Below, piece by piece: positions 1 to 33,184 of a stretch of DNA of 33,184 nt (its first letter is position 1; each line of letters starts with the position of its first letter). Source of the stretch: Chloroflexota bacterium. Lineage in GTDB: Bacteria > Chloroflexota > Dehalococcoidia > SZUA-161. The stretch covers positions 1 to 33,184 of the forward strand of contig JAJYLC010000021.1 of the NCBI GenBank assembly GCA_021787935.1. Direction: 5' to 3'. Made by a program: the position numbers and the translations under genes. Below the pieces are notes generated by a model. That model searched no databases and had not been told where the DNA came from. It saw only the letters and a program-made list of their open reading frames with translations.

Positions 1-378
1 GCTGGCCCGCGTGAGGCTTTGCTGCATGCCATCTTCCGTCAGAATATGGGAGCGACAACTCTGATTACGGGCCGTGACCACGCTGGAGTTGGCAGCTATT
101 ACGGACCTTTCGATGCCCAAACCATATTCGATAAGATTCCCAAGAATGCCCTCAAGATTGGCATCTATAGAGGCGACAACACTGTGTGGTGCAACAAATG
201 CAAGGGAATCGTTATGGTGCGCAATTGCCCTCACACCAGCGAGGACTACTTGAACCTTTCCGGTACCAAGGTTCGTGAATTGCTTTCCAAGGGCGAAGCA
301 CCTCCCCCCGAGTTCAGCCGCCCCGAAGTGGCCAAGATACTAATGGATTATTACCAGAGCGATAGGGCGAAGGAGTAA
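1..378 (+). CDS. sat: ATP sulfurylase (sulfate adenylyltransferase), C-terminal part
   Basis: Activates sulfate with ATP to adenosine 5'-phosphosulfate (APS) and pyrophosphate in the cytoplasm, the first step of sulfate respiration. The frame is open from the first base, so the N-terminus lies outside the window and 125 residues are visible. They include the nucleotide-binding motif GRDHAGVG and a Cys/His cluster C-x2-C-x8-C-x-H, as in the zinc-containing bacterial and archaeal enzymes. The tail (SGTKVRELL, then a P-rich segment) is the usual C-terminus of the single-domain respiratory enzyme, with no APS-kinase domain. It lies 170 bp upstream of aprB on the same strand, which fits the common sat-aprBA order. 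Confidence 0.95.
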
Positions 379-548
379 GCTCCAGGGGGGATAAAGTAAC
401 AGGTATCCACCTGAAAGTTTAAAAAGGTAGGTCCGAATGTAGGGATTTATGCAATCCTGCTAGAGGGGGTGGTGAAAAAGAAAAAGATTCAGAGTATTTT
501 GAAACGAAAACTTGGCTCAATAATAATTAATGAGAAAGGAGGCAATGG

Positions 549-998
549 ATGCCAAGTTATGTAATCTTGGAGAAATGTGACGGTTGTAAGGGGCAAGATA
601 AGACTGCTTGCCAGCATATTTGTCCCAATGACCTCATGGTTTTAAATAAGGCCACCATGAAGGCTTACAACCGCGACCCGGCGATGTGCTGGGAATGTAT
701 GTGCTGTGTCAAGCTTTGCCCCCAGCAGGCTATGGCTATCAGAGGTTATGCTGACTTTGTGCCTATGGGCGCAAGCGTAACCCCCTTGCGTGGAACGGAA
801 GACATCATGTGGACTGTCAAGTTCCGGAACAAGAGCCTTAAGAGATTCAGGTTCCCCACCAGAACCACCCCTGAGGGTTCTGCTGTGCCTGACGGAGGTT
901 TCAAGACTTCTCCGGAGGCAGAAAACCTGAAGAGCCCGCTGTTGTTTACCGAGCCCGAGTCGCTGCGCGTTGCAGCGCTTCCGACACTAAAAAAGTAG
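549..998 (+). CDS. aprB: APS reductase beta subunit
   Basis: Iron-sulfur subunit of the cytoplasmic APS reductase. It passes electrons, probably from Qmo, to the FAD of AprA. The 149 residues match the family. Two [4Fe-4S] motifs lie in the N-terminal half: C-x2-C-x7-C-x3-C near residues 10-25 and C-x2-C-x2-C-x3-C near residues 47-58. The rest is the long tail that wraps around AprA. The ribosome site AAAGGAGG (536-543) decides the start: the ATG at 545 is too close, while the ATG at 549 has normal spacing and gives the family N-terminus MPSYV. The stop lies just before aprA. Confidence 0.97.
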   Translation: MPSYVILEKCDGCKGQDKTACQHICPNDLMVLNKATMKAYNRDPAMCWECMCCVKLCPQQAMAIRGYADFVPMGASVTPLRGTEDIMWTVKFRNKSLKRFRFPTRTTPEGSAVPDGGFKTSPEAENLKSPLLFTEPESLRVAALPTLKK

Positions 999-1017
999 TA
1001 GAATTGAGGTGATGAAT

Positions 1018-2916
1018 ATGGCAGCATTTGAAACTGTTGAAGTAACCACCGATTTGTTGATTATCGGTGGCGGTATGGCAGCGTGCGGGGCTGCTGTTGA
1101 AGCAGCTTACTGGGCGAAGAAACATAATCTAAAGGTGGCTCTGGTAGACAAGGCAGCCATGGACAGAAGTGGCGCCGTCGCCATGGGACTTTCAGCTCTG
1201 AACCAGTATTTGGGTATGAAGGCGAAAGGAAGAAAACCTGAGGACTATGTTCACTATGTCAGAAATGACCTTATGGGCATTACCAGAGATGACCTGGTCT
1301 ATGACATCGCCCGGCATGTAGATGGCTCAGTCCATCTGTTTGAAAAGTGGGGCCTGCCCATCTGGAAAGATAAAGATGGCAATTACGTATTTGAAGGCCC
1401 CTGGCAGCTCATGATCAACGGCGAGTCTTATAAAATCGTGATCTCAGAAGCAGCCAAGAACGCCATAGCCCAACTGGGCGACAACGGCAAGATATATGAG
1501 AGGATCTTTATTACAGAACCCCTGATGGATGGAGACCGGATTGCCGGAGCTGTTGGATTCAGTGTAAGGGAAGAAAAGTTCTATGTGTTCAAAGCTAAGG
1601 CAGTAGTAGTTGCTATGGGTGGAGCGGTCCACGTATTCAGACCCCGCTCAGTCGGTGAGGGCCTGGGAAGGTCTTGGTATCCCCCGTTTAACACCGGATC
1701 GAGCGCTTACTTCACTATGAAGGCCGGCGCTGAAATGACCTGCCAGGAAGTCCGGTTCATCCCCGTTCGGTTTAAGGATGCCTATGGCCCGGTAGGAGCC
1801 TGGTTCCTTCTGTTTAAGTCTAGGGCGACTACTGCATTGGGCGGCGACTATATGGTCGAGCGAAGGCCGGAATTGCAGAACTGGGCGCCTTATGGATTGG
1901 TCAAGCCTGTTCCCGCCAATCTGAGAAACTACCTGATGATGCTGGACCAGAAGGAAGGCAAAGGTCCAACATACATGAGAACGGAAGAGGCTATCGGGAA
2001 CATCGTAAGCTCTGTGCCCGATGAGAAAGAGCGGAAAAAGAGGCTAAAGGAAGTAGAGTCTGAGGCCTGGGAGGACTTCCTGGATATGACCATTTCGCAG
2101 GCACTGCTGTGGGCGGGCAGCGATATTGCTCCCGAACAGAGAGCCTCAGAAATGCAGGCTTGTGAGCCCTACTTCATTGGTTCACATTCGGGTGCTTCAG
2201 GTGCCTGGATAAGTGGCCCTGAGGATCTCCAGACTGAAAAATCCAAGAAGGAATACTTCTGGGGCTACAACGGCATGTCTACTGTTAAAGGACTCTTCTG
2301 TGCCGGCGATGCCTCAGGGGCTTCCAGCCACAAGTTCTCCGATGGTTCCCATGCAGAGGGACGAATCCGCGCTAAATCAGCTTTGGCTTACATCGTTGAC
2401 AATCCCACCCAGCCAAAAGTGGAAGCGGCGGCGGTCGAGGCTCTTAAGAAGCAGATTCTCAAGCCGCTGGACATTTTTGCCCAGTTCAAGGGTCAGACGG
2501 ACAATCCGGACGTCAACGAAAACTACATCCGGCCCAAGCAGTTCATGTTCCGTCTGCAGAAACTCATGGATGAGTACGCAGGGGGAGCTTCGACCATGTT
2601 TACCACCAATAAGCCCTCCCTGGAAACAGCTATCGAGCTTCTCAAGTTACTGAAGGAGGATTCCGAGAAGCTGGCTGCTGAGAACCTTCATGAGCTGATG
2701 AGATGCTGGGAGAACATACATCGAATGTGGCAGGCCGAGTCCCACGTGAGAACAATGCTGTTCCGCGAAGAGACCAGGTGGCCGGGTTACTACTTCAGGG
2801 CGGATACCCCTAAGATGAACAATGACAAATGGAAGGTATTCGTCAACTGCAAGTGGGACCCCAAGACCAATAAATGGGACGTATTCAAGAGGGACATAAT
2901 CCAGATAGTTGAATAA
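1018..2916 (+). CDS. aprA: APS reductase alpha subunit
   Basis: Catalytic FAD subunit that reduces APS to sulfite and AMP. The FAD-binding Rossmann motif LIIGGGMAACGAA sits near the N-terminus, followed by the AprA-typical DRSGAVAMGLSALN region. Further in are the segments around VRFKDAYGPVGAW and GSHSGASGAW, which in this family carry the substrate-site Arg and His. The length of about 632 residues is normal. GTG at 1009, ATG at 1012 and ATG at 1018 are all in frame. The GAGGTG ribosome site (1006-1011) is best spaced for 1018. It is translated right behind aprB. Confidence 0.97.
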   Translation: MAAFETVEVTTDLLIIGGGMAACGAAVEAAYWAKKHNLKVALVDKAAMDRSGAVAMGLSALNQYLGMKAKGRKPEDYVHYVRNDLMGITRDDLVYDIARHVDGSVHLFEKWGLPIWKDKDGNYVFEGPWQLMINGESYKIVISEAAKNAIAQLGDNGKIYERIFITEPLMDGDRIAGAVGFSVREEKFYVFKAKAVVVAMGGAVHVFRPRSVGEGLGRSWYPPFNTGSSAYFTMKAGAEMTCQEVRFIPVRFKDAYGPVGAWFLLFKSRATTALGGDYMVERRPELQNWAPYGLVKPVPANLRNYLMMLDQKEGKGPTYMRTEEAIGNIVSSVPDEKERKKRLKEVESEAWEDFLDMTISQALLWAGSDIAPEQRASEMQACEPYFIGSHSGASGAWISGPEDLQTEKSKKEYFWGYNGMSTVKGLFCAGDASGASSHKFSDGSHAEGRIRAKSALAYIVDNPTQPKVEAAAVEALKKQILKPLDIFAQFKGQTDNPDVNENYIRPKQFMFRLQKLMDEYAGGASTMFTTNKPSLETAIELLKLLKEDSEKLAAENLHELMRCWENIHRMWQAESHVRTMLFREETRWPGYYFRADTPKMNNDKWKVFVNCKWDPKTNKWDVFKRDIIQIVE

Positions 2917-2961
2917 TCTGGAGAGTCCGCAGCCAAAAAATAAAGGTTGATTGAGTGTAGA

Positions 2962-2992
2962 GACTCCAGGTATCGCCACGGTACCTGGAGTC
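2962..2992 (+). promoter_or_regulatory. Perfect 11-bp hairpin between aprA and the YkgJ gene
   Basis: An 11-base arm (2962-2972, GACTCCAGGTA) is exactly complementary to 2982-2992 across a 9-base loop. No T-run follows, so it is not a classical intrinsic terminator. It sits 45 bases after the aprA stop and just before the ribosome site (GAGGTG, 2998-3003) of the next gene. It could stabilise or process the sat-aprBA message, attenuate read-through into qmo, or mask the ribosome site. The structure is clear; the role is inference. Confidence 0.6.
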
Positions 2993-3005
2993 CTAATGAG
3001 GTGCT

Positions 3006-3827
3006 ATGGTTAAAAGTTGGAAAGAAGTCATACTGAAGGAATACCCCAGACTTTCCCCCGGAAGCAAATTCAGGTTCTCCTGTCGCAAAGGGCTTTCATG
3101 TTTTACCCGGTGTTGTGGTGATGTAAACATCTTTCTTTCGCCCTATGATGTCCTGCGCATGAAAAGGACATTAAAGATTACTTCGGGGAAATTTCTCCAA
3201 AAATATACTCTTCCGCCAATTTTAGCGGGCCAGAAACTCCCCATGGTTTTACTCCGAATGAAGAACGACGCCCGCAAGAGTTGCCCCTTTGTAACTCCGG
3301 AGGGGTGCTCCATTTATGAGGACAGGCCGTGGGCCTGTCGCATGTATCCTCTGGGGATGGCGTCATCCAAAACTTCTCAGAGGACGGATGGCGAGGAGTT
3401 TTGCTTTATCGTTGACGAGGAATCATCCTGTCTGGGTTTTAAAGATGGACAGGAATGGACAGTTGCCGAGTGGTGGAAGGATCAGGGGATAGATGAATAT
3501 AACAAGAAGAATGAGCCGTATAAAGATATTACGTTGCATAGGCTTTTCGTGGAAGGCAAAGGACTGGGGCCGGCAAAGAGTCAGATGTTTTATTTAACCT
3601 GTTATGATCTGGACAGGTTTAGAAAGCTAATTTTTAATAGCAGCTTCCTTAAACGCTTCGAGATTGAGGATGAGGTTCTAAAGGAAATTAAGAAATACGA
3701 TGAAGCGTTACTCGATTTTGGGTTTAAGTGGTTGAGGTTTAGCCTATTTGCAGAAAAAACTCTTAAAATAAGAAGTGATGTGGTGGAGGGAAAGATGAAA
3801 GAGTTGGGCCTCGATTCTATCGAATGA
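3006..3827 (+). CDS. YkgJ-family cysteine-cluster protein
   Basis: Member of the YkgJ/UPF0153 cysteine-cluster family, small proteins predicted to bind zinc or an iron-sulfur centre; no reaction is established. The 273 residues hold an N-terminal cluster (C-x5-C-x3-CC, about residues 26-37) and a second group C-P-F-x5-C-x9-C near residues 98-114, which together make the family signature. The C-terminal 150 residues are rich in charge and aromatics and show no domain I recognise. GAGGTG lies a few bases upstream of the ATG. The gene sits between aprBA and qmoABC and ends 10 bases before qmoA, so a role in assembling or protecting the AprBA/Qmo iron-sulfur machinery is plausible but inferred. 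Confidence 0.85.
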   Translation: MVKSWKEVILKEYPRLSPGSKFRFSCRKGLSCFTRCCGDVNIFLSPYDVLRMKRTLKITSGKFLQKYTLPPILAGQKLPMVLLRMKNDARKSCPFVTPEGCSIYEDRPWACRMYPLGMASSKTSQRTDGEEFCFIVDEESSCLGFKDGQEWTVAEWWKDQGIDEYNKKNEPYKDITLHRLFVEGKGLGPAKSQMFYLTCYDLDRFRKLIFNSSFLKRFEIEDEVLKEIKKYDEALLDFGFKWLRFSLFAEKTLKIRSDVVEGKMKELGLDSIE

Positions 3828-3837
3828 GGAGAACTAC

Positions 3838-5118
3838 ATGGGGAACGTAGAAAGTATAAACTCTCCCAACGGTATCCTTGTTATCGGAGGAGGGATGAGC
3901 GGCCTGACGGCAGCAATTGAGGCCGCCGAGGTAGGCTATGGAGTATTTTTAGTAGAGGAGAGCCCTTACCTGGGTGGGCGTGTAGCCAGGGCGAACAAAT
4001 ACTTCCCTAAACTTTGTGCCCCGTATTGCGGGCTTGAGATAAATTTCAGGAGAATCAAGACAAATCCGAAAATCAAGGTTTTTACGCTGGCACAAGTCGA
4101 GAATATTACGGGCAAAGAGGGCGATTACGACGTTACTGTCAAGCTGAACCCGCGCCTGGTTAATGATAATTGCACTGCCTGCGGCAAGTGTGCCGAGGTT
4201 TGCCTGGTCGAGAGACCGAACGATTATAATTTTGGATTGGATAAAACTAAGGCTGCTTACCTGACCAATCTTATGGCATTTCCCTTGAAGTATGTGATTG
4301 ATACTAAGGTTTGCCTTGGCGCTGAGTGTGCTAAATGTGTTTCCGCTTGCCAGTATCAGGCCATCGACCTGGGCATGTCTGCGGAAAGCCTGCACATGAA
4401 GGTCGGGTCGATTGTTCTGGCTACTGGCTGGAAGCCGTACGATGCTACCAGACTTGATAATCTGGGATATGGCAAGTATCCGAACGTAATAACCAATGTA
4501 ATAATGGAAAGGCTGGCGGCCGCTGACGGGCCAACTCAGGGTAAGATAGTTCGCCCCTCGGATGGGAAAGAGGTGAAAAGTATCGCCTTTGTCCAGTGCG
4601 CTGGCTCACGGGACCAGAATCACCTGCCCTATTGCTCAGGGGTTTGCTGCATGGGTTCCCTGAAACAGTGCACATACGTCAAAGATCAGAGCCCGGAAAC
4701 TAAGGTCTCGATCTTCTACATTGACGTTCGTGCATTGGGTCTTCTGGAAGATTTCCTCCAGCGTGTTCAGGGAATCGAAGGGGTTACCCTGGTGAGGGGC
4801 AAGGTCGCCAAGATCGAAGAAGACCCGGCAACCAAAAACCTGATACTTCAAGCCGAAGACACCGCGGCAGGCGAAAAGATAAAAGAATCGTTCGAGATGG
4901 TGGTGCTGGCAACAGGCATGGTTCCCAATACTGTGGAGGCGAAGATACCAGGGAACCTGGTATATGACAACTACGGCTTCGTTGCTGCCGATGCTGCCGG
5001 GGTTTATGCAGCCGGTTGTGTCAGGCGGCCAACCGATGTCTCTACTTCAGTACAGGACGGGACCAGGGCAGCGCTTAAGGCGATTCAGTCCATCGTGAGA
5101 AGGGGGGCAAATGGCTAA
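3838..5118 (+). CDS. qmoA: Quinone-interacting membrane-bound oxidoreductase subunit QmoA
   Basis: HdrA-like flavoprotein of the Qmo complex, which links the menaquinol pool to APS reductase. The 426 residues begin with an FAD Rossmann motif (GGGMSGLTAA, about residues 17-26). Two cysteine clusters follow: C-x2-C-x2-C-x3-C around residues 112-122, and a C-x4-C-x2-C-x3-C group around residues 161-172. An HdrA-type segment, CAGSRDQNHLPYCSGVCC, lies further in. The ribosome site GAGGAGA precedes the ATG. The end overlaps qmoB by 8 bases, so translation is probably coupled. Confidence 0.95.
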   Translation: MGNVESINSPNGILVIGGGMSGLTAAIEAAEVGYGVFLVEESPYLGGRVARANKYFPKLCAPYCGLEINFRRIKTNPKIKVFTLAQVENITGKEGDYDVTVKLNPRLVNDNCTACGKCAEVCLVERPNDYNFGLDKTKAAYLTNLMAFPLKYVIDTKVCLGAECAKCVSACQYQAIDLGMSAESLHMKVGSIVLATGWKPYDATRLDNLGYGKYPNVITNVIMERLAAADGPTQGKIVRPSDGKEVKSIAFVQCAGSRDQNHLPYCSGVCCMGSLKQCTYVKDQSPETKVSIFYIDVRALGLLEDFLQRVQGIEGVTLVRGKVAKIEEDPATKNLILQAEDTAAGEKIKESFEMVVLATGMVPNTVEAKIPGNLVYDNYGFVAADAAGVYAAGCVRRPTDVSTSVQDGTRAALKAIQSIVRRGANG

Positions 5119-7330
5119 AAAGCTCGGAGTTTATATCTGCGGTGGCTGCGGAATCAGTGATGCTCTGGATGTAGACAAACTCTGCGGAGTAGCCACCAAA
5201 GAGTTCAAAGTTGAGAACTGCAAGAGCCATCCCTTCTTATGCGGAGAAGAGGGGGCAAAGCTTATAGCACAGGATATTCAGGAGGGCACCAACACTGCAG
5301 TTATAGCCGCCTGTTCTCCCAGGGCGAAAATGGATGTGTTCAACTATGGTCCCTCCGTATACGTCGAGAGAGTCAGTCTTAGAGAGCAGGTTGCTTGGGT
5401 TCACCCGCCCAAAGATGAAGACACTCAGATGCTGGCGGAGGACTATCTCAGGATGGGCCTGGCCAGGGCTCAGAAGGCTGAGCCACCGGAGCCCTTCTCT
5501 GAAACGATAGATAAGACTATCCTGGTGGTCGGCGGCGGGATAGCCGGAATGACTTCAGCCCTTGAAGCGGCAAAGGCAGGTTATAATGTCTGCCTTGTGG
5601 AGAAGGAACCCTCTCTCGGTGGCTGGATAGCCAAACTGCGTAAGCAATATCCCAAGCATCCTCCCTACCGCGAGTTGGAGGACACAGGCATAGATGCTTG
5701 TATCAAAGAGCTGGAAGGGAACTCGAAAATCAAAGTCTTCACCGGGGCCGAGATCGAGAAGATCGAAGGCGCTCCAGGGATGTACAACGTTTCTCTGAGG
5801 CAGAAGGGCGCTGCGACCTCTCTCAAAATCGGCTCTATCGTTCAGGCGACCGGGTTCAAGCCCTACGATCCCGGCAAATTGGAATACCTGGGATACGGTA
5901 AGTATAAAGATGTCATCACAAATGTCCAGATGGAGGAAATGGCGCAGAAGGGCAAAATCACGCGTCCCTCCGACGGGCAGGAAGTCTCAAGCGTGGCATT
6001 CATTCAGTGCGCCGGTCAGCGGGACCCGGCCCATCTGGCTTACTGCTCGGCTTTTTGCTGTATGACTTCGCTGAAACAGGCGCTCTACGTAACAGGGCAG
6101 AACCCTGATGCCCAGGTCTATATATTCTACAAGGATATGCGAACTCCAGGACAGTACGAAGATTTTTACAAGAGGGTACAGGAGGAGCCGGGGGTCTTTC
6201 TTGCCAAAGGCGATGTTAAAGGTATTTCCGAAGAAGGTGGAAAGGTCACTGTTGAGGTCTACGATGTGCTGTTGGGAGAAAACATTGCAGTCAACGTGGA
6301 TCTGGTGGTGCTTGCGGCCGGGATAGTATCCAACTCTATGCCAGAGGTCGCGCCGAAAGTAGAGGCAGTGACTCCGGACGGCGAAAAGAAAGTTACCGAG
6401 ATTGTTTCGGATTCGGGGCGCTATGCGACTCCTGCGCTGCATCTCCAATACAGGCAGGGGCCTGAAATCCCTACTCTGAAATACGGATTCCCCGATTCAC
6501 ACTTCATCTGCTTCCCGTACGAAACGCGGCGAACGGGCATATATGCGGCTGGCTGTGTGCGGCAGCCTGAGGATATTGCAGCATCCATGGATGACGCAGC
6601 CGGAGCCGCGCTCAAGGCTATCCAATGCGTAGAGCAGACTGCGAGGGGTCAGGCGGTACATCCCAGAACATGGGACAAGAGCTATCCGAGCCTGTTTATG
6701 CAGAGGTGTACTCAATGCAAGAGGTGTACCGAGGAATGCCCCTTTGGTATGTACAACGAAGACGATAAATTCAATCCCTTACCCAATCCGACGCGATGCC
6801 GACGGTGTGGCATCTGCATGGGTTCATGTCCTGAGAGAATAATCTCGTTTAAGGACTATTCAGTTGACATAATTAGCTCCATGCTCAAGGTTATACAGGT
6901 GCCTGAGCCGGACGAAGAGAAGCCGAGAGTTGTGGCCTTTCTCTGCGAGAACGATGCCTATCCGGCTCTTGACATGGCTGGCATTAACCGCATCACTTAC
7001 AACCCGTTTATAAGGGTAATTCCGGTGAGATGCCTTGGTTCGGTGAACATTGTATGGATCGCTGACTCGCTTTCCAAAGGCATCGACGGTATACTCATGA
7101 TTGGATGCAAGCACGGCGATGATTACCAGTGTCATTTCGTAAAAGGCAGCGAGCTGGCAAGTACGAGGATGGGGAAGGTCCAGGAGACATTGCAGAGACT
7201 CGTGCTTGAATCCGAGAGAATCAGGGTAGAAGAAATTTCGATATCGGAATTTAAAAAGATTCCGCAGATTTTCGATGAGTTCATGGAGAAAATAAAGAGT
7301 GTCGGCCCCAACCCATACAAGGAGATGTAA
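5111..7330 (+). CDS. qmoB: Quinone-interacting membrane-bound oxidoreductase subunit QmoB
   Basis: Second HdrA-like subunit of Qmo. Family order is visible in the 739 residues. There is an N-terminal Cys-rich segment (CGGCGISD), then an FAD Rossmann motif (VVGGGIAGMTSALEA, near residue 140). The HdrA core holds the CAGQRDPAHLAYCSAFCC segment. Two [4Fe-4S] ferredoxin motifs follow at about residues 534-575. A C-terminal MvhD/FrhD-like domain starts near residue 605 and carries the CLGSVN and GCKHGDDYQCHF segments. The MvhD-like domain is typical of QmoB and suggests electron bifurcation or delivery to a partner flavoprotein. It overlaps qmoA by 8 bases; an 87-base gap separates it from the HdrD-like gene. 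Confidence 0.95.
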   Translation: MAKKLGVYICGGCGISDALDVDKLCGVATKEFKVENCKSHPFLCGEEGAKLIAQDIQEGTNTAVIAACSPRAKMDVFNYGPSVYVERVSLREQVAWVHPPKDEDTQMLAEDYLRMGLARAQKAEPPEPFSETIDKTILVVGGGIAGMTSALEAAKAGYNVCLVEKEPSLGGWIAKLRKQYPKHPPYRELEDTGIDACIKELEGNSKIKVFTGAEIEKIEGAPGMYNVSLRQKGAATSLKIGSIVQATGFKPYDPGKLEYLGYGKYKDVITNVQMEEMAQKGKITRPSDGQEVSSVAFIQCAGQRDPAHLAYCSAFCCMTSLKQALYVTGQNPDAQVYIFYKDMRTPGQYEDFYKRVQEEPGVFLAKGDVKGISEEGGKVTVEVYDVLLGENIAVNVDLVVLAAGIVSNSMPEVAPKVEAVTPDGEKKVTEIVSDSGRYATPALHLQYRQGPEIPTLKYGFPDSHFICFPYETRRTGIYAAGCVRQPEDIAASMDDAAGAALKAIQCVEQTARGQAVHPRTWDKSYPSLFMQRCTQCKRCTEECPFGMYNEDDKFNPLPNPTRCRRCGICMGSCPERIISFKDYSVDIISSMLKVIQVPEPDEEKPRVVAFLCENDAYPALDMAGINRITYNPFIRVIPVRCLGSVNIVWIADSLSKGIDGILMIGCKHGDDYQCHFVKGSELASTRMGKVQETLQRLVLESERIRVEEISISEFKKIPQIFDEFMEKIKSVGPNPYKEM

Positions 7331-7417
7331 TAACCGGGATAGGGTTGCTGATCTAGATAACAATTTGTTTGAGTTTGGGCCGGGCACAAACCAGATAATG
7401 CACGAAAGAAGGCGGAG

Positions 7418-8566
7418 ATGAGTCCAGCGGTTCCAGATAAGGAGACGGTCGATATTATTCGGGAGATGGGCGGCGGCACGCTCAAGATATGTTATCAGTG
7501 CGGTACTTGCACCGGGACGTGTCCCTGGAACTTGGTGCGCACTTTTCTCCCTCGCAGGATGATGCATCGGGCTCAGCTCGGTTTGATAGATTTCGGAGAC
7601 AAAGATATCTGGACCTGCGCCACTTGCGGCGCCTGCGCCGTTCGCTGTCCGCGAGGCGTGGAGATGATTGATGTCATCAGGGCGATGCGCAAGGTAATTG
7701 CTGAGATGGGCGTGGCCAAGGTGCCTGACTCGCTTCGCGTGAGTGTAAAGAACATCTCTTATGTCGGCAATCCGCAGGGCGAGCCGGAGAAGGAGCGGGG
7801 TAGCTGGGCTCAGGATTTGGGTGTGAAACCTTTTGCACCGGGCACTGAGCTGCTCTATTACACCTGCTGCATCCCGGCGTTTGACGCCAAGGTCAGAAGG
7901 ATTGCCCGGGCTACCGTGGGGATTCTTAACAAGGTTGGAATAGATTATGGGGTATTGGGCGCAAAAGAGCGCTGCTGTGGTGAGAGCGTTCGCAAATCTG
8001 GAAACGAGACAATATTCCAGGAGCTGGCTAAGGGCAATATTCAAGCATTCGCCGAGAGTGGCGTGAAAAGAGTGGTGGTCAATTCTCCACACTGCTATCA
8101 TACTTTCAAGAAGGAATATCCGGAACTAGGAGCTGAGTTCGAGGTTATTCACCTCTCTCAGTTGCTAGACCAGCTTATTCGTGAAGGTAAACTGAAGTTC
8201 TCGAAGGAAATCAAGAAGAAGGTCATCTATCACGACCCCTGCTATCTGGGACGGCACAATGAGATATACGATGAGCCGCGGCGGGTGCTTCAGGCGATTC
8301 CAGGCGTGCAGTTGATGGAGTTCCAGAGTTCAAGAAAGTCCTCCGTTTGCTGCGGCGGCGGTGGTGGAAGGGTATGGATGGAGACACCCAAAGAGGAAAG
8401 GTTCTGCGATTTGAGGCTGAAGGAGGCCATCGATGCCGGGGCAGACGTGCTTGCGGTAGCCTGCCCTTATTGTATGTTGATGTTCGATGATAGCCTTCTT
8501 AGTATAGGGAAAGAAAGCACAATCGAGATAAAGGATATCTCAGAATTGGTTCTGGAAGCATTGTAG
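7418..8566 (+). CDS. HdrD-like iron-sulfur oxidoreductase (two CCG domains) in the qmo operon
   Basis: Resembles heterodisulfide reductase HdrD and the GlpC/LldE-type iron-sulfur proteins. Two ferredoxin motifs (residues about 24-90, C-x2-C-x2-C-x3-C type) are followed by two cysteine-rich CCG domains. The first has TCC, ERCCGES and SPHCYHTF. The second has HDPCYLG, VCCGGGGG and CPYC. Such domains hold the non-cubane [4Fe-4S] centre that handles disulfides in HdrB/HdrD. No membrane segment is seen. It lies between qmoB and a full-length qmoC, where standard qmo operons have nothing; Gram-positive sulfate reducers instead replace qmoC by hdrBC. It could be a fourth Qmo subunit or an exchangeable soluble partner; the exact substrate is unknown. 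Confidence 0.88.
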   Translation: MSPAVPDKETVDIIREMGGGTLKICYQCGTCTGTCPWNLVRTFLPRRMMHRAQLGLIDFGDKDIWTCATCGACAVRCPRGVEMIDVIRAMRKVIAEMGVAKVPDSLRVSVKNISYVGNPQGEPEKERGSWAQDLGVKPFAPGTELLYYTCCIPAFDAKVRRIARATVGILNKVGIDYGVLGAKERCCGESVRKSGNETIFQELAKGNIQAFAESGVKRVVVNSPHCYHTFKKEYPELGAEFEVIHLSQLLDQLIREGKLKFSKEIKKKVIYHDPCYLGRHNEIYDEPRRVLQAIPGVQLMEFQSSRKSSVCCGGGGGRVWMETPKEERFCDLRLKEAIDAGADVLAVACPYCMLMFDDSLLSIGKESTIEIKDISELVLEAL

Positions 8567-8576
8567 AACAGGTCAC

Positions 8577-9704
8577 ATGGAGAAACGAAACGTCATTAAA
8601 CCTGACAGTGAATTCGTCAGGGATGTAATTGGCCTTGGTGGAGAGTCGCTGAAAAAGTGCTTTCAGTGTGGCACTTGCTCGGTGGTCTGTTCTCTGTCTC
8701 CTGGTGATAAACCTTTCCCAAGGAAAGAGATGATGTGGGCTCAGCGGGGGTTGAAGGACAGGTTGCTGAAGGATCCCGATGTGTGGCTATGTCATCGGTG
8801 TAATGACTGCACAGCATACTGTCCCCGGGATGCCAAACCGGGAGATGTCCTGGCTGCCGTCAGAAGCTATGCAATTATGAGTTATGCTCTCCCGGGCTTT
8901 TTGAGAAAAGCATTTTCATCCCCTATGTATCTACTTCCTATGCTTGCTCTTCCTGCGCTGCTTCTATTTGCTTTTCTTGGCATTGCGGGAGACCTTACGT
9001 TTCCCAAAGGTGCGATTGTCGAAAATCATATGATTCCAAACCCCGACGCGTACATCGGTATGGCTATAATAGTTGTCTTCGTCGCAGTTGTGGCTGTTGT
9101 GGGGGGCTTCAGATTCTGGAAAGGTATCAATGAATTCGAAGCAGACCCACCGCCGGCATCCGGCACCCGGATTGGCTGGCTCAAGAGCTTCGCCTTTGCC
9201 GCAGTAGATATATTTAAACATGGCGATTTCGGCAAATGTCAGGCGAATAAAATCAACCGTTTAACGCATTTAGCGATCTTCTACGGATTTATCCTTCTCC
9301 TGCTCGCTGCCTTTCTGGGCGCGGTCTATCATTTAGCGGGGATAGAGTCGCCATATTCCTTGACCAGTCCTATCAAGATAGCAGGAAATTTGGGCTCTCT
9401 CCTGCTTCTTGCTGGCTGCGGGTTGGCAATCTACAGGAGGTTTTCCACCGCGAGTAATAACAGAAGCAAGACGACCTATTTCGACTGGTTTCTCATCCTG
9501 CTGCTTTCCTTCGTTGCTATCAGCGGAGTTGCTACCGAAGTGGTTAGACTGGCTAAGCTATCGACAGCGACCTACTCAGTCTATCTGGTTCACCTCTGGC
9601 TCTTGTTCAGTCTGCTCATATATGCTCCATTCTCCAAAGGAGCTCACATCATTTACAGAACGCTGGCTATGGCCTATGCCAAACAAGTGGGGAGAGCAGT
9701 CTAG
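8577..9704 (+). CDS. qmoC: Quinone-interacting membrane-bound oxidoreductase subunit QmoC
   Basis: Membrane anchor of Qmo, a fusion of an HdrC-like iron-sulfur domain and a NarI/HdrE-like cytochrome b domain. Residues about 29-85 hold two C-x2-C-x2-C-x3-C-like clusters (CFQCGTCSVVC, CHRCNDCTAYC). About six hydrophobic segments follow from residue 118 on. Histidines in NRLTHLAIF, YLVHLW and KGAHIIYR are candidate haem ligands. The 375 residues are normal for QmoC, so the HdrD-like neighbour does not replace it. The ATG lies 10 bases after the previous stop, so it is probably co-translated. Confidence 0.9.
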   Translation: MEKRNVIKPDSEFVRDVIGLGGESLKKCFQCGTCSVVCSLSPGDKPFPRKEMMWAQRGLKDRLLKDPDVWLCHRCNDCTAYCPRDAKPGDVLAAVRSYAIMSYALPGFLRKAFSSPMYLLPMLALPALLLFAFLGIAGDLTFPKGAIVENHMIPNPDAYIGMAIIVVFVAVVAVVGGFRFWKGINEFEADPPPASGTRIGWLKSFAFAAVDIFKHGDFGKCQANKINRLTHLAIFYGFILLLLAAFLGAVYHLAGIESPYSLTSPIKIAGNLGSLLLLAGCGLAIYRRFSTASNNRSKTTYFDWFLILLLSFVAISGVATEVVRLAKLSTATYSVYLVHLWLLFSLLIYAPFSKGAHIIYRTLAMAYAKQVGRAV

Positions 9705-9743
9705 GTAACCTAATATCCACTCTAAGATGATGAGGGTAGAACG

Positions 9744-10718
9744 ATGAGGCTGTCAAAGCTTTCCGTCGCCGTTCTACTTGCTGCAATGATATTTCTGTTC
9801 AGCAGTGGCATAGGCTATGCTGCAGAAACAGCAGACCCAAGCGGTATGGGTTTAAGTCCGATAGCGTTCTTCTTCGTGTTTGTAGCTATATGCACGGCAA
9901 TAGGTGTTATTGCTGTGCTGGGTGGCGTGGGCGGTGGGGTTGTGTTTACGCCTCTGATGATGGGTTTTACACCCATAAATTCGTTCATTATCAGGGCAAC
10001 CGGATTGGTCGTAGCTTTAGCTGGGTCGCTAATTGCCGCTCGTCCTTTCCTGCGTAGAGGGCTGGCAAACGTAAAGATGCTCTTCTTTGCCGCTCTGCCT
10101 TACACCATCTTTGCTGTAGTAGGTGCTCTACTAGCCGGCTATGTTGAAACTTCAGCGGGTGATTTCGGCGAGGCTTTGATAAGGTTGATTTTGGGTTTCC
10201 TGGTAATATTTATTGCTGGTCTGATACTCTTTGGGGGCAAGAAGGTCGAGTATCCCGAAGTCAAGAAGGTAGACGGCTTTACACAAAGGCTGGGGCTGGC
10301 CATGTCTTACTGGGAACAATCAATGGATAAAGTTGTGCATTATAAAGTTAGAAGGGCACCTCTTGGAACCTTTCTGTTTTGCGCATGTGGAATAGTCTCA
10401 GGGATGTTTGGCGTGGGAGCCGGCTGGGCTATGGTCCCTGTATTCAATCTGGCTATGCTTGCTCCGCTTAAGGTTGCGGCTGCGTCCAGTAAGGTCTTGA
10501 TAGGCATAGGAGATAGCGGAGCTGTCTGGCCCTACATTATGCGTGGAGGTGTCTTTCCGCTGTTTGCAGTAGCGTGTATAGTTGGAGTAGTGATTGGAAC
10601 GAGCATAGGCGCCAGATTGATGTTCACAGTCAAGGCGCAACTTATCCGATGGATTGTTATATTAGTAATGATCGGCGCCGGAGTCAAACTGGTCATTGAT
10701 GGGTTTAATAAGTTGTAA
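9744..10718 (+). CDS. TauE/SafE (TSUP) family membrane transporter, candidate sulfate/sulfite carrier
   Basis: Polytopic inner-membrane protein of the TSUP family, whose members move sulfite, sulfoacetate and related anions. The 324 residues start with a signal-like helix and a possible cleavage site after GYA, about residue 27. About eight hydrophobic segments follow, with two glycine-rich family motifs: GGVGGGVVFTPLM (about residue 59) and GMFGVGAGWAMVP (about residue 220). A soluble loop of about 45 residues (KKVEYPEV to RRAP) splits the two halves. It follows qmoC by 39 bases in the sulfate-activation operon, so sulfate import or sulfite handling is the likely role. The substrate is inferred from position. 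Confidence 0.85.
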   Translation: MRLSKLSVAVLLAAMIFLFSSGIGYAAETADPSGMGLSPIAFFFVFVAICTAIGVIAVLGGVGGGVVFTPLMMGFTPINSFIIRATGLVVALAGSLIAARPFLRRGLANVKMLFFAALPYTIFAVVGALLAGYVETSAGDFGEALIRLILGFLVIFIAGLILFGGKKVEYPEVKKVDGFTQRLGLAMSYWEQSMDKVVHYKVRRAPLGTFLFCACGIVSGMFGVGAGWAMVPVFNLAMLAPLKVAAASSKVLIGIGDSGAVWPYIMRGGVFPLFAVACIVGVVIGTSIGARLMFTVKAQLIRWIVILVMIGAGVKLVIDGFNKL

Positions 10719-10733
10719 CGTAGGTGATGGGCT

Positions 10734-11225
10734 ATGGAAAAAGGAAAGGCTTCGGAAGTACCGGGTGGGGGAATCGTTTACGGGGAAACTGCATACTCAA
10801 AGGAAAAGGCTCCGGAAGTGCCAATCGCCGGAGTCATTTACGGAGAAATCGCCTACTGGATTGCCCTTCTCGGTATATTAATTTCAATAGTCGGTATCGC
10901 AATCTACATGAAATCCGGTGGCTACGCCGACAAGACATGTTTGCTTAACCAGCTCTGGGGTGGTGCCAGTGTGGATGCTATTTGGAAGGGTTGTGCTGGT
11001 GTTAGCAAAGCCCCTGAAGGGCATTGGTATCTGAGCAAGCTATCTTACGGGGATGGGATAGCCATGCTAGGTATAGCTGTTACTTGCTCTGCGGCAGTGT
11101 TTGGAATGTGGGGAGGGCTCTTTGGAGTGCTGCGAAGCAAATGGGGCATGTACATTGTACTTGCTCTGATAGTGGCAATAATTCTGACTATGTCTGTGGC
11201 CGGGCTTATAGTTATCAAAGAATAA
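10734..11225 (+). CDS. Small membrane protein with duplicated N-terminus, unknown function
   Basis: I do not recognise this 163-residue family. The first 42 residues are a tandem pair of 20-residue units (residues 3-22 and 23-42), each reading K-x-KA-x-EVP-x2-G-x2-YGE-x-AY. Unit 2 runs straight into a hydrophobic helix (residues 42-60). A loop with two cysteines (Cys-69, Cys-87) follows, then two more hydrophobic helices (about 105-131 and 136-160). It starts 15 bases after the transporter stop, with TAGGTGATGG upstream. Co-transcription suggests an accessory of the TauE/SafE transporter or of Qmo, but nothing in the sequence names a reaction. Confidence 0.8.
   Translation: MEKGKASEVPGGGIVYGETAYSKEKAPEVPIAGVIYGEIAYWIALLGILISIVGIAIYMKSGGYADKTCLLNQLWGGASVDAIWKGCAGVSKAPEGHWYLSKLSYGDGIAMLGIAVTCSAAVFGMWGGLFGVLRSKWGMYIVLALIVAIILTMSVAGLIVIKE
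10740..10859 (+). repeat. Tandem 60-bp in-frame duplication
   Basis: Codons 3-22 and 23-42 of the membrane protein are two diverged copies of one 60-bp unit (10740-10799 and 10800-10859). About 13 of 20 residues are identical. Third-position differences show the copies have been kept apart by selection for some time. Confidence 0.85.
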
Positions 11226-11324
11226 TGCTGTCGTCGATGCCAGACATCCCGCAATATTGAAAGTTATTAGCCCCTTCTCTGAAATCACTAAAAGATGGCC
11301 CCTAATCACTTCTAGCGGTATTTA

Positions 11325-11353
11325 TTGTCACGGACCCGTTCATTGATTATAAT
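11325..11353 (+). promoter_or_regulatory. Sigma70-type promoter of the kinase-BON gene
   Basis: TTGTCA (11325-11330) and TATAAT (11348-11353) are 17 bases apart, one mismatch from consensus. Transcription would start near 11360, 20 bases before the ATG at 11380, leaving room for AGGAGG (11369-11374). This separates the kinase-like gene from the apr-qmo operon. Confidence 0.7.
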
Positions 11354-11379
11354 CAGGGCGTGGAGAATAGGAGGATGCG

Positions 11380-12186
11380 ATGGCAATAATTACCATATCG
11401 AGGGGTACATTCAGCGGTGGGCAGACCCTGGCTGAATGCCTGGCCGAAAAGCTCGGCTATCGCTGTATATCCAGGGAAGTGATAGTTAGAGCCGCTGGGC
11501 AATATGGTGCGCCATTGGAGAAGCTGTCTGATGCACTTGCTGAACCGCCGGGATTTCTGGAACGTTTAACTACGGAAAGGGTTCACTATCTTGCCTACAT
11601 TCGGGCAGCTATTTACAAAGAGGTCAGAAACGATAATGTCATTTATCACGGACATGCAGGACATTTACTGCTCAGGGAAATTTCTCAGGTGTTGAGAATC
11701 AGGGTTATTGCAGATATGGAATTCCGGATAAAAGCTGCTATGGAGCGCAACAATTTAAACCGGGAAAAAGCTATAAAATTCATCAAGGATATCGATGAGA
11801 AAAGGGTCAAGTGGACGAGGTTCCTTTATCATGCGGATTGGTATGATCCTGCGCTATACGATGTTGTTATTAATCTGGAGCATATAAGCATTGACGATGC
11901 GTGCGGACTTGTAACTTACATAGCAAACCTGGACAAATTCAAGTCGACTCCTGAGTCGCAAAAGATTATAGATGATATGGTGCTCAGCACTGAGGTTAGG
12001 GCCGCCATTGCCAGAGATGCAGACAACTCAGACGGTAGTATTGAAATTGAGGCAAACGGAGGTGCTATCACTATTAGTGGCTCTGTGGGGTCCTTAGTGG
12101 AAGCTGATAAGATAAGAGAGATAGCCAGGAAGGTGCCTGGCGTAAAGGAAATTAATTCTAAGATGCGGATATCGACCCACTGGTAA
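11380..12186 (+). CDS. Cytidylate kinase-like (AAK6-type) protein with C-terminal BON domain
   Basis: The 268-residue protein joins two parts. Residues 1-180 resemble the cytidylate-kinase-like family: ITISRGTFSGGQTLAE is a P-loop-like start, YHGHAGHLLL and RVIADMEFR follow, and REKAIKFIKDID looks like the lid. Residues about 195-268 form a BON-like domain (a beta-alpha-beta segment with ITISGSV and VPGVKEINS), usually a phospholipid or ligand-binding module. The true phosphoryl acceptor in this family is not known, so nucleotide kinase activity is inferred. AGGAGG sits 5 bases upstream of the ATG. It has its own promoter and lies where the two sulfate-respiration operons converge. Confidence 0.82.
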   Translation: MAIITISRGTFSGGQTLAECLAEKLGYRCISREVIVRAAGQYGAPLEKLSDALAEPPGFLERLTTERVHYLAYIRAAIYKEVRNDNVIYHGHAGHLLLREISQVLRIRVIADMEFRIKAAMERNNLNREKAIKFIKDIDEKRVKWTRFLYHADWYDPALYDVVINLEHISIDDACGLVTYIANLDKFKSTPESQKIIDDMVLSTEVRAAIARDADNSDGSIEIEANGGAITISGSVGSLVEADKIREIARKVPGVKEINSKMRISTHW

Positions 12187-12226
12187 TTGAGGGCAGTTTG
12201 TGAGGATAGTACCAAAGCTAGAGCAT

Positions 12227-12290
12227 GAGGAAAGCGTAATTACAACCCACAACGACACGGGTCCTCCTTACGCTTCCCTCTCCTGTCGTT
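12227..12290. terminator. Inverted repeats between convergent operons, possible two-way terminator
   Basis: Bases 12227-12239 pair with 12268-12280 (12 of 13) across a 28-base loop. A second set, AACGACA (12251-12257) and TGTCGTT (12284-12290), pairs the loop with bases outside the stem, a pseudoknot-like layout. The position between the + strand kinase gene and the end of dsrC suits a shared terminator. Neither strand has a clear T-run, so this call is tentative. Confidence 0.35.
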
Positions 12291-12326
12291 CCCTTAACCA
12301 GTATGTCCAAATCGGGTCAGTTTCGC

Positions 12327-12647
12327 CTACACACAACCGGTAGGTTTGGGCAGTCCGGCTACCTTACAAGCTCCAGCCGCCGGTCCTTTGGGAAACATCT
12401 CGTAAACATATTTCAGTTCGAATTTATTCTGTTTGCACAGCATCCGCACCGGCGGAGCCACCCCAAATTTGATGTAGTAATCCCTGATATAGTTTACTAG
12501 CCTCCAGTGGTCCTCGGACATGGGGTGAACGCTGCTCTCCTCTTTGGCCAGGTCCTCGGCTACCTCTTTGGACCACTTGTCCGGTTCCTGGATGAAACCG
12601 TCCTCATCGATCTCGATTTCCATTCCAGCAAGTTTAGTCTTCGGCAA
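12327..12647 (-). CDS. dsrC: DsrC sulfur-carrier protein
   Basis: Small substrate protein of dissimilatory sulfite reduction: DsrAB loads sulfite sulfur onto it as a trisulfide, and DsrMKJOP re-reduces it. All 106 residues fit DsrC. The flexible C-terminal arm ends AGLPKPTGCV, with the penultimate Cys and a second Cys 11 positions earlier (GACKVAG), both needed for the redox cycle. The start is TTG behind a strong AGGAGGTG site; no ATG fits. It is last in the dsr operon, 36 bases after the dsrN stop. Confidence 0.96.
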   Translation of the reverse strand: MPKTKLAGMEIEIDEDGFIQEPDKWSKEVAEDLAKEESSVHPMSEDHWRLVNYIRDYYIKFGVAPPVRMLCKQNKFELKYVYEMFPKGPAAGACKVAGLPKPTGCV

Positions 12648-12683
12648 TTTTACACCTCCTAGATTGATTTTGCCGCTATCTCA

Positions 12684-14087
12684 TTAATTTCTTAGCACTG
12701 AAGTCAAGGGTCTTTTTCTCTCCTGCGATGCCAGAGATACGAAAGCCTCGGCCCACCCGGGTATACTCAGAGCGTGCAGGTGAGTGTAAGCCGCAAATAC
12801 ATTCTTATATATGATACCGTCTACCTCACCATCTATCCCGTGTCCTCGCCTTATATGATAGGCAAACTTGACATCGCCCAGTTTTGATAGCTTCGAATGA
12901 TGGAATTCATGACCCCGCAGGGTTAAGCCGATGGGGAAGTAAGGATTTTCCTGGATTACTTCGGCTTCCACATAGCCATGACCTTGAGGCCGCAAAGACA
13001 TATCCACCTCAGCAGGAATTATGCCGACCATTTCATGCCGCTGCCCTTGCCAGCGGATACCCCGGCATAGATACATCAGCCCGGCACATTCTGCATATAC
13101 CGGCAGGCCATCCTCAATAGCGTCGGCTATATCTGAACGAAGTGAATTATTCGATTCCAGCTCTTTCAAGAAAAGCTCGGGAAAGCCACCCCCGATATAA
13201 AGCCCATCAACCTCGGGCAATGGGTCTTGCAATGAATCAATGAAAACTAGGTCGGCACCAGCCCGGCTCAATGCCTCGAGGTTCTCCGGGTAGTAGAAGT
13301 TGAATACTCGATCCAGCATCACCCCGATCTTAGCCAGACCGGTCTTATTTTTAAGACCAGTTAAAGGAATCGCAGCCGTGACCTCAAAGCTTCGGGCAAT
13401 GTTTAAAATGCCGTCTATATCAAGGTGGGCCTCCAGCTTGCGGCCAATCCGTTCCACTGTGGATCCCGCCTTTTCAGCTTCGGGGAATGGAATGAGGCCC
13501 AGGTGACGTTCTCTCACGCAGAGGTCTGTGTCCCGGGGTATGCTTCCCACCACAGGTATGTGGCAATATTGCTCTACTGCAGTTGTCAGCTTACGCTCAT
13601 GCCGGCTGCCTGAAACATTGTTGAGGATGACCCCGGCAATCTTGACATCCTGCTGGAAATGCTGGTATCCCATCACCATGGCAGCTATGCTGCCGGTCAT
13701 ACGGGTTGCATTGACCACCAGGATAACAGGAACGTTCAAGAGACGTGCCAGGTGAGCTGTGCTTCCCCATCCCGCTGAGTCTAAACCATCATAGAGCCCC
13801 ATAGCGCCCTCAATAAGGGCCACGTCTGCTCCCTGGCAAGCCTGCTGAAAGGAAGCTAACGCCGTCTCCTCCGGCATGAAGAAAAGGTCAAGGTTTCGAC
13901 AGCTTCTGCCGGCAGCACCGGAAAGCCACGAGGGGTCAATATAGTCAGGCCCCTTTTTGAACGGCTGAACCGATAGTCCCCGCTTTCTGAGAAGAGCACA
14001 CAAGGCCAGGCTTACAATCGTCTTCCCCGAACGGCCCTGCGGCGCGGATATTAATACACTGGAACACATTCTTTTAGTACTTTTCAT
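12684..14087 (-). CDS. dsrN: DsrN, cobyrinic acid a,c-diamide synthase-like amidase
   Basis: CbiA/CobB-type ATP-dependent amidotransferase. In dsr clusters it is thought to amidate sirohaem to the sirohaem amide found in DsrAB. The 467 residues show the P-loop PQGRSGKTIVSLAL (about residues 15-28) and the Mg/substrate motif KKGPDYIDPSWL. A C-terminal class I glutamine amidotransferase domain follows, with IGGGFPE and the nucleophile region YAECAGLMYL. His residues lie in the ending segment (GHEFHHS). The ATG at 14087 has no good ribosome site; an internal ATG six codons on is the alternative. Placement between dsrD and dsrC favours DsrN over a cobalamin role. Confidence 0.9.
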   Translation of the reverse strand: MKSTKRMCSSVLISAPQGRSGKTIVSLALCALLRKRGLSVQPFKKGPDYIDPSWLSGAAGRSCRNLDLFFMPEETALASFQQACQGADVALIEGAMGLYDGLDSAGWGSTAHLARLLNVPVILVVNATRMTGSIAAMVMGYQHFQQDVKIAGVILNNVSGSRHERKLTTAVEQYCHIPVVGSIPRDTDLCVRERHLGLIPFPEAEKAGSTVERIGRKLEAHLDIDGILNIARSFEVTAAIPLTGLKNKTGLAKIGVMLDRVFNFYYPENLEALSRAGADLVFIDSLQDPLPEVDGLYIGGGFPELFLKELESNNSLRSDIADAIEDGLPVYAECAGLMYLCRGIRWQGQRHEMVGIIPAEVDMSLRPQGHGYVEAEVIQENPYFPIGLTLRGHEFHHSKLSKLGDVKFAYHIRRGHGIDGEVDGIIYKNVFAAYTHLHALSIPGWAEAFVSLASQERKRPLTSVLRN

Positions 14088-14124
14088 AAATACAATCGCA
14101 AGAGCTTATTAGCTGAAACTTCTG

Positions 14125-14221
14125 CGAGGATGCAGCCTCGTTCCAGGCTCGCTCTTCTCCAGCGGACACAGACAGCCATGCGCTCATAGTGAGTTCTCGC
14201 AGAATTGCGATGGCTGTCCGC
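14125..14221 (-). promoter_or_regulatory. Structured intergenic region between dsrD and dsrN
   Basis: GACAGCCAT (14171-14179) and its complement (14210-14218) form a 9-bp stem over a 30-base loop. GCGGAC (14162-14167) offers a competing left arm for GTCCGC (14216-14221). A smaller 5-bp stem with 6-base loop lies at 14125-14140. No gene is seen between dsrD and dsrN. These may tune transcript level downstream of dsrABD; the function is inferred. Confidence 0.4.
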
Positions 14222-14225
14222 ACCC

Positions 14226-14450
14226 CTAGAAATTCTCTGGTAAGCAGAACATCGTCGAGCTGCCTGTGGACCAGTACTTAAGCGTCCCATCGACTGTGCA
14301 ATCGTTCATCGCTTTCTGAATTGCCCGCTTCTCGTATTGTCCGCAGAGGTCATGCACGACGTCCTTCATGTAGAACTTCGTGTGGCCTTCTTTGGAGTGT
14401 TTCTGGAACCACTCTATGACCTTCTGCTTCAGCTCCTCATCATTGCTCAT
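14226..14450 (-). CDS. dsrD: DsrD, activator of dissimilatory sulfite reductase
   Basis: Small winged-helix-fold protein that speeds up DsrAB and marks the reductive (sulfate- or sulfite-reducing) pathway. The 74 residues align with the family throughout: the N-terminal EELKQKVIEWF helix, a KFYMKDVVHDL segment, the RAIQKAMNDC recognition-like helix, and the wing around LKYWSTGSSTMF. GGGAGGGGGA precedes the ATG. It lies 12 bases after dsrB in the order A-B-D. Its presence argues against a sulfur-oxidising version of the pathway. Confidence 0.95.
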   Translation of the reverse strand: MSNDEELKQKVIEWFQKHSKEGHTKFYMKDVVHDLCGQYEKRAIQKAMNDCTVDGTLKYWSTGSSTMFCLPENF

Positions 14451-14462
14451 TCCCCCTCCCTC

Positions 14463-15545
14463 CTAGGTCCATTTGAACTGGGTTGTGCTTCTGAACGTGT
14501 CCCGGGCTAACTCGAAGTCGTCAATAAGCTGAACAGGGAAAGGAAGGTCCGTAAGCTTGAAGAATCTCTCCCAACCTACTCGCTGTATCCACTCGCCCAT
14601 ACGCTCACCCATACGCGCGTTGTCCGCGTATACTTCGAAGATGTGCTTGACTGTATTCACCACCTCCGGCCAGCGGGGCGGATTATTCGGCAGGTGGGGA
14701 ACAACGACACGAGAGAACATAGGTGGCTTGCGAGCGTTAGACACCTTGCCGCCTACAAAAATAGCGACCCCGTCCCCTTCAGCATTGGCCAGGGGCATTG
14801 CCGGACAGACAGTGAAGCAGTTGCCGCAGTACATGCACTTCGTCTCATCGACGACGACGCTCTTTATATTGGGGTCAGGATGGCGCCGGATAGCCTTTGT
14901 GGGGCAGGATGCCGCAACTGTGGGTATTTCGCACATGGCACGCATCTTCTCATGGTCTATATTCGGTATCCTTGTATGCATTCCTACCACTGCCACATCG
15001 CTGGCATGGATGGCGCCGCACATGTTAAGGCAACAGGCAAGGGAAAGCCTTGTTTTGGCGGGAAGCGTCTTCTTGCCAACGAAATAGTCGTAGAGCTCGT
15101 CCATCAACGCTTTGACAATCCCTGAGGCATCGGAGGCCGCACCATGACAGTGAATCCACCCCTGGGTGTGAATAACGTTAGACAGGCAGGCTCCCGGGCC
15201 GCTTCCGGTGCCGCCCACAGGTAATCCAAGCTTATTCAGCTCCTTGATTATGGGTTCGACATTTTCCTTTTTAGGAGTCAGAAACTCCGGGTTATACCGA
15301 CTGGTGAACCTGAGATGTCCGTCACAGTACTTATCGGCTACATTACAGAGATCACGAATAAAGTCTGTGCTCACCAGCTTGGGTGACCCGGCCCTTACCG
15401 TATAAAGCTCGTCTCCGGACTCGGCGACATGCTTCATAACTCCGGGCTTTAGTATCTCGTGATACTTCCATTTACCATAATTCTTCTTAATCACATCGGG
15501 GAGCATCGTCTTAAAATCAGGGGGTCCTACATCAGTTGGGCACAT
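14463..15545 (-). CDS. dsrB: Dissimilatory sulfite reductase beta subunit
   Basis: Forms the alpha2beta2 enzyme with DsrA and reduces sulfite at the sirohaem-[4Fe-4S] centre. The sirohaem/cluster region is visible as [16 protein letters not shown] and ACCLNMCGA, with the C-x3-C pair. A ferredoxin motif C-x2-C-x2-C-x3-C ([12 protein letters not shown]) follows near residue 240. The 360 residues are of family length. AGGAGG lies upstream of the ATG. It follows dsrA after a 104-base gap with a short palindrome at 15588-15603. Confidence 0.97.
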
Positions 15546-15649
15546 TAATTGCTTCCTCCTCTAGATTCTCTTGTTTGGTAATTCATAAACAGGCTTGCCT
15601 GTTGCATTCTGTCCATATGTCACCTTGGTGGTTGATTACGCCTCACTTT

Positions 15650-16813
15650 TTATCCCCAGAAGAAGTACGGATTTGCTCTGGGTGTGTTTACCATCTGAGG
15701 ACAAGGCTCTACATCTATGGCCTTCAGGAAGGCGGGCATTCCCATCCTGTCGATAAGCTCAGCCAACCTCTCTCTGGTCTTGCCGTTTTCATCCCACCAT
15801 TCCATGATCTTCTCCCAAAGCTGCTTTATCTCAGTATAGGGAGGTTGCACCTTGATGAAAGGAATGAGTACTGTAGAGAGGACAGCACCGTGAATTATGG
15901 GTGCTTTGGCACCGACCAGTATGGTCGCGCCAGTGTCAACACCTGGTCTGATGGCCTTTGGCATCAGGTTTATGCAGTGCATGCATCTGACACAGTCCTC
16001 GGGATGTGTCAGTTCTAGTTTGCCCTTCACCAGTTCTATTGCCTCGGTGGGGCACTTGGCGACAACCAGACGCTGAATATCGAATTTCTTATCCGCGTAC
16101 TCTTTGACCGCATTCTGATCGATCCTCAAATTATCTCTCCAGGTGCCGATTAAGCTGAAATCAGACCTGGCTATGGCGGCTACGCAGTCGTTAGGGCAAC
16201 CGGAGGCTTTGATCTTGGTCTTGTAGGGATACGGAGGCCGGTGAAGCTCCATTTGATAAGTCTTAGTTATGTCATAGATTAAGCCTAGGGTATCGAAGCA
16301 CGCCCATTCACAGCGGCCCGGGCCAACACAGGCTGTGGGTGACCTCAGGTCGGAACCTGAGCCTCCGAGGTCAAACCCGTGCTCGCTCAGCTCATCAAAA
16401 GTTGGCTGGAGTTCCTCAGTGGTGCACCCTAGGAGGATTATATCGCCGGTCGAGCCGTGGAAATTAGTCATCCCGCTGCCATGCTTGTCCCAGATATCAC
16501 AGATAGTTCTCAGCGCCTTCGTGTCATAAAACCATCCCGACGGGTGGTTGACACGCATGGTATGGAATGCCGCAACATTAGGGAACTCCTCGGGATTCTG
16601 GACGTATCTCCCGATGACACCGCCGCCGTAGCCCTTGACGCCAACGATACCGCCGTGCTTCCATTGGGTCATCTTCCTCTGGAAAGACCGTTCCTGGACT
16701 TTTATCAGGTCCTTTACCGAGTCATGCTTCTTGGCAGCCCGCTTTAGTTCTTTCACATAGCTGGGCCACGGTCCTTTCTCGAGCTCATCTACCATGGGTG
16801 TTTTATCTTCCAT
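15650..16813 (-). CDS. dsrA: Dissimilatory sulfite reductase alpha subunit
   Basis: Alpha subunit of sulfite reductase. The sirohaem/cluster ligands show as C-x5-C-x3-C ([11 protein letters not shown]) and C-x3-C (GCPNDC). The inserted ferredoxin domain has C-x2-C-x2-C followed by NLMPKA, the usual DsrA form without a classical fourth Cys in line. Catalytic-site basic residues lie in the FHGSTGDI and KTKIKASG regions. The length of 387 residues is a little short of some DsrA proteins but complete. AGGGAGG lies upstream of the ATG, and a strong promoter lies 50-80 bases before it. Confidence 0.97.
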
Positions 16814-16865
16814 ATATCAACCTCCCTGATATAAAAACGTTCTATATTATTTAAGTAGCAGCTTC

Positions 16866-16895
16866 AGTATAGCATCCCATTTCTAGCTATGTCAA
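16866..16895 (-). promoter_or_regulatory. Sigma70-type promoter of dsrABDNC
   Basis: On the minus strand, TTGACA (16890-16895) and TATACT (16866-16871) are 18 bases apart. The -35 box is perfect and the -10 box has one mismatch. Transcription would begin near 16859, about 45 bases before the dsrA ATG. This lets dsrABDNC be expressed apart from dsrMKJOP, which lies upstream on the same strand. Confidence 0.75.
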
Positions 16896-16905
16896 CGCGT
16901 TCGAC
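16891..16905. promoter_or_regulatory. Imperfect palindrome over the dsrA -35 box (operator candidate)
   Basis: An AACGCGTT core (16894-16901) is a perfect 8-bp palindrome. It is flanked by GTC and GAC arms with one unpaired base. It overlaps the -35 hexamer, so a bound regulator would compete with polymerase. No cognate regulator is identified. Confidence 0.4.
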
Positions 16906-16933
16906 TGTCTTAAGGAATTTAACAGGGCGACGT

Positions 16934-18124
16934 TCACTGCGATGAGAAAGAGATAGCATGTGATTCCTCTTCTCCCCTCTCTTCTTTGACCCCGATGGTT
17001 ATTTTATAGAGGATGGTAAGTATCAAGGCACCTATTCCCCAGACCATCAGAGAGATTAATATCTCGGGCACTGTAGGCAGGTATTGAGTTATTGCACCTA
17101 AAGGCGAGGGAGTAAATCCGGGCACAAGCAAACCCAATCCCTTGTCTAGCCACATGGAAACGAATACCATGGCGGCAGCGAGTACTAGGGTTTTTTCATT
17201 CTTGCGTGTCCTGGGGTTGATCAGCAAGACGATGGCTGCTACCCAGAATATAAGGCAAGTCCATATCCAGGGTATAAGCGTTGTTTGTCCATTCAGACCT
17301 ACGAAGAAGTAGTCAAGGTGACTCATGTCCTCTGGAATCTGACTATAATAGACGGTAAAACCCTCCACTATGAGGAAGAACACGGTGATGATTGTTGCGT
17401 AGAGCACAATTTGTGCTAGCTTTTGCAGCGCTTCCTTCCCGACGTCGAAATGGGCGAACCTCTTCATGATCAGGCATGCTATGATTAGCAGAGCGGGGCC
17501 GGCAGCGAACGCTGAAGACAGGAAGCGGGGTGCCATAAGCGCCGTCAGCCAGAAAGGCCTCGAAGCCATTCCGCTATAGATGAAGGCTGTAACCGTGTGA
17601 ATGCTGATGGCCCAGGGGATGGAAATCAGGATCAGTGGTTTGACCCAGGCCTTCGGCTGTTCCCCATAATACTGGGACCTCAGTAAATACCAGCCTATCA
17701 CCAGATTAAGCAGGAGATAAACTGACAGGACAACTATGTCCCAGAAAAGAATGGAGTGGGGTTGTGGGTGGATAAAGAGATTTACAAGTCGCGTCGGTTG
17801 ACCGAGGTCTATAGTGACGAACAGCATGCACATGATTACCGCAGCTACGGCCAGGAACTCACCGAAAGTAGTGATCTTCCCGAAGGCTTTGTAGTTATGC
17901 AGGTAGTAGGGCAATACCACCATGACCGCTCCGGCCGCTACGCCGACCAGGAATGTCATATTGGCTATATAAAGGCCCCAGGAGACGTCCCGGCTCATGC
18001 CGGTTACTCCCAATCCGCGGTACCATTGCAAAAGATAGTAGCCAAAACCTATAGCTATGATGATTAGCAGGAAAAGTATCCATGCCCAATATTTTCGACT
18101 TCCCGTAAACGCTTTTTCTATCAT
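16934..18124 (-). CDS. dsrP: DsrP, NrfD-like membrane subunit of DsrMKJOP
   Basis: Polytopic membrane subunit that exchanges electrons with menaquinone in the DsrMKJOP complex. The 396 residues contain about ten hydrophobic segments, starting with WAWILFLLIIIAIGFGYYL and the NrfD signature region WGLYIANMTFLVGVAAGAVMV. A conserved-looking loop with IDLGQPTRLVNLFIHPQPHS follows. The tail is short, charged and cytoplasmic. The ribosome site AGGATA is modest. It follows dsrO after 10 bases. Confidence 0.93.
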   Translation of the reverse strand: MIEKAFTGSRKYWAWILFLLIIIAIGFGYYLLQWYRGLGVTGMSRDVSWGLYIANMTFLVGVAAGAVMVVLPYYLHNYKAFGKITTFGEFLAVAAVIMCMLFVTIDLGQPTRLVNLFIHPQPHSILFWDIVVLSVYLLLNLVIGWYLLRSQYYGEQPKAWVKPLILISIPWAISIHTVTAFIYSGMASRPFWLTALMAPRFLSSAFAAGPALLIIACLIMKRFAHFDVGKEALQKLAQIVLYATIITVFFLIVEGFTVYYSQIPEDMSHLDYFFVGLNGQTTLIPWIWTCLIFWVAAIVLLINPRTRKNEKTLVLAAAMVFVSMWLDKGLGLLVPGFTPSPLGAITQYLPTVPEILISLMVWGIGALILTILYKITIGVKEERGEEESHAISFSSQ

Positions 18125-18134
18125 TATGAGTATC

Positions 18135-18914
18135 CTAGATTACATAATAAACGTTGGGCCCTGTCCCCAGTTCAGCTTTACGCTGAATGCTGTAGTTTGT
18201 GGCGAGGAGCTTTCTAATATCCGAGTTGGGGTCATTAAGGTCGCCAAAAACCAGAGCCTTCTCGGTGCACGCTTCTACGCATGCCGGAATCAAGCCTAGG
18301 GCAAGCCTTTCCTCGCAGAAGTCGCACTTCTCCACCACACCTTTGGTTCGCGTCGGGTAATCGGGATTGATCTGCTTGATGTAGGGTCGCGGGTCTACCC
18401 AGTTGAAGCTGCGTGCCCCGTAGGGACAGGCAGCCATGCAGTATCGGCATCCGATACACCTGTGATAGTCCATCATAACTATTCCATCTGCTGCGCGCTT
18501 CCACGTGGCGGCTGTGGGGCAAACCCTTGCGCAGGGGGGGTGGTCACAGTGATTGCAGAGTACGAGAACGGGTAGCCCTTTCAACGAATTGGCAAGGAAG
18601 GGGCTGTTTTGTTCAGGGAATACATCCTCATAATTAACATCCCATATCCATTTAATCTCATGCTTCGGGTCAGGGATGTCAGGCACATTGTGGATGGTAT
18701 TACATGCATTTATGCAATCTGTACATCCATCCTTGCAGTTGGCGATTTTAATGGCCATGCCCCACTTTGTCTGTGTCTGGGCCGCCGTTTGCGCTTCTGC
18801 AGCCTTTTTCGGGTCTTCAGCCCGCGATATCACATCAAAAATCGGCTTTGCTGCGAGAAGCCCCACGAAGGCAATTCCCGCCATTTTTATGAATCCTCGT
18901 CTATCGACGCTCAT
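18135..18914 (-). CDS. dsrO: DsrO, periplasmic ferredoxin-like subunit
   Basis: Multi-[4Fe-4S] periplasmic subunit of DsrMKJOP. The Tat signal DRRGFIKMAG is at residues 4-13, followed by a hydrophobic stretch, so the folded protein is exported. Ferredoxin-type clusters show at CKDGCTDCINAC, CNHCDHPPCARVCP, CIGCRYCMAACPYG and CDFCEERL with VEAC. The order and 259-residue length match the family. GGGGAG stands upstream of the ATG. It lies between dsrJ and dsrP as expected. Confidence 0.94.
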   Translation of the reverse strand: MSVDRRGFIKMAGIAFVGLLAAKPIFDVISRAEDPKKAAEAQTAAQTQTKWGMAIKIANCKDGCTDCINACNTIHNVPDIPDPKHEIKWIWDVNYEDVFPEQNSPFLANSLKGLPVLVLCNHCDHPPCARVCPTAATWKRAADGIVMMDYHRCIGCRYCMAACPYGARSFNWVDPRPYIKQINPDYPTRTKGVVEKCDFCEERLALGLIPACVEACTEKALVFGDLNDPNSDIRKLLATNYSIQRKAELGTGPNVYYVI

Positions 18915-18936
18915 CTACTGCTCCCCAAGGCAGGTA

Positions 18937-19305
18937 TTAATAGCCGGCAAAGTGACAGCTCCAGCAATTGAGAGTTACCCCCTCATAGGTATGGCATTGG
19001 TCGCAGAATTCGGCCTTATTATGACAACTCAGACATGTCCCTGTCAGGCTTATATTCCACTCTTGCCCATTGCTTGCTACGTAGGTGTCATTCCCATCAC
19101 GGACAACCAGAGTCCTCCACTCATCTAGCAATTTCATGTGGTTATCTAGCATGTAGCTGGTGGACTCTACACACTCATTCCCCGCGGCAGCTTGGAGTTG
19201 GGGCACATGACTGGTTTGACTGTGAGCTGTGAGGTACCAGATAGGAAAGGTAATCAGAATTAGGAAGATAACAATTCCGGCAATGATTTTACCTTTGTCG
19301 TACAT
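18937..19305 (-). CDS. dsrJ: DsrJ, triheme cytochrome c subunit
   Basis: Periplasmic triheme cytochrome of DsrMKJOP, held by an uncleaved N-terminal helix (residues 7-26). Three CxxCH haem sites crowd the C-terminus: CLSCH, CDQCH and CWSCH. An earlier Cys in NECVES (residue 45) may be the axial ligand of the unusual His/Cys haem known in DsrJ. The 122 residues are on the short side. Its ATG overlaps the dsrK stop by one base, so translation is coupled. Confidence 0.93.
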   Translation of the reverse strand: MYDKGKIIAGIVIFLILITFPIWYLTAHSQTSHVPQLQAAAGNECVESTSYMLDNHMKLLDEWRTLVVRDGNDTYVASNGQEWNISLTGTCLSCHNKAEFCDQCHTYEGVTLNCWSCHFAGY

Positions 19306-20912
19306 TATTTTGCCTCTTGTTTGCGGGGTGTGCCGCGCATATCAGTTGTTCGCTCCTTTTCGCCCTTCATTACCAGCGCGTTCCCAACCAGTTCATGAAG
19401 GCCGCTGACCTCTACCCCGGGAACCCAGTATTGCAGTAAAGTTGGAAGCACAGCTCTATCAATGGCGCAAATACAGGTGAGGAGATTCACCCCGTGTTTT
19501 TCCTTAACATACTTTACTGCGTTAGCCCTGGGAAGACCGCCCCTCAATCTCATTTCCAAATTCTCATCTGAACCCAGGCCGGCCCCGCTGCCGCAGCAAA
19601 AGGTGTATTCTTTTATGGTATTCTCCGGCATCTCATAGAAATTGTTGCATACATTCTTGATTATGTATCTCGGCTCCTCAAAAAGCCCCATAGCCCTGGC
19701 CGGGTTACAGGAATCATGGAAGGTCATCTTCCAATGGTCGTTCCGGCTTGGGTCTAACTTTAACTTATTGTTCTTGATAAGGTCGGCAGTAAATTCACAG
19801 ATGTGGACCATTTTTGTGGCTTTGGCATTCTCAAACTTCGTACCTGTTATCGGAGATACCGGTTCCTCCAGAAAATCGGCAGGCCCGTTGATGGTGTTCA
19901 TATACTGGTGGACAACCCTCCACATATGGCCGCACTCTCCCCCGAGTATCCATTTCACTCCCAGCCTCTTGGCTTCGGCGTACATCTTGGCGTTCAGCCT
20001 TTTCATCATCTCAGCAGAGTGGAAGAGGCCGAAATTGCCCCCTTCAGAAGCATAGGCACTCCAGGTGTAGTCAAGTCCGATTTCGTGGAAAAGCATCAAA
20101 TATCCCAGGAAGGTATACCAGTGGGGGCTGGCGAAGTAATCGGCGGAAGGAGTGATGAAGAGAAGCTCAGCGCCTTTCCTGTTAACAGAAGCTTCAACTT
20201 TGACGCCGGTTAAGTCCTCCACCTCATCTATGGCAAAATCCAGGGTATCCTTGAACGCGTGGGGTGGCACGCCGAGGTGATTTCCTGTCCTGAAACAGTT
20301 GGACGCAGGCTCGATGACCCAACCTACGTTGCAACCCACCAGGCTGAGCAAGTCTCGCGCCATCATCGTTATTTCACAGGTATCAATTCCATACGGGCAG
20401 AAGACTGAGCAGCGGCGACATTCAGTACACTGATAGAAGTAGTAGTACCACTCTTTGAGCACATCCTCGGTTAGTTCCCTGGCTCCACCCACTTTGCCGA
20501 AGAGCTTTCCCCCCAAGGTGAAATACTTCCTGTAAACTGACCGGAGCAGTTCGGCCCGGAGCACTGGCATATTCTTGGGGTCTCCGGTGCCGATGAAGAA
20601 GTGACACTTGTCAGCGCAGGCACCGCATCGTACGCAGATATCCATATAGAGTCTAAAGGACCGATATTTTTTCAGGCGGTCATTCATTCCTTCGAGTATT
20701 ATCTGTTTCCAGTTCTCCGGCAGTTTCCAGTCGGCATCGAAAGGTTGCCATTGCCTCGGATACGGAAGTCCCAGATATTCCTGATGTTTCTGCGGTGCAC
20801 TGTAGCAGTAGGTGCCCTTTTTGAAATCGACAGGGGTTTCCATCCAACCCTTTTTAGGGGGGGTGTAATCTAACTTCAATAATTCCTCTGGTTTTTTTGT
20901 TGTATCCGTCAT
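19305..20912 (-). CDS. dsrK: DsrK, HdrD-like cytoplasmic subunit (DsrC trisulfide reductase)
   Basis: Cytoplasmic catalytic subunit that reduces DsrC trisulfide with electrons from DsrM. The 535 residues show two ferredoxin motifs, CVRCGACADKC (about residue 93) and CTECRRCSVFC (about residue 161). A CCG-type cysteine-rich half follows with GGECGHMWR, FHDSCNPARAMG, FCCGSGAGLG and TCICAID, the site of the special [4Fe-4S] centre. AAAAGGAA within the end of dsrM is the ribosome site, and one base separates the dsrM stop from this ATG. Confidence 0.95.
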   Translation of the reverse strand: MTDTTKKPEELLKLDYTPPKKGWMETPVDFKKGTYCYSAPQKHQEYLGLPYPRQWQPFDADWKLPENWKQIILEGMNDRLKKYRSFRLYMDICVRCGACADKCHFFIGTGDPKNMPVLRAELLRSVYRKYFTLGGKLFGKVGGARELTEDVLKEWYYYFYQCTECRRCSVFCPYGIDTCEITMMARDLLSLVGCNVGWVIEPASNCFRTGNHLGVPPHAFKDTLDFAIDEVEDLTGVKVEASVNRKGAELLFITPSADYFASPHWYTFLGYLMLFHEIGLDYTWSAYASEGGNFGLFHSAEMMKRLNAKMYAEAKRLGVKWILGGECGHMWRVVHQYMNTINGPADFLEEPVSPITGTKFENAKATKMVHICEFTADLIKNNKLKLDPSRNDHWKMTFHDSCNPARAMGLFEEPRYIIKNVCNNFYEMPENTIKEYTFCCGSGAGLGSDENLEMRLRGGLPRANAVKYVKEKHGVNLLTCICAIDRAVLPTLLQYWVPGVEVSGLHELVGNALVMKGEKERTTDMRGTPRKQEAK

Positions 20913-20913
20913 C

Positions 20914-21846
20914 TTATTCCTTTTCCAAAGGCAACCCGGCGTCTTTCATATGCTCTCTGAACTCGTCCTCCCACTCTTGATATGTGTGAACCTTGACAGG
21001 GTAGTTCCAGGGGTTAATATGCCTGCGCATGCGGCTGTTGTTCGCCAGGTTTCTCGTCGGGCTGAGGAAGACCCCGGCCATGTGCACCAATTTACTGAAT
21101 GGAAAGTAAGCAAATAGAGTGCAGACAAGGAAAAGATGGACATAAAAGGCCAGGCCGATTCCGGCTGCGGGAATAGAGGGATGGAAGCTCAAGACTCCCA
21201 GTGCCAGCTCCTTTACACTCACTAGGTCTACTCTGAAAATGTACCGCATGAAAATGCCGGAAAGAGCTATGCCTAACAGCAGCAAAACTGCGAAGTAGTC
21301 GGAGAACAGTGAGATATAGCGTAGTTGCGCACCGGCCATCCTTCTCAGTAAGAGGTAACCCAGTGCCAATACAATGAGGATATCAGTTATGTACAGAGTG
21401 GGTAACATTATCTGAAAAAGGCCATCCAATCTCTGGAGGGAGATGACAAAAGCGGGCACAGGCTCGACGAACAGTCTTAAATGCCTCAGTAGAATGATAA
21501 GAAGGCTCCAGTGGAAGACGAATGCCCCCAGCCAGAGTAACTTGCTGTCTTTGTAGACGAGTTTCTGAATCCCTCGTCTCAGTTCGGTTTTCGTGTTCCG
21601 CAACAGCGACCGGAACACGAGCACTTCGAGTGCCATCCTGCCGATGACGCCGGCATTATTGTAAGGGTTTTCGATTTTTTTTGACTTGATCCAAGGGAGA
21701 GATTTTTGTTGCCCGCAGGTTGTAGGTATGCGGAAGGGAACAGGCGAGCTTGCCCATCTCACTATGCGATAGACGAGTCCTACGACGAAGATGAAGAGAG
21801 CCGCATAGGGTATGATGATTCCGAAAACAAGATACACGGCATTCAT
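20914..21846 (-). CDS. dsrM: DsrM, NarI-like cytochrome b subunit
   Basis: Di-haem cytochrome b of the NarI family that takes electrons from menaquinol for DsrK. The 310 residues have five or six hydrophobic helices. Histidines in LGAFVFHWSL, LLRHLRLF and FYVHLFL are candidate haem ligands. The PFSKLVHMAG motif, also common in NarI-like proteins, lies near the end. The start overlaps the upstream RsbRD-like gene stop by four bases (ATGA). Confidence 0.93.
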   Translation of the reverse strand: MNAVYLVFGIIIPYAALFIFVVGLVYRIVRWASSPVPFRIPTTCGQQKSLPWIKSKKIENPYNNAGVIGRMALEVLVFRSLLRNTKTELRRGIQKLVYKDSKLLWLGAFVFHWSLLIILLRHLRLFVEPVPAFVISLQRLDGLFQIMLPTLYITDILIVLALGYLLLRRMAGAQLRYISLFSDYFAVLLLLGIALSGIFMRYIFRVDLVSVKELALGVLSFHPSIPAAGIGLAFYVHLFLVCTLFAYFPFSKLVHMAGVFLSPTRNLANNSRMRRHINPWNYPVKVHTYQEWEDEFREHMKDAGLPLEKE

Positions 21847-22376
21847 TCCACAGCCTCGCCGTGTTTCCCGTTTTTACCTCCCATCAACCTGAGCAACCTA
21901 AAAGCTATCTCTCTGTCAGCCCTCACCTCATTTACCCGGAGTTCGCAGATTTTCTCGCGGCTTTCCATGTATTTGTCGAATGCTATTGATGCCAATTTGT
22001 CTATCCCGGGCTCAAACTCCAGCCATTCGCCGAAAGACTGTTTCTTCTCTAGCTCGCTCCCCAGTTCATCTGTTATAGCTTTCTTCAACAGGAAAACAAA
22101 AGAGATAGCTTCCTGAGGGGAGAAGTCTTGAACTGCTCTGATTTTGATAATATTGTCCAGAGATGCTGCGGCTTTATCGGAGTCTACTCGGTCCTGCAGT
22201 AGTTCATCATAAAGAGAGTTTATTTCCTGGGAGATTGTATGGCCTACAGGATTGGTGAATCTGTCGTTATCCTTGAGAAAGTCTGAGACGCCAGTGGGAT
22301 AGGTATCTGCTATCAGATTGAACCATCTTTGCAAAATGGAGTTTTTATTCTGCGTCAGAAGTGTTTTCAGAGCCAT
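21843..22376 (-). CDS. RsbRD N-terminal-like sensor domain protein heading the dsrMKJOP operon
   Basis: The 177-residue soluble protein resembles the RsbRD_N domain found in stressosome-like and kinase proteins. The pattern ILQRWFNLIADTYP, the FSPQEAISFVFLLKKAI block and a C-terminal RVNEVRADREIAFRL helix match it, but no STAS or kinase domain follows. It overlaps dsrM by four bases and is the first gene of the operon. Similar small proteins are known next to dsrM in sulfate reducers; a regulatory or assembly role is inferred. No strong ribosome site precedes the ATG. Confidence 0.8.
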   Translation of the reverse strand: MALKTLLTQNKNSILQRWFNLIADTYPTGVSDFLKDNDRFTNPVGHTISQEINSLYDELLQDRVDSDKAAASLDNIIKIRAVQDFSPQEAISFVFLLKKAITDELGSELEKKQSFGEWLEFEPGIDKLASIAFDKYMESREKICELRVNEVRADREIAFRLLRLMGGKNGKHGEAVE

Positions 22377-22458
22377 GGTTTGACAATAACATATTGATTC
22401 GACAACCTAAAGAAAATGATACTCTAAGGCTAGGTAGCAGACATCGGCTAATCGGCTT

Positions 22459-22483
22459 ATTATAGCATAGGCAATAATGCCTA
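22459..22483 (-). promoter_or_regulatory. Candidate -10 box with 6-4-6 palindrome upstream of the dsrMKJOP operon
   Basis: On the minus strand a perfect TATAAT (22459-22464) lies about 85 bases before the first ATG. The -35 region is weak. A perfect inverted repeat, TAGGCA-ATAA-TGCCTA (22468-22483), fills the would-be spacer. A weak -35 box with a palindrome in the spacer is a common layout where an activator or repressor acts. The remainder of 22377-22560 shows no gene. Confidence 0.4.
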
Positions 22484-22560
22484 GAAAAATCTAATAATTC
22501 CAGGCATGTGTTCAAAGCGGTTCAGGATGTAGGTAAATCACCTTGAGCATAATGAGCAGG

Positions 22561-23223
22561 CTATATTATTCTCAATCCTGCGATTTTTATCGCTCCCCGT
22601 TGATAGCCGTCTGGAAATAGCTTTTCCAGGTCCTCTGACTCGATATGGTTTGATTTACAACACTCGTATACGGTCGGTACCAGGCCATTTCTTTGCCAGC
22701 TATCGCGAAGATATTGTATTATTTCCCAGTGCTTTTTGGTTAATCCTCCCGGAATCTTCATCTCCAATGCTTTATTTACCGCGTAGTCTTTGTCCCATTC
22801 ACCGGGATCCACCAAGAATCCATATGCATCTATCCTGTAGATTTTACCTTTTGGTATAGCCACTTCTTTTTCAGTAACATGTATAGGAACAGGTTCACCG
22901 TAGTAGTTCACCAGGCGGTCCTTGTAACTTATTCCTGCCAGCAGGCAGGCACCTCGCTGATAGCCGCTTGGAAAGAGCTTCTCTAAGTCTCGGATAGCTA
23001 ATCTATTTGCTTTGCATGTTTCAAAAACTCTAGGGCATACGCCGTTTTTGAAAAAATATTTTCTAATGAAATAAATTACATCCCAGTGCTTTTTTGAGAG
23101 CCCTTCGCGTATTTTCAATCTAGATGCCATTTCCGATGCGAAATTTTCGTCCCAATGATCATAGTTTGTTAAGAAACCTAACTCGTCCACTTCGTAGGCT
23201 TTGTCTTTCAGGTTGATTTTCAT
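22561..23223 (-). CDS. Tandem DsrC/TusE-like two-domain protein lacking the redox arm
   Basis: The 220 residues are two DsrC-fold domains in one chain (about 1-100 and 122-220). Both carry W-D, GL-(S/T)-KKHW, a helix with R, NG-x2-P-x-V-x-E, CK-x-N, DLEKLFP-x-GYQRGA and AG-(I/L). Domain 1 keeps the inner Cys (Cys-93 in RGACLLAG), but the chain runs on, so no C-terminal Cys exists. Domain 2 has Ile-212 there and stops at AGLRII, before the arm. It cannot make the intramolecular DsrC disulfide. Single-domain Cys-less homologues have been proposed as regulators (RspA type). AAAGGAG lies upstream. It is coded just ahead of the dsrMKJOP operon and divergent from an ArsR gene. Confidence 0.9.
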   Translation of the reverse strand: MKINLKDKAYEVDELGFLTNYDHWDENFASEMASRLKIREGLSKKHWDVIYFIRKYFFKNGVCPRVFETCKANRLAIRDLEKLFPSGYQRGACLLAGISYKDRLVNYYGEPVPIHVTEKEVAIPKGKIYRIDAYGFLVDPGEWDKDYAVNKALEMKIPGGLTKKHWEIIQYLRDSWQRNGLVPTVYECCKSNHIESEDLEKLFPDGYQRGAIKIAGLRII

Positions 23224-23258
23224 GTTTTCAGACTCCTTTCTGTTCAGATATCACCACA

Positions 23259-23319
23259 CTCTGGTTACCCAGAGAGAACGCCTATATTCCGCCTGCTCTA
23301 TTTGTCTTATCCGAGCAGG
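23259..23319 (-). promoter_or_regulatory. Two inverted repeats in the leader of the tandem DsrC-like gene
   Basis: CTCTGG-TTAC-CCAGAG (23259-23274) is a perfect 6-4-6 repeat. CCTGCTC (23292-23298) pairs perfectly with GAGCAGG (23313-23319) over a 14-base loop. Both lie within 100 bases of the ATG of the minus-strand gene and could be operators or leader hairpins. I see no clear promoter for that gene in the shared 217-base region. Confidence 0.4.
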
Positions 23320-23381
23320 GCTAGTATCTTATTGTCCATTGGAGATACGTATTTCTACCTAATTTTCTGATAAGAGAGCAC

Positions 23382-23411
23382 TTGACAAAAAGCAGGTCTT
23401 GAGCAGATAAT
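23382..23411 (+). promoter_or_regulatory. Sigma70-type promoter of the first arsR gene
   Basis: TTGACA (23382-23387) and GATAAT (23406-23411), 18 bases apart. Transcription would start near 23418, leaving a leader of about 22 bases that carries a perfect palindrome. Confidence 0.7.
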
Positions 23412-23428
23412 AGAATATATTAGTATAT

Positions 23429-23438
23429 GCTTATAAGC
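23429..23438. promoter_or_regulatory. Palindromic operator candidate for the first ArsR protein
   Basis: GCTTATAAGC is a perfect 10-bp palindrome between the transcription start and the ATG, a usual place for ArsR-family self-repression. AT-rich half-site-like bases continue upstream (23415-23428). Confidence 0.5.
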
Positions 23439-23440
23439 TG

Positions 23441-23866
23441 ATGAATATGAAAGAAAATAGACAAGGCAATATTGAAGATCAAGCTGCGGTTTTCAGCGCA
23501 CTCGCCGACCCTACCCGTCTGAGACTGGTGAGATTGCTCTGCCAACAGCGCGACCCTGATGCACTGTGTGTGAACGCACTGGCAGGTTTTTTGGGAGTTA
23601 CCCAGTCTGCCGTTTCCCAGCATATACGGGTGCTTAAATCTGCCGGACTGGTCAAGGGGCTGAGGCGCGGCTACCACATTCACTACTTTATTAACCACGA
23701 CACTCTGGAGCGCTGGCGGGAACAGATCATGGCAGTTTTGACTATGGAAGGGCAAGACTCACAGGAAGAATTCTGCAGCAAATATTGTCCCCTGAAGGCG
23801 AAGCAAGAAGAAAAAACTTTAAAGGAGGGCCCAGATGCCAGTAATAGCAGCAGTAGTAAAATGTAA
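23441..23866 (+). CDS. ArsR-family winged-helix regulator (first copy)
   Basis: A 141-residue ArsR/SmtB-type repressor. The N-terminal helix has FSALADPTRLRLVRLL. The recognition helix lies in LGVTQSAVSQHIRVLKSAGLV, and the wing is GLRRGYHIHYFI. It lacks the usual ELCVCDL metal site; its cysteines are Cys-34, Cys-43, Cys-112 and Cys-116. A Cys pair split between the N- and C-terminal helices recalls persulfide sensors such as SqrR/BigR, so sulfide or persulfide sensing is possible; this is inference. Two start codons (23441, 23447) are in frame and neither has a good ribosome site. The end overlaps the zinc-ribbon gene by 32 bases. Confidence 0.88.
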   Translation: MNMKENRQGNIEDQAAVFSALADPTRLRLVRLLCQQRDPDALCVNALAGFLGVTQSAVSQHIRVLKSAGLVKGLRRGYHIHYFINHDTLERWREQIMAVLTMEGQDSQEEFCSKYCPLKAKQEEKTLKEGPDASNSSSSKM

Positions 23867-23972
23867 AAAGTGCGGCTCTGAAATAAGGTCAGACTGGAAG
23901 TTCTGTCCCAAGTGTGGCGACAAAATTGCATGTACCGAGAAATATAAAGAGCTGTGCGCCCGGAAAAGGTGA
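23835..23972 (+). CDS. 45-residue zinc-ribbon protein
   Basis: A short gene starting with ATG behind a strong AAAGGAGGG (23821-23829), inside the 3' end of the first arsR gene in another frame. The 45 residues hold a classic zinc ribbon: C-x2-C (10, 13) then C-P-x-C (24, 27), spacing x10. A Cys-33 and a basic tail with Cys-41 follow. It has no transmembrane segment. The overlap implies coupled translation with the regulator, so it may work with it. The function is unknown; the reading frame and ribosome site make it a likely real gene. Confidence 0.72.
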   Translation: MPVIAAVVKCKKCGSEIRSDWKFCPKCGDKIACTEKYKELCARKR

Positions 23973-24152
23973 GCCGCAAGACAGACGGTGCCAGGATGCT
24001 TGAAGAACGTATTGCTGAGTCCAAGTAAGCTCTCTATGTTTACTTTCCTTTATTAAGATTCAAATAGTCCTCCGGAGCAGCGGCCAGATATAGACAGGCG
24101 GAAAAAGAACCATACATATCAACTGAGGTATCAGGTAAGCGCTTCCCGCTGC

Positions 24153-24181
24153 TTGACAGTAACTGTAGGATGTCCTATACT
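24153..24181 (+). promoter_or_regulatory. Sigma70-type promoter of the second arsR gene
   Basis: TTGACA (24153-24158) and TATACT (24176-24181), 17 bases apart: perfect -35, one mismatch in the -10. Transcription would start near 24188, within the palindromic region that follows. The 240 bases before the gene (23973-24212) otherwise hold nothing I recognise. Confidence 0.75.
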
Positions 24182-24188
24182 ATAAGCG

Positions 24189-24199
24189 TAGATGCGCAT
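24189..24199. promoter_or_regulatory. Operator candidate for the second ArsR protein, upstream copy
   Basis: TAGATGCGCAT contains the perfect palindrome ATGCGCAT (24192-24199). It sits at the predicted transcription start, where a bound ArsR repressor would block initiation. The same ten bases TAGATGCGCA recur in reverse orientation downstream of the gene (24602-24611). Confidence 0.5.
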
Positions 24200-24212
24200 A
24201 TAAGGTGACATA

Positions 24213-24572
24213 ATGAGGGATTTGGTCAAGGCTATGAGGGCGTTGTCAGACGAGACAAGGCTCAGGATATTGAATCTGCTCCTGGTGAAAGAGTGTTGCG
24301 TTTGTGAGGTTATGCAGGCGCTGGACATCTCACAGACCAGGGCCTCTCGCAACCTGAGCGCCCTTTACGATGCCGGTTTCCTCAAGTTGAGGAAGGACGG
24401 CCTGTGGTCGTTGTATTCCATAGACAGAGAAGGGATGCAACCGCATTACGCTGACCTAGTCGAGGCGGTGAGAAAGGGGCTAAAGGGTAACGAGTTGGTG
24501 GCACAGGACAGGGAGCGCCTTAGAAAAGCCAAGCGCGTAGGCCCGGGCTGTGTCCGGAAATGTGCCAAATAG
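24213..24572 (+). CDS. arsR: ArsR-family arsenic-type regulator (second copy)
   Basis: A 119-residue repressor. The metalloid site is clear: ECCVCEV at residues 27-33 (Cys-28, Cys-29, Cys-31), the position used by As(III)/Sb(III)-sensing ArsR. The recognition helix SQTRASRNLSALYDAGFLKLRK and wing follow. A C-terminal CVRKC pair may add ligands. The context is a small protein and an ACR3 exporter downstream, so it most likely controls arsenite efflux. The ATG is 25 bases after the predicted transcription start. Confidence 0.9.
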   Translation: MRDLVKAMRALSDETRLRILNLLLVKECCVCEVMQALDISQTRASRNLSALYDAGFLKLRKDGLWSLYSIDREGMQPHYADLVEAVRKGLKGNELVAQDRERLRKAKRVGPGCVRKCAK

Positions 24573-24592
24573 CCTCTTTTTTTGCCATGAAT

Positions 24593-24608
24593 ATGCGTTA
24601 TTGCGCAT
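24593..24608. promoter_or_regulatory. Operator candidate, downstream copy
   Basis: ATGCG and CGCAT are perfect inverted repeats separated by 6 bases, and the surrounding word matches the reverse complement of the upstream operator. It lies 24 bases before the GTG of the next gene, so the second ArsR protein may also control that gene. Confidence 0.45.
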
Positions 24609-24631
24609 CTAGGCAAGAACCTTAGAAGGGG

Positions 24632-24847
24632 GTGCCTGTGCTTGAAATCAGAAAAACAGCCATAGCCCTCGAAGAGGAAGAACTGTTGGAGCTGGAACAA
24701 ATAATAGTTGACCGCGATGAAAAAGAGGCACTAATTTTCTTGAAGAAGTCGGTATATGACAAGGTGGTTCATTCTCAACAGGGCAAACTTAAATCACACC
24801 TAGATACCGGCGAAGACCCTGTGGGGAGATTCAGGCAGAAACTCTAG
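24632..24847 (+). CDS. Small conserved-looking protein in the arsenic cluster
   Basis: A 71-residue soluble, charged protein starting with GTG behind AGAAGGGG. It is predicted mostly helical (EEEELLELEQII, EALIFLKKSVYDKVV) and ends GKLKSHLDTGEDPVGRF. It has no cysteine. I recall similar small proteins near arsR genes but cannot name the family. It lies between the second arsR and the exporter, behind an ArsR-type operator word, so it probably belongs to the arsenic response. The function is unknown. Confidence 0.7.
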   Translation: MPVLEIRKTAIALEEEELLELEQIIVDRDEKEALIFLKKSVYDKVVHSQQGKLKSHLDTGEDPVGRFRQKL

Positions 24848-24852
24848 AGATA

Positions 24853-24949
24853 TGTCATTGCGAGGAGTTCCGATTCATCGGGACGACGAAGCAATCTCTG
24901 ATAATAGCTTCACGTAAGTACTGAGATTCTCGCTGCGCTCAGAATGACA
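24853..24949. mobile_element. 97-bp repeat with inverted ends (MITE or REP-like)
   Basis: The ends are TGTCATTGCGAG (24853-24864) and its near-complement CTCAGAATGACA (24938-24949), sharing the outer 7 bases exactly and the GAG/CTC block. Inside are the words ACGAAGCAATCTC and GAGATTCTCGCTGCGCTC, seen in interspersed repeats of many bacterial genomes. No coding region is present. A short palindromic interspersed repeat is the likely nature; copies elsewhere cannot be seen here. Confidence 0.55.
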
Positions 24950-25018
24950 CCAGGGTTTGAGCGAGGGATACTATGAGCAGCGCAACCTCATATCGAACAA
25001 CGAGACTAAAAGGAACAT

Positions 25019-26098
25019 ATGAATAAAGCTGAGACAATGGCCGGCATGCGTCGGCTTGCCTTGTTAGACCGCTTTCTGACGCTCTGGATATTCCTGGCGA
25101 TGGGGCTCGGGGTTGGGCTAGGCTATTTTATTCCTGGCACAGCCGATTTCATCAATAGCTTTCAAGTAGGCACCACATCCATTCCTATAGCTATCGGCCT
25201 CATACTCATGATGTATCCCCCGCTGGCCAAGGTGAAGTATGAGCAACTGGGCAAGGTGTTCCGCAACTGGCGTGTGCTTGCACTTTCCCTGGTGCAAAAC
25301 TGGGTTATCGGCCCGCTGCTCATGTTCTTCCTGGCTATCGGATTCCTCGGCTTCCTCTGGCCGTATCCTGAGTACATGCAAGGGCTGATCATGATTGGCT
25401 TGGCCCGCTGCATCGCCATGGTCATCGTCTGGAACGAGCTGGCCAAAGGCGACAGCGAGTATGCCGCCGGTCTGGTAGCCTTCAACTCCATCTTCCAGAT
25501 AGTTTTTTACTCGGTGTATGCCTATGTCTTCATAACAGTGCTTCCGGGATGGTTCGGGCTTCAAGGCACGATAGTACACGTCACCATAGGCCAGATCGCC
25601 CAGAGCGTATTCATCTATCTGGGCATACCCTTCTTCGGAGGAATGCTAACGCGCTTTGCACTCATAAAGACCAGGGGGCGGAACTGGTACGAGAAGAAGT
25701 TCATCCCCAGAATCAGCCCCATTACGCTTATCGCCCTGATCTTCACCATCGTGGTGATGTTCTCGCTCAAGGGCGAGTACATTATTGACCTGCCTCTGGA
25801 CGTGGTGCGCATCGCTGTCCCGCTGCTCGTCTACTTCGTGGCCATGTTCCTGGTATCGTTCTGGATGGGCAAGAGAATAGGCGCCGACTACTCTAAGACA
25901 GCGACTATCTCCTTCACTGCTGCCAGCAACAATTTCGAGCTGGCCATCGCTGTAGCAGTAGCAGTGTTCGGTATCGGCTCAGGGCAGGCCTTCGCTGCTG
26001 TCATCGGACCTCTGGTGGAGGTGCCAGTGCTGATCAGCTTGGTAAATGTAGCCTTGTACTTCCAGCGAAAGTATTTTCGTGCTGAGGCGGCAGCATAG
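25019..26098 (+). CDS. acr3: ACR3-family arsenite efflux transporter
   Basis: A 359-residue inner-membrane exporter with about ten hydrophobic segments that expels As(III). Family marks are [19 protein letters not shown] with the essential-type Cys (Cys-131) in the fourth helix, and [18 protein letters not shown] with the acidic residue in the ninth. AAAAGGAA precedes the ATG. There is no arsenate reductase nearby, which fits an anaerobe meeting arsenite directly. It is likely controlled by the upstream ArsR protein. A 17-codon reading frame overlaps the start (24973-25026). Confidence 0.95.
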
Positions 26099-26145
26099 CA
26101 GAGAAATGAAGGAAATCGCTCGATTCTGCCAGGAGACTATCTGAC

Positions 26146-26874
26146 ATGGAAAAATTAGATTCTGAAAATCATAAGTCCGGCTGTTTGGTCTGTGGAAGGG
26201 AGCTTGTGTATCACGATACCTATGAATCCCGTGAGTGCTTCTATTGCAAGCAGTCCTATGAGACGAATGTAACCTGCGCTGCAGGGCACTATATATGTGA
26301 CTCATGCCACAGCCTTTCGGCAATCAACATTATAAGGCAGTTTTGCGACTCGAGCGAGCTCACCGATCCTTTGCGGATGGCTCTCATCCTGATGCGGCAT
26401 CCCGCGGTGAAGATGCATGGTCCCGAGCACCATTTTCTGGTTCCGGCGGTATTACTGGCTGCCTACTATAACCTAACAGGGGAGGCTGCGAAGAAGAAAG
26501 AGAAGATTGAGCAGGCGGAGAAGAGGGCTAAACAGATATTAGGAGGTTTCTGCGGTTTCTACGGAGACTGCGGTGCCGCCGTGGGGACAGGCATTTTCTT
26601 GAGCCTTATCACCGGTGCCACTCCTCTTTCTGTGGATAGCTGGAGGCTTTCTAATCTGATGACGGCTGAGTCCCTCAGGTCTGTTGCTCTCCACGGCGGG
26701 CCCAGGTGCTGTAAACGGAACACTTATCTTGCCATCCTGGAGGCTGCCCGGTTTCTGAAAGAGAACCTTAACATCCGGATGGATATATCTTCAAAAATCA
26801 AATGTGAGTTCAGCCCGTTGAACAAGGAATGTCTGAAAGAGGGATGCGTTTTCTATTCAGGGTATAAAGGATAA
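26146..26874 (+). CDS. DUF5714-like cysteine-rich protein
   Basis: A 242-residue soluble protein I place near DUF5714 by its pattern: an N-terminal zinc-like part with GCLVCGREL, CFYCKQSY and HYICDSCHS, a middle HGPEHHFLVPAVLLAAYYN segment, then the glycine-rich stretch GGFCGFYGDCGAAVGTGIFLS. A C-terminal Cys-rich tail (CCKRN, KCEFS, CVFYSG) follows. Cysteines are about 7 percent of residues, suggesting metal or iron-sulfur binding. It lies 47 bases after the exporter, so it may be the last gene of the arsenic operon. The activity is unknown. The following 59 bases hold nothing recognisable. Confidence 0.82.
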   Translation: MEKLDSENHKSGCLVCGRELVYHDTYESRECFYCKQSYETNVTCAAGHYICDSCHSLSAINIIRQFCDSSELTDPLRMALILMRHPAVKMHGPEHHFLVPAVLLAAYYNLTGEAAKKKEKIEQAEKRAKQILGGFCGFYGDCGAAVGTGIFLSLITGATPLSVDSWRLSNLMTAESLRSVALHGGPRCCKRNTYLAILEAARFLKENLNIRMDISSKIKCEFSPLNKECLKEGCVFYSGYKG

Positions 26875-26933
26875 AGAGCGGCTTGCTGATATTTTCCCCG
26901 GAATCTAGTTACATAAACTTCTGATTTTGTGTG

Positions 26934-27221
26934 CTATATAATCGGGGCAAACGGCCGTTGTAGAACTGTCATTATCTGGCTTACTAAAGTCTGTACATGT
27001 GCCATTGATTGATAGGCCGCAGCCTCAATTCCGTGCTCTTTTCTCCATCTTAGGTGTGGCTCATCATCCCATTTCGCGGCAATATGAAGTGCCAGGCAAT
27101 AAAGCATGGCAAAATTACCTACGCAAGGGACTACCTTGTCGCAAATCGGGCATCTAGCTTGCCCAGTAACCTCTGCCCTCGTTGTCTTCGTAAAGGTACG
27201 TAAGCTATCAACCTGTAACAT
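26934..27221 (-). CDS. Small Cys/His-rich protein, unknown
   Basis: A 95-residue frame not recognised by name. It has a zinc-finger-like array, C-P-x-C (24, 27), Cys-33, Cys-42, His-46, His-57, set in ordinary soluble sequence, so it may bind a metal. TAGGTGGG stands upstream of the ATG. It lies 68 bases after the short TPR gene on the same strand. Length and context make it likely but not certain. Confidence 0.55.
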   Translation of the reverse strand: MLQVDSLRTFTKTTRAEVTGQARCPICDKVVPCVGNFAMLYCLALHIAAKWDDEPHLRWRKEHGIEAAAYQSMAHVQTLVSQIMTVLQRPFAPII

Positions 27222-27289
27222 GTCCCACCTAAATGCTGCCTGTGATGTTCAGCTCAGACAATGGCTTTGGCAAGCCCATCTCCCAGACT

Positions 27290-27742
27290 TTAACAATATC
27301 CTCCTGCCATGCAGGAATAGACTGCTTTAATTACCCTGCAAAGATGGTGCATTCTCTCTTCAACTATCTTGGTAACTATCTTGTTATACTCATCCTCTCG
27401 CATTACCAGGTCGATATATTCTTGGTAACACTGCACTGCTTTGATGCATTCACCCAATTTTTCATAAGCTTCTCCCAGACCCAAAAGCGCGTCAGCATCG
27501 CGTGGATCAATGTGCAAGATTTCTTGCCATTCCGCGATAGCCTTATCGAGTTTCTTTTGACGTTGATAAGTAGCCGCGAGGTTGTGGCGTGGCCTAGTAA
27601 GAAGAGGCTCCAGTTTAAGCGCTTTTCCCAACTCATTTATAGGCAGTCTAACATCACTCCTGGCATAAAAACTGGTACTCTTGAATCCTGTATGAGGGAC
27701 TCTGGCTCGAACTGCCTTGACATTCACTTCCCCTGTCACCAT
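27290..27742 (-). CDS. Short TPR-repeat protein
   Basis: A 150-residue protein with about two clear tetratricopeptide units (HNLAATYQRQKKLDKAIAEW and ALLGLGEAYEKLGECIKAVQ). The unit before them is poor, and the tail ends in an amphipathic and Cys-bearing segment. An upstream in-frame start would add 21 residues, but AGGAGGTGGG stands just before the ATG at 27742, which decides the start. TPR proteins act as protein-binding scaffolds; no partner is known. It may be a shortened relative of the larger TPR protein two genes upstream. Confidence 0.75.
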   Translation of the reverse strand: MVTGEVNVKAVRARVPHTGFKSTSFYARSDVRLPINELGKALKLEPLLTRPRHNLAATYQRQKKLDKAIAEWQEILHIDPRDADALLGLGEAYEKLGECIKAVQCYQEYIDLVMREDEYNKIVTKIVEERMHHLCRVIKAVYSCMAGGYC

Positions 27743-27868
27743 AATTCCCACCTCCTGACTTGCCAGTGGCAACAAAGCCCAATATCCGCAATTGATAGGA
27801 TTCAAAAGAGCTGTCCGATTTCTGCCTGAGCACCTTTCTCCAAGTGATGTCTTTTTCTTTCCGGCAGA

Positions 27869-28117
27869 TTAAAATATTTCCTCCAAAACTCCAGTCCAGC
27901 ATTCGGTGTTTTCGTCGTACAGGGCATGAAGGTCATATGCGCAATATGGCCTTAAGGCCGCAAGCAAATCCTGCATTTTCCGAGCTATATCGCTCAACTC
28001 AGCCAAACCCTCGCTCTTGAACGTAAGCACAACACCACTTGCGGGAAAAGACAATGTCTTCTCTTCGTTTATGGGTTTATCTGTAGCAGTCCTGAGTGCC
28101 GATTTAACTTCGCTCAC
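27869..28117 (-). CDS. Small protein between two TPR genes, unknown
   Basis: An 82-residue soluble protein with no family I recognise. It mixes a beta-like part (TLSFPASGVVLTFKS) with a helix (LAELSDIARKMQDLLAALRP) and an acidic tail that ends TGVLEEIF. GGAGGGG six bases upstream favours the GTG at 28117; ATG at 28132 gives 87 residues but lacks a ribosome site. It lies within a same-strand run with the two TPR genes, so it is probably co-transcribed. Confidence 0.6.
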   Translation of the reverse strand: MSEVKSALRTATDKPINEEKTLSFPASGVVLTFKSEGLAELSDIARKMQDLLAALRPYCAYDLHALYDENTECWTGVLEEIF

Positions 28118-28150
28118 TTTCAACCCCTCCATTTTTTCCGGCCCGAACCT

Positions 28151-28720
28151 TTAATTTATTAATGCAGTCTCTTTTCTAAGCTGGTTAATCATACCCACGG
28201 CTACTTCGACATATTGGGCATCGTCCGGTGGAGCCAACTTGATAAACCTCTCGTAGAACTCTAGAGCCTTTTGGAATTCCTCCTGACTTTGGTAGATTTC
28301 CCCGAGGCTGAAATTCGTGGCGGCATCATCAGGGTCTATATTTAAAGCTTCCTGCAACTCAGCCATTGCCAGGTAAACACTGCCCATGGCCTTGTATGCA
28401 ACGCTCAGATTGTAGTGGCTCTGGGCAAGGCCCGGGTTTATTTTGAGCGCCTCTTTAAATTCCGTGATGGCCTGCTCAGCATTGCCCAGGGCGTAATAGG
28501 CAACTCCCAGATTATTATGAGCATCGGCAAAACCCGGGTTAACAATTAAGGCCCTCTCGTACTCGCCAATCGCTAAATCCACTTGCCCTTGAACGTGGTG
28601 AGCAACTCCCATGTTGTTGTGCTCTTCGGCATCTATGCCTCTCGCCGTCTTCACACTGCCGGCTCTGCGCTCTATCTTCCACGTGGTCGGGTCATCGGTT
28701 ACGCCTGCTTTGCTTGCCAT
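28151..28720 (-). CDS. TPR-repeat protein
   Basis: A 189-residue soluble protein made of about four TPR units from residue 35 on (AHHVQGQVDLAIGEYERAL, then AYYALGNAEQAITEFKEAL, AYKAMGSVYLAMAELQEAL and IYQSQEEFQKALEFYERFI), each of 34 residues. TPR arrays bind partner proteins. The ATG is preceded by a run of eight G bases (28727-28734 on the + strand as C), an unusual homopolymeric ribosome site. It lies 138 bases downstream of crp. Confidence 0.85.
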   Translation of the reverse strand: MASKAGVTDDPTTWKIERRAGSVKTARGIDAEEHNNMGVAHHVQGQVDLAIGEYERALIVNPGFADAHNNLGVAYYALGNAEQAITEFKEALKINPGLAQSHYNLSVAYKAMGSVYLAMAELQEALNIDPDDAATNFSLGEIYQSQEEFQKALEFYERFIKLAPPDDAQYVEVAVGMINQLRKETALIN

Positions 28721-28858
28721 CGGACTCCCCCCCCTCTGAGTTTTATCTTAGCGAAGCTTTTCAAGTAGGGTTATTAACGGGATTACACAAAAAAAGTAAA
28801 CCAATTTACATTTTGTTAATTTCAGAGGGCTTAAGTAAGGTCGGGCCGGGGGGGCAGT

Positions 28859-29539
28859 TTAGTGTATTTGCTTTCGCATCTCTTCGGGTCGGAGGATAGT
28901 GATGCGTTTCTTGTCGATGCAGATTAGACCTTTATCTTGAAATATGCCCAGCAGTTTGTTGATGGCAACCCGGCTTGCTCCCACGAAATTCGCTAAGTCC
29001 TGCTGCGTGAGACGAAGGTCTATCTCTATACCTCTTTTAGTTACGAGGCCGTGTTTTTCACTTAACTCCATGAGTCTCCTGCGAAGCCGCGCTGACAGAT
29101 CGAGAAAAATGGCGTCCTCCAGCAGGACATTAGTGCGCCGCAAACGCTCGCTTAAAGCAGCCAGCATGTCAGCAGCAAGCCCAGCGTGTTTGCCTAAAAC
29201 GTCCAGGAAATCATCACGGTGCAAAGTAAAAACCTCGGTGTCTACCATTGCTATGGCATTGGCTGAACGAGGCCTGCTGTCCAGCAGAGAGAGTTCGCCA
29301 AAGAAGTCGCTATCAGTCAGGATGGCCAGGATTACTTCCTCTCCCTCCGGGGAGGCTGTCGTAATCTTTACTTGTCCGGCATTAATGATGTGAAGCATGG
29401 AACCTTGGTCGTCTTTGTGGAAAATAGTCTCACCTCTCCGATAATGCCGGGTTGTCAGCTTAGTGGCAAGCTCCGCAAGATAGGCAGGCTTCAATGAGGC
29501 AAAAACGGGGACTTTGGCCAGCAAATTTACCTTTTCCAT
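28859..29539 (-). CDS. Crp/Fnr-family transcription regulator
   Basis: A 226-residue activator or repressor. A cyclic-nucleotide-binding domain lies at residues about 10-125, with the phosphate-binding cassette FFGELSLLDSRPRSANAIA. The dimer helix follows, then an HTH domain with LTQQDLANFVGASRVAINKLL. There is no N-terminal cysteine cluster, so it is not an Fnr-type oxygen sensor; the cassette fits cAMP-like ligands. It lies 37 bases after the cyclase gene on the same strand, which suggests a cyclase-receptor pair. Confidence 0.9.
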   Translation of the reverse strand: MEKVNLLAKVPVFASLKPAYLAELATKLTTRHYRRGETIFHKDDQGSMLHIINAGQVKITTASPEGEEVILAILTDSDFFGELSLLDSRPRSANAIAMVDTEVFTLHRDDFLDVLGKHAGLAADMLAALSERLRRTNVLLEDAIFLDLSARLRRRLMELSEKHGLVTKRGIEIDLRLTQQDLANFVGASRVAINKLLGIFQDKGLICIDKKRITILRPEEMRKQIH

Positions 29540-29576
29540 GTTCGCAAGCTCAACAAGCCATGACTAACTAAATGTG

Positions 29577-32500
29577 TTAGCTTTGTACACTCTCCAAAAC
29601 TGAAAGCGTACGGCTCAGCCAGAAATCCATTCCCATATCCCTGAATAACCGCTCGGCCCATCCAAGGCTTTCCAAGGCAGGTTCCTTTTTTTCAAAATTG
29701 GCGTAAAGTTCTCCGAGATAGAGATAACCCTGAGCGCACTTCGGTCTCGCTTTCATAGACTCAAGTTCCCTGATACCACGAAGAATGTACTCTTCCGCTT
29801 CACCATATTTAGACTTACCGACTCTCCCTAATATTCTTCCCAATAATATCTTCGAGTCAGCGCTGATGAGTTTCTCTTCGTTCTTTTCAGCCAAGGTGAA
29901 TGCGTCTTTGGCACGCTTAAGGGCGTTTGTAATATCACCTTTTTCGAAATGCAACAGGGCCAGACAATAATAGCACTGTGAGAATTGTATGGATACAACG
30001 CTTTCACGGTAGATTTGAGCGGCTCTGTCCAAATACCTCTTAGCTTCTTCGAGTTTGCCCATAAGAAAATAGGCCTGGCCTAGTTGCATCCAGTTCAGCG
30101 CCGGCAGGGCAACGATACCGGACTCTTCAGTGCGCTTTATGGCGTTTTGCGCGTGAATTAGAGCAGCCTGTCCATCACCTTTGTCAAGGCAAATAAAACA
30201 GTATATGGTTTCGGCGGTGGCCAAGTTATATAGATTATTCAAGTCCAATGCGGAATTGAGCGCCCTTTCGCATATACTTTCAGCCTGCGCAAAGTTACCG
30301 AGTATGCCCAGGCTAACTGCATAGAATGCCAAGAATGCAGAATATAGGTTGAGGGGACCACCAAAGCAATCGGATTGCCTTCCGGTTTCTTCAAGTAGAG
30401 TGAGTACTCTGGGAGCCATTTCAACCAGCTTCAGATGCTGGCCCGCCACACTGTAGGAGGCACATATATTGAATGCGACGGGGACTGCAAGGTCGACGTC
30501 TTCGATTTCCTCAGCTTGGGCAAGACAACGCTCAGCGTACTCTGTGCCTTTAATAATATCGCCATGAAACGAATAATACAGACCTAAGCTGCTATTAATA
30601 ATGGCGCAGCTTTTTTCATCATGGAACTCACTTGCGATGTTTTCTCCTTCCTGTAGCATTTTGAGTGAGTCTTCAGGATAAGCCAGCACTCGCATCGGGC
30701 CTTCTGCGGCGAGACAGACCCCGAGCTTTTTCTTCCTGTTGTCAGCTATGTCAGTCTGCAGGTTAAGCATGTTCATAGCTTCTCTGTAGAAATTAAGGGC
30801 CTCCCGATTAGCGTATTTGCGCGCTGCTTTGTCTCCTGATAATTTAAGATATTCATAGGCTTTCTGAGGGTTATCGCTCTTAGAATAATGATGTGCCAAC
30901 ATCTCATAGAAGTCCTCCAGGCGGTCCGGGTAGAGTTGTTCGATGGCTCGGCCTGTTTTTTCATGAATTCCTTTTCTTTTTCGGGCGAGCAGGGTGTTAT
31001 AAACCACCTCCTGGGTGAGCATATGTTTAAATGTGTATTCCAACTCCGGAAACAGGTTCTTCTCGTATATGAATTCTAGCCCCTGTAAGCTTAGCAGGTG
31101 GGATTTGAGCTCTTCTCCCATTGCCGTCGTGGTCTGGAGCAGACGAAAAGGGAAGTCCCTCCCTATAACAGACGCAACCTGCAGAATCTGTTTTAGGTTG
31201 GGATCGAGACGGTCTATGCGCGCTGCAATTATGCCCTGTATTGTGTCAGGCACCTGCACTTCGGGTGTTTTTCTGCTGAGGGTATACTCATGGTCTGTTT
31301 TCTTTATAGAACCATTCTCAACTAAGGCACGGGTCAGTTCTTCCACAAACAGGGCATTACCTCCCGCTTTGCTTACAATAACCTCTTTCAACTCGGAGCT
31401 TACATCACCATCTTTCAACACACGCTGAAGCAGCTTCTTGCTGTCTCTGGAGGAAAACTGATCCAATCCAATCTGTTTGTAATAAGACTTGCTGCCCCAC
31501 TCATGCGAGAGCCCGGGTCGGTAGAGGATTATCAATAGGACACGAGCATTGGGCAGCCAGTCGATGAAATAGCTCAGGAACTCCTGCGATGTCGAATCAA
31601 TCCATTGAGCGTCTTCGATAGCAAATATTAGCGTCTTATTTTGGCTTTCACGAACCAGGAGATTCCTTATCGCCTCGAATGCTTTTTCTCTCTTCAATGA
31701 CGGTTCGAGATTGATATGTTCCTGATTGTCAACTGTTAGAGATAGAACTTCGTGTAACGGGGGCAAAATATCCTTAAGCTTTTCATCGAGTTGCATTATT
31801 TTGTCCCTGATTTTTATCTTGATACTAAACTCACGTTCTCCTTCGTCAATATTGAAATAGGCTCTAAGGATATCCAATATCGGTAAATATGGCATGGCCC
31901 CGACATAATGCAGGCACCGACCCTCGAGGTAAGTGTAACGCTCTTCGGGAAGCATCCTTCTCACCTCAAGGAGCAGCCTTGATTTGCCCACGCCTGCCTC
32001 GCCCACTATACCCACCACCTGGCCGTGTCCGGATTGTGTTTTTTCAAAAACTTCTTTGAGAACTTCGATTTCTTTCTCCCTGCCCACGAATTTCGCCAAG
32101 CCCTTGAGAATAGCGGCCTCAAGCCTTGTCTTGAGATGGCTCGTTCCTGTTAGCCTGTAGACTTCCAGAGGTTCTTCCTTCCCTTTTACGTTTACTTCAC
32201 CCAAAGGCTGGAATGTGAAGAAGTCTTTGGCTATCTTATAGGTACTGGCAGAAGCTACGATGTTTGTGGGTTCAGCGATGCCTTGCATTCTGGAGGCTAG
32301 GTTAGTCGTATCTCCAATGGCAGTATAGTCCATATGTAAGTCATTTCCGATGGCGCCCACGATGACTGGGCCTGAGTTGAGCCCGACGCGCATTAAGAAG
32401 TCCACATTATGCTGTTTACTCACCTTCTCGCTGTATTTGGCGATGGCTCGCTGAATAGCGAGGGCAGCGTAGCAGGCGCGTTGAGCGTGATCTTCGGAGG

Positions 32501-32948
32501 CTATGGGGGCGCCGAACAGGGCCATGACGCCATCGCCGGTGAATTTGTCTATAGTACCTTCGTATTTATGGATTTCGCCTATTAAGAGCCTGAAGCATCC
32601 GTCCATCATCTGATGGACTTCCTCGGGGTCGAGCTTCTCGGAGATGGAAGTATAGTTGCAGACATCGGCGAACAGGACGGTGACTATCTTGTGTTCTCCC
32701 TCGATGGAGCTTCGCATGGTCAGGATTTTATCAGCCAGGGATTTAGGGATGTAGGAGCTAGGTTTTGAGTAGTCGATCGAAGGTGCAGCCCTGGTCTGTG
32801 TCAAACTGTGGCCGCATCCGCCGCAGAATTTGTCTTCGGGGAGATTTTCGAAGCCACATTCGAGACAAGGGTATCCAAGCTTCGCCCCACATTCGCGGCA
32901 GAACTTCCTTTTATCGGGGTTTTCAAACTTACACTTCGGGCACTTCAT
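29577..32948 (-). CDS. Class III adenylate cyclase with zinc ribbons, AAA-type ATPase and TPR region
   Basis: A 1123-residue signalling protein. Residues 2-46 hold two zinc-ribbon-like Cys pairs (CPKC, CREC, CLEC, CGGC). The cyclase domain (about 85-225) has FADVCNYTS with metal Asp-95, FTGDGVMALFG with Asp-139, and the TAIGDTTNLASR motif with catalytic Asn/Arg. Walker A GEAGVGKS is at 316-323 and Walker B IFAIEDAQW at about 440-448. The C-terminal half, from about residue 700, is TPR-like helices. This matches cyclase-ATPase-TPR fusions known in several phyla. ATG at 32948 is chosen because the zinc ribbon begins there; an upstream in-frame start would add 56 unlike residues. It probably makes cAMP for the neighbouring Crp. 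Confidence 0.9.
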   Translation of the reverse strand: MKCPKCKFENPDKRKFCRECGAKLGYPCLECGFENLPEDKFCGGCGHSLTQTRAAPSIDYSKPSSYIPKSLADKILTMRSSIEGEHKIVTVLFADVCNYTSISEKLDPEEVHQMMDGCFRLLIGEIHKYEGTIDKFTGDGVMALFGAPIASEDHAQRACYAALAIQRAIAKYSEKVSKQHNVDFLMRVGLNSGPVIVGAIGNDLHMDYTAIGDTTNLASRMQGIAEPTNIVASASTYKIAKDFFTFQPLGEVNVKGKEEPLEVYRLTGTSHLKTRLEAAILKGLAKFVGREKEIEVLKEVFEKTQSGHGQVVGIVGEAGVGKSRLLLEVRRMLPEERYTYLEGRCLHYVGAMPYLPILDILRAYFNIDEGEREFSIKIKIRDKIMQLDEKLKDILPPLHEVLSLTVDNQEHINLEPSLKREKAFEAIRNLLVRESQNKTLIFAIEDAQWIDSTSQEFLSYFIDWLPNARVLLIILYRPGLSHEWGSKSYYKQIGLDQFSSRDSKKLLQRVLKDGDVSSELKEVIVSKAGGNALFVEELTRALVENGSIKKTDHEYTLSRKTPEVQVPDTIQGIIAARIDRLDPNLKQILQVASVIGRDFPFRLLQTTTAMGEELKSHLLSLQGLEFIYEKNLFPELEYTFKHMLTQEVVYNTLLARKRKGIHEKTGRAIEQLYPDRLEDFYEMLAHHYSKSDNPQKAYEYLKLSGDKAARKYANREALNFYREAMNMLNLQTDIADNRKKKLGVCLAAEGPMRVLAYPEDSLKMLQEGENIASEFHDEKSCAIINSSLGLYYSFHGDIIKGTEYAERCLAQAEEIEDVDLAVPVAFNICASYSVAGQHLKLVEMAPRVLTLLEETGRQSDCFGGPLNLYSAFLAFYAVSLGILGNFAQAESICERALNSALDLNNLYNLATAETIYCFICLDKGDGQAALIHAQNAIKRTEESGIVALPALNWMQLGQAYFLMGKLEEAKRYLDRAAQIYRESVVSIQFSQCYYCLALLHFEKGDITNALKRAKDAFTLAEKNEEKLISADSKILLGRILGRVGKSKYGEAEEYILRGIRELESMKARPKCAQGYLYLGELYANFEKKEPALESLGWAERLFRDMGMDFWLSRTLSVLESVQS

Positions 32949-32949
32949 T

Positions 32950-33171
32950 TCATGTATCTCTGAAACAATCGAGAACAGCTTCGGGATTGTAAGGATTGTG
33001 GGGAAACTCTTTTTGATTCTGGATAATGGGGCTGGGCTCCTTACCGATCGCTGGAAGATTTTCGCTGGTTTCACCAGCAACGGGGAAGTTGGTCTCGGCC
33101 TTCGGGATACCGGCAAGTTCAGAGCAATATGGGCCCTGATTGTCAGCCATCAGCACCCTTATCGTTTCCAC
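32950..33171 (-). pseudogene. Truncated response-regulator receiver fragment
   Basis: A 73-residue frame with GTG start behind GAGGGG. Residues 1-34 look like the start of a receiver domain (TIRVLMADN, then a helix and FPVAGET), with Asp-10 and Asn-11 where the acidic pair should be. The rest is low in pattern and has no phospho-accepting Asp region or output domain. It stops one base before the cyclase ATG, so it may still be translated and coupled. Degenerate fragment is more likely than a working regulator. Confidence 0.5.
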
Positions 33172-33184
33172 CGTGCCACCCCTC

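Follow-up and report, generated by a model that had tools for sequence, protein, structure and literature searches.

The window analysed here, a stretch of 33,184 nucleotides, is contig G000:C61 of a Dehalococcoidia MAG (the source genome, G000) with a contamination of about 5%. On its minus strand lie, in order, a gene for a tandem DsrC protein, an RsbRD_N gene, dsrMKJOP, dsrAB, dsrD, a cobyrinate-synthase-like gene and canonical dsrC; the cobyrinate-synthase-like gene between dsrD and dsrC is probably dsrN. A near relative of the source MAG, G001, which matches record JACWAE (isolate B_CHL_03), serves for comparison. The principal features are:

12327-12647, minus strand: canonical dsrC with the C-x10-C arm GACKVAGLPKPTGCV (Pfam, NCBIfam)
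14226-14450, minus strand: dsrD, 74 aa (by sequence likeness and position only)
14463-16813, minus strand: dsrA (15650-16813) and dsrB (14463-15545) (TIGR02064, TIGR02066)
16934-19305, minus strand: dsrJ, dsrO and dsrP (NF045797 for DsrO, NF045798 for DsrP; dsrJ by position)
19305-20912, minus strand: dsrK, CCG-type heterodisulfide reductase subunit (place in dsrMKJOP and reading of the sequence)
20914-21846, minus strand: dsrM (NF038037, 501 bits)
21843-22376, minus strand: RsbRD_N-domain protein, with a 4 bp overlap with dsrM (Pfam PF14361, E 3.2e-21)
22380-22540, minus strand: promoter-like module of rsbRD-dsrMKJOP, with the palindrome TAGGCATTATTGCCTA at 22468-22483 (pattern and DNA searches, alignment)
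22561-23223, minus strand: tandem-DsrC gene, 220 aa (ORF and translation; Pfam DsrC in two stretches; dN/dS 0.21 against the G001 orthologue)
23233-23239, minus strand: Shine-Dalgarno sequence AAAGGAG, 9 nt upstream of the tandem ATG (sequence; conserved in G001)
23441-23866, plus strand: ArsR-family regulator, divergent from the tandem gene (Pfam HTH_5)

The tandem ORF runs on the minus strand from an ATG at 23223 to a stop codon ending at 22561. An earlier note on this DNA had placed it next to dsrMKJOP and apart from the true dsrC. The true dsrC is indeed separate, on the minus strand at 12327-12647 with its C-x10-C intact; as to dsrMKJOP, the tandem gene adjoins the cluster, but 184 bp with a conserved promoter-like module stand before the start of rsbRD-dsrM, and because this module lies between them the tandem gene appears to be a separate transcription unit.

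The arms of the module palindrome, TAGGCAT and TTGCCTA, flank a central TA, and the whole stands directly before TATAAT. The module, of about 160 bp, is repeated upstream of the F1Fo ATP synthase operon as well as dsrMKJOP, while G000 and G001 alike have a version of about 100 bp, with the palindrome one base off, in front of sat-aprBA-qmo, where it is divergent from the genes for a NarL/LuxR response regulator and its GAF/PAS kinase. The palindrome is also found before rsbRD-dsrM in G012, a genome without the tandem gene. (Module and palindrome sites are window 22380-22540, L090 near 1048, L091 near 6126, L101 5962-6061, L102 1090-1183 and L080 6150-6165.) A search for an operator of the tandem DsrC turned up this module, common to atp and sat, instead. 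From these sequence patterns the module likely marks a sulfate-respiration regulon that includes ATP synthase in the Dehalococcoidia. Since the module by sat adjoins the NarL/LuxR gene and the palindrome occurs in the tandem-less G012, we infer that the response regulator, and not the tandem DsrC, controls dsrMKJOP.

Several other features of the neighbourhood may be recorded. At each of the four dsrMKJOP loci seen, dsrM is overlapped by an RsbRD_N-like gene (window 21843-22376, L028 5691-6224, L079 9096-9683 and L080 6227-6889; the Pfam scan covered the window copy), and its product is possibly a conserved accessory or sensor of the DsrMKJOP complex. A full DsrMKJOP is encoded here (window 16934-21846), unlike in the single-cell genome DEH-C11, for which dsrMK but no dsrJOP were reported (PMC4959651). 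Just past the promoter region from which the tandem gene and its divergent neighbour are read, window 23441-26098 holds genes for two regulators of the ArsR family and for an ACR3-like transporter. Window 26146-26874 encodes a DUF5714 protein that shows kinship to the metal-binding selenoprotein MbdU but scores below the cut-off of that family.

Two DsrC folds in a single chain

Profile and fold both assign the tandem protein to the DsrC superfamily. Two stretches of the protein match Pfam DsrC (PF04358; E 6.6e-42, 142.7 bits against a cut-off of 24.9), and two likewise match TIGR03342 (115.2 bits, cut-off 53.5). Half 1, taken as residues 1-106 of the AlphaFold full-length model, superimposes on the DsrC chain 3or1_C with a Z-score of 18.0 over 104 residues, and half 2, modelled alone with a pLDDT of 87, does so with a Z-score of 17.3 and 1.2 Å over 100 residues; the closest unrelated structures to either half score 5.8 or less. 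The earlier proposal of two DsrC-fold halves in one chain is thereby upheld, and the separate model extends this to the second half. The parts of the protein are encoded as follows:

22924-23223, minus strand: DsrC fold 1, residues 1-100, retaining C63, C70 and CysB (C93) (Z 18.0 to 3or1_C; cysteine columns)
22912-22914, minus strand: codon of Leu104, at the CysA place of the C-x10-C arm; Cys in the G000:C99 paralogue (L031) (alignments)
22846-22923, minus strand: former arm or linker, residues 101-126, with VNYYGEP at 106-112 (pLDDT; alignment of copies)
22564-22845, minus strand: DsrC fold 2, residues 127-220, with Ile212 for CysB, with C188 and C189, and stopping before the arm (separate model, Z 17.3 to 3or1_C)

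Alignment also agrees with the earlier description of Cys-93 in domain 1, Ile-212 in domain 2 and no C-terminal arm. Leu104 occupies the CysA position of half 1, the CysB position of half 2 is Ile212 in the window copy and Val in the others, and the chain ends at residue 220; CysA is therefore missing from both halves and CysB is retained in half 1 only. The window copy has further cysteines beyond those noted earlier, namely C63, C70, C188 and C189, and C63, C70, C93 and C189 are invariant across all tandem copies that cover those positions. Position 63 is alanine in canonical Chloroflexota DsrC, so that C63 is new, while C70 and C93 are present in the canonical proteins too and may thus simply be inherited.

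The segment that takes the place of the redox arm is predicted to be disordered (pLDDT under 50 at residues 102-117 of the full-length model), and yet six of the nine positions from 104 to 112 are invariant among divergent copies. At the arm position the CysA-less copies read [RH][LI]VN[YF]Y[GR]E, though they are just 55-59% identical overall. Half 1 of the G000:C99 paralogue (L031 9278-9991, beside a histidine kinase gene) instead reads GACKLAGVTYKQGC, with the exact C-x10-C spacing of DsrC inside the chain, and this sole copy with C-x10-C is also without the VNYYxEP-type linker motif. The split of motif and C-x10-C among the copies suggests, as a matter of sequence, that the arm has been swapped for a peptide with a different task.

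With DsrC, the two-cysteine sulfur carrier of dissimilatory sulfur metabolism, the tandem protein shares the fold in both halves, about 30% identity and the PF04358 and TIGR03342 matches. It differs in having two folds per chain, in the double loss of CysA, in CysB being confined to half 1, in GYxRGA for GPA[KA]GA, and in the conserved linker that stands in for a C-terminal arm; where DsrC proper ends in a C-x10-C with a penultimate CysA and CysB, we find Leu104 in half 1 and, in half 2, Ile212 and no arm. TusE, of the 2-thiouridine sulfur relay, belongs to the same superfamily and likewise has one redox cysteine, but TusE keeps CysA, a position without cysteine here, whereas the tandem protein keeps CysB, and the TusE model PRK11508 gives 58.9 bits, far under its cut-off of 191. 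The nearest concept, by description, is RspA. These proteins are reportedly (Venceslau et al. 2014) cysteine-independent members of the DsrC superfamily; a regulatory role has been proposed for them, and they are said to be single-domain. Compared with RspA by description only, the tandem protein resembles it in having no complete CysA/CysB pair (of the C-terminal cysteines that RspA lacks, half 2 has neither and half 1 retains CysB), and departs from it in the internal duplication, in keeping CysB and other invariant cysteines, and in that DNA binding is disfavoured (see below). Another relative is encoded in the same genomes: an arm-less DsrC domain fused to the C-terminus of a CCG protein. 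It too has the DsrC fold, lacks the cysteine arm and belongs to a context of sulfate respiration, but it is joined to a catalytic partner and sits on a separate branch of the tree. A literature search for tandem, fused or domain DsrC returned no description of the tandem architecture in the papers it reached.

Distribution and origin of the tandem family

The G001 orthologue is 83% identical to the window protein and occupies the same position beside rsbRD-dsrMKJOP in this second MAG; when genome contigs were scanned with short peptides, this B_CHL_03 orthologue was the sole match. The other full-length copies are G000:C99 (47% identity to the window protein), G001:C107 (58%) and G008:C1 (57%); the genome of the last consists of one contig. 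G000 has a third copy, which is truncated where contig C72 ends. Among 393 Dehalococcoidia and 400 Chloroflexota genomes sampled, the tandem gene was present in three genomes only, all of the window's own Dehalococcoidia family. No tandem copies were found in viral contigs and plasmid sets, and a phage set gave one weak single-domain match only, on an unannotated 3.2 kb record.

Pairwise dN/dS against the G001 orthologue (NG86) is 0.21 for the whole protein, and the values of 0.14 and 0.24 for the two halves indicate that both are under purifying selection. The view that the gene is a degenerate, functionless duplicate or a product of assembly or binning, to which the contamination of about 5% in the source MAG might lend some colour, can scarcely be credited when another MAG has the orthologue at this very locus, a single-contig genome holds a further copy and dN/dS is about 0.2. 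An assembly artefact in particular was rejected on the strength of the same-locus orthologue, the paralogues and the single-contig copy, and the tandem DsrC can accordingly stand, as had been supposed, as a real protein and not an assembly join.

In a tree of 37 DsrC domains all tandem halves form one clade (support 100/99), within which half 2 (99/91) and half 1 (90/93) are sister groups, which points to a single in-frame duplication first, with the paralogues arising later. Both halves share the changes from canonical GPA[KA]GA to GYxRG[A] and from VRxLC to V[YF]E[TC]C. A fusion of two unrelated DsrC genes was rejected, given that the halves are sister clades with GYxRG[A] and VYE[TC]C in common. 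We are confident, therefore, that the gene is an in-frame duplicated DsrC-like gene encoding two folds in one chain.

Paralogues are found next to an [NiFe] hydrogenase operon (from which the paralogue is divergent), an NfnAB-like pair and a histidine kinase gene (G000:C99), suggesting a part for the family in several redox systems; in G008 the paralogue lies beside hypoxanthine phosphoribosyltransferase and adenine deaminase genes. Co-occurrence with dsrMKJOP is one-sided, and a search for a strict association found none: the gene lies beside dsrMKJOP in two MAGs, but the related genomes G003 and G012 have dsrM and no tandem gene, so the protein is accessory to DsrMKJOP and not required by it.

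Possible docking without sulfur carriage, and other readings

In Allochromatium vinosum DsrC, sulfur is bound by CysA only and the other cysteine is dispensable (PMC3397948); the tandem protein should therefore not carry sulfur in the manner of DsrC. As it can neither accept sulfur nor cycle a CysA-CysB disulfide, a role as a pseudo-substrate comes into view, and the most economical reading of its function is that it docks on DsrC clients. That it does so with a regulatory role, as a brake or adaptor, is quite possible, if still short of probable. What the sequences show is that in-frame duplication of a DsrC-like ancestor gave one chain with two DsrC folds, that CysA was lost from both folds (in this copy) and that the flexible arm was replaced by the VNYYxEP linker (in most copies). 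Each fold might still use the DsrC surface to dock onto clients, namely CCG-type heterodisulfide reductases (DsrK) and/or DsrAB, with a cysteine-free linker in the place of the redox arm, and the protein could then be a bivalent pseudo-substrate that brakes the flow of electrons to DsrC or acts there as an adaptor, while the paralogues would serve other redox systems (the hydrogenase and the NfnAB-like locus). DsrAB is an alpha2beta2 complex that takes two DsrC. The outcome of docking could be to inhibit, to bridge or to sense; the DsrC decoy or sensor of DsrC state suggested in the earlier note is possible, and close to this explanation. The fullest version, a two-headed pseudo-DsrC competitor or adaptor that throttles or wires DsrC clients, in which VNYYxEP replaces the redox arm and the two-cysteine arm of the intermediate paralogue works inside the chain, we regard as doubtful.

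Docking is favoured by the twofold retention of the fold, by the monophyly of the tandem family, by the loss of CysA, by the linker motif kept in the CysA-less copies and missing from the one with C-x10-C, by purifying selection on both halves and by the position beside dsrMKJOP in two MAGs. It is favoured too by a natural fusion protein of the same genomes, in which an arm-less DsrC domain is attached to a CCG protein (HmcF/TmcB/DsrK-like); this argues for CCG proteins being the place where arm-less DsrC folds dock. CCG-domain proteins, HdrB and TmcB among them, have been described as predicted DsrC partners (PMC10553843). Against it, paralogues adjoin unrelated genes (those in G008 and the histidine kinase at G000:C99), the tandem protein is missing from G003 and G012 although they have dsrM, and the change of GPA[KA]GA to GYxRGA in both halves may have altered the DsrC binding face.

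The conserved C63, C70, C93 and C189 could also signal a redox or metal function, and a new redox or sulfur relay, in which C63, C70 and C93 (with C189) form a disulfide, metal or persulfide site replacing CysA-CysB, deserves consideration given their invariance in the copies that cover them, the novelty of C63 against the canonical Ala and the C-x10-C kept in half 1 of one paralogue. We consider it rather unlikely, since C70 and C93 are shared with canonical Chloroflexota DsrC and CysB alone binds no sulfur in A. vinosum DsrC (PMC3397948). The bivalent fold, the flexible 26-residue linker and the location beside dsrMKJOP in two MAGs would equally suit a purely structural role in DsrMKJOP or DsrAB, as an adaptor or additional subunit that links two complexes and regulates neither, an explanation made improbable by the promoter evidence for a separate transcription unit and by the absence of the gene from other dsrM genomes.

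The DNA-binding regulator proposed in the earlier note, which would be an RspA-like covalent dimer of helix-turn-helix units acting on dsr or hydrogenase promoters, is disfavoured and seems unlikely. In its favour, the DsrC fold is weakly like helix-turn-helix regulators (Z up to 5.8), and the tandem gene and a paralogue are divergent from an ArsR gene and an [NiFe] hydrogenase operon, respectively; a likeness of that order, though, is expected of any DsrC. In half 2 the recognition-like helix has an acidic character throughout the five full-length copies (net charge -2 to -5; -2 to +2 in half 1), three of the five have a pI of 5.3-6.2 (8.6 in the window copy), and the dsrMKJOP palindrome recurs before atp and in the tandem-less G012 and, with one base changed, before sat beside the response regulator gene.

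DsrC is regarded as a redox hub linking several CCG-type reductases to sulfite reduction, and to our knowledge the control of electron flow through it is largely obscure. A duplicated non-carrier DsrC beside a DsrC reductase, of which one genus has two to three paralogues in each genome, amounts to a natural separation-of-function variant, and would offer a tool for mapping the surface by which DsrC docks, independently of its chemistry. If the tandem protein binds DsrK or DsrAB, it becomes a candidate protein-level regulator of sulfate respiration.

The gene for the CCG protein with the arm-less DsrC domain at its C-terminus is followed by a separate DsrC-like gene (L033 7361-9016 and 9056-9409; L035 5904-7559 and 7627-7971; L034 6801-8450 and 8492-8857), whose arm-less product ends LPQTVLYP. 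A short DsrM-like membrane subunit precedes the fusion, and the arrangement is conserved in three genomes.
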